Shown one piece after another: positions 1 to 64,000 of a stretch of DNA of 64,000 nucleotides (positions are counted from its first letter, which is position 1; each line of letters opens with the position of its first letter). The stretch spans positions 1,368,101-1,432,100 of the forward strand of contig UYJD01000002.1 of the NCBI GenBank assembly GCA_900618795.1. The letters run 5' to 3'. The notes under the pieces were generated by a model. It was given only the letters and a program-made list of their open reading frames with translations, was not told where the DNA came from and made no database searches. A program made the translations under genes and the position numbers. The stretch is from Cyanodermella asteris (taxonomy: Eukaryota > Ascomycota > Lecanoromycetes > Ostropales > Stictidaceae).

Positions 1-901
1 CTCGATTGCAATATCAGACGAAACTGCTTCATTTATGCTGCGTCAAGAGATAGCGCAGTGTCTCCCCGCGTGTCCTGTGCGACGCGTGGAAACGACAGCA
101 CGTGATTTGACACACGCGCTACGTCCGAAAGGTCCTCTTGCATTATTGCAAAGGGTGTTATTCATCGATCTCAGACTCTGTCTCTCGCAAGCCCTAGAAC
201 GGCGGGATTCTAGCGGTGTAGATCTCAAATAATTCTGAGCTGGCGAGCTGACACACGATCACCACTTTCTTGGCATCGCCGACTTTCCACGATTCTCACT
301 GGATGGAACTGTAGCACTGCTAAGCCTGGTTCCGCAAGGCGCGAGGACCCTCTCTTCTCTTGTTCGGTTCCTTATCCATTGTGGTCTTCTCCTCGGCCTT
401 GCCACTTATCGTTCAACGAGCACAGACGACGTCAATGTATGCCCCGCATCAACACCGAGTCCAATACCAAGCTCACTGAGCTTGCCATGGAGCACTATGG
501 GGCTGTCGTGACGACGTGCCAACGCGTTCGAGAACTGTTTAAGCTTGAAAGCTTACTATGCCTTGCCGCACAGTCGTGAAACTAAGCAAGTGCTGAGCGA
601 AGACCCTCGCTTTTCTTTCCTGAGTTTCGGTTTTCCGCCTTCCATATTTTCTCGATATCAAGGATTTCCGACCTTGTGCGGCTATAAAAGTGCCACTTCA
701 GAGGCGATCGCGTCCATTCAAGTAATATCCTGATTGCTCTCATGCAAGCCCTGTATCTTTTTGATTGCCACTACTTCTTTCGCACTGCCCTGCGTTTGCT
801 CTCCGTCGCGACAGTCGTAAGCCCTCTGCACGGATAGAAGCACCAACCCCTTGTGGCAGTCTCAAGCCTTTCAGGCAGCCAACCGAGCGCTCCTGTTCAG
901 C
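1..901. other. Left-edge intergenic region, promoter side of permease
   Basis: No gene is supported here. Reading frames of about 60 codons occur on both strands but show no recognisable domain, splice structure or signal peptide. The right third should hold the promoter and 5' leader of the permease that starts at 902. A gene running in from the left cannot be excluded, because the edge cuts the context. Confidence 0.5.
683..689 (+). promoter_or_regulatory. TATA-like box of the amino-acid permease
   Basis: The sequence TATAAAA lies about 215 bases before the chosen ATG at 902, in the right orientation and followed by a pyrimidine-rich stretch. Position and sequence suit a fungal TATA element, but this is motif evidence only. 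Confidence 0.4.
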
Positions 902-2666
902 ATGGCGACCACCGGCTTCTCCATCGAGAAGGATGCTCTCAGCGAAAAGCATCCCGCGGTTCGGGAGGACGACGCTGCCTTCAACGAATCGCAAAACGAG
1001 TTCAAACCCGTCTACGACAGCACTCACCGCAAGCTCAAACCCAGGCACATTCAGCTAATTGGCATCGGTGGAACAATCGGCACCGCCCTTTACGTGGCGA
1101 TTGGTCAGGGTCTCATAGCCGGAGGGCCGGGTTCTCTGTTCCTGGCGTTTACCATATGGTGCAGTTTCATCTTGGCGGTCACAAACTGCATGGCGGAGAT
1201 GGTAACCTACCTTCCAATTTCCTCCCCATTCATCAGGTTTGCCGGCCGTTTCGTCGATGAGGCCTTTGGTGTGGCTGCCGGCTACAACTTCTTCATTTTC
1301 GAGGCCATGCTCGTACCGTTTGAGATCACGGCCTGCAATGTCATCATCCATTTTTGGAGTGACATCGTCCCGGCTGGAGGCATCATTGCAATCGTCCTTG
1401 TCCTATATGCGTGAGTGAATTCTGAACCCGATATCCCGACATGCACTGACCACCGCAGCGTCATCAATTTCTTCGCTGTCAAATGGTACGGAGAATCCGA
1501 GTTCTGGCTGTCCATGGGCAAAGTTCTTCTGTCCGTCGGCTTGATCTTCTTCACGTTCATCGCGATGCTCGGTGGCAATCCGCTTCACGACAGGTACGGT
1601 TTCCGCTTTTGGCGAGAACCTGGGGCCTTTGCCGAGTTCTACACTGTAGGCAATCTAGGCCGCTTCATGGGTTTCCTCCAATGTCTGATTCAAGCCTCTT
1701 TTACGATCGCCGGTCCCGACTACGTCTCCATGGCAGCCGGAGAAGCTGAGAATCCGAGAGTCGTGATGCCAAACGCATACAACGCCGTATTCTATCGCCT
1801 GAGCGCTTTCTTCATTCTCGGTGCGCTATGTGTCGGGATCAACGTCCCCTACGACAACAAGGAGCTCATCGACGCCTTCGAAAATGGCCTCCCCGGCGCC
1901 GCCGCATCCCCTTACGTCGTCGCCATGCAGCGCCTGAGCATCCAAGGGCTCCCGCACATCGTCAACGCGATGGTCCTGGGCGCCGCGTTCTCCGCGGGCA
2001 ACAGCTACGTCTACTGCGCCTCGCGCTCGCTCTACGGCCTCGCACTCGAGGGCAAAGCCCCGCGCTTCATGACCAAATGCACGCGCGCCGGAGTCCCGTA
2101 CTACTGCGTCGGCGTCGTCCTGCTCATCGCCCTCCTCTCCTTCCTCCAGCTGAGCCAGAGCTCCTCGGTCGTCCTGAAGTGGTTCGTCAACCTCGTAACC
2201 GCGTCCCAGCTGATCAACTTCTGCGTCATGGCCTTTACCTACACCCGCTTCAAGAGGGCTTGGGAGGCGCAGGGTCGCAGCCGCGATTCTCTGCCACACA
2301 AGAGTTGGGGACAGCCGTTTTGTGCGTGGTATGCTCTTGCGGGCTGCTTCGTCATGACGTTTGTGAGCGGATACACGGTCTTCTTGCCCGGCAACTGGGA
2401 CGTCCCGACGTTCTTCTTCTCGTACACCATGATTGGTGTCTTCCCTGTGCTGTTCCTGGGGTGGAAGCTGGTCAAGGGGACGAAGTGGGTCGAATTGACG
2501 GAGGCGGACCTCGACAAGGACGTGGATGAGATTGAGGAGTATACGAGGACTTATGTGGCGTCGCCGCCGAAGTGAGTCCCTGCACAGATGGCTATGATTT
2601 GGTGTTGTTTGCTAATGTGTTTGCAGGAACAAGTTCTTTGCTTTTTTGGATAAGCTTGTTACATAG
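902..2666 (+). CDS. Amino-acid permease (APC superfamily, fungal YAT type)
   Basis: Encodes about 553 residues in three exons (902-1410, 1459-2571, 2627-2666), with introns of 48 and 55 nt that have GT..AG ends and restore frame. The family imports amino acids by proton symport at the plasma membrane. Residues 50-70 hold the first-helix motif IGIGGTIGTALYVAIG, and about twelve hydrophobic segments follow, including the conserved GPDYVSMAAGEAENPR stretch. The N-terminal tail is hydrophilic, as is usual. The last exon adds NKFFAFLDKLVT, a normal short C-tail. MATTGFSIEKD was chosen as start because the upstream in-frame methionine lies in a region with little coding character. Substrate preference cannot be read from sequence. 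The gene looks intact. Confidence 0.93.
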
Positions 2667-3025
2667 ACCGGCCATGAAACGGTCCCAGAGAAGTGCAGAT
2701 GACCCCCTGCCCGCTCGACGAGCAATTCCCCGGCCAGATCAAAGATCTTACTCTTTCGCAGCACCTGCAGGTACACGACGACTTGAGACGGTCAAATCTG
2801 TGTCCAGTAACAAGACAATGGATTATCTGCCGTCAAGGACATGTCCGCCCACCTCGGTTCTCTGAAGGATTGTGAGGCATGCTCAATCTATCAGATCACC
2901 TCTGCACATTTACAACCACAGTACAACCCAAAATCTGACGAGACCAACGGCATCTATGACATCACCTACGCCTCCATCGCTGCTGACACATTGTCGCCAT
3001 GATATATCTCGCTGCAGATGTATGC

Positions 3026-4980
3026 CTAGGTGTGGCACATCCCCAGAATGCCCTCCCAAGGTTCCAGCGAAATCTTGCCTTTCCCCGGCTTGTCGACCTT
3101 GCCAGGCACATAGTTGCCGGCCACCCACTGAGATATATGCAATGAATCCTCAACCACAAACTCCTTCTCCTGGCCCGTGAAGTTCAACACCACCAACCAT
3201 TTCGCATTGGCGGAATTGATCCTCAAATACGCAAAGACACCATCCGATCCATCCGCGACCACCTCGTAGTCGCCGTATACAAACACGTCCTTGTGCTCCT
3301 TTCTCGACCGCAGTCCTCTCTGCCAGAACTTCCACACGCTCATGCCGCCATCCTCGCCTTCGCCGTTGCTGTCGACCTGGTTTGCGAAGTTGAATTTTTC
3401 GTAATCGTCGTTCACGACCATCCAGGGCTTCGCTCCTTCACCGCAGAAACCGGCGTTTGCGGTGTCGTCCCACTGCACCGGGTTCCGAGCGTGGTCTCTT
3501 GCTTTGCGGGCGATGATCGTGCGTGCCTCTTGCAGTTTCTTCTCGTCTCCTCCGGCCATCCGCTGGCTCTTGTTCCAGAAGTTGATCGTATCAATGTCCT
3601 TGTACTCGCTCACGTCGGTACCGGGAGGCAGGTTGCGCATCCCGATCTCTTCGCCTTGGTAAACATATAGTGTGCCGCTCAGCGTCGTCTGCATCAGAGC
3701 CAACAGCTTTGCGCCCTTGACTCGCCATTCATCGCTGTCGTCCGTGTACCGGCTGACGCTGCGCGGGTTATCGTGATTCTCAATGAAGACGCTGTTCCAG
3801 CCGTCCTTCCTGATTATTGCTTCCTGCCACTTGGTCACGATCGCTGCCAGGTCCTTTGGCGTCCAGTCCTTCATCGTCATGCGGACTTGCCCGGGCACGT
3901 CGTCGATTGCGACGATGTCGAAGATGAAAATCATCTGAAGTTCGCGGTTTTCGGAGCCGACGACCTTCAAAATCTCGTCCTCGTCCTTTACGAACGGCAT
4001 CTCGCCCACCGTGATCGCATCGTACCTGTCCAGCACCCTGTCGTAAATCTCCTTCAGATACTCGTGCAGCCGGGGTCCGTTGGCAAAATGCATCCAGCCA
4101 GGCTGGTACTCGTGCGGCGGCGGCAACTGCTCCGGCGCATCCGGGAACGTCTGCACCTTGCTGATGTGGTTGATGACATCCATTCTGAAGCCGCTCGCGC
4201 CGCGCTCGAGCCAGAAGATCATGACATCGTGCACCGCGGCCCGCACGTCCGGATTCTCCCAGTTCAGATCCGGCTGCTCCGGGGTGAAGAGACTCAAGTA
4301 GAATTCCTGCGTGTCCTCGTCCCACGTCCACGCACTGTTCTCCTCGCCCAGGATCTGCGCCCAGTTGTTCGGCGGCAGCGGCCTGCCGCCCTCGCCCTTG
4401 CCGCGGGCGGGCTTCCAGATGTACCAGTCCCGCTTCGGGCCGTCCTTTGAGCTTCTGGACTCGCGGAACCAGGCGTGTTCGTGGGACGTGTGGTTGACGA
4501 CCAGGTCCATCATGAGCTTCATGTCTCGGGCTTTGAGCTCGGAGACGAGGCTGTCGAGGTCGTCGAGCGTGCCGTACCGGGGATCGATGTTCTTGTAGTC
4601 GGAAATGTCGTAGCCCATGTCGTGTAGGGGCGAGGGGTACATTGGCGAGATCCAGAGGACATTGGCGCCGAGGGAGTGTATGTGAGGTAGCTTCGAAATT
4701 ATGCCTGGGATGTCGCCCCAGCCGTCGTTGTTCGAGTCTTTGAAAGATGCTGGGTAGACCTGCGGGGAGAGTGAGCTCGAGACGAAGCTTTGGGGTCGAT
4801 TATAGACATTTGAAGGTGTTTAGCATGAATGAGACGATCGGTTCGACGCAACTTGTGTTTGATTTTCAAACATCGATGCTGCAGTCGCCTCTAGGGCAGA
4901 TGACCGTGAAATGAGCATACTTGATAGACCACGGCCTCCTTCCACCACCGGTGCTTGACTGCATCTGCAGCATACGTCAT
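3026..4980 (-). CDS. GH13 alpha-glucosidase / oligo-1,6-glucosidase
   Basis: Two exons (4980-4921 and 4759-3026) encode about 597 residues, close to the usual maltase length. The 161-nt intron interrupts the conserved N-terminal strand between AVVYQ and VYPASFKDSNNDGWGD. All four GH13 regions are visible: region I DLVVNHTSHEHAWF, region II GFRMDVINH with the nucleophile Asp, region III TVGEMPF with the acid Glu, and region IV FIENHDNPR. There is no signal peptide, so it probably acts inside the cell on maltose or isomaltose-type sugars. No sugar transporter is adjacent; the neighbour is an amino-acid permease, convergent with this gene. No lesion was seen. Confidence 0.95.
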
Positions 4981-5773
4981 GTTGAGTTGTATACGACTTG
5001 ACAAGACCTGAAGCAGGTGAGAATGAATGGTATGTAGTTGTGAAAAGAAAAGAAATAAGAGGGGCTTTCATGGAGGGGTCGACAATGCACTCGTTGTGCT
5101 CAGTTCAATGATGCATGATGTGGAGACCCTGGCAAGGCCTAGCGGGCGCAAATTGAGCCCATGGACTGCTACAGCATATGCGTGTCTGTGGCAGGTTGAA
5201 TCATTAGTAGCCCTGCAAGGATATTCATAGCATGGTTTCGCGATATGTCGAAGTTGACAACCACGGCGTGAAGACGTTGGTGCTTCGTGGTCGGAATTTT
5301 GTATTGCATGCGGCCGGGGGTTTCAATTCGCCACCAACGTGGCCAAGCTGGAGAAAGTCGTTCTTCGCGTTCTACTCAAGTCTTGTTCTGCAACGCTTTT
5401 GTTCCGAATGAAAGTTATAACAGACAAAGCTTGTACGATTGCAGTAAATATATGGGGTTGGATCATTCCATCTATTCGATTAGGCATAATCCCTCAAATC
5501 CCATCACATCCTTCTCACATCAATCGTACATGTACACGCTGGCTCGCGAATTGCGTAAAGCTCCGTGCGTACCGCTGCATTTGTACTCGTATGCACAATC
5601 TGGTTCAATGACACTAACAGTCGATCAATGATCAAGGCCATGGCCATTCCCAAGAACGCCTGGTATCGTGCTTTCCCATTCCACGTCGCTATGCAAGTGC
5701 AGCAAGGTTTGAACTCAAAAGAGGAGTTATCTCAGAAAACGAATATACGAAATTGTCAGAACTGGGCGATTGC
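4981..5773. other. Intergenic region upstream of the alpha-glucosidase
   Basis: About 790 bases with only short open frames. The part next to 4980 should carry the alpha-glucosidase promoter; the rest borders the 3' end of the next minus-strand gene. No RNA gene, repeat or transposon remnant was recognised. Confidence 0.5.
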
Positions 5774-6973
5774 TCATCTCCGGCTGCTTCGCCGGTCGGA
5801 TTGACGAGTATGCCGTGTTCTTCGGTCATCACTTGACTCGCTACCTGGAAAGTTGTTAGTCGAAGGTTCTGCGCTTTTCAAAGGTCGTAACTCACTTGCG
5901 CTTGTACTGTAGTCGTACGTGTAGTCGCTGTATGTGTATGCAGTGCTCTCTTTTTCTTCCTGCTTTCTGTCATGGCGTCGTTTGAGACCGAGGACCAGAG
6001 CGACGGCGGCCAGAATACCAGCGACTCCAGCCCACCCTTTCTTGCTTTCACCTCCACCTCCACCGCCTCCAGCGGGGAAGATGCCGAAACGCTTCTTAGG
6101 CGGGCGGGTAGAACCACCCGAGTGATGGTGTCCTTCGTAGATTTCGGTGACCTCGGTCTTCCTCTTTGGGCGGAACAAGTCCAGGAAGCTCCTGGCGCAG
6201 TAGCACATGATCAACAGGATCAGAATGATGATACCTGCCAAAACACCAATGACAATGCCGGCAATCGCACCCCCGGAGAGACTCGAGCCCGAGGTGCTAG
6301 TGACTGCGCCCATGCCGGAAGATGTTGCTGTCGCGGGCACGAGGAACGGAACCGTGCTCGTAGCACCGTTGGTTGTGATAACGGTGTATGTTGAGATGCT
6401 CGTTGGTCGAATCGGTGCCGAAACCGAGACCGTTGCGACAGCCGGGACACCTCCCGTCGTGGCGCCGTTGTTCAAACAGAAACCTGAGTTACAAAACTGC
6501 CCAGAACTGCAGCAGGTGCTTCCGCACGTCTGCTGGCCCATCTGCACATTGCAAGTCGGTTCTGCCTGTGATGCTCCAGCGGTGACTGTGACCGTGACTG
6601 TTGGCGAGCCAGCTGCTTGCAATGAGTATACGTTCGTTATAGTTTTGGGGACTTCTTCTGTCGTGACATAGACAGAAGTGAAGAGCTGCCAATTACCTCC
6701 TGCGGCTGCTGCCGGGGTTGGTCCACTGCCACTGGCACAAACGGCCCAGTTGTTGCTGTCTGTTGTGCAGTGCTGATCTGATACACAGCAGACCTGTCCT
6801 TGCCATCCACACGGGTTGGCGCATTGCCTAGCCTCGAGCGCATTGCCATGCGGGATTGGCGCAGATGATGCCAGTCGAGGGTATGGGTTGGCTGTGACAA
6901 TGGCTGAAGTGGCGAGAAGCGAGGCTGTCAGGAATGTCGTCGCCGAGCTGGCGTGCAACGGTGAGAAGCGCAT
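5774..6973 (-). CDS. Cys-rich, Ser/Thr-rich single-pass cell-surface protein
   Basis: Read through, the frame gives 399 residues. Order: signal peptide (about 1-28, ending near IVTANPYP), a first Cys cluster (CANPCGWQGQVCC), a Thr/Val-rich stretch, a second Cys cluster (TCGSTCCSSGQFC), a Ser/Thr stem, one transmembrane helix (about 235-260, SGGAIAGIVIGVLAGI onward), then a basic cytoplasmic tail with a poly-Gly run. This layout resembles fungal wall-anchored sensors or mucin-like membrane proteins, but no named domain was recognised. A likely 51-nt intron at 5845-5895 (GTGAGT donor, GACTAAC branch, TTTCCAG acceptor) is in frame; splicing gives 382 residues and changes only the tail. Confidence 0.78.
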   Translation of the reverse strand: MRFSPLHASSATTFLTASLLATSAIVTANPYPRLASSAPIPHGNALEARQCANPCGWQGQVCCVSDQHCTTDSNNWAVCASGSGPTPAAAAGGNWQLFTSVYVTTEEVPKTITNVYSLQAAGSPTVTVTVTAGASQAEPTCNVQMGQQTCGSTCCSSGQFCNSGFCLNNGATTGGVPAVATVSVSAPIRPTSISTYTVITTNGATSTVPFLVPATATSSGMGAVTSTSGSSLSGGAIAGIVIGVLAGIIILILLIMCYCARSFLDLFRPKRKTEVTEIYEGHHHSGGSTRPPKKRFGIFPAGGGGGGGESKKGWAGVAGILAAVALVLGLKRRHDRKQEEKESTAYTYSDYTYDYSTSASELRPLKSAEPSTNNFPGSESSDDRRTRHTRQSDRRSSRR

Positions 6974-7963
6974 GGTGGGGAGGCTGTAGAGTGTATTCCG
7001 CGTGGTCGCAAGGAATGGAATGGAGATGGGTGGTCTCGAGGGCTCGTGGTCCCGAGCTCAAGCTGAACCTGAGACCTTTGAAGATGCCGTGGAATGTGCG
7101 TCTCCAGATAGATATGAGGCCCTTGAAGCGTCCTGTCTTCCCCTCCGATAGCCTGGTGCCCAACTCGAAGCTGCTCTGTGAAGCTCCTCCGCCGCTTCGC
7201 CGACCGTTCGAGGACCTCGGATGACGGGCGAGGTTGGTGATGGTGAGTTGACGAGGGTATCGAGGTCGATCTGTACGAGAAGTGAGAATGCGAACAATGT
7301 CTTGGTGATGCGAGGTTGGGGAGAGCAAGCAAGTGCGGAACTTGGTCTTGCAGTCTACTTCCCAGCCGCCTTCTGTCTACCCAGCCACCAGCGACGCTCT
7401 GCCGCCCCGCCGAACCACGTCAGGCACAGATGCAGCTCGTGGTCGAATCGCACACTGCCGATCGAGAGTCGACTTGCTGTTAGTCGTTATGCGGAGAGAA
7501 ACACCAAATGTCCAAAGGGGTCGTGGACGTCTGAATTCGGCGAGAATCATCCTGGTGGTGTTCGGCGCTTCTGGGAGTGATGTGCACTCTCCTGTTGTTT
7601 TCGTTGCCCCGGCAGCCCGCGCCCGGCCGTCCCGCTGACGCACCGCCATGCATCTTTCATCCTTCAGCTGCCTCGTCAGCTTGCAACGCAAATTCACCTC
7701 TTCATACCTTACTGACTATTATATGCCATTGTGCATATAAGTTTAGATGGCCAATCCCACAACTGGCTTGCATCACTCTGGCAGGATGATAATATAGATT
7801 ATGGTGAGCTCGTCAACGGCTGCAACCGCCACTCAACGCACTGGACACGGTGCTGACATGATATTTATGCTTCGTCAGATTTAGTATCGCATGTTCGTTT
7901 ATTCTTATATCTAATTGAAAGACGCTTTTCTAGCTCACCGATGCTTCTTGTATGTGAGAAGCC
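6974..7963. other. Intergenic region between surface protein and O-methyltransferase
   Basis: Roughly 1 kb. The half nearest 6973 is GC-rich and should hold the surface-protein promoter; the half nearest 7963 is more AT-rich and is the methyltransferase 3' flank. Several open frames of 80-165 codons overlap on both strands, but none has a consistent intron/exon reading or a recognisable motif. Confidence 0.5.
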
Positions 7964-9227
7964 TTATACTAGCACTGCTTCAACCACACTTCTGGTGGTT
8001 GTTGGTATCGAATGTACCTTGACCAACCTCAGTCCTTCCTCGGCCAGAAGCTCCTCCCAATCTACCACGCTTCTCTCCTTTGCTCCCAGCTCGACCATCA
8101 TGCAGATGTCAATGGCTGATATCTGCGGTGAACAATCAGTCTCTGGCAGAACCAGCTCGCTGAGGAACAGAGTGCTGTAGCCAGGCTTCATGGCGGCAGC
8201 AAGCTGCTTCAGGATTCGCTTTGCATCCACTTCCGGCCAGTCATGCAAGATTGAGCCCATGAAGTACATCTTGGCGTTCTTGACTGGTTGCTCCGTGAAA
8301 GCATCGTGCGCTTGGTAAGTGATTTTCTCGTCGACAGCTTTCTGATCATTTGCCAAGGCGATGGTGGCAGGCAGATCTTGCACAACGAGTTCGCCCTCGA
8401 CGTCCGGGTAACGCCTGCGGAATTCTCGTACGTCTTGCCCGAGACTACCACCAACATCCACCAACAAAGCAGAGCTGCCGTCCCAAGCGCTGACCATGTC
8501 ATCGACATTGCGCACGTCGAGCCAGCTTCGAGTACCGTGGACGCCCAGCTCCATAAGCACGCCAAATTCATCGCTTGCCCGCTTATGCTCGGGCAATTGC
8601 AGCCAGTCAAAAAAGCTCTCACCAGGCTTGCCTAGTGCTTTTTGGAAAACGGTGTCCCTAGCATCGCGAGGACATATGTATTCTCGCTGCTGCAGCCACG
8701 ATGGCGCCTGGGCGAAGATTGGCATGTATCTGTTGGCGGCCTCGCGGAAGCCGACACAGTTCTTCGGATCTGAAAGGATAACACTGAGTTCGGTGGGCCC
8801 GAAACGATCTCCATCAAAGTCTGCAAGAACTTGATGCGCTGCGAGGTGGCGAGCGATTCGTCTCACGAGCTCAGACTCGGCTTTCAAAGGCTTTGCAAGA
8901 TCTTCCACGGTCTTTGGTGGCGCGTCTTTGGAACCCAGTGAGGCAAAGAGGCGCATGTTGTCCGCGATTATGAGGCAACATATCAATGTGGGCTATCTAC
9001 TTGTTGGCGGAAATCGACTAGGAAAGCCGAAGGCGAAGGACAAGGGTTGCACTTACCTCGCTGAAAGTGATACGCTTGATACTGTCGAATGGGTCCTCAA
9101 GACGACGAACAAGCTTCTGAGCTTCGGCAAGTACAGTAGTTCTAGCATTATCATCGCCGTCAAACGACTTTGCGTTGATGTGCGAGAGCTGCTGTGCAAA
9201 TAGGCTGGCGTTGAGTGCAATAGACAT
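7964..9227 (-). CDS. Class I SAM-dependent O-methyltransferase (COMT-like)
   Basis: Two exons (9227-9057 and 8992-7964) joined over a 64-nt intron give about 399 residues, normal for fungal plant-COMT-like enzymes. The N-terminal half is the helical dimerisation domain. The C-terminal half is the Rossmann fold, with the SAM loop LLVDVGGSLGQD and the catalytic-base region SILHDWPEVDAKRIL, where His is the expected general base. These enzymes transfer a methyl group to a hydroxyl of an aromatic small molecule. It follows the FAD monooxygenase on the same strand and lies near the PKS, which argues for polyketide tailoring. The start MSIALNASLF was chosen because the upstream sequence in that frame lacks coding character. 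Confidence 0.92.
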
Positions 9228-10228
9228 GTTGGAAACCACGGCAGAGCTACTATTGGAGCAGAGAAACAGAAATGACACACCGAGGACTGGCCGACAGCAA
9301 CACAGAGCTTTACAGCGGTGACCGGTCTGAATGACCGCCATGACTTGTGTAGCGTAGTGATGTTCTTGGTACCGGGCTGAGCTGGCGCCCGGGTCTGTCC
9401 ATGAAAGCCTAGTCAATCCGGCGACAAGCAGGACCCGCCCGACTCCCAATGAATCCTGTGTCTCGTTCTTCCTGCCTGTCGAAAAGCGATCCTGCCGATC
9501 AAGGCGGACGCATTACTGTTCTGCACTAACTCATGCACGTTGATGGCAGGATTGTGTCATACAGGGCCTTAAATGCAATACTCGCTGCTTATCGGTGGTA
9601 CAAATAGTCTGAGACCCTCAACCGCCAAAGCTGCTGGAAAAGAATCACAGGATACTTACAGGGACACTTGCAGATCATCACGGGAAGTGGACACTCTCTG
9701 CAGGAGGTGTGACCTTGAGGATGGTTTTAAGGATGCAGGTGGTGGAGTCGTTGTGTAAGAAGTAGCTGAATACGGGATCGAGCCATACTCGATGTCTGCT
9801 GGACCACGAGAGGTGCGTGGTCTGCCAAGCCCTTCCCTGGACTCCCTAAGCAGTGATCGCAATCAGGTGGGTTTAGCGACAAGGTACAGTTGATCCCCAC
9901 TTGGCCCGTATCAACTACAGCGAATCTCCAGCGGCTGACGAAAGCATGCACTCGCCCGTCTTGGCGCTGTCTCCACCTCATCCTCAAGCTGAAGGAACAC
10001 CACTGCTTCATGCTCAACATCGCGAATTGAAGCGCGTCTGTGACCACAGCAGCCATCAACGCACTTTTATAGGATCGCTGACTAGCAGTTCTGCCCGCGG
10101 ATCAGGGAGCAACATCTCCGATTCACGTCTCAGCCAATCAAAGTCTACGAAAAGAAGCTCCCTCCGACAGGTGCTCTGCAAGCTTCCACTCCCCACCATC
10201 AACCCCGAGATCAGGCGAAACCGACTTT
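9228..10228. other. Intergenic region, O-methyltransferase promoter
   Basis: About 1 kb between the 3' end of the FAD monooxygenase and the start of the O-methyltransferase. Open frames here are mostly antisense or out-of-frame continuations of the monooxygenase. No independent gene or regulatory repeat was recognised. Confidence 0.5.
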
Positions 10229-11570
10229 TCATGCGGGTGACACCGCTGCTTTCTGGTGCATTTCAAGAAGACAGCGAGAGTTTCGAGCCTCCGAGTACCG
10301 GAATTGCATCTCCCGTTCTGCCGCCAAATTCAGGTTTGTTTGTGCCAGCTCTGAACGTTTCAAGCCGCTGGTCCTGGTCACCTGTTGAATGTGGTGAGCG
10401 CGTGCTTTTCGGGCATTCTCATACATTTCGAGGCGTGCGGGAACTGCATCTTTGCCCGTGTCCCTACCCAGGAAGATGCCGATCGATACGGCATCTTCGA
10501 TGGCTTGTGCACCACCTTGACCCAGATCTACCAAAGTCAGCTCCATGGCTCTGAAGGAACGAACAACGCAAGTACTTACGAGGCAGAAATGGATGAGCCG
10601 CGTCTCCAAGTAAAGCTAACCTGCCACGTGTCCACTTCGGTAATGGATCCATGTCCATTAAGGGATACAGCCGAATCTGACTGGGATCAGCATGGCTCAA
10701 GATTGTTTGGACTTCGCCACAAAAGTCTCGATAAATGGAACTGAGAGTATCTTTGCTGCCTGATTGGTTCCAGTCTCCATCTAGGTGCGTTGAAGATAGC
10801 TTTGCCGGATGAATGGCCACAAAATTCAAGGTTTTGTTGCCATCGCATGGATAGCAGACTAGCTTGATGTCTTCTCCTGCCCAGACTGACAGAGTGTCTG
10901 GAGCTTCACAGACCGCCCTAGTGACTGGGTCTTGCAGAAGTATGTCTCGTGGGATGAGGAAACGGAAGCAGTTGTAGCCAGCTGAGAATGGCGCGAAGGC
11001 TATGCCATGGTTGCCCATAAGCGACAAGCGGGTGATCGAATGAAGTCCATCGGCACCCAGGATAATGTCTCCTTCGACGTCTGTGCCGTTTTCGAGGCTC
11101 ACTATGGCGTTTTGGCTACTCCCATCCACCGAGATCACTCGTGCTGAGGTCACGATCTTCACAGGTGGTCCACTGCGATCGACATGCTCAGCAAGTGCTT
11201 TCAACCCACTGTGGAGCCTTTGTCGATGGATCATTTGCCATGGCGAAGGATACTCGTCCTTGGAGAACACGTCATTGACCTCCACCTGGCCATCCGAAGA
11301 AAATTGCCTCCAGCCAAGGCACATATTGGCTCCATGTTCTTCCGGGACGAAACCAAGATCGCGGAGCAGACCGTTGATGTTTGGGGGCAGAAAAATCGCT
11401 GCACCGGTCTCCTGATTCAGCTGGGACTGTTCAAAAATCTAGATTTCGCCGGTCAGTCGAATCCCTGCTGATGCCTCGGCGTGATCTACCTTGACGTTAT
11501 GGCCTTGTCCACGCAAGGCTATAGCAGCACAAAGACCACCAATGCCGGAGCCGACGATCAAAATGTCCAT
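10229..11570 (-). CDS. FAD-dependent monooxygenase (salicylate hydroxylase-like)
   Basis: Three exons (11570-11490, 11438-10580, 10527-10229) encode about 412 residues, normal for the group A flavin hydroxylases (PF01494 type). The introns of 51 and 52 nt restore exact family motifs: the first rebuilds GQGHNVK joined to IFEQSQL, the second rebuilds [22 protein letters not shown]. Visible motifs are the N-terminal dinucleotide-binding GSGIGGL, the middle GADGLHS (DG motif) and the FAD-ribityl GDAAHP. The enzyme would use NAD(P)H and O2 to hydroxylate or oxidatively decarboxylate an aromatic substrate. It is divergent from the PKS across about 1 kb and upstream of an O-methyltransferase on the same strand, so polyketide tailoring is the best inference. 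It looks intact. Confidence 0.92.
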
Positions 11571-12588
11571 ATCGTTCGATATGCGTGCAAGGCGTCAGGT
11601 TGATTGCCTGGAAACAGGTGTGGTGGGCTTTCCCGAGACACCTGCAGAAATTATAGGTGTTGTGGTCTCCACGGAGATGTCTTTGCTAATGATAAGCTTT
11701 CAGTGTCTCTCGATCATGAACAACTGCCGTCGAGTAATCGCCGATTCTGTTATCCCTGTGGGCAACATCTTGGCAGTGCTGTCGCTTCTTCCGCGGCACC
11801 TCACTAATGTGGCTAATATCTTTCGACGTCCACAGATAAGGCACGGTTAAAGAGACGCGCAAGGTTTCCTATGAAGTCATGCCCGAAGAAGGTTCGTTGC
11901 TTGGCTTCACCACTCGCCGGCTAGCACTGTGATCGGCACACACTATCACACTAAGCTTTCATTAGCGCGGCCGCCCATAGGCATAGCCGCTCCCACACTG
12001 ACAACCTTCACTACCAATGGAATGCAGATGGCTGTGGGCAGAGACTTTCGGCGTTTCCTGTTTCATAGTAGACGGGATTGCGTTTGGTCTTGCGTGATCC
12101 CTGCGGCTATACTTTTCTGTGGTTACTGAATTGACGTGTATTGCAAACCGCATTGGCACTCTCGATCAACTAGCCCTGTCAATGCCGGCATCGTAAGGTC
12201 ATGTTCAAGGTGTCTTTTCCCAAGCATTATGGGGCTTGGCTCGAGGACGCGGCTGATCTCATTATTCCGAACATGTGTTTACCGGCGGATTTGTTTTGCA
12301 CGCTTGTCTTCCCGAGCCTGCACCTTGACACGGATGTCCAGACGACTTCGATTAGTGCCTCTTTCAATTACAAGCGTGGACCGAAGACAGCGATAATCAA
12401 CGGGAGGATTTCTCTCGGAGACACCACCAGATAGTGACCGATCTCACAGTTCGAGCTACATCTTCGAGTATTTTACGCAAGCCGCTGAGCCGTGCTTGCA
12501 GAAAGAAGAAAACCAGATGTCCTCGCTCATGATTGAAACAATCTTTGCCCAATTCGAGTCTCTTCGCTGCAAGGTTGTTTGAGTCAAA
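11571..12588. promoter_or_regulatory. Divergent promoter region between FAD monooxygenase and PKS
   Basis: This 1-kb stretch separates two divergently transcribed cluster genes and is the natural place for shared control elements. No clear TATA box or pathway-factor palindrome was picked out. Its right third contains open stretches with coding-like composition, listed separately. Confidence 0.55.
12201..12582 (+). other. Coding-like stretch and possible uORF just before the PKS start
   Basis: Two open stretches in different frames sit head to tail: 12201-12434 (begins MFKVSFPKHYGAWLEDAADL) and about 12397-12582 (contains SSSYIFEYFTQAAEPCLQ). Both have protein-like composition, but no family was recognised. 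A single frame shift near 12400 would join them into a protein of about 130 residues. The second stretch is in the PKS frame and contains ATG 12517-12519, which opens a 21-codon frame ending at TGA 12580-12582, six bases before the PKS ATG. It could be an upstream ORF, a relic of a small gene, or chance. Confidence 0.3.
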
Positions 12589-15500
12589 ATGGCTTCAGAA
12601 CGATCGATCCATCGGGGTCGCTGTCTGGTCTTCCACGATCTATCAGCGAACCCTGTACCTCAGCTGAAAACCCTATTCAAGGCATCAAGAACGGACTCAA
12701 CGGCGAGGAATATTCTGGAAGCTGCCGAAAGGGCAATTCGCAAAGAGAATGCTTGCCTCAATCGCCACGACAAGAATAGAGTCCCATCATTCAGAACACT
12801 CCGCGACCTTGTGCAATCTGTGGACGGTCTACCATTCACCAATGTTGTCACCAGCGCGGTCATGACTGTCACCGCGCAGCTTGGCTGTCTGGGAATGTGA
12901 GTTGACGGCGCCTAAATGCTTGGACGGCAAGCCGGATTGCTCACCACTTCTTATAGACTGGCCGAACGAGAACCGTCTCTGCTATCGAGTGATCAGTCAG
13001 AGATCAGCTATGTCGGGTTGTGCAAAGGTATCATCGTCGCTGCGACTGCTGCCGCAGTCAGCTCTCACACAGACATTGTGAAAGTTGCAGAGGTCATCGT
13101 CCGCGTCGCGTTCCGCTTCGGCCTCGAAGCGGACCGACGTGCTCGAAGTCTCGATCAAGAGCAAGGCTCATGGGCGGTTGCCTTGCCAGGTATATCCTTG
13201 GATGAGGTCGAAAACCTTCTTCGCGATTTCAATAATTCGTCTGTAAGTATCGAAATACTGAGCGTCTTCAACCTCTTCGCTCCTTCTCCTTGTATGTAGA
13301 TCGGAGTGTTGCTCAAGGCTGTTCCAACCCTCCTCACTTGAGTGTTTATAATGGTCTTGTGCGCGTCAATTTCACCTCAGACTGCAAAATTCCTTTTCAT
13401 CCAAGGCTTCATTGCGTTATCTGGTCAATTTCTGACCCTTCATGAAGGTCTCCCCCCACCGCTCAGCGTATGTCAGTGCCGAGCTACCAACATCAATCAC
13501 AGTCAGCGCGCCACCAGCCGTCCTAGAATCTTTTATTTCTACACTCCTTCGACCCCGAGGCATTACATACAAGACGCTGAATATCACCGCCCCTTTCCAT
13601 GCCAGTCACCTCAATTGCCCGGACTTGACTTTTATGCTTGACTTTCCAGAGCTGAGTGCAATGCCTCTGAAACCAGATTGCGCTTTAGCATCGGCTCAGC
13701 CGGATGCGAAGGCGGAGCGAGCGACCCTTGCGTCGGCGTTGCGTGACCTCATCGCGGGTGTCTTTGATCGACGAATGGTTTTGGCACCCATTGTGTTTGA
13801 TCAAGACATATCTGACCGGACGGTTTTGTGCCGTGTCACATCGGTCGGACCCTGCACGTCGGCAGACACAGTCAGGAAAATACTGGGCCTCAGCCCTGAT
13901 ATTCAGTACGATGTTGCTGGGGCCGACTGCTTCAAGAGCCCACCGTCTTCCAACCGCAAGGATGAGGTGGCCATTGTCGGTATGGCCGGCCATTTCCCGG
14001 ATGCAGACTCACTGGATGAGTATTGGCAAATCATTGTATCAGGTCGCGATGTGCACAAGCCGGTACGTGTTTCCAACCCGAGACCTATGTTCAGAGATTG
14101 CGCTGCAAACATGCAATGCATCACCTCAGTCACTACCTGACGAAAAGCCTGTATCATCGAAGTTCGATGCTACTTCGGCCAGCATTGCAGCATTGACATT
14201 GAAGTCGACATTAGCTCGATGCTGTTCCTGTGCAAGCCCCAGCTCGTTGCGAACTAAAGCCTACTGCATGAATCTGAAGCACTCCTTTTGCATTGTCGGT
14301 CCAGCCTGTTTCTGACTTGGACAGATCTCACACCGCATTGAGGGCCCAGAAATTCGCAATTATGGCAACGCCGGCAAAAGTGCTGCCATGACGTCTTCTG
14401 GCTGCTTTATGAAGAACCCAGCCCTGTTTGATAATGTTTTCTTCAACCTATCACCACGCGAAGCCAAGCAAATCGACCCTCAGCAGCGCATTCTGCTCAT
14501 GATCACTCAAGAAGCTTTGCAGATGAGTGGCTACTCGAATGCCGGAAACAAGCGGATCGGGACATTCTTTGGCCAGGCAACTGATGACTGGCGAGAATCA
14601 CATATACGACAAGATATCGATATATTCTACGTTGGAGCTGGCATGCGGGCCTTTGCACCTGGCAGGCTCAACTACCACTACAAATGGGAGGGACCGTCCT
14701 ATAACATTGACACAGCTTGCTCGGCGAGTTTAGCGGCACTCGAGCTTGCTTGTAAAGCAATTCAGTCCGGAGACTGTGACTTGGCTGTTGTCGGTGGCGG
14801 TAATTTGTGCTCTGCCGTACCAATGTTCGAAGGACTTGCCAGAGGCAGGTTCACTTCAAAGACTGGATCTTGCAAGACCTTCTGTTCTACTGCTGACGGC
14901 TACTGTCGCGGCGAGGCTGTTGGCGTGGTGGTCATTCAACGAGTCGAGGATGCACTCCGCGAGAACTCCAACATACATGGCACCATTGCAAGCATCGCAA
15001 CAAATCACTCGGCGTATGCTTCATCAATTACCCATCCACATGTCGGGGCTCAAGAGGCCTTGATGGTCAAAACACTTGATCTTGCTGGCATAGCGCCCTC
15101 GGATGTTGACTACGTTGAATTCCATGGGACCGGTACTCAGGCTGGTGACAGGGCCGAAGCAGAGTCTGTCTCACGCGTCTTCGACCAGCAGGGAACGAGA
15201 TCAAACCCGCTGTACATCGGAGCAGTTAAGGCGAGTATCGGTCACTGCGAAGCTGCTGCCGGCATTGTATCCTTGATCAAAGTCTTACTCATGCTTCGTC
15301 ACAACACAATACCACCGCACCCTGGCATCAAAAGCTGTATCAATCCTACCATCACAGATGTCATGAGCGCAGACCTGTATATACCCGACGCGGCGATTCC
15401 GTTCGGCGCTGGTGGTGGTGTGCGGAATATTCTGATCAACAATTTCAATGCTGCGGGAGGCAACACGTCAACTATCATCAGAAGTCCGTATGAATTACCT

Positions 15501-18500
15501 GAGCCCGCAGTACGTGACATGCGCAATCACTTTCCCGTCACAGTGTCGGGGCACACCACAAATTCATTGCAGAGCAATGTTCGCAAGCTTCAAGAGTACT
15601 TGGCTCTCAATGACAAGACTGACCTTTCGCACCTCAGCTATTCGACCACAGCGAGGCGGACGTACAATAGTCATCGCATAGCTGTTGTGGCACAGACACA
15701 AACTGAGCTGATGCAGACTTTGGAGCAAAGTCTCTCTCGTGACTATGCCGACAAAAAGGGATCACATCCTCAAGTCGCTTTCGTATTCGCCGGCCAAGGC
15801 ACTCAGAAGCACGGAATCGCAGCCCAGCTATATGCGACGTCGCCATTTCTCCGATCCACATTGCAGCATTTCGAATCGATATGTACGAACCTTGGCCTAC
15901 CTACCTTTATCGAGTTTCTTACGGGCAGTGTCGATCAGCAATGGTCTGCAACGCAACTGCAGTTGGCAACGACTGCCATTGAACTTGCACTAGCACATCT
16001 CTGGCAAAGCTGGGGTATTCAGCCATCATTCGTCATTGGCCACAGCATTGGGGAATATGCCGCGCTCTGTGTTGCTGGTGTACTGTCCGAGATGGATGTC
16101 TTCAGCCTTGTGGGCCGACGTGCACAGCTTATGGAAGAGTTATGCCAGGCAGACAGCAATTCGATGCTCTCAGTACAAGCATCGGCAGAGGACCTGGAGA
16201 GAATCCTATCAAAGGCAGAATATCCTGGATGCGAAATTTCATGTTTCAACTCGGCCCGCTCCGTCACGGTAGGAGGACCTAAACAGATGTTGCAAAGTCT
16301 GAAAGAAGACCTCTCTGCTCGCCAAATAAAGTCCACGGTTCTCAACGTCAAATACGCATTTCATTCTACCAACGTCGACCCTATCTTGGAGCGATACCAA
16401 GAATTCGCGGACAAGATCTCTTTCAGGGCGCCACAAATACCAGTTCTTTCCACACTACTAGGCCACGAAGTTCAGGATGCAGGCGTGATCAACTCACACT
16501 ACCTTGTCGATCAGACCAGAAGACCAGTCAAGTTCCATGGTGCGCTCGAATCACAGCCGATACGGGGTCAGAAGACCCTCTGGATCGAGTTTGGGCCTGG
16601 TGATCCAGCCTGCTTGTCATTCGTGAGGTCAGCAGCGAGCAACCCAGAGATGCTGCCTAGTCTGAGCACTCGTGAGTCTACATGGGAGACTATCTCGAAG
16701 AACGTGGCCAAGTGTTATGAACAGGGTCTGAATATCGACTGGCATGCGTATCACAAAGACCACGAGGCAAGTCTACGATTGATCGACCTGCCGACCTACG
16801 CGTTTGACTTGCAAGAATTCTGGATCCCACTCGAAACTGGTATTGACTCCGACCCGGTCAAAGAAGCACCGCAGGTCAAATTGGACCCTTTGTTGCATTT
16901 ACTTGCCCGCCAGACATCCGATGCGATGCAACAGACCCTGGAGTTTCGATCACACCTCAACGATGAGTACCTGTACGAGACCATATCTGGGCACTCTGTA
17001 ATGGATGTGTCGTTGTGTCCTAGCTCCGTATATTGCGTCATGGCCTTGCGTGCTGCTTTCCGATTGCGTGAGCGGACAAGTAGTTCCACTTCCGACATAT
17101 CGTGGGTCTTGACCGACATGGACATTCATCATCCGCTTGTCGTACAGCAAGACGAGAGGCGCATGATAGGAGTAACCGCTTCCAATGTGGGTAGCAATGA
17201 CTCCGTCTCTGTTGCGTTCACTACGAATGGTGGAAACCGGGAAGTTCGACATGCGCAGTGCACACTTCGCTCGGACTCTCTGGAGGCTTGGAAATTAGAA
17301 TGGTCGAAGGTCGAATTCCTGGTCCAGAGCAGAATCAACTCGATCTGATTCACTCATGCGGTTGACCAGACCCGTCATCTACAAGCTCTTTTCGCACATC
17401 GTGGCGTACTCCAAGCCGTTCCAGGGCATACAAAATATCTGCCTGGACACGGCAGCACATGAAGCCGTGGCTGAGGTCCAGTTCGAAGAAGCTATCACGA
17501 ATGTGCAGGATTTTGACGTTCATTTGATGGACTCGCTCATGCATTTTGCCGGATTCATCGTGAACAATGGTATCAACGAAGATGATCACGCGTTCGTATC
17601 GGATGGGTGGGACTCGTTGAGGGTGCCCGTGGGTCTTGATCCAACCCAAAGGTATAAGTTCTACATCAGGCTCTCAGCAGATCCAGCAGACAAGACTTAC
17701 AGTGGCAATCTTTACGTGCTCTTAAATGAGAGCATGGTTACATCCTGCGCTGGTGTTCGCTTCCGCAAAATGAAGAAAGATTCGCTGCGACGAGCGCTTC
17801 TACGGGGATCTCAACCCTCAGGAAGCAAGACCGAAAGTGCATCCCACTTGCATAAGGAAGAGCGCAGCGAGAAGTTGAGCGGTCGGTCACCCGGTGCAGA
17901 GTCTTTCCAGAAGTCGAATGATGACACTGAGTCGCGCTTGATACATTTGATTGCACAAGAAGCTGGAGCGTTCGACGACAACATCACCCTCAACACGGGG
18001 CTCTCTGAGCTCGGATTAGACTCGATCCTGATGTCTGCCGTCCTCGATAAGATCCACGACATTTTCGGCGTTGAGGTTGCTAGTGGCAAAGCACATGCCG
18101 CACAAACTGTTGGCGACTTCAAGAAGCTGGTGTCTCGCGACGAAGTGAGCAGCTCCTCGTCGTCAGAAATCTCTCCTCACTCATCTCAGTCTCCTAAACT
18201 TTCTTCGGTCACAACGTCGTCGAGCCCAGAACTGACCCATACAGACAGCCAGGATCTTCTCTCGGTAATCCTGTCCATTATCTCCGAGAGCACCGGTGTG
18301 TCTGAGGAGCAAGTTCGCCAAGTTGATGATCTCGCCAAACTCGGGGTCGATTCGATGCTGAGCATGGACATCCTTGATATGATACAAGAACGTGCAGCCA
18401 TCGAGCTTCCGTCTTCATTTCTGCAGCAGAACCCTTCGATCGCAGCTATCAGTCGAGCTCTCAGCAACGGCAGTCCCGGATCATCGCCAACCATGGCAGG

Positions 18501-19527
18501 ATCTGCAAGGACGACGACAGGAACAAATACACCAATGACGAGCCTGGCAACTACGCCCATGAGGATGCAAACTCCGGTGAAGAGTCGATGTGAGTGTTCC
18601 CCAGATACCCCGGAGATCAGGCCTCATGTCCCTTCCAGAGCTATCAATCCCGAGACATCAGTCGCGCCCACCGTCAAAGTTGCATCGGCTCAGCGGCCGG
18701 CCCGCCTCATAGCTCGACTACGCCTGGTCCAAGGTGATCCCAGCTCTTCATCTCCACCAGTCTTCGTCTTCCCGCCAGGCGACGGGACCTGCAACGTCTA
18801 CAACCGGTTCCCAGGTCACCCAGAGAACGCACCCGTCTTCTGCCCCGAATCTCCATTCACGAACGACCCCGACAGCCCCTTGCATTCCTTCGCCAACGTC
18901 GCCGAAGCCTACAAGTCCGCCGTCCAGTCCAAGCACCCCGGCGGACCATATCTCCTAGCCGGCTACTCGATCGGTGGCGCCTACGCCTACGAAGTCGCCC
19001 GCCTCCTCCTCCTCTCCGAAGGTGCAACAGTCCGGCGCCTAGTCATCATCGACACACCGGCACCGAGCATGCCTCTCGACAACGGCCGCTGGTTCGGACT
19101 CGACGCGTTCCGCATGGCCGGGTTCGTAGACTACCTCAAGCGATACCTGCCTGCGATGTCGGAGGCTTTCTTCCAGCATACCGCCGCCGCGACGAGGGAG
19201 TTCAATCGATATGAGCCCGGGCCTTTTGGCGAGAGGAGGCCGGAGAAGGTGACGATTATTTGGGCTATGCACGGGAAGCAGCAGGAGTTGCCGGAGCGGT
19301 GTTTGCGGGAGCAGAGGTTGTTGGAGGCTGTGAGGGAGGGGGAGAGGGAGGGCGTGATTGGGAAGAGAGCCGAGACGGCGGAGAAGGGGTGGTTGACTGC
19401 CAAGCATACGGATTTCGGGTCCAGGGGTTGGGATGAGTGGGTTGGAGAGGATGTGGAGTATAGGGTCGTTGACGGAACGCACTTTTCGATCGTGGTCGAG
19501 CCAGAGATACCACCGAAGACGGCTTGA
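12589..19527 (+). CDS. Non-reducing polyketide synthase SAT-KS-AT-PT-ACP-ACP-TE, one-base frameshift
   Basis: Inferred exons are 12589-12896, 12957-13242, 13448-14062 and 14325-19527. Without the frameshift the product is about 2,136 residues, normal for the class. SAT has GLCKG and its His in APFHASHL; KS has DTACSAS (about residue 532) and HGTGTQAGD; malonyl-AT has GHSIGEYAAL (about 975); PT has GHSVMDVSLCPSS (about 1291) and the Asp region DSLMHFAGF; two ACPs carry LGLDSI (about 1637) and LGVDSML (about 1746); TE has GYSIGGAYAYE (about 1950). Inside PT, frame changes at about 17340: one reading ends at TGA 17346-17348, the other resumes at once with RSDSLMRLTRPVIYKLFSHI. One extra base explains this. 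Introns 2 and 3 (205 and 262 nt) are longer than usual. The enzyme builds and folds an aromatic polyketide from acetyl/malonyl units; the product is unknown. Confidence 0.9.
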
Positions 19528-20242
19528 TCGTATCCGAGGTGTATCATATCCGTGGAGCTAGCGACAGTCAACCATAACGTGAGCCAACGAGTCACACTTC
19601 AATGAGGTCAAATCCACCGGGCCCACTGTGCGAGGATAGCGGATCTGGTGGATCAGGGGCAATCGTCAGTTGGGCCGGAAATCTGGGACAGTCAAAGGAA
19701 TTTGTCCGGACAGCAAAACTTGAGCGATAATGGCAGACAATCAGACACGATTGGAATATAACATTAAAACGGATACATGGATAGAAAGTCATCTCCCATC
19801 CGTTCATCATCCGCAAACGCTGAAACAGGTTCTTTGCAGAGCATGAGAGAAGACATCCGCGCGGAATGGGTCGAGCTTGCGAAACGATTTTCACCAAATA
19901 CAGGTGCAGCTCCGCGATCGTCACATTCATTTGTCAGTCACGCAAGAGCATTTGAGCTCGCATGTCGAGTCTACGGAAGGTTGAGATAAGCGGTAACGTT
20001 AAGCAATGTTCAAATACATCAAAATGGCTATCTCAAAGACTGTGTGGCGACTTGCATCGGCCTCCTTTGCTTCGAGCTTGGAGCCTGTCCAGGCCATACA
20101 CAAGAGAATCTTTGTAAAGACTACAGCCCAGACTTTTCGCCTGCGATCAGGCGCAGTTGAACCCGCAGTCGAATTCGCGCTTGCCCTTGTCATACTTCCC
20201 AACCTTGCAGTGCTGAGACGCACTATCCCACCGTTGGTTCTC
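19528..20242. other. Convergent 3' intergenic region
   Basis: Lies between the PKS stop and the stop of the minus-strand secreted-protein gene, so it should contain both 3' ends. No gene, RNA or repeat was recognised. Confidence 0.5.
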
Positions 20243-21148
20243 TTACACAAAGCTCATTGGCGCATCATCGTTGGCTCCAACGTTGAACTCGACCACGTGC
20301 GGCAGACCAGACGGGATCTTGATCGTGCCCTTACTCAAGTCAGTGCGGCCCTCGGTCCAGCCGCGAACTTCACCGTGGTGATCCTTGATCTCGACCTCAA
20401 AATCACGCCTGCCGTTATGGAGCTTGTATTGCTTGACATGGAATCCGCACCAGCCAGGGAAGTAGTTCTTGCCCGCCGGTACCTCGGGCAGGTTCTTGTT
20501 TCCGTCGGCACCCATGGCACCGATGGATGGGAAACCGCAGTACCAACCCTTGGTGCGCTTCTCTCTGGAAGACTTGTTGTCGGACTGATCCCAGGCACAC
20601 ACGAAGGGCCCATCGTTGCACTTGCTGGGCATCAAGCTCGTCTTCGAGCAGGATCTAGCATCCTCGCTGTACCCGGCAAGCTCACTAGCCTTGATCTCCT
20701 GCCAGTTTGCAATTTGCTCAAACTGGAAGACGGGGTCCGTAAGACCCTGCCCCTCGGTTCCGTCACGCTTCGTGAAGGTGAGCGAGAATTTGCCGACGCG
20801 ATCGTCGGTGAAGTATTGGCGGCCGCCGACATAGCAGACATTCCAGTCGTTGTAGTCCTTCTTCACGCCGTCCTTGTCGCACGTGATTGAAAGTCTGCAG
20901 TTGCCGCCGTCTTTGGTGGTGAAGAAGAACTGGCAGAAGCCGTCGCCTTTGTTGTTGTTGATGTCCCAGGCGTAGTAATCTTTGTCAAAGCCGCTTTGGG
21001 TCGTTCTCCAGACGTTTGGTTGTTGGAGAGCTTCGGCAAAGAGCTTCGCGATGCTGCCGAGCCGACGCGGGGCGATTGCAAAAGATGTAGCTGGAGCTGC
21101 AATCGAGGCGGCCAGCGCAACGGTTTGAAGAACGCTCGAGAGCTTCGT
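20243..21148 (-). CDS. Secreted Cys-containing protein of unknown family; no ATG at expected start
   Basis: An open frame of about 301 codons begins with a convincing signal peptide (TKLSSVLQTVALAASIAAPA) and continues as a secreted-type protein with scattered Cys, Trp and Tyr (NVWRTTQSGFDKDYYAWD, later WYCGFPSIGAMGADG). The family was not recognised; an apoplastic protein or effector is possible. The expected initiator is ACG at 21146-21148, and no in-frame ATG precedes it before an upstream stop. Either the ATG was lost, a start exon lies further upstream beyond an unseen intron, or translation begins at a non-AUG codon. The 3' end faces the PKS. Coding character is strong; the start is uncertain. 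Confidence 0.7.
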   Translation of the reverse strand, partial: TKLSSVLQTVALAASIAAPATSFAIAPRRLGSIAKLFAEALQQPNVWRTTQSGFDKDYYAWDINNNKGDGFCQFFFTTKDGGNCRLSITCDKDGVKKDYNDWNVCYVGGRQYFTDDRVGKFSLTFTKRDGTEGQGLTDPVFQFEQIANWQEIKASELAGYSEDARSCSKTSLMPSKCNDGPFVCAWDQSDNKSSREKRTKGWYCGFPSIGAMGADGNKNLPEVPAGKNYFPGWCGFHVKQYKLHNGRRDFEVEIKDHHGEVRGWTEGRTDLSKGTIKIPSGLPHVVEFNVGANDDAPMSFV

Positions 21149-22252
21149 TGTAAATTCGTGGATAGAAGATCAGAAAAGAGGTCTCAAAATGCTTATGTAC
21201 AGAAGAGAAATGTCAGTTGACGTGAGAGTGCCGTCGGGCAGAACGAACAGAAGTGGTTGGAGGCAACTCTGATTGTTTTGAAAGGAAGGGAATGATCTGG
21301 AACTGGAGAGCTCGAGAAGCACCGTCAGGGTTTTGCTACTTATGCATTTCGAGCATCTCCACGAGTGCCAGGGTTTCCTCCTAGCGTTGAACACAATTAC
21401 CTGCTTGTGCATCTTAGTCGTGGCAGAGCTTTGGAATTTGAGCATCGCCTCCACGAACAAGACACGGTATGTAGGCAAAGCCATATGCCAAGATACCGTA
21501 CATCCAGTGCTCTGACGTTTTCACTGCGACCAGAGTTGGGGATAATTGCGGCTTACAGCTTGGCCGAGCAGAGAGTCATAGGCGCCAACCTCCAGGTCGT
21601 CAAGGTTTCCCGATTCGGCGATGACGGAAGTGAGGGTACGCACAGCACGGTGTGAAGGTTTGATTCGGTCTGATGATCTATTTGCATGATTCCACAAGAA
21701 CGGGCATCTGCCAAGTAGACGCCCAGATGTTAGGCCGTTGAAAGAGAAAGCTGAGCGCGTTCCTGGAATTGGACCTTGTGTCATCATGTGGCTGACACGT
21801 CTGATGTAAGCAAATTGTACTCGCAAGAGCCGCTGCTAGATCTCGGCGTGAGATAGGGTGGCATGAGCCGCAGAAGTCTTGTTCACAGGTATGGTATGAG
21901 TATAAGATGCGTAGCATCTGCCCAGGCCGGGAAAAGGTCTTCACAGCCTCAAACTCAATTTCTGAAACACCTCGGCTTGGCAAGACCAGCTCTTCTTTCG
22001 TATTCTCGTCTTACTTTGAGCAATACTATGAACTAGTAAGCTCATCTAAAATACAGTTATATATTGTCGTCTTGGAGTATCAAGCGTTGTTACGACGAAC
22101 TCAACGGCAGATTTGGACCGTCGCGACAGCTTCAGCTTGGCATATAAGCACACTGGCTGTGTGATACGGACAGCTACAATGCTAATTCTGAATTGCGGAC
22201 TGCAATATCCTGTCACCGTGAGATCAACCAGTGAGCCTGCGTATAGCAGCTG
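21149..22252. other. Gene-poor interval next to the cluster
   Basis: About 1.1 kb between the secreted-protein gene and the broken dehydrogenase. Short frames on both strands show no motif. A missing first exon of the secreted protein would have to lie in the left part; no convincing donor/ATG pair was found by eye. Confidence 0.45.
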
Positions 22253-23041
22253 TCATGGCAAGTCTTTGCCATCGCACGGGCCACTGACTCCATACTTGTT
22301 CTCCCAGCCTTTCACATTGATCGCCCTGAACCTGCCATTATCATCCGGTCTCGAATTCTTGACAACCTCCAAGATTTTGCGAGCACCCTCGTCAGGACTC
22401 AAATCATTCTTGGCATCCACACCTTTGCTCGCAGTCGTCTTGTTCTTGCCTGGTGCCAGAGCCTGCATGCAGAAGCCTTCCTCCTCAAGACTTTGTGCCC
22501 ACAGCAAAGCCAGTATGTGGTTCGCCGCCTTACTGGCCTTGTAGGCGGGAGGGGGCACCTATTTGTTCCGAGGCTCGCGTGCCATGGGTGCGATGCCCAG
22601 GCCCGAGCCGATGCTGAGGATCTTCTTCTCACAGCCTTGACGAAGCAGCGGCATTAACGCCTTGCTGACTTCGTGGACGCCAAACACGTTGGTGGTTAAG
22701 CACGTCAAGAGATGATATGAAGACGTTTCGTCAATCTTGGTGTGAGTTTCGGGCTCTGCCAGTCTAGCATTGTTGATGAGCACACCTAGGCCACTATCGC
22801 CCAGGATGAATGAGATTTGTTGGACTGCTCTGGCGATGCTCGCTGGGTCAGTCACGTCCATAGACACATAGTGAACTTGACCCGCTGCGCTTGAGATGAT
22901 CTCGCCGAAATCCTTGCTGGGAGTCGGAGAACGAGAAGTGGTTATAACATAGCTGATGGCCGATGAGGGTTGGCATGCAGGCTCACGTACCATCTCGAGG
23001 CTCAGCCCACGTCCCGCGCCGGTGATTAGGTAGGAAGACAC
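22253..23041 (-). pseudogene. Short-chain dehydrogenase/reductase, broken by in-frame TAG
   Basis: Conceptual translation gives a classical SDR of about 260 residues: cofactor loop LITGAGRGLSLEMV, VSMDVTDP, a substrate-strand motif reading NNARLAEP where NNAG is usual, and the catalytic YKASKAA. TAG at 22559-22561 falls between EPRNK and VPPPAYKASKAA, just before the catalytic Tyr, with the frame unchanged across it. A single C-to-T change from CAG would explain it. The expected start (before SSYLITGAG) reads GTG at 23039-23041, and no nearby in-frame ATG was seen. The protein would lack its active site, so this is probably a pseudogene. It could have been a reductase of the adjacent polyketide locus (inference). 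Confidence 0.75.
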
Positions 23042-23547
23042 ACTCGAAGCTCGATATGAATGCAGTGAAACAAGACACGATACCAGTGAGCATAAGGAAA
23101 CGAATACCAACAAAGCCTGGCTATATGTGCATTTCCCACATCATGGCGAGTCGTTCTACGGACCTACATCCAGGCAAGCGTAACGCCGCATGAAGGTGTA
23201 AGAGAGCTAGTGGCAGAGGCGATGATAGGTTCAGTGACATAGTTTCGGCCAGGCTGGCATGGACGAATGGACAATGGCCAACGGGTGGATATGGACCTTG
23301 TGACGGATCGTGGCGGACTTGCAAATTGCCAAATCAAGCGCATACGTAACCGCCGTCGTGCTGACCTGAGCTTATGCGAGGCTGCCCGGGCTCTCTGGAC
23401 AGTCACTACCACAGCTCCCAGCACACCATCAGAAAGCTGCAAACGCCGCTGAGTGTACGTCTACTCCGTTCAAACACTCTACAGCATAGTAAGATACGGG
23501 ACCGCTTTTGTTAGATAGCGCCGCAAATAAACCATCTTCGAGACGCC
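23042..23547. promoter_or_regulatory. Intergenic promoter region of the LMBR1-domain gene
   Basis: Five hundred bases between the broken dehydrogenase (minus strand) and the LMBR1-domain gene (plus strand), arranged divergently. No specific motif was identified, and the open frames here are short and unconvincing. Confidence 0.45.
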
Positions 23548-34289: not shown

Positions 34290-36628
34290 GTCGCCGTCGG
34301 TTTAGGCGCAGCCACCCGCTGCCCTCCGTCTCTGCATGGAACAATCCTGGAAAAATCTGCAGGTCTCAGGCGTCGACTGTTCTGACCAGCGTCGAGGTCC
34401 TCCCCATAACACCTGCTCCGGTCTCACGTCTCGGGCGGCAAATTCGCAAGTAGGTACAGGGTCAGGAACGGCACGAATGGTGGAGATATTCATTCAGTCT
34501 GGCTTCGTCCGGCTACTTCCACTCACGCCCCCAGGAACGGCTCCGGGCACTGATGACAGTATTGGCACACTAGACTAAAGGCAGGAGCCACTCTGCATGC
34601 ATACATACATACGTCCGCTCCAGGACTACTAGCATCACTCCAGGATCCAGCGTCAACGTCCTTGCGACGACCCAAGGCCCGCGGCTCGACCGGCCCTGCT
34701 CCTTCGCTATTCGCTCCCTACGCCTCCTGCCGGCTCGTCGTTATGAGGAGCAGCCCCATCACCAAGCACGTCGAGGAAGCATGGACGGTGACGAGATACG
34801 CCCCCTATTTTTCACTGGCCAGCCTGCCGTGAGATGCGCGCCAGAAGAGCCGAAACCGCCGCCGTGCTTCGAAACTCCAGGCCCATCTTGGCACGATATG
34901 CCCAACTCGCAGATGAATTGACTTCATCCCCGGGCAGAACTAGGCCGCGCTGGGCCGTAGCGTTCCCGTCCGGGCCAAGAACTAACACCTTTCCGAGGGG
35001 CCGGTAAGCCCAGTCACCCCCTAGTTTCCCCTACTGTACATACGCAAGTCCAGAGCAACTTCGTTGCCCTGAGGATCAAGAGCAGGAGTGATTCGGTATT
35101 GTCCCGAGACGGTCGTGCATACAGAGTGTACGACGATATTGCCCATGGAAGCGATGATGAATTTCCCTTGTGTGCGGTGTACGGAGGTGACTCGCAACCC
35201 TAAGCACCGTCGGGTAGCAAGTGTTTCGCCAAATCAACCTAGGGAACCACCTGGTTGTGGAAGCCCACTGGTACGGAAACGAAGTGATTACTCCTGAGTT
35301 CGGGCCTGTGACCAGGACACCAGCTTGGGCGCCCCCCAAAGACGTCAACAAATAGTGCGGGCATTCCCGTAAACACAAACCAACCTCATCTGCACGTCTT
35401 CGATTCTCCACAAGATATCTCACCATCAGCTGGGTGCCATATGCAAGTGAATGTTGTAGCGAAGTGTCCGCTTCTGGACGCTCCACGCAAGGAGCGCTTG
35501 GTGGCTGGTAAGTCCGAGGACGCACGCGAATGCAGGGATTGGGCTAGCCGGAGCTCTTTTCGGTGCTCGATCTTCTCCAGCTTCGTGAAATGCAAGCCCG
35601 CCGTCCGTGCGAGCGCCGAGGCGGCTTCCGGCTTCGACATCTGACTGCACTCGAGATCCACGTCCTGTTGTCGTAGGTGCTTCTGCACGGGAGAGAGCTT
35701 TTCGGTCGACTCACTGGTCAGTGCTTATGGTTTCTGAAAGGCGCTGAGGTTGACGTCGGTAGTCAGCCGTACTACCGCTCTTTGCTCTCGTCTTACGTGC
35801 AGTTCGTACCGCTGTCCGCCATCCCGCTCATGACGAATCGCAAATGCAACAACAAGTAGTAACCAGGGAAACTAAGGATGAGCGAATGACGAGCCATGCC
35901 GTCAGCTGTCAAAGGAAATGTATAAATCTGAAGGCGGTGAAAGTTGAACTCTCAGCATGTAGTCAGCAGACAGAGCCTGGCATGATTCTTGCCGCAGTAA
36001 ACTGAACAATGAGGAAAACAGCGAAAAGTGCGTAGAACGACGAACACGAGCAGGTCTTGTCACATGAATTGAAGAGTTTAGGGATGGATTGACGTGGAAA
36101 TATGCAAGCTCAAGCAAGTCAAAACGCGGTTCAGGGGAGAATCTGCAGGGATCTGGACATGTTAGACTTTGCTGAGCCCGAGTCGTGAGCATTATTGCTC
36201 AGCGCAAAACGAAGCTCATAGCGCGCCGCCGAGCCAGCAATACTGATATGCCAAACTGGGGAGGTGGCTGAGAATGTTCGCTGGCAGTGAGCGCCGCCGT
36301 GGTAAAATGTGGCCCATCCCGAATGCAAGAACTGAGCGTGAGCTGCAGTCGAAACTCACAGAAGGAGGATATCCCTGTTCTTCGCCCGCTCACGTGCTCC
36401 AAAAGCTATCTACGCACTGCACAAGGTCATCTTGCCGCTCGTCGTGATATCAGCTGTATAGTGGTCTGCACTACACTTGTGCAAATAACTTGGATACATC
36501 TCAAATCTCGTGTCAAATAGAGCAGAGCGAAGGGTATCTAGCCTGTCAAATCCGACCTATTTTACAATTTCCATCCACCGCTTCCATAATCGCATCTCTT
36601 TCAACAACTCCCTCGGCGATGCGCTCTC
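34290..36628. other. Gene-poor 2.3-kb interval
   Basis: The left 300 bases should hold the promoter of the disordered-protein gene. The middle is GC-rich, then AT-rich. Minus-strand frames between 35076 and 35688 read partly like protein (for example VTSVHRTQGKFIIASMGN in one frame) but change frame quickly and show no family. They may be a decayed gene. No transposase, terminal repeat or tRNA was recognised. Confidence 0.45.
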
Positions 36629-37891
36629 TCATGCCGCGACCTCTGCCTCAATGATTGGATATTGCCCAGGCTTCGTGTAGATCTCGTGGATCCGCAAGCC
36701 GACCGACTTCAGTAAATCGTGCCATTGCTTTTCCGACCTTTCGTGCGCACAGTACCCCATCAGCATGAGCCAATCTTGAGTGGCCTCCCACTGGGTCGCG
36801 CCACGCTCCGGCATCACGAGGTCTTGGATAAGGAGGCGCGAGTACCCGGGCCTCATCGCGTCGCGAGTGCGGGAGAGAATCTTCGCAGAGTCTACGTCGC
36901 CCCAGTTGTGGAAGATGTTGCGAAAGTAGTAAGCGCGTGCACCTGAAGTCTGTCAGCATGGCTCCATTTAGGCTATCATCTCTTGACAGGAGCGCTCACC
37001 CTTGACTGGCTGCTCGCTTAGAAAGTCGTGCGTCATGAAATCAATCTGCTTGTCGGCTCCTTTCGACTTCGCCACGTGGACCATGATGTCCTGTTCCTGG
37101 ACCAGGAATTTGCCCTTGAACTCGGGATATGCGTTCTGGACTGCAACTGAGTAGAAGCCCATGCCGCCGCCAATGTCGATCCAGAGCTTCTCTTCCGGCT
37201 TGTTCTCAAAGCCCGTGATCAAGCGTTGCTGTACGGGATACACTTCATGAGACTGTGCACTCTCCTGTGCAAAAGCCCCCAAGAAGTAAGCGAATGCCTG
37301 CATCTTTTCTGGAAATTTGGCCTTTATCATCTCATACAGATCCGCGTCTGGTATGTCAAAGGCTTTGTTGCCGGGCCCATTGCGCCGATCTGTGGGGTTC
37401 TTGTATCCAATGTCGGACATGAATGGAGGTATCGCCTTGAAAACATCAGCAACGATGCCGCCGCAACCTTGGGCTGCTTCCACAAAGTTCTGGTCGCCGA
37501 ACAGGCCTGAACTGTGTGACAGCGCATATTTGTCGTGTCCAACTTCATCAACAATACCTTCTGCGACAAGGTACCGCAGCAATCTCAAAAGAAAGACCTC
37601 GTCGCTGTTGGTCTCAGAGGCGATATCTTGCAAGGTTTTGGGCATTTTGTGTTTTGCCAGGTAGGCAAACAACCGAAGATCGAACGCGATTTTGAGCACC
37701 GAGGGGAGGACATTCTGAGCGAGTGTCAAGCGGTGCATTGCGTTCCGGGGATTTTCAAGTCTGAGCTCGAGCTTGCGTGCCGCATGGTAAAGGTCTTCGC
37801 GAAGGACCGTATCGTTGAGAATCTCAGCAGGAGGATTATTTGCGTAGGACTTGAGCTGAATGAGCAAGTCCCTCGTTGATGGTGTCGCCAT
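36629..37891 (-). CDS. Second class I SAM-dependent O-methyltransferase
   Basis: Exons 37891-37000 and 36942-36629 join over a 57-nt intron to give about 401 residues. The N-terminal helical domain (to about 170) precedes the SAM-binding strand LWIDIGGGMGFYSVAV, and the catalytic stretch reads YYFRNIFHNWGDVDSAKIL with the expected general-base His. It belongs to the same COMT-like family as the enzyme at 7964-9227, but the two differ clearly in sequence and are not a recent duplicate. It sits about 17 kb from the PKS, so membership of that pathway is possible but not shown. MATPSTRDLLIQ was chosen over a longer in-frame start because a TATA box lies at a sensible distance. It looks intact. 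Confidence 0.92.
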
Positions 37892-38031
37892 TTTGGGCTT
37901 GATAGGCTCTTCGGTGAAAAAGTCTGCAAGATGAAATGATCGAATGATGACCGGCATGAGATGAAGTATGGTAATTCGTTTGTACAAGGCTTTGATCTGA
38001 TCAAATTCTCTCTACGCGATTCAACTGAACT

Positions 38032-38039
38032 TATATACA
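38032..38039 (-). promoter_or_regulatory. TATA box of the second O-methyltransferase
   Basis: Read on the minus strand, the sequence is GTATATAA, about 140 bases upstream of the ATG at 37891. Distance and sequence suit a fungal core promoter. It also supports the shorter protein start. Confidence 0.45.
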
Positions 38040-39219
38040 ATACCTTGTCCGTGGAAGCTCCGAATTTTGACCAATCAGAGTGCAGCATTTGGGGGGAAGT
38101 AGGCAGCTGGCAATAGCCAGGATGAGCACGTACGCAGGATGCGGTAGCTGCTTCATTGCCAGAGCCTGTGCCGTACAGAATTTGATTGCAATTGGTACGC
38201 AAGAAGATGAAGCAGCTCGATGCCGGTCCTGTAACCTCCAGGCAACAATTTTCAAGGGTATTGACAGTCATGCAAAGTCCGAGGCCGAGCTGTATCATTG
38301 CGGATAGTCGCGTATTGCAAGCGTCGAGGCAATGATTGGGGCTCCTGATCAGATTACTTTATCAGATCATGTTAGTGCTGACCAGCTTGAGATTGATGGT
38401 GTAGCCGAACAGTAGTCCTCGATCGACAAATGATTAACGCTACAGCTCCGCGTCCACGTGGTCGGCATGACTCACAGACTGCTCTTCCGCGAAGACTAGA
38501 ACCGAAGCTGGTGAGTCCTGGACAACGTCGCGAAATTGCGGCCGTATGATCCGGGCGTATATAATCTGCCAGTGCATGAAGCAGTACCAAAGGACGGGTA
38601 GTGGCTGTGGCTGCGTTCGCGCCACCATACACATAGATACGACGCCTCGGAGCCGCTATCCGCCAGATCACATAATCGAACTGCGGAAGAGCGACGGACA
38701 AAGTCTCATAAGTCTAGTCGGCTTCTATCATGTTATTGAAGTTCTGGCACAAAAGGGAAAAAAAAACAATACTCTTGCCGTAGGTATGGAGCTGAATTAA
38801 CATTGCTTCGACGGCCAGACCAACGCCGCTATTTACGCCGCAATCCCAAATGCCCTATGCTTCTTACTAAGACGTTACAAGTAGTCGCCACGACTACGAT
38901 GACAGACTCGGTCAGCCGATCCGGTGGTTCAAGTGAGAATATAGCGATATAGCTTCTATGCCTTCAGCTTTCAGCTGAGCATACTTCGTGAGACGGCAGA
39001 CTCTCCAATGACATCCCTTCTGCTCATCCACAGTTCGTTTTCATTTGCCTGTTTGGGATACACTTCGATAGCAGTGAACAAGGAAAATGCTGAAGCAAAG
39101 TTTCTGGGGAAGGCTTCAACTTGATCAGTCGTCTCCGTAGCAACTATAAGAGCATGCGCTGTCTGAATGCTACAATCCGTTTCTCAGGTACACCTGCCCC
39201 TGTTTCAATCTCACCCCTC
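38040..39219. other. Intergenic region between O-methyltransferase 2 and secreted protein
   Basis: About 1.2 kb, divergent promoters on both sides. Minus-strand frames at 38372-38701 read in part like protein (QIIYARIIRPQFRDVVQDSP in one frame), but the neighbouring frames hold stops and no family was recognised; a small relic is possible. Nothing else was identified. Confidence 0.45.
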
Positions 39220-40414
39220 ATGACCGCTCTTACGCTCTGCGCTGTTATTGCAGCACTAGCCGTTGCTGCAAGCTCACAACATGAGTTTCGCGCTGTCACT
39301 CCTACGGTACAAAGTGCTCAATACTTGGGCCTTGCCGGAGATCCTACGCTCAACAGGGACGGATGTGGGTCTTCAAAGCTCGGAGACAGGGCATTCTGGA
39401 CGTGTGCAGATACCCAAGTGAGCAGGAATCTTCCTCGTCCTAGATCACGTCAAAGACTGACTGTTGTAGAACATCGGATCGGACGGCAGTCTGTCCGGGT
39501 TTCTCACCTCCACATCGAGCTGGACAAACTACAATAGCGACGGAACTCCCCAGATCACCGGCAATCTCCTTCGTATGTATGGCAACAATTCTGGCCATAA
39601 TTACTTTCCGATTCCAGCCAGCAATTGTGGTCCTACGGGCTTTTGTTCGGACGGGACGAGGTATGAAGTATGGCCATACCAGCCCCCTATGGTTGCGACG
39701 ACCGCCAACGACGGTACAATTTCAGCATACAGCTGGATTCCCAACGCGCATGACAATCACTCCGTGAAATTGGCACCCGAAGCAGCGGAGATGTTATGGA
39801 AGGTCACCTACAATCCGGATAAGCGAGATCCAAATCATTTGGAGCTTCTTCCCAACGTCACACTTGTCGATCAATTTTTCTGGGCTGAGCACGAAATACC
39901 GTATGGCAATAACGGGAACATGGTCAAGGATGGTATCGCGTACTTGTGGGCCAACGTTGCAGGCAGTCAATTCGCACTTGCCAAGGTTCCTCTTGCATCT
40001 ATCGAGGATAAGACACAGTACCAATACTTCATCAATGGCTCATGGGCTACGAACAGGCCCACTCGCAGCGATGCAAAGGCACTTGCCATTCCAAATGCCT
40101 ACTCCGGAGGAAAAGGGACGTGGTTTTACAACAAACTCTGGGACAGCTTCGTGTTCATCGGTGGCCGTTCGGGCGCTGAGTTCTTCATCACCACGGCACC
40201 TGCTCCTGAAGGCCCGTGGGCAGTGCCAAAGAGCTTCTTCAACGGCACCAATGGCAACAACACCAAGGGCCCGGGCTCGTACAATTGGCAAGCGCACCCT
40301 GGCCTCGTCCCAGCCGGCAAAAACGAGATCTACCTCACCTATTCGAAGCTCGACATGGGAACCAACAACGACACGTACTATACACATCCGCTGTATCTGA
40401 TCACTTGGCAATGA
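39220..40414 (+). CDS. Secreted protein, probable beta-propeller (DUF4185/glycosidase-like)
   Basis: Exons 39220-39417 and 39470-40414 flank a 52-nt intron and encode about 380 residues. The start MTALTLCAVIAALAVAAS opens a signal peptide; an earlier in-frame ATG would hide it. The mature protein contains AGDPTLNRDGCGSSKLGDRAFW, several NGS/NGT/NNT N-glycosylation sites and repeated aromatic-Gly stretches (GTWFYNKLWDSFVFIGGRSG), and it ends shortly after HPLYLITWQ. The opening GDP..RD..GS.LGDR.FW pattern recalls secreted proteins with DUF4185-like propellers, often annotated as putative glycosidases. No catalytic pair could be assigned. Extracellular location is well supported; the enzyme class is not. 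Confidence 0.82.
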
Positions 40415-40814
40415 GATGAGACTGAAGAGTGAAAGCGTTCGTGTTTCTGCCAACCAGACCAACGAGGCCCGAGCCACGTGTGACGTCGTCGCATTTGAGA
40501 TACCTTATTGTATGATCAGGGCTATTATTTATTCTCGATCAGACTCGTAACAATGATTGCTCGTCCTCTGAGATTGGCAGAAACGGTGTCATCTACAATG
40601 ACTCAAAAAGTACACAATGAGGTAAAGAACATTATCGTGGGCGCTTGTAGCTGTAGATCATTTCCTCCAGTCGCGGAGCCGCGAAACTAAAAGGTCAATC
40701 CCGTCGGACTTGACTCCACCGCTTTACCGTCCCGCCTCGAAAAAGATTCCCGACAATTACATATCGCGCCCATTCTGCTGAAACCTGGTCGACACGTTTG
40801 CGAAGCTAGCCAAG
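40415..40814. other. Intergenic region before BCP1
   Basis: Four hundred bases between the secreted-protein stop and the BCP1 start on the same strand, containing the 3' flank of one and the promoter of the other. Nothing else was seen. Confidence 0.45.
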
Positions 40815-41669
40815 ATGAGCAAGAGAAAAGCGGAAGATAAACCGAAGAAAGTCTTCGAGGATGAGTCGGACAGCGACGATGATATGGAGCAGATCCTCAA
40901 CGTGGATTTCGAATTCTTCGATCCCGATCCCGAGATCGATTTTGAAGGTCTGAAGAACCTTGCGCGGCAACTATTCGATGTGGACGCACTTCAGTTCAAC
41001 CTGAGCGAACTCGCAGACTTATTCCTCTCCGCGAAGGCGCTCGGCTCGACGGTAAAGACGGATGGCAAGGAATCCGATCCTTGGGCCTTTCTCAGCGTCC
41101 TTAACCTGCACGCGCACAAAGACAAGCCGATTGTCCAAGCGCTGGTCAAATACTTCGTCAAACAAGCCCACAAGAACACCGACCTGCAACCAGTCGCTCA
41201 GATCTTGAATAGTCCGGATTCACAAGTTGGCTTTCTGTTAGCAGAGCGCACCATAAACATCCCTACGGAACTTTCCCCGCCGATGTACAAGATGCTGGCG
41301 GAAGAGATACAAGCGGCGATTGCGGACAATGAGCCCTATAAGTTTACGCATTATCTCATAATATCAAGAACATATCTCGAGGTCGAATCGCTGCTTGACA
41401 CAGAAGATGGACTTGCGCGGAAGAAGCACAAGAAAAGCGGCAAGGAAGCTCCAAATGTCTTTTATTTCCATCCCGAGGATGAAACGACGCACAAGCATGC
41501 TATCGCGTATGGCAACTACAGCTACGACAGAGAAGAGGCGGAGGGTCAGTCGGATTCCAGACGTGCGTTCCAGGATGCTGGCATCAAACCGCAAGGGCAC
41601 ATGATTTTGTTGGACGCTGCGAAATACGGCGCCTTAGTGACCGACCTGGAGAATCTCGTCCGGCCTTGA
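40815..41669 (+). CDS. BCP1: BCP1/BCCIP family protein
   Basis: A single exon encodes 284 residues, the usual size. The basic N-terminus ([12 protein letters not shown]) is followed by an acidic patch ([11 protein letters not shown]) and the family core, including [40 protein letters not shown], the YLIISRTY strand and FYFHPEDE. In yeast, Bcp1 is a nuclear chaperone for ribosomal protein Rpl23 and supports nuclear export of the lipid kinase Mss4; animal BCCIP has related roles. The ATG follows a leader ending in GCCAAG, and no alternative start is needed. It is convergent with chorismate mutase, with only 28 bases between the stops. Confidence 0.93.
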
Positions 41670-41697
41670 GAATCGATCGACTGAACCTTGTGCGGCA

Positions 41698-42601
41698 CTA
41701 TTCCCATTCCGTGCCCTTCAACCGCTGCATCAGATAATCGACCTCGACTACTTTCGTCAACGGAATTACCATCTCCTGAAACACGTAAGTAACCGGAACA
41801 AAAGCGAGGCGTTGCAGCTCCACTCACGCTGTACATCGTGACGACTGCGTCGACGTTGATCTTGCTTTGCCCATTTGCAACGTCTGCAGGATCTCTCCCA
41901 TACGCTTCCGCTTTCAGCTTCATGCGTTCGAGAACCTTCAATTCAACGGCTCGCTTCGTGATAGCCTCTGCTATACCATCGCGATCCTCCGCTTTGATCA
42001 TCTTGACAAAACGATCCGTTTCCGATCGGAACTTGGACTCGGCGACGAACTTCCCGAAATGGATCCTCCTTGAGATCGCTTGGAGCAGAGGGACATCACA
42101 CGTCGCAGTTGAGCCATAGTTCTCCCTCCTCTCACCCCGATCCGGGCGGCTGTACCATTTGCAGGCCGAGGGAAGGATCTGACTGACATAACGGTCCTTG
42201 ATTTCGGTGTTGACGTTGACATCGTTTTTATGAAGGATCTGAGGATACTCGAGTGGTTGTAGAAAGGGTTCTTGGAGAGCATGTGGAAAGAAAGGGTGCT
42301 CGTCGGGTGATTCGTAGCGTCTAATCAGAGAATCTCGTTTCTCCGTCTCAGTGAGCATCCAATCCAGTAATGAAAGATCGCTTCCTGGAATATCGAGTGC
42401 CCCTGGCTTGTAGACTGTTTCGTTAAGGGGGAATTGGACTCTTTCTATCATGTGAAAGATGATGGTATCCTCCATCCGTCTGTTCGTAGTGTTATTGGAG
42501 TTTATGCACGTGGACGAACGTCTGTCTTACATGAGTTGGAAGCGAATATTCTCCAGGTCCAATGCCTTGGAGGCATCTGATAGATCAATCGCGGCAACCA
42601 T
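41698..42601 (-). CDS. ARO7: Chorismate mutase (AroQ, fungal type)
   Basis: Three exons (42601-42531, 42479-41828, 41775-41698) encode about 266 residues, matching fungal chorismate mutases. The introns of 51 and 52 nt restore [20 protein letters not shown] and the C-terminal [19 protein letters not shown]. The enzyme converts chorismate to prephenate for Phe and Tyr synthesis in the cytosol. The helical fold is recognisable from Arg-bearing segments near the N-terminus, [12 protein letters not shown], and the middle KFVAESKF region. Fungal enzymes are commonly activated by Trp and inhibited by Tyr (family knowledge). It is divergent from the XAP5 gene across 355 bases and appears intact. Confidence 0.94.
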
Positions 42602-42956
42602 CTTGTACAGTACGGAACGTGCAAGTCTTCGATGTTACGCGCTCAAGACCTTTCAATACAACATGCGTGGCTCAATCGCCCGCGGAAAGCCCTGAAAGTA
42701 TCAACCTTTTGAAGGTTCCCCCATCTTCGGCATCCGAAACTCGGGCCGTGCACGTATTTCTGGCCTTACAGCGGAGTCTCAGCGGCCCAGTCCCCACACC
42801 GCCCCCCGCTGAGGCAACTGGAAGTTCCCGCCAGCGCGTCATCTCGGAACAGTCCCGCTTCTCAAGAATCGCAACTTTGGGCTCAGCGCGACCGATTCTT
42901 CAGCAAACTTCTTATCAGCTCGGATATCACCTTGCATAGTCGCTGACACGGCAGGC
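42602..42956. promoter_or_regulatory. Bidirectional promoter between chorismate mutase and XAP5 genes
   Basis: The 355 bases between two divergent start codons must contain both promoters. No TATA box was evident, which is common for housekeeping genes. Confidence 0.5.
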
Positions 42957-44146
42957 ATGTCAGACCCACGCTTCGCGTCTCAGGCCTCGACGGCTGAGGA
43001 TCTGCTGAAGACGCAGGCGGTGGGGCTCGTCAACCTATCAGAATATGAGAAGCGGCATGCGGTTGCGCTTGAGTTGTCGGAGAAAGATGCACCGGATGGG
43101 AGGACGGGTCAGTCGGTTTCGCAGGGTGCTTCGCGTGATGGCACGCCTGTCGAGCGGTACGTCCGTCATTGCCCGAGTTCTGGAATGTGTACTGACAGCC
43201 AAAGCATAGTAGCTCGACGCCCCAGGGCCAGGTGAAGAAGAAGCGCAAGGTTGGAAAAGGCAAGCTCTCTTTCGCCCTGGATGACGAGGAGGAGGATGCA
43301 CTCAGTGCCGCAGCCCTGATCAAGAGAGCAAAGGGAGAGCCGAAAGATACCAGATTCTCGGACCGAGCCAACCACCACAAGACAACTGAAGGGGTTGATG
43401 ATGCCTCGATGGTCAAGCGGAAACTGGGCCCAAACACAAGCATTCCCAACGCCCCCAGAATCCTGACGAAGTCTGCCATGCTGAAAGAGGCGCGGGCACG
43501 AGAACAGCTCCGGAAAGAGTTCATTGTCATGCAGGAGGCCGTCAAGGCCACAGAAGTAATCATACCCTTCGTGTTCTATGATGGTACAGGCGTACCGGGA
43601 GGGTCATGTAGGGTGAAAAAGGGGGATCACATCTGGGTGTTCCTCGACAAATGTCGCAAGCTCGGTGCAGAGTTGGCGGTCGGAGGGTCCGGGGAAGCAA
43701 AGAACAGGAGAGAATGGGCGCGAGTCGGTGTCGACGATCTGATGCTGGTGAGGGGCGAGATCATCATTCCGCATCACTACGAGTTCTACTATTTTGTCGT
43801 GAATAAGACGATCGGGTATGGCGGCCAGCCGATCTTTGGCTACTATTCGGAGCCTTCTCAGACTACGCAAGCCGGAGACGGGACTGCGCTGGAGAGCATT
43901 GCAGAGAACTACAACCCGCTGTCCAGACCACGAGACGAGCCTAGCAAACCACCGACTGCACTATCAGCCAAGCTCGAAGGCGCCGACGACGACCCAAATC
44001 TGACAAAGGTTGTCAGCAGACAGTGGTACGAGAAGAACAAGCACATCTACCCGGCGAGTATGTGGACGGACTTCGATCCAAACAAGGACTACACAAATTC
44101 GCTGCGCCGCGATGCTCAAGGCAATTCGTTCTTCTTTCCTCGATGA
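42957..44146 (+). CDS. XAP5/FAM50 family nuclear protein
   Basis: Exons 42957-43156 and 43210-44146, separated by a 53-nt intron, encode about 378 residues. The N-terminal half is charged (QVKKKRKVGKGKLSF, a likely nuclear signal, then an acidic DDEEEDALS). The C-terminal half is the XAP5 domain: IPFVFYDGTGVPGGSCRVKK, GDHIWVFLDKCRKLG, VDDLMLVRGEIIIPHHYEFY and FFFPR at the end. FAM50A-type proteins associate with the spliceosome and with transcription in animals, and XAP5 acts in light and clock responses in plants (family knowledge). Single-copy and intact by appearance. Confidence 0.94.
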
Positions 44147-44542
44147 AATTCAGCGGTACTGAGACCAACCACGTCCATCGAGACGGCGCATAGTTGAGCC
44201 AATCCCGGAAAAGAGGTTTGGGCTTCGCTAAGCGTCGCTTCAAACGGGAGCTACAAACCAACACGACTCCGCTCTCTCAGGCTCTGCGCTACTTCTCTGC
44301 GGACACAGCTTCATGACACGTCAAGGCTGCGGTTCCATCGTCTCATAACAAGCCTGCAGCCCTGAAAATAATCGCTGAGGGTAGTCGAGAAAGCTGTTTT
44401 GAGGGGTCTGAAGTGGCAACTATTCGAATACGTTTGATCTGCAGCTGTTCCCAGCCAATTGCAGAATGATCTCGCAATAATTCTAAAGAATTGCTATTGC
44501 TGGTTTAAATGCTTGTACAAACTTGACAGCTGCAGTCCAGCA
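44147..44542. other. Convergent 3' intergenic region
   Basis: About 400 bases between the stops of the XAP5 gene and the TPR gene. No feature was recognised. Confidence 0.45.
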
Positions 44543-45506
44543 TCACTTCCCAGTATTGCCCTGGAAATTCATACTATACCCACCAGTAGCAGGATCTTGG
44601 ACCATCTGAAAGTTATTGGTGCTCAGGCCAAAGGGTTTCAGGAAGCTGTTGCCCAATTCTTTCAACTTGCCCATCATCTCGCCCATTTCCTTCTCCTTGG
44701 CTTCATTCAGTTTACCAGGCAGGATTGCAAGCTGCCTCCGAACCATGTCCTTGTCTCGACCCACCAAGTAAGCAGATTCCACAAGCTCCTTGTAGTCAGA
44801 CTCTGCAGCTGCAAGCGTACTCCAGCCACCTTGCTCCTGGTTCCCTTTCGCGCGCCGTAACAGTAGTTTCACTCGTAGCTTCGCGATCTGCTCCCTCCGC
44901 TCATCACTCAGTTGTAGCTTTTGCAATTGACTAGCCTCATCCTCCGTTCCGTCGAGCTCAACGACTTCTGCGTTTTCGTCGGCGGCCTTGTCCTCTGTAG
45001 GCTTGTCCTTGTCAGCAGGATTCTTAGCGTCGTCTTCATCGTGGTCGTCTTTCTTCGGCCTTCCCTCAGCCCTGTCAAGCGCGTCAATCCCCTGCGTTGC
45101 GCTCTGCACGGCCGCCTTCCAGTCTTCGAGCTTCACGTGGCAAGCCGCAATGTTGCTTCTCAGCACGGCAATCTCGTAATCTAGATAATTTGGGCAGAAG
45201 CTCAAAGCCCGGTCGTAGGTGCTGATTGCTTGAGAGAAATCGCCTTTGCCGAATTGGGTGTTCGCCTCCGCTTTCGTGGTATTGGACTGTTCGACCAGGC
45301 GCTATCGCAAAATCAGTACACGAGACCGAAAAGGAGTATTAGAACGGGAATGTTTAGATTTCGGATTGGAAGAAGGAGCAACGTACGGCTTCCTCTTCTG
45401 GTGAGAAACGGCTTGTGGGATCTTCGAGCGCATCGGAAAATGTCTGCGGGTCGTTTGAGGCGCTCGATGCACTTGAAGCACTGGAACGACGCGAGATATT
45501 GACCAT
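44543..45506 (-). CDS. TTC1-like tetratricopeptide repeat protein
   Basis: Two exons (45506-45387 and 45301-44543), with an 85-nt intron, encode about 292 residues. The Ser-rich N-terminus leads into three TPR-type units: KAEANTQFGKGDFSQAISTY, then SNIAACHVKLEDWKAAVQSA, an acidic insert (about 118-160), then VKLLLRRAKGNQEQGGWSTL. The C-terminal part (QLAILPGKLNEAKEKEMGEM, GKLKELGNSFLKPFGLS) is characteristic of TTC1 relatives. Such proteins act as co-chaperone adaptors binding the C-terminus of Hsp70/Hsp90 (family knowledge). It is divergent from the RING gene at 46139. Confidence 0.88.
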
Positions 45507-46138
45507 GACTTTTGCACGGTTTTGTATGGCGAGTTGCAGGTTAAGTCTGTCCAGAAATTGAGTACTTATGATTCTGAGTCGCGGAATGAGTACAGCACGT
45601 GGCGGTAGATGAAGCTGACGGGACCCGCCTTCGCCGATTCGCTTCGACCACACGAAGGTTGCCTTTCAAGGATGCTATATGCACTTTCGAACACGCATCC
45701 AGACTCATATCATAGTTATCAGTGCCAGTATGACTCGCATGAACGTGGTCTTATGGTAACGTCTCGTGCACATTTGGAGGCTCTCTTTTTACGGCAATGT
45801 CCTTTTTTCTTGTGCAAAAACATTCACGGCTCCGTCCACGGTTTGTATAGGCCATGCCTTGAGTACTAGCTTCATTACACCCATTCAGTTATAGCCCATT
45901 ATGTCTACATTTGTCCATCACGTACGACGATATCACATCCTCCATTTGTGTGCTGGGTTTTGCAGTGTACCGGTCCTACTCACGTTACGGTTTCTGTCCT
46001 TCGGAAAGAGCACCAGCATCGCTCCTTCCCCTCGAGACTTGAAGAGGTTCAGATTTCCTGCATGTTGCTCCAACTGTCCGTTCAAGCCTTTTTCAGCCAT
46101 GGCATTGTGCCTACATTGACCCTCAGCCGTCAGAGAGT
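45507..46138. promoter_or_regulatory. Divergent promoter region
   Basis: About 630 bases between the TTC1-like and HEI10-like genes, transcribed away from each other. Frames inside are short. No defined regulatory motif was identified. Confidence 0.45.
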
Positions 46139-47326
46139 ATGGATTTCGTTTTGCGATGCAACTCCCTCAAATGTCGTGCACAGCTGCACGATTGGGCGGT
46201 TGTCACCACCTGCAGGTTGTTCGGTCTTTCTGCTGCAGTATTTCAAACTGACCCTTAGCAGTCACATATTCTGTTTGCCTTGCGCCGATGTCCTAGGACT
46301 GGCAAGTGCGGCAACATCACAAAGGATCTGTCCCGCCTGCAGCACTGCCTTGCCCAATCCTGACGACGCTGTCAGGACACAGCTCAACCCCACAGAGGAT
46401 TACAAGACGAGTGTGCTCAGTGGACTGAGCCCAGCCATCATCACGGAGTGTGCTGGCAGAGCGTTGACATTTTGGAGCTATCAATCGAGTCAAGAGATGT
46501 GAGTGTCCAATTTTAAGCCAAGAATCCAGCTGATGCTCCTAGAATCTACCAGGAATTTTTGGCCAAATCCTTGACCGAAAAGTATGGCGATTTGAATGTG
46601 CAGCTTGATAGAATCATCAATGATGCCAACTCGCAGATAGAAAATCTTAATCAAAGAATACAAGGTTTGAGCCGTGTTCACACATGTGCGTGATGGAATG
46701 CTGATCTTGACTTAGGCTTGCAGATCGAACAAGATCAGCTCAAGTCGGAGAAGACGAAGCTGGGCAACGAGCTCATGGAGAGAAACCGCCGTCTGAAACA
46801 GGCTACAGGAAACTATGAAAGTCAAAGACGCAAACACCTGGCCGCCGCCACCCAATCTGCTGCGTATGATACGGCCGACGATATTCTGGCATCCGGCCAA
46901 ATGCCCTCAGACCATCCGAACGGCACGTTGGGTAACAGCCCACCCGGGTACGGAAACACGCAGGACCACAGACGAGGCTTGGTAGGCATGAGCTCGATGG
47001 GGAATGGCTACAGAGGACAGCACCATGACTTTGCCGGACACTCGGCGTATGCGCATCCAGATGTAGTATTGACTCCTCAGCACCGTCAACCGCTTGGTCC
47101 CGGCAACTATGGTCTCCCTCGGTCGGTGCGCAGGGCTGCTCCAAATCAGAGTTGGCAAGGTCAAGGGCAAGGAACGTCAGGGACAAGAGTCCCCATGTCG
47201 GCCATCAGTGGGAATCAAAATAGAGGAATTAATTCGCCGAGACACGGATTGAGTGCTTCGATGAAGGAGGGAACGCCACAAATCTCGCGTCCGGCTTACC
47301 AGTACAACGCGGGGCGCTATCCGTAA
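46139..47326 (+). CDS. HEI10/CCNB1IP1-like RING E3 ligase
   Basis: Four exons (46139-46215, 46262-46498, 46543-46664, 46716-47326), with introns of 44-51 nt, encode about 348 residues. The first intron splits the RING finger; splicing at 46261 gives RCNSLKCRAQL, TTCSHIFCLPCA and ICPACSTALPNPDD, a complete C3HC4 ring. A coiled coil follows (IYQEFLAKSLTEKYGDL to GLQIEQDQLKSEKTKLGNEL), then a disordered Gly/Gln/Pro-rich tail. This plan matches the HEI10/Zip3 group, SUMO or ubiquitin ligases that act at meiotic crossover sites. The region from LSGLSPAIITECAGRALTFW is typical of CCNB1IP1. All Zn ligands are present. Its presence suggests a sexual species, or one recently so (inference). Confidence 0.88.
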
Positions 47327-47484
47327 GGCTCAAGCGTCCGACGCGGCTACAGCAAGTCTGGTCTTTTTATCGTTTCGTGGTTTCGAGAGGGCCGGTGAGA
47401 AAATGGTAGGAGTTGCATTTGCGTCGTTCTCTTGGCAGCAATTACGTAATGCATTTTCGGACCTCAGGAGCAAAGGAGCAGAGG

Positions 47485-48009
47485 TCAAGCTTTCTCGATC
47501 TGGAGCATCGGCTCTCCAAAATCCTCCCCGCAATGACGGCTGATCGTCAGGGCATCGGCAGCTTCGGTGGTGATGTGAGATGAGCCTTCGGTCTTGGCTG
47601 AATGAATGCCCTTGTCCCGCAGCCATCCTACTGGCGATTCCGATGACGAATGCCGTGGAATGACGAATTGCTGCAGACAATATGGCGATAAGAGTTGTCC
47701 TTCCTTGTCCACACCTTCACAGAAGCGCATCAAGTCCAGCTTGCGCGATTCGACCATTGACCTAGTGACTATGTCATGGAGCAGCTTAGCAAAATGCTTA
47801 AAGCTCAAGCTTAGCTCTCCTCCATCCCGCGTTGTGTGAACTGCTTGTCCGCTTCCTTTTTTCTGCTGAGATCTCACAAGCACCTTGATCGTAGCGATGC
47901 ATACATCAAGTCTCCTAGCCTGTTTACAAGTATTTGCGGGACTGTTTTCCATAGGAACAGCCCAGTCTACAGACTCGCCACCGTCACAGCTCATTTCAGA
48001 CCCAGGCAA
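47485..48009 (-). CDS. Uncertain small gene antisense to the MRJP-like 5' end
   Basis: A 174-codon frame whose last 110 codons have protein-like composition (LSLSFKHFAKLLHDIVTRSM, LDLMRFCEGVDKEGQLLSPY, then a Ser/His stretch). The upstream part overlaps exon 1 of the plus-strand MRJP-like gene and is probably not coding; an internal ATG at about 47759 may be the real start. No family was recognised. It could be a short conserved gene missing a first exon, a relic, or chance. The open space between the HEI10-like and MRJP-like genes is otherwise unexplained. Confidence 0.3.
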   Translation of the reverse strand: MPGSEMSCDGGESVDWAVPMENSPANTCKQARRLDVCIATIKVLVRSQQKKGSGQAVHTTRDGGELSLSFKHFAKLLHDIVTRSMVESRKLDLMRFCEGVDKEGQLLSPYCLQQFVIPRHSSSESPVGWLRDKGIHSAKTEGSSHITTEAADALTISRHCGEDFGEPMLQIEKA

Positions 48010-49358
48010 AGGAGGCGTGGTACCGGAGATTGTTCATCTGTATTACCATGAATGGCCTACCGGGATCGCAGTGTCCAGGTCGGGACGAAAGTTTTCCAAT
48101 GTAAGCCGCGCAACCGTGGCGTTTGCAACCCTGAGGCTAATGAATCTTAGTACCCGCCAGCCCTTGGTACGTGGAATAATGACATGGGTCTACGTCTGAT
48201 GGAACTAACGAATTATCTCAAGACCCCAACAACGTCAACTATACGGTCGCAGAATTGATGGGGAACAACACCGAAAGAGCATACCCGAGCATCGATTTCA
48301 ACTCGCCTCCTGGAGGCAGGATCAACTACACTACGACCCCTCCCACAGGAGCCAACTACCAGAATCTACTGATTGGATCTCAAAGCGTTGTCGTAGATCC
48401 CGCGGACAGTCTCTGGATCCTCGATACCGGCAGAGTTGCTCTGGCTAATGGTTCCATCTTGCAAGCATCTTATGGCGGCCCTAAGCTCATCGGAATCGAC
48501 TTGACAACGGACAAGATTTTCAAGACAATCGTCTTCAGCACAGGTGCAGCTCCGGGCGACTCTGTGCGTTTCGCGACTGACGAAAAAGGAGAGACTTACT
48601 GACGGTCACAGTATCTGAACGACATCCGTTTCGATCTCAATCCCTCAATCAGCAAGTCCGGTCAAGGCATCGCCTACATCACCGACTCATCCCCCGAGGG
48701 CCGTAACGCAATTGTGATTGTCGACCTCGGCACCGGTGAAGCATGGCGTCATCTGCAAAACATCCCTGCTGTGCTGGCTTCTGAAGGCTTCGTTCCCTTC
48801 CTGCATGGCGAGCCGCTGTATCAGAGCTTCGGACCCAACAACACTATGTTTGTCGGCAACATCAATTTCGGCACCGACGGCATCGCTATCTCGCCGGATG
48901 GCAACACACTGTACTTTAGTACGACCGGCGGGCGCTCCCTTTACAGTGTGCCGACCGAGCGTCTCCGGGACCGCAGTCCGTATAGCGAGCTATTGGCCCG
49001 AGGCAGCGTGCAGTTTCTGACGGAGAAGGGACTCACGGATGGAATGGAGACCGACAGCAATGGACTGATCTACGGCGGGAGTTGTGAAGTGAACGCTATT
49101 TGGGCGTACAACGTGACGACCAATACTGTTAGCACCTTCAGCAGGGATCCGAGGTATACCTGGACCGACACCCTGGCCGTTGCCGAGGATGGCTATATCT
49201 ACTATACAGAGAATCAGCTTTGGCTAGGTGCTGGAAACCACGGGGGCGTAGACAAGAGGGCCAAGCCATATGTGCTCTTCAGGGCGAAGTTGCCCAATGG
49301 TGGAAAGAAGGTCACTCAACCGGCGCCGAAGCCCATGAACGCGACAATGATGGTTTGA
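47897..49358 (+). CDS. Secreted yellow/major royal jelly-like protein
   Basis: Four exons (47897-48100, 48151-48166, 48223-48563, 48612-49358) encode about 435 residues; exon 2 is only 16 nt. A signal peptide (MHTSSLLACLQVFAGLFS) precedes a six-bladed propeller of the MRJP/yellow family (PF03022): PEIVHLYYHEWPTGIAVS, VVDPADSLWILDTGR, GGPKLIGIDLTTDKI, YLNDIRFDL, AYITDSSPEGRNAIVIVD, GIAISPDGNTLYFSTTGGRS and AVAEDGYIYYTENQ. Members occur in filamentous fungi, insects and some bacteria; fungal functions are largely unknown, with dopachrome-conversion or lactonase-like roles proposed for relatives. Splice sites restore frame at every join, and no lesion was seen. Confidence 0.9.
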
Positions 49359-49538
49359 AGAGCCCGAGAAGTGGTATCGGGAACGGGTGCACTCACTTTT
49401 GGCATTTCTCTATCGATGATAATGTACGGTCTTGACCAAGTCTGAACTCACCTATTGCTCATGATCTTAAAACAACTTTTTCTGTCACCCAAGTGTTGTG
49501 CGCCAGAATGTCTGAGCCGGGTTCACCCCTTCCGCTTT

Positions 49539-50662
49539 CTATTTGTTTAGCAAAATGCCGAATCCTGCGTAATCAAAGGTCTCAAGCGTCGCTACCTCCC
49601 TGCCCCATTCATCACCAACCTTACTCGGCCAGCCGACCAATCCTCGCTCCTTAGACAAGTCCTCTTCATCCGGTAACTCGCTGAAGCCCGTCCTACCAGC
49701 TAATATCTCAGCTTCCTGACCCTGAACCTCCTTCCTCAATCCCGGATGCGGACACCAAACCACCCTCATGCCAGCTCTCCGTCCCGCCTCGATCCCAGGC
49801 ACGCTATCCTCAAAAACCAAACATTCCTCTGGCTTGATATCGCCCTTCAGGCCCCTCGCCTCTCTAGCATCATTGACCAGCCCGAGCGCAAGCAGATAAA
49901 TATCACCCCGCGGCTTGCCCCGTCCCTTCGGAATCCGGGGGTCATCGCCCAAGATCTTCGGGAACTTGAGCTTAGCAGCCGAGCTGCCGGGCCCGGCGGT
50001 CGTGGGCGCAGATGCATCACCTGGCGCCGCGCTCGAGTTGGGAGTGCCAAAGTACTCATCGAACAGCTCGGGCAAATGAGCGGATTTGAGGAGGAAGTTG
50101 CGGCCGTGTGAGGAGGTGGCGATGGCCATGTCGATCTTGGCGTCGTCGCGGAGCGTACGCAGGAGCTCCAGGACGCCGGGGAGAGGCTGGCACCTTGGGA
50201 ACATGGCTGCTTGGAGTTCGGCTTGCTCCTTGGCGTACTCTTCGTGCGTGCAGGGGAGCTGGGCCCATTTGTGGAAGATTTCGTTGGCCTTGGGGATGCG
50301 TTAGTGAATGTCAGACTGAGAACGCGGTAACCAGCATAGTGAGACGGAAGGGGAAACAAAAACCAGGCATGCATCGTCATTTTCGTGTAACACCTGGCTG
50401 TGCAGGGGTGGGATGAGCTTACGGTTGGTCCCGGTCGACCCTGTAGCTGAGCCTTGATGGACCACGGCAAGTTCGAGCGACCATATCTTTTCAAAATAGT
50501 ATTCGTGACTTCAGTGTAGATGTCTTCAGAGTCGATCAGGAGACCATCCATATCAAATATGCAGGCCCTGATAGGCGGTAGGCTAAAACAACGTCAGTAA
50601 GTGAAAGCATTCTGTCAATGGACACCCGTAGCCAGCACTCACTCTTTCTTTGGTAAGCTCAT
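49539..50662 (-). CDS. HAD-like phosphatase (HDHD1/GS1, pseudouridine-5'-phosphatase type)
   Basis: Three exons (50662-50643, 50582-50423, 50288-49539), with introns of 60 and 134 nt, encode about 309 residues. HAD motif I reads CIFDMDGLLIDSE, with both Asp residues; motif II is AIATSSHGR; the Lys of motif III and motif IV fall in GRGKPRGDIYLLAL and ECLVFEDSVPGIEAGRRAGM. The cap contains KAQLQGRPGPT and the HEEYAKEQAELQ helix. This matches yeast GS1-like phosphatases that dephosphorylate small phosphorylated metabolites. A Pro/Ala/Ser insert (about residues 145-170) is longer than in yeast proteins. Location is probably cytosolic. Confidence 0.9.
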
Positions 50663-51125
50663 TTTACAATGCGAAATGTATGAGTACTGAGGCAACTGTG
50701 CCCTGATACCTATGATACAGGTCCTATTGCTACCTCTATGAACAAACTCGCGCTCACTGACATGGCCGATGACTCCACTCTTGGCGCGCGAAAGCTTTGC
50801 TATTTCATCCCACTTTGAGCCCGAGCTGCGCCAATTTCACTCTCTTGCACACTGCCATGTACCCAGCAAGTCCGGCATATTCGCCGCCAACTTTCGCTCC
50901 AGCTTTACAGCTATAGGGTGAAAGGCAAGATCCCGACAACCTGGACATAACGAGACAGCCCTCCCAGCAGGCAGCTTTCGTGGGGCCTGCCGCTTTCCGA
51001 GGCGCTCAAAAGAGTTGCAGCTACCACGGTCCCGGCGTGCGTCCGTGCCTTAGCGAAATGAGCCTGCTCAGCAGCAATCAAACAAACGAGCCTCAACCGA
51101 GTCAAAAAGAAAGCAAAGCTGCAAC

Positions 51126-51205
51126 AGCAAAAAGCTCCCGGCGAGGATCGAACCTGTGCTGTTCGAAAGCAAAACTACAGACCCGAGCCCGGGATACGGT
51201 GCTGT
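51126..51205 (-). other. tRNA-like remnant (B-box-like sequence and T-run)
   Basis: On the minus strand, GGTTCGATCC, close to the pol III B-box, is followed by CTCGCCGGGAGC and then five T, a typical pol III terminator. A seven-base 5' acceptor strand with good pairing at tRNA distance was not found, and the T-stem pairs poorly. It is therefore best seen as a truncated tRNA or tRNA-derived element, not a working gene. Confidence 0.3.
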
Positions 51206-51473
51206 AGAAACCTCCACACAGAAGGAGATTTTTTTCACGCGCCCAACGACTCTGTCTTGTCGGTCGTTGTTCGGGCGGCTTCGGTGTCACTGTTCCAGGC
51301 AATACCCAGCAAGGAAGTCCTCGACTGCAGAGGAAAGTTCCCGCTGTCCGGCAAACACATGACTGATGGTGCAGCTCGATGGCTGAAGGGTGGCTGGTAA
51401 GCCTCGAGACCAGGGGATCGCCCCTGCAAATGCCAATCGTGGCAATCAGATTCTGCGACTTTGCAGACTAGAC

Positions 51474-51499
51474 CACAGGACCTCAAATTGTCCTGTGGT
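51474..51499. repeat. Perfect 9-bp inverted repeat (hairpin)
   Basis: CCACAGGAC, eight bases, then GTCCTGTGG. Reading leftwards on the minus strand from here, GTCCTGTGGTCTAGT resembles the 5' end and A-box of Glu/Gln tRNAs, but no matching 3' half was found. It could be a decayed tRNA or a chance hairpin. Confidence 0.35.
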
Positions 51500-51907
51500 T
51501 GGGGGGGTGGTCACTCCATTGAGTGACACTACCCGGAGGCACATATTGACTAACATCATATATATACCTTCAAGCAAAATTCCGCACCTACCAAAAGTGC
51601 GCATCACGAGTTGTTGCCTACAGAAGCCTGGGTTTGTATCATGCACTGCTTGTGGTTTGTATGATTGACATATCTTCAATTTCAGCGTTCAAAATTTCTC
51701 ACATTGTACTTATGCTCCACGACATTTATTGCTCGCTGTGGGTTTTATCGCTTAATTATGTCCAACGTCGTAACGTGCGCCCCAAAGCCTTCATTTCGAG
51801 CTCTCTACTAATTACCACTGCCGAAGGTAGTTTCCACCATATCTTGACGCTCTCACACCTTGGACCCAGCAATGAACCATGAGCCCTCGAGCTTCAACGT
51901 TCTGAGT

Positions 51908-53179
51908 CTAGTACTGGTAGAACTGGCGATGGAGAAAATCTGCGAAGGTAGGATCAAAGGTCGGATCCTGGAATCCCATCGTGCCAGGCAGAGCATGTAC
52001 TGGCTCAACAGCAGCCACAGTCTCACTGCGCTTCACCCGAGTTTGCCGAACGGCCTCTGTATCGTCAACAGAAGCCTCTGTGAAGCCTCTCTTGCGCCTT
52101 GGCAACCGACCGCCAGCTCGACTGCTTGCAGGACCATCCTGTCCTTTGACTTCAGCTTGTAATCGGCGCAGGTCCTGCCAGTCGTCTGCCCTTTTCTTGT
52201 TGTCGCACAGATTCTTGCGAGTGTGAGCCAGAGCAGTTTCAGGCCAGTCGCAAAATTTGTTTAAAGGGCAGTCGCGCAACACGAGCCTGTGAGCGATCGC
52301 TTTGCTCTGAATCAGGCTTTGGGCTACGGCAAAGCAATGATGGGCGAATCTGCCGATGTATGACCCTTCAGCCGTGCCCTTAGGTCGGTCAGGTGTTGTG
52401 GTTGGGCCTCCTCTCGTGTGATGTGCAACTAAGCTTGACAACATGCTCCACGCCGCGTAGCTGATCTTCTTTTCTGCTTCGTCTTTATGATGACGCCCAA
52501 TCGCGGCTTTCCACACGTTGACTTGCCTCACGTCGTCGTTCTCCTCGACTAAGAGGAAGGCACGAGCAAAGAGCATTGCATATGCCCGCATCTGGGAGTC
52601 GTTTCGCGGGAATGTGAGGTCAATGATAGGGTTAGCCTCGGTGGAGCTTTTCGAAATGTCAGCTTTTCTTGCTTGCTGAGCTTCAGAAAACGAGCTGTAC
52701 TTCAAAGTCAAGGACCGACCGTTTTCATCCGTCCATGGAGCCTGCATCTGGCTTTCGAGCACAACGAGCAGATCGCCTGGCGTTGGTTGCGATTGCTGAA
52801 CGCCTGGCGGAGATTGAGCTTGCGATCGAATCTCGAAAGGTCCTTCATCCGAAGCAGTACCCGGGTTCACAAAGACAGTTCTAGTATAATCAATGCTTGG
52901 AACTGTGCTTGTGTCTGTTTGGCGAGGCAACTCAGCCTCGGGTGACTTTAACGACTGAGGAATTCGATGGATGTTCTGATCCGGGGCCATGCCTGCCATC
53001 CAGTCGTTGTTTTGTATGAACGGATCGTCGAGACCAGAGTTTGGCCCAAAGTTAGCACTATAGGTGTCATGAGTACCAAGGTCCAGTCCGGGAAAGGGTT
53101 CACTCAAGAATTCGTCCCATGAGAAGTTAGAATCAGCATAAAACGTATCAGGGAAGTTGTCGTGGTTCTGCGAAGCCAT
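51908..53179 (-). CDS. Family A protein 1 (A1), uncharacterised, probably nuclear
   Basis: A single exon of 423 codons from MASQNHDNF (a longer in-frame start at 53371 lies in low-complexity sequence). The N-terminus is acidic and aromatic (FSWDEFLSEPFPGLDL), resembling a transcription activation segment. A helical domain at about residues 170-330 contains FPRNDSQMRAYAMLFARAFL, then AAWSMLSSLVAHHTRGGP and YIGRFAHHCFAVAQSL. Basic stretches near the C-terminus (GGRLPRRKRGF, RVKRSE) look like nuclear signals. The domain is shared with A2 and A3 further along the same strand, most clearly in PRN(D/N)S and W..L..L..(H/F)H..(R/H)GGP. No known family was recognised and no function is assigned. A TATAAAA-like sequence lies near 53440. 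Confidence 0.72.
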   Translation of the reverse strand: MASQNHDNFPDTFYADSNFSWDEFLSEPFPGLDLGTHDTYSANFGPNSGLDDPFIQNNDWMAGMAPDQNIHRIPQSLKSPEAELPRQTDTSTVPSIDYTRTVFVNPGTASDEGPFEIRSQAQSPPGVQQSQPTPGDLLVVLESQMQAPWTDENGRSLTLKYSSFSEAQQARKADISKSSTEANPIIDLTFPRNDSQMRAYAMLFARAFLLVEENDDVRQVNVWKAAIGRHHKDEAEKKISYAAWSMLSSLVAHHTRGGPTTTPDRPKGTAEGSYIGRFAHHCFAVAQSLIQSKAIAHRLVLRDCPLNKFCDWPETALAHTRKNLCDNKKRADDWQDLRRLQAEVKGQDGPASSRAGGRLPRRKRGFTEASVDDTEAVRQTRVKRSETVAAVEPVHALPGTMGFQDPTFDPTFADFLHRQFYQY

Positions 53180-54398
53180 ATCGACGAGTTCAGAGAACGG
53201 ATCTACCGCGTCGAATGAGCCTTGCAAGTCGAGCAAAGGGTAGAGGGGTGGGGGACGAGCTGAAGAGACAACGATAGAAGTCAATATGAGTTTTGAGAGT
53301 CGTCGTGAGGAGTGAAGAGGAGGGTGAGGGTGAGAGCCAGCAGAAACGAATAGATCGTGGACATCATACACTGACTTGAACGAAGGAGACAGTAAAATTG
53401 GCTGTGTTTACTGAGGCCTCCAAGTTATACAATATTTTTGTTTTATACTGCTGCCAGGTGGAGCCATGATGTCGCTACGATCTTGCAGTATGGACAGACT
53501 GGTTGTTTAGGTTTAGAAAGAGCTTGAGCCAACAAAGCATTTTTGACTACGAATGAAGGTAAAATCTGGCGCGCAATTATGCAGCCATACTCAAGACAAT
53601 AGCGATGTGCGTGTGTTTGACCAAGATATTCTGCAGGTGCATGCGGGAGGTGGAAGACATGCTGGCAGTGGGAAGCCGATCTTTGTTGTCGCTGCTAGCA
53701 GGCGCCGTTCGTGGACAAACGGTAGACGTCCTCAGGGACATCTGGGCGGGGTTAAAGTGCAACGGAACCTGATTGAAGCTCAAAGCTTGATCACGAGTGA
53801 AATTTACTTGCGTGAAAATGTCATTCTCTAGTCATGATGATGATAATTTGTTGTGAATACTTTTATTTTAGATAACTACTACTTAAACGCATTGATTGAT
53901 AAGATATGCACTTGAATCCGATGGACCAATAGAACAGATTCCTGTTCCCAAATGCACTCCAATTGTTTCGCCGCTGTATCCAAGCTGCGAATGCCACGAA
54001 AAACGTGGAATCTCAATCCGTGCGAATAAAGGGGGGGAAAAAAACAAAGAAAGAAAAAAATCCCACTGCTGCGGAATTTTGCGGAGCTTCAAAATCTCCT
54101 GATGGTGCCACAAACAGCCCCGGCTTCTGTTTCAAGATGGTTGTAGATCGAGCAGTTGCGGCGAACTCAGCGGGCTCATCACTGGCCACGACGTCCCGTT
54201 GATGAACGAGGTGAAGATTCGCTTTCTTGGTGAAATTTTGGATGATTGAGCCTAGAAGCGTTGGTTTTGTCCATGCGGCTGCGGCATATGCGCGCTTTGA
54301 AACCAGTTGCCGTACATATCTTGCGTGAAATGTTGGTTTGGCTGATGCTGTAACTGCGGGTTGCCATTGGTCTGGGAAGCAGGCTGTGGCTGGAAAGG
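53180..54398. other. Intergenic region between A1 and B1
   Basis: About 1.2 kb. Next to A1 lie AT-rich sequences suited to its promoter. A purine tract at about 54026-54060 (G7 followed by A-rich DNA) is the only marked compositional feature. No gene was recognised. Confidence 0.5.
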
Positions 54399-55935
54399 TC
54401 AGGCATCGCCGTTTCGCCGCGGGTTTTGTTGCTGTTGCAGTGTTTGTTCAACATTGCGGGGAGCTGTTGGTTGTGCTCGATGGGGTCTGGAGCTGTTGTG
54501 CATTATAGGAGGGCTGTAACCTGGCGGTGGAGGATATGAGGACATGTTGGGAGCCGTGCCCGATCCTGACTGGTGGTTTGAGCTGTGGTTCATTGTAGGA
54601 AAGCCATAATGTGACTGTGGATGGTAGTTGGGTATGTTAGGCACCCTGGCCGAATCTTGCTGTTGACTGAAGACTGGCAAATCTTGGTAGCTCTCGCGGC
54701 CTCTTCCGGCAGCTGGAGCTTGGGGCATGTATGATGCAAGCTGCTGTGTTGGGAGGGCAACATTTCTCTGTTGCCAGGATGCCACCTCATCACCTGTCGC
54801 GCTGCGGTTGCCCATACGGAGAAGTCTGCGGCATATGCTGTGGCGTAATTGACGTAGTCGCCTGTGAAAGCTCTTGATAGGATCTCTGCGACATCGGAGG
54901 AGAATGAACGGACATCGGAGCTCGTGATTGAGTCTGGAAAGCGTCCCTCTGTCTTGTAAGATCGTCGAGCACGTTGCTCAGGCTGTTGGGTTTCGAGGCT
55001 TGCTGAGTACGCTCCTGTCTTGACTCAGAAGCTCTCATGGCAGCCTCGTAATCTATAAGCTCCTCGGGGGTGAGGATCTCCCGCCGTTGCGTCTGTCCCA
55101 TGTGGTATAGAATCTGTAGGCGGAACAAGCCCGTGGCATTATCGACTATTGATCGCCGTTCGTGGCTGCCAAGGCACAGCATCAATGTAAGACGATCAGT
55201 CGAGGACATGGCAGACCAGATGATGAACTGATCGTGCAGATTGGCCCTCCAGAATCTCTCAGCCTTCACTTCTGGTGGAAAGAGCGGCCACTGTTCCTTC
55301 ATAAACCTTTGCAGCTCGACTTGATGACTGTGCGAGCCGCGCAAAGCGGTGGCTGCTGGTGGTCTTGTAGTGCTTGGCCCAGTGTCGGTCTGTCTTGAAT
55401 TCGGCCTACCGCCAGTTGATGCGGTGGCGGCATTCCAGGATCTTTGCGTTCCGACATCATACAGCGGAGCCTCTACCAGAGTATCCGAAATGACCAACGG
55501 AGTCGTTAAAGATCCACCTAGAAGCTTGAGGTTATTGGTAACTCTGTTGACTCTGGGGTTCCTTGGTTGATCTTGTATGTTACCGTTGCGATTGCCGGCT
55601 TCTGGCTGTGGAACCGCACTGAAACCAGCGTTCGACCTGTCTTGCACGGAACCTCGACGCTTGGCAGCGTGCTCCGATACCTTGGATGTTGGATCAAGCT
55701 TCGCTTGATCGCGATTGCGCTTTAATGCTGCGGCCCTGTTAGGAGGCTGAGAGGTCTGCGCGGCTTGTGAGATCTGAGCAGGTTGCGGGGCCTGAGAAGG
55801 CTGTGACATAGCTGTCTGTTTAGTTCTAGAGCCTTGAGGAGTGGGAGTTGGAGCTGAGGCTTGACTCTTCTCCGCCACCCCTGTAGCAATTGCCTTTCTC
55901 GACTGGCCTGGCCTGGAGCTGTAAAAGGAAATCAA
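54399..55935 (-). CDS. Family B protein 1 (B1), Gln/Pro-rich, frameshift near C-terminus
   Basis: Two overlapping frames (55935-54790 and 54815-54399) read as one Gln/Pro/Ser-rich protein; a shift of frame near 54800 is needed to join SPYGQPQRD to ASWQQRNVALPTQQL. No good intron was found there. About 500 residues in all. The first plausible ATG is at about 55809, but the frame is open back to 56002, where it meets the end of A2. The shared B domain (about residues 205-315 counted from 55935) begins QRFMKEQWPLFPPEV and includes AMSSTDRLTLMLCLGSHERR; B2 has YMTEQWPVLSGYQK at the same place, with matching length after it. Q-rich flanks suggest a nuclear regulator (inference). Function unknown. 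Confidence 0.55.
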
Positions 55936-56001
55936 ATTTTGGGGCTCTTCACAGCATCGAACAAACCGAAGAACGAAGACCTTGTTTGAGCGTAGAACGC
56001 G

Positions 56002-57567
56002 CTACAATGCCGTCCAATGTTGATGAAAAGATCCGTGACCGGCAAATACCTGCAGCACAGAAGCCGGTTCATTGGAAAGTGGCCCGCCTCGAGCGTGATA
56101 ATCGAGAAGCTCTGATAACAGCCTCCAGGCAGTCGATTCTGCGAAACGTCCTGTAGCAGAAAGACCAGTCTCCCCTGGGATGGTTGGAAACCGCCGAGCA
56201 AACTGCTGAACCACTTCCCGACTTTCTGTAGCCGCAGGAGCTGCCAATATGGCGCGCTTGAGAAGCAGCGCAATACGCTGTAGCGTAAGTTGGAAATATG
56301 GGTAGGTGTAGTCCGGTTTTGCACACTCTCCAGGCACGGCCCCATGTTCCAGAACAATATTTTTCATATCCTGTCGAGGATCTGAAATAGCCTCGCGAAC
56401 TATCCTCTCATGAACCTCAGCCCAATACGCCTCAGGATTGTGCAGACCGTCTGAGCTTTGTAACGTCCCTGTTGTCTCATCGTTTGTAGTCAGTGAGCCG
56501 CTTTCAGCCTCAGGTGCGACGGCAGCTGCTGGCTGGGCAACAGACTGCTCATGATGAGCAGAACTTGCTTGGGATGGAGAGTGGTTTTGTGTATTCTGTC
56601 GTCCTATCGGAATAATCGACTTCGCCCAGGGATTAGCCCCGAATCCGGCGCCTTGGACACCAGCCTTTGCATTGAAGGCCTTTTCTTGAGGCAGAGCAGC
56701 AAGAGAAGCAGAATAAGTCGCCGGGCTCAGGTGACTTTGCTGCGGTGCTGAAATGGCCGGTGTCAGCCCCACAACATTGTCAGGAATGAAATGGTGCATC
56801 GATAGTGTGGTGACCTCATCAGCGACTTTCACGCCATCAGACTCGTCGCTCGGGGTGCTAATTTCATCGCCTGTCAGGTCAACGACTGCGGAATGAGCTC
56901 CCGTAGACCTGCCATCCATGATAGGGGCACTTTGATCTGAGACAGACGTGTCGGTTCCGCTCACAGGCACCTGCCCGAACGGAGGCCTGTAGTCGCTGTA
57001 TCTCGGACGCTTCTTTGCATGTTCTGAGCTGAATGCAGCATTGTGCTCGGCATCGATGTCCTCGACGATGGTCTCCACGATATTCGTGGAAATATTATCA
57101 TCTCTTTTCCGCTTTCGTGGGGTATCGATTCCACCCGTGGGAATCACTGTCGCCGGCTGGGAATCCGTCCTTGAAGTTTCTGCTGTAGAGACCTCCATGG
57201 CGCTCGCAACTTCGTTGGTGGATGCGTTCCCGAAGGCGTCGAAGGCCGTCTCCAACTCGTCTAATGATGGCGGCAGAATTTCGTCGTTGCCGTTATTGTG
57301 GTAAGCCCAAGCATCATTCTCCGGATCGTTGTCTGTCGCTTGTGATGAAGTTTTCTGTTCATCCTCAAAACCGAAGAAGTTTTGAAAGCCATCATTGTCG
57401 GCTACTGCTGGAGATGGATTCACCTGCAAACCCTGGGAATTGGATTCAATCTCAAAAGTCGAGGTGTTATCCCACCATTTTGAACCGGATGGCGGCTTCG
57501 GGGGTGAATCCATTAGAAAATCTGAGGGTGAGAGGAATGGCTGCTTTGGGGAGCTTGGCTCACTCAT
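56002..57567 (-). CDS. Family A protein 2 (A2), ends at TAG inside the shared domain
   Basis: A 521-codon frame starting MSEPSSPKQPFLSPSDF. The N-terminus has acidic and hydrophobic patches (LPPSLDELETAFDAFG), the middle has a nuclear-type signal (PRKRKRDDN), and the A domain starts near residue 365, with FQLTLQRIALLLKRAIL and TAWRLLSELLDYHARGGP. TAG at 56002-56004 comes right after GSFHQHWTAL, a position where A1 (GRFAHHCFAV) and A3 (GNWQKHFDACY) continue. The frame stays open beyond it into B1. Three readings are possible: a nonsense change, a 48-nt in-frame intron (56002-56049, GTATTT..TTGTAG) that would fuse A2 to B1, or a natural shorter end. Confidence 0.68.
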   Translation of the reverse strand: MSEPSSPKQPFLSPSDFLMDSPPKPPSGSKWWDNTSTFEIESNSQGLQVNPSPAVADNDGFQNFFGFEDEQKTSSQATDNDPENDAWAYHNNGNDEILPPSLDELETAFDAFGNASTNEVASAMEVSTAETSRTDSQPATVIPTGGIDTPRKRKRDDNISTNIVETIVEDIDAEHNAAFSSEHAKKRPRYSDYRPPFGQVPVSGTDTSVSDQSAPIMDGRSTGAHSAVVDLTGDEISTPSDESDGVKVADEVTTLSMHHFIPDNVVGLTPAISAPQQSHLSPATYSASLAALPQEKAFNAKAGVQGAGFGANPWAKSIIPIGRQNTQNHSPSQASSAHHEQSVAQPAAAVAPEAESGSLTTNDETTGTLQSSDGLHNPEAYWAEVHERIVREAISDPRQDMKNIVLEHGAVPGECAKPDYTYPYFQLTLQRIALLLKRAILAAPAATESREVVQQFARRFPTIPGETGLSATGRFAESTAWRLLSELLDYHARGGPLSNEPASVLQVFAGHGSFHQHWTAL

Positions 57568-58318
57568 CGCGACTAATAGTAGTCGGTATTTGCGGTGCCG
57601 AACACAACAAGGAGGGATATTGATTCAAGATGTGATCTTCGTGAGCAAGATCGCGGTGTTCCTGGAGGAGAGTAGGTTGAGAGGTTACGTCGATGATGTG
57701 AGGGGCAAGTGTGGGAGTGTTATGTAGGCGTGAGAGTCGGCGAGGAAGAAAGTGACCGAGCAAGCGGGTGAGGCTACATACAAAGACAGGCTGCGTAATA
57801 CCGCCATGCAGGCAAGTGTGAAGCAGATCTTCAATATGTCATGACACCTTGTTCGGGGTGACCGTGTTTGTGCAGGCCCATTCACTGGTTTTAGAGGCGT
57901 CACTCTTCGGCGGGTAGTAATAGACCCTCTCGGCAGTGTCAGCGAGTTTCCTTAGCTAAGTCCCCCAGTAAGTAGCCTTGGAAGTAGCTCAAGCACCTGG
58001 GTAAGTCCGTCAGTACCGTCCAAGCGACCATCTTGGCAAGTACCATCACAGTGCAAGCGCCTGTACGGTCACGGTCATCCGGTCGTTCCAGCGCGCCAGT
58101 GTCACGCAGCGATATCAGTCTGTCGCCAAGTCCAGCTTCACCCACTACGACAGAGCGGCACATCTGGATAAAACTGTGGGAACATCATTTATACTCGCTT
58201 CGTCGATGCTAAATTTCTGGCTGAACAATACTAGGATCTGGATGCAGTCCCTGCGAGCGCGCAAAATCAAAATTATCCAGTGGATCAAGCTGCGGCTCGG
58301 CCAATTCGCCTGGCAGAC
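57568..58318. other. Intergenic region between A2 and B2
   Basis: About 750 bases with the A2 promoter and the B2 3' flank. Only short frames occur, and no recognisable element was seen. Confidence 0.5.
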
Positions 58319-60364
58319 TCACGTCCCAAAAGGATCTTCCTGTGGGGGCAAGATGTCGAATGGCGGCGGCTGGTTGGTTGCGTCTGGCCTTGGAGCCTGG
58401 AGGTGCCCTGTTTCTGCTTGCGCGGGAAAGTGCTCGGCCGTAGACATAGAATTTGTGAGATGAGGCCGACACTGAGGAAAGCGATTGTCCGGTAGCGGAT
58501 ACTGATTGTTTGGCACTGCTGTCGACTGAGTATCCTGAGGCCACGTGCCCATTGAAAATTCTAGATGCGTTATCAAAGGCGCTGTTGGGCGATAGCCAGG
58601 GTCCTGCTGTGTCTGAGGCATACCGTGTCTCGCGAAACAGGTGCCATGGGGCTGCGGTATTGGCGTGAAATTAACATCCATTCCCGGCCACACCTGCTGT
58701 CCATTTTGCTGGTGAGTTCGATCGTTCGACTGAAAAGACGAATTCGAAACCATAGATTCAGATAGCATTGCTGACCGTTGCATTCCTAGGTTTGCATCTG
58801 GCGGCGTACAGCCGTACATCTGATTTTTGGTGATTAGCCGTCGCATGTCAAAGTTTGAATTTGAAGGCGTCGAGCCGTAAGAATGATTTTGGGAGGCGTC
58901 TAAAGATAATCTAGGTCCATAACCTTGATTCGTGGCCTGTTGCTGATCCGAATCGCGATATACAGGCTTTTGATGAGGGCGGAAAGAGTCCGGCAGCCCC
59001 GGATGGCAGTACTGCTGACAATGATGCTGTTGGTGACAATGCGCCTGAGAGCCGAGGAACGGGAGCTCTCGCACACTTTGTTGAAGGTTTGAAACCTGAG
59101 CAGCCTGCTGTGGCACGTTTTGGTGATACACGTCCTGCATTGGCACCCGTCCGGTTTCTTGCTCGGAAGCATGCAGGGCGTGGAGCACCGCAGCTGGGAG
59201 TTGCTCAAGCACTCTGGTGCGGCGGTCTCGAGTCATGGAAGATAGAAGACGGTGTCCATATTGAGGTTGCACTTTCGCAACCAAGTCTTGTAAAAAACTT
59301 TCCTCACAATTCTCGACAATATAACGACAAGAATCGCTGTCCAGAAGATGAAAAATGTGCGGACTCTGATGATGAATATCGGCCGCTTTGAAGACCTGTG
59401 TTTTTTGGTACCCGCTTAGCACAGGCCATTGTTCCGTCATGTAGCGGGTTATAGCGTGACGAAACTGCCAGAGGTCGAGACCCTCGAAAGCTGGAGGCGA
59501 AATCGAACTCCCGAGCTCCGGTTCTGGGACTGGCTCGGGGATTGCATTGACATACCGATGCTTTCGACCCTTGTTCTGTGCAGGCTTCGAGACACCGTGG
59601 GCAGATTTGTGCGCACTTTGTCTCTTACGCGTACTCTTGGCGTTTCCAGACTTTCTGCCCGTGGATTGAGCTCGCCTGAGCTTTCCGCGAAAGGATTGGG
59701 GCTCGTGGGAACCAGATGCGCCGTCTGCAGAGAGTTCAGGCTCAGTCTGAGTACCAACGTGCTTGTTTACTGTTCGACTGGACTTTTGACTCGGAGCATC
59801 GGCCATATCACCATCGTCTTCATGGAGCTGTGCAACAGAATGTCTGATAGGTCGGGAAGATGGCGTTTGATAGAACGCGGTCTCGCCTTTCTTGCCCTTG
59901 TCGTCTTGGTTGTTCTCGAAATCACCCCAAGTAATATCCAAAAGTCTGCCATCGTCCGCAGCAGTATGCTCTGCGTTTTCCGTACCGACAGACTCTCTGC
60001 TGCTCGCAGCAACAGGTAGCGACGGCGAGGTATGATTGCGAGGGTTGAACAGCTGGTGCGTCGGTTGATCATCGAAAAGCTCAACATTGTCTGTTCCCGG
60101 GCTAGTCTCTGCGACTGTCTGAGATGATCTCGTTTGGCTCGGAAGAGCGTCGTTTTCTTGCTGCGCAGATCCTTGTCCGTCCACAAGCATCTGAGAGCTG
60201 GCGGCGATGGGCGCAGACATGAGTTCTTCGAGCGCCGCTTCAGAAAAATCGAGGATTTCGCTAGAATGCTGCAAAGCGAGATCCCAGGTTTCAGCCGAGT
60301 GAAGGTCGTCTTGGGACGGTTCCATGATTTCGGCGAAGTTTTGTGGCTTACTTTGTTCGGCCAT
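58319..60364 (-). CDS. Family B protein 2 (B2), uncharacterised, probably nuclear
   Basis: A single exon of 681 codons from MAEQSKPQNFAEIMEPSQDD. The N-terminus has an acidic-hydrophobic segment (SSEILDFSEAALEELMS). A strongly basic stretch at about 225-275 (KSTRKRQSAHKSAHG, QNKGRKHRYV) suggests nuclear location and DNA or RNA contact. The B domain follows (about 300-410): FRHAITRYMTEQWPVLSGYQ, then YIVENCEESFLQDLV and LHALHASEQETGRV. The C-terminal third is Gln/His/Pro-rich. It aligns by eye with B1 along the whole B domain without large gaps. No known family was recognised. It stands between A3 and A2, all on the minus strand. Confidence 0.72.
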   Translation of the reverse strand: MAEQSKPQNFAEIMEPSQDDLHSAETWDLALQHSSEILDFSEAALEELMSAPIAASSQMLVDGQGSAQQENDALPSQTRSSQTVAETSPGTDNVELFDDQPTHQLFNPRNHTSPSLPVAASSRESVGTENAEHTAADDGRLLDITWGDFENNQDDKGKKGETAFYQTPSSRPIRHSVAQLHEDDGDMADAPSQKSSRTVNKHVGTQTEPELSADGASGSHEPQSFRGKLRRAQSTGRKSGNAKSTRKRQSAHKSAHGVSKPAQNKGRKHRYVNAIPEPVPEPELGSSISPPAFEGLDLWQFRHAITRYMTEQWPVLSGYQKTQVFKAADIHHQSPHIFHLLDSDSCRYIVENCEESFLQDLVAKVQPQYGHRLLSSMTRDRRTRVLEQLPAAVLHALHASEQETGRVPMQDVYHQNVPQQAAQVSNLQQSVRELPFLGSQAHCHQQHHCQQYCHPGLPDSFRPHQKPVYRDSDQQQATNQGYGPRLSLDASQNHSYGSTPSNSNFDMRRLITKNQMYGCTPPDANLGMQRSAMLSESMVSNSSFQSNDRTHQQNGQQVWPGMDVNFTPIPQPHGTCFARHGMPQTQQDPGYRPTAPLITHLEFSMGTWPQDTQSTAVPNNQYPLPDNRFPQCRPHLTNSMSTAEHFPAQAETGHLQAPRPDATNQPPPFDILPPQEDPFGT

Positions 60365-61233
60365 CACAAGTTTGGAAGACCCGAGTCGCGGGCGCAAGTG
60401 GTGAAGACAGCGACCGGAAGATACCCAGAAAGACTAGAACAACAAGTATGGGCGGGGGGACAAAGCGTACGTATACAGGCGGAGGACTGTCTGCCGCCGT
60501 GCGCAGATGCTGCAGGCTCTGTGCCAAAAGCAAGACCTTGCTGAATACGGATGTGTTCTGCTTGTTGCGTGGTTGATTGAGATTCAGAGTTGGTAAGGAC
60601 GATGTGTGTGATGATGGGAAAGATGAAAACCAAATAGTGTGCCAATTGTATCTGCAAAGATCACGTCTGGCCACGGTGCAAAAGCCTAGCAAAAATGAAA
60701 ATGGGCGAGCAAGTAACCACGGTCGCAGGACGCATATTTTGCTACATTGCCAGCTATTTTATAGCAGCAGTCACGATGGTGAACGAAGGGAGAAGCAAGA
60801 ACGAACAAGCTACGGTTAGGACCTCATCTGCAGCCTTGGAAGAATACAACGGTACCAAGGACCAAAGCCTCGAGAGCATGGTTTGGCACGGGGTTCGCAC
60901 TTGAGCTGCGTGGAAATGTTTGTGGTATGTTACCAAAGAGTGCCAACTATGCTTCGTCGATCCTACACCTATGGGTGCCCATGAGATGATATTATAGGAG
61001 CCGAAGAGTTCCTCGCGGGTGAAAACTACATGGCTTTGCTCTTTCGCATCGAAGAAATGGGACGAGAATGTTGCAATATGGATTCATACCTGTGACGCAG
61101 ACCGTATGTGTTTATCTATGATCCTGTAAGCTGTTTTCTATCCTCTCGCTGTGAGGATAGTCCACTGGCATGCCTGCTTGGATCGAGCAAGCGTGCCGGT
61201 CTGCTCATTTCCTGCCAGTAAAAGGACGCTCTA
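60365..61233. other. Intergenic region between B2 and A3
   Basis: About 870 bases holding the B2 promoter and A3 3' flank. A TATAAAA-like sequence on the minus strand near 60757 is about 395 bases from the B2 start, rather far for a core element. Nothing else was recognised. Confidence 0.5.
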
Positions 61234-63141
61234 CTACCCATTGCCCTGATGGCGGCGGGCGGCAAAGTGTCCATTCGCTGGCCCAAAGTTCCCTGGTTGT
61301 CGGTTAACGGGCTGACGTCCACGCCCGTGGTCGTCGTTCTGCGTCAAATGGTCCATGTCGTTGACCATTGGATAGTTCTGGCCATAATTGGCCCGGAACC
61401 GCTGTGCATCACGAGTGACTCCGGGCGCGAACAGTGGCGCTTGGGGGCTCCACTGCATCGGCATCGGGCCGTAGCCAGGCGCAGAAACGTTACCAAAAAG
61501 TCGAGCCTGCTCAAATGGGTCGTGGTTGTACTGGGCAGGAGCTGAAGCTGGAGCTGGAGCTGCTGGAGCGCGTGGTTGAGCTCTGCTCGGGTCATATCCA
61601 TAGGGCTGGAGGCCGGCGCGGGCGAAATTATTTCCGTTCACGTGACCGTCAAGCCCGACGTCTTGCTCCAGGTATGCGGGAAAACTACGATCGTGGAAAT
61701 CACGCCTTTGTGTATGAGCCGCACCAGGTCCAGTCTGGTTCAGATTTGTACCCACGGTTTGTACAGCCTGCCTCGATTCCGGAGCAAATCGCACCTTCTT
61801 GATGACGTGCGCGTTCGCTTGGTAAGCGTGCTGGTCGGAAGGTCCTTCAGATCCGTCTAACTCTGGCTCTGGTTCCGAGTCTGACCCTGCCTGAGGACTG
61901 GCACCGCGACCTTGAGCCTTCCGTTTCCGAGCCGCAACTGTCTTATAACCACGATTCCCATTGTTGGCCTTATTGTTCAAGACTCTTTCCTCGCGGTGAT
62001 CAGGGTTTGCAATGGTGAACGCAAGCGAATCCACAGCATCTGTCATAGCGTGGTTGCATTGCGTTTTGTGATGGTAGTACAGGTTATAGCAAGCATCAAA
62101 ATGCTTCTGCCAGTTACCTTTGAATCTTCCCGGGCTCTCGTGACCGCCCGTTTTGACTGTCTGAGGTCCACCATGTATAAAATGAAACAGCATCAGCTTA
62201 TGAATGACTCTCCACGCTCCAAATTCGACGGACCGCATCGAGCTCTCCATTTCCAAGAACTTGCGATATCTTTCTTGTAGTTTGTCGTTATCTTTCAGTC
62301 CGTCTGTGTTCAAAAAGGCCATCATCATCTTCCGCACAAACAGTATCAACTCGGAATTGTTCCTGGGCGCAGTTGGATTTACAACCGCTTTGGGGTCCCA
62401 GCGCCGCTCTTTGCCGTTCACAAAGTCCAACTCGACTTCACGCCATGTATTGAACTTGAGTTCGGGCGCTTGGTTATGCTCGAGGTCATCAATGAGACTT
62501 TGAAACACAACCTTGGGCTCATTAGAAGGATTCGTGGGGTTCGTGGTGGCAGCCTTCGGTATTGGTGGTTGAGGGATGGACTCCCTCACCGCCTGAAGCG
62601 GAGGCAGAGGATCGACAGCAGCAGTTGGAGAAGAAGAAGGACCACCGGATAAGATGGACCCGTTCAACAGGTTGGCTTGACTAACCTTGCCGGACTGCGA
62701 CTCCGAAGCCGGGACCTGGACTGGATCTGGAGCTGTACCCGAAACTGGAGCTGGAGCTGAAGCCAGAGCCAAAGAGTCAGCGGTAGGGTTAGAAGCAGGC
62801 GCAGATGCAGTGGCAGGGAACGGACCAGGTGAGCCGGCAGCCGGAGCTGAAAACGCTGAAGCTGGAGCTGGGCGGGATGAACCGGGAGCTGAAACCGAGA
62901 TCTCCAAAGCCGGAGCCGGAGAACCTGGAGCTACAGCTTGAGCGTCAACTGGAGCTGAAGCAGGCATAACACCAGCTTCAGGTCCGCAAAAAGTCTCGGT
63001 TACATCTCGATCTCCGAGTGATCCCGGTGCGGATTGGCCGAGACCCGTGAGCACTTCGCGACGAACGTGCAGTGCTTGCTCTTGAACATCCTTGGTGCGA
63101 TCTGGGAGTGGCGATGGTGTCGGATGATTGCGCTCCGACAT
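61234..63141 (-). CDS. Family A protein 3 (A3), Pro/Ala-repeat N-terminus
   Basis: A single exon of 635 codons from MSERNHPTPSPLPDRTKD. Residues about 58-160 are a Pro/Ala/Ser low-complexity segment encoded by a degenerate DNA repeat. The A domain lies at about 250-400: NPTAPRNNSELILFVRKM, GAWRVIHKLMLFHFIHGGP, FKGNWQKHFDACYNLYYHHK. A basic signal follows (AARKRKAQGRG), then a Pro/Gln/Asn-rich tail with a second Ala/Pro run. The PRNNSEL..AFL stretch matches PRNDSQM..AFL of A1, and HGGP matches RGGP of A1 and A2. Function unknown; nuclear regulator is an inference from composition. A TATATA box on the same strand is at 63293-63298. Confidence 0.73.
   Translation of the reverse strand: MSERNHPTPSPLPDRTKDVQEQALHVRREVLTGLGQSAPGSLGDRDVTETFCGPEAGVMPASAPVDAQAVAPGSPAPALEISVSAPGSSRPAPASAFSAPAAGSPGPFPATASAPASNPTADSLALASAPAPVSGTAPDPVQVPASESQSGKVSQANLLNGSILSGGPSSSPTAAVDPLPPLQAVRESIPQPPIPKAATTNPTNPSNEPKVVFQSLIDDLEHNQAPELKFNTWREVELDFVNGKERRWDPKAVVNPTAPRNNSELILFVRKMMMAFLNTDGLKDNDKLQERYRKFLEMESSMRSVEFGAWRVIHKLMLFHFIHGGPQTVKTGGHESPGRFKGNWQKHFDACYNLYYHHKTQCNHAMTDAVDSLAFTIANPDHREERVLNNKANNGNRGYKTVAARKRKAQGRGASPQAGSDSEPEPELDGSEGPSDQHAYQANAHVIKKVRFAPESRQAVQTVGTNLNQTGPGAAHTQRRDFHDRSFPAYLEQDVGLDGHVNGNNFARAGLQPYGYDPSRAQPRAPAAPAPASAPAQYNHDPFEQARLFGNVSAPGYGPMPMQWSPQAPLFAPGVTRDAQRFRANYGQNYPMVNDMDHLTQNDDHGRGRQPVNRQPGNFGPANGHFAARRHQGNG
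62660..62970 (-). repeat. Degenerate GCTCCAGCT/GGAGCTGAA coding repeat in A3
   Basis: The plus strand repeatedly shows GGAGCTGAA and close variants over about 300 bases. On the minus strand it encodes Ala-Pro-rich sequence (for example SAPGSSRPAPASAFSAPAAG). Such in-frame repeats expand and contract by slippage; the copy number seen here may differ between isolates. Confidence 0.6.
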
Positions 63142-63292
63142 ATTGAGACTGAGTTCGTGCTGGCGATGAAGACGATGTTTGTTGATCTGTTGTGTTCAGT
63201 CGAGAATCGAAGTGGTTCAGTGTTGGTGATCGGATCACAGTGAGAGAGAGGTGTGTTGCTCAGAGGGTTCAAGGGTGGCCGTCGGCGCAACC

Positions 63293-63298
63293 TATATA
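63293..63298 (-). promoter_or_regulatory. TATA box of A3
   Basis: TATATA about 150 bases upstream of the A3 ATG, read on the minus strand. Distance and sequence fit a core promoter element; motif evidence only. Confidence 0.45.
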
Positions 63299-64000
63299 CC
63301 CGTACGAGTTAGGGTGAAGCCATACAGAATCTCCTGACGACTCGACGAGCCGTCACGTTCTCAGCAACGCTGCGCGCTCACAATCAGATCCACGACGTCG
63401 CCAAGAGTCGTGCTCTGTGACTATCAAAACATCCTGTTTGTTTCCATTAAATCAGTTGCGATAGTCCGGACTCCTACAAGGAATGGTGACGGTTTCACCC
63501 CAATTTGGAGTGACGGAACATCCGCATTTGTTCAAGTCACCTGATGTATACAAACATAATTTGAAGTGACGGAAAATCTTGCATGACGCCACTGAAGCTG
63601 TATCTTGCGTTGAATGGTGCTTGGCGTGGCCGATATTCATGCCGTTTCAGCTTTGTAAGCTGGCTGGGAACGTCAGCATGCGGCGAGGTGGCCAGCGCCG
63701 ACTCGTGCGACGCGGTCGAGTCTATCCGGCAGGTCTGAGAGGTTATGACAGCCGATAGGGCCATGTGGCTCTTGTTGGTCCCCCGGACAGCCCGTGCTGT
63801 TGAATTATCGCAAAGCGCCTCGTTTAAGAGCTCTGTGTTTCTGGAAACGAAAAGAGCGGCGAAGTCTCTGACACCTCCAAGACGTACGAATATACTCGCG
63901 GAGTTGATTATTGGCACCAGTTCGTCGGTCGAAGTACCTGAGTTACAAGCTTCGCTCGGCTGATTATAGACAGAGTGTAACGCGGGCACGGGTTGGTTGA
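63299..64000. other. Right-edge region with a doubtful 150-codon frame
   Basis: A minus-strand frame at 63537-63989 (begins MPALHSVYNQPSEACNSG) is open for 150 codons but shows no domain, signal or splice structure; it may be chance or the 3' part of a gene cut by the window edge. Two short near-identical pieces (ATTTGGAGTGACGGAACATC at about 63502 and ATTTGAAGTGACGGAAAATC at about 63559) form a small direct repeat. Confidence 0.35.

What the first reader, a model, noticed from the sequence alone, without database searches (positions are those of the whole stretch)
51908..63141. Alternating A-B-A-B-A array of two unrecognised protein families
Five large minus-strand genes occupy 11 kb. A1, A2 and A3 share a helical domain (PRN(D/N)S..., W..L..L..(H/F)H..(R/H)GGP); B1 and B2 share another (F/Y-M-x-EQWP and the following 100 residues). 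Members of A and B alternate, which suggests repeated duplication of an A+B module. All have acidic-hydrophobic N-termini and basic nuclear-type signals, and lack signal peptides or membrane segments. I know no described family with this plan. They may be lineage-specific regulators, perhaps acting as A/B partners.
Basis: partly seen in the sequence, partly recalled or inferred. Interest (0 to 1): 0.75.

Follow-up and report, generated by a model that had tools for sequence, protein, structure and literature searches.

The report
Fungal gene cluster, two uncharacterised domains
A fungal chromosome carries a small, old family of uncharacterised, probably nuclear proteins built on two helical domains, one of them perhaps shaped like the cytoplasmic arm of a bacterial magnesium channel; two of the five reported genes look like the halves of one interrupted gene.

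The parts
61234..63141 (-). A1: 635-aa open frame, Ala/Pro/Ser-rich N-terminal third, A domain at 61942-62481, basic clusters after it
61942..62481 (-). A domain of A1
   Evidence: 233.5 bits with the five-member profile, of which it is a training member; independent pairwise matches to A4 and A5 in the genome
58319..60364 (-). B1: 681-aa open frame, acidic N-terminus, basic clusters, B domain, Gln/His-rich tail; 3' end uncertain (a GTGAGT donor at 58322 overlaps the stop)
59141..59473 (-). B domain of B1; passes the Pfam MgtE_N cut-off when scanned alone
56002..57567 (-). A2: 521-aa open frame, acidic N-terminus, RKRKR cluster, partial and diverged A domain at its end
56002..56004 (-). TAG that parts A2 from B2; A-domain similarity continues in the same frame beyond it
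55921..56142 (-). A-domain similarity of A2 spanning the TAG
   Evidence: 37.0 bits with the stop as X; A2 was not in the profile
54790..55935 (-). B2: 381-aa open frame in the frame of A2, B domain inside; probably the second half of the A2 gene
55000..55329 (-). B domain of B2
54252..54815 (-). Likely continuation of B2's Gln/Pro-rich tail in a shifted frame, with an in-frame TGA at 54399-54401: further lesions or unrecognised introns
   Evidence: part after the TGA read by eye
51908..53179 (-). A3: 423 aa from the ATG at 53179, A domain at 52178-52726, RRKR cluster
52178..52726 (-). A domain of A3
   Evidence: 199.0 bits with the five-member profile, of which it is a training member; independent pairwise match to A4

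Best explanation
The array is part of an old, lineage-specific fungal family of putative nuclear scaffold or co-regulator proteins. Well supported: six genes in two clusters on one contig share an A domain of about 175 residues (A2 only its second half), and A2 and B2 lie in one frame with A-domain similarity crossing the TAG between them. Probable: B1 and B2 share a domain of about 105 residues. Inferred: A2-B2 is one A-B gene that has been interrupted (a decaying copy), so A and B once sat in one chain and probably still meet as separate proteins (A1 beside B1). Inferred from composition only: acidic N-terminal parts recruit partners, basic clusters bring the proteins to the nucleus, and the helical domains are protein-protein contacts, B being an MgtE_N/FliG-like helical superhelix rather than an ion-transport part.
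Against: No function was tested. Codon scores in the A2 frame are near zero across the TAG (-0.8 to 2.6 per 150 nt between 56187 and 55798), so codon use does not support reading on there. B1 as query does not find B2 in the genome at E 0.001, nor B2 B1 at E 10; the B domain limits were chosen by eye before the shuffles, and over the full proteins 10 of 500 shuffles do as well. MgtE_N likeness may be a generic helical-repeat match: a Pumilio protein scores 21.7 bits with the same model, Foldseek's best E is only 0.14 and many of its rows are PUF, and B2 does not match MgtE_N. The A model is unusable (pLDDT 48.5). All evidence is from one genome; sequencing error at the TAG cannot be excluded.
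Confidence: 0.5

Rival explanations
1. Five separate working genes: A2 is simply a truncated A protein that ends at the TAG, and B2 is an independent gene starting at 55809.
For: Each is an open frame by itself; codon scores drop at the junction.
Against: Same frame, A-domain similarity beyond the TAG, only 192 nt to the first ATG against 869 and 751 nt between A1-B1 and B1-A2 (from coordinates), basic instead of acidic start, further frame lesions in the B2 tail.
Confidence: 0.2
2. A2-B2 is one working gene whose internal stop is removed or recoded at the RNA level (an unusual intron, stop readthrough, or the A-to-I editing of stop codons known in some ascomycetes), so that a short A form and a long A-B form are both made.
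For: Frame and domain similarity continue through the TAG. Editing of premature stops, and of UAG stops in particular, is reported from fruiting bodies of Sordariomycetes and Pezizomycetes (PMC7306014, passages seen).
Against: No RNA data; the class of this fungus was not determined; the frame change near 54800 and the TGA at 54399 fit decay better.
Confidence: 0.07
3. Recent local duplication of an A+B module.
For: Order A1-B1-A2-B2-A3 on one strand.
Against: A-domain identities to A4 are 23-33%, long branches and supports of 58-60, no DNA repeats across genes, A1 nearest to A4/A5 in the other cluster, no B found in cluster 2 as far as readable.
Confidence: 0.08
4. B1/B2 likeness is chance or convergent helical composition, and there is only one family here (A).
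For: phmmer E 1.9 between B1 and B2; full-length shuffles 10 of 500; neither finds the other in genome searches; helical repeats cross-match.
Against: 0 of 2000 domain shuffles, match of about 105 aa with only three short gaps, including M-x-EQWP.
Confidence: 0.12

Closest known systems
MgtE N-terminal domain (Pfam PF03448, MgtE_N) and the ARM-like domains of FliG and FlgY/FlbB
   Different: No CBS or membrane family listed by Pfam at E up to 1 and no hydrophobic segment; whole B1 falls just short of the cut-off (24.7) and B2 does not match; sits in a eukaryotic protein with nuclear-type basic clusters.
Pumilio/PUF repeats
   Same: Helical superhelix; Foldseek row 4 and most rows from 7 to 20 are PUF proteins; a Pumilio-type protein of this genome scores with MgtE_N.
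   Different: No PUF family listed for B1 or B2; one short domain, not eight repeats (the number eight is recalled).
Unnamed ascomycete proteins with a similar helical domain (recalled, from no call)
   Same: I recall uncharacterised fungal proteins with a comparable order of a Pro motif, an A-W helix and a final N-K...N motif.
   Different: Not tested: no fungal protein collection was at hand; three searches of the 5.8-billion set found no relative.

Membership tests
MgtE magnesium transporter | MgtE_N domain over the curated cut-off | tested here: inconclusive
   B1 domain alone 28.9 and genome hit 28.6 vs 25.9, whole B1 24.7, B2 none; Pumilio cross-match 21.7
MgtE magnesium transporter | CBS pair and membrane domain in the same protein (recalled as defining) | tested here: not met
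   Pfam at E up to 1 lists only MgtE_N for B1, and only sub-cut-off TIMELESS and DUF2630 for B2; highest 19-residue hydropathy 0.97 and 1.18
MgtE_N/FliG-like helical superhelix (fold) | Fold of the N-terminal superhelix | tested here: inconclusive
Pumilio/PUF | PUF repeats recognised by Pfam | tested here: not met
   No PUF family listed for B1 or B2
TIMELESS (PF04821), for B2 | Score over the curated cut-off | tested here: not met
   21.5 bits whole, 14.6 for the domain, cut-off 25
Any Pfam, NCBIfam or PDB family, for the A domain | Significant profile match | tested here: not met
   No family over cut-off in 6 of 6 A members in Pfam and none listed in the 5 of 6 given to NCBIfam; no PDB chain at E up to 10 for the six-sequence profile; whole A1 gave two PDB chains at E 0.37 and 0.41, outside its A domain
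Fungal transcription regulators | Known DNA-binding domain (zinc cluster, bZIP, HMG and the like) | tested here: not met
   None listed by Pfam for the five window proteins at E up to 1 or A4-A6 at E up to 5
Fungal transcription regulators | Nuclear location and effect on transcription | not testable with these tools
   Only basic clusters and acidic N-termini seen

The most novel reading that the evidence does not exclude
A2-B2 is a single functional gene whose internal UAG works as a switch: a short A-only protein is made by default and a long A-B protein when the stop is recoded in the RNA, with B a eukaryotic nuclear use of the MgtE_N superhelix that docks onto A.
Probability: 0.04. Interest if true: 0.7.

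Novelty: new member of a known kind. Interest (0 to 1): 0.3.

Why it matters
If right, this defines an unnamed fungal family of six paralogues with no Pfam or PDB relative found and links it, through a split A-B gene, to a second domain with a possibly MgtE_N-like fold. That gives a testable partner pair (A1 with B1) and a possible eukaryotic, non-transport use of a fold known from bacterial channels and flagellar rings. Taken by itself it is one of many uncharacterised lineage-specific families in fungal genomes (general knowledge, from no call).

Tried and rejected
Relatives outside this genome: three searches of the 5.8-billion protein set (whole A1, A4 domain, B1 domain) found none at their thresholds; viral-contig scans with the B pair and with A4, and a prokaryote-contig scan with A4, found none. 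These collections may hold few fungal proteins, so this is no evidence of rarity.

More A members elsewhere: two weak hits (C19 E 0.27, C7 E 1.87) are, from their sequence as I read it, an SMC-type coiled coil and the antisense of a JmjC protein, and score at most 0.7 bits with the profile; rejected. The other five members found with A4 all lie on contig C6; the own-genome search scores only its best candidates, so distant members may be missed. C6:1434001-1654000 was scanned except for runs of N.

A shared ancestral N-terminus of B1 and the A proteins: I thought I saw a common motif; none of 21 N-terminal pairs compared is convincing (lowest B1-A4, 11 of 400 shuffles; B1-A2, 379 of 400). Rejected.

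An intron over the TAG: 18 GT-AG candidates of about 45-200 nt, the 14 with the best donors printed, none with both a normal donor and a CTRAY branch site. Not absolutely excluded.

B profile against the PDB: no chain at E up to 10, but it rested on a poor two-sequence alignment. A-domain fold: model pLDDT 48.5, so no fold search was run with it.

Literature: the listings (10 papers; 12 listed of 141,108; 20 listed of 27) showed me no paper on these domains in fungi, and one search returned none; the library is open-access only, so this does not show that nothing is in print. Passages only were seen of PMC7306014 and PMC13023049.

Organism: not identified; the SSU rRNA search gave no answer and the 5.8S search found no match. 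That it is a filamentous ascomycete is inference from genome size and gene content.

Full report
What was checked. The window lies on contig C6 (1368101-1432100) of an unnamed 28.5-Mb, 25-contig genome. Of ten neighbouring frames scanned, some match ordinary families, among them XAP5, BCCIP, chorismate mutase and HAD hydrolase; I infer a filamentous ascomycete. The open frames named in the finding are where it says, with likelier ATG starts at 60364 for B1 and 53179 for A3.

The A domain. Pairwise, A1, A2 and A3 are barely alike (phmmer E 0.009-0.014 for A1-A3, 0.12-0.14 for A2-A3, none reported for A1-A2). Searching the whole genome brought three more members on the plus strand of the same contig at about 1602.7, 1605.6 and 1608.5 kb (A4, A5, A6). 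With A1, A3, A4, A5 and A6 in the profile, A2 scores 27.8 bits, E 7e-8. Scanning C6:1434001-1654000, apart from runs of N, gave no further A member and no convincing third B (best other hit E 0.17). A6 runs into a stretch of N, so more could lie there.

The B domain. B1 and B2 align with three short gaps over about 105 residues from M-x-EQWP onward; 0 of 2000 shuffles of the B2 piece reach the score, but over the full proteins 10 of 500 do, and a genome search with either does not find the other. I take the likeness as probable rather than proven.

A2 and B2. The two frames are the same frame, parted by one TAG at 56002-56004. A4 as query reports A2 with one TAG inside, E 0.003. With the stop read as X the A profile covers 55921-56142 at 37.0 bits. 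In a direct test the part before the stop scores 30.6 bits; continuing in frame gives 42.7, in the other two frames 34.1 and 31.7; 0 of 1000 shuffles and 1 of 3000 stop-free window pieces from outside the array do as well. A first control drawn from nearly the whole window gave 17 of 1000; I replaced it because A1 and A3 themselves lie there. B2's first ATG is 192 nt after the stop, and its first 150 residues are basic where the seven others are acidic. Against this, codon scores are near zero across the junction (its training set was 14 frames, three of them from this array, mostly unverified). No normal intron was found over the stop. Downstream, the coding signal leaves the B2 frame near 54800 and continues past a TGA at 54399 in another frame, with a stretch from about 54990 to 54720 where a third frame scores as well or better. 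The simplest reading is an A-B gene in decay; sequencing errors or odd introns are not excluded.

History. Within the A family the closest pair is A4-A5 (phmmer E 1e-26), and A1's best partners are A4 and A5 (E about 1e-12). Tree supports are 58 to 60 and terminal branches run from 0.7 to 2.1. No repeated DNA of 20 nt or more joins the genes of the array; the one repeat family found lies within A1. Alternation is therefore not evidence of recent module duplication.

Function. Composition (acidic N-termini, basic clusters, no membrane-like segments) suggests nuclear proteins. That A and B occur in one frame in A2-B2 and as neighbours in A1 and B1 suggests that they work together. Both steps are inference.

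Noticed in passing
L007:8250-9965, L008:1017-2858, L008:3750-5173 (G000:C6 about 1602-1609 kb): Second cluster of three A-family genes on the plus strand, near an acid-phosphatase-like and an isopentenyl-diphosphate-isomerase-like frame (names recalled from sequence, not scanned); A6 runs into a long stretch of N.
   Followed up: partly
L009:101-2898: A stretch of N begins at the end of the window, upstream of A1; it reads N here and was left alone.
   Followed up: no
window 58250-58325: B1's stop overlaps a GTGAGT donor; a 72-nt intron or a change of frame would extend the protein.
   Followed up: partly
window 62703-62961 and 61530-61566: A1 holds an imperfect Ala/Pro-rich repeat: five copies of a 37-nt unit at 61% or more identity.
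   Followed up: no
L041 (G000:C24:54415-54669): A Pumilio-type protein (named by me from its sequence) scores 21.7 bits with the MgtE_N model, showing cross-match between helical-repeat families.
   Followed up: yes
window 31186-33477: A 763-aa open frame on the minus strand without any Pfam match at E 0.001.
   Followed up: no
window 48714-49358: Frame with a major royal jelly protein (MRJP) domain match, 41 bits.
   Followed up: no
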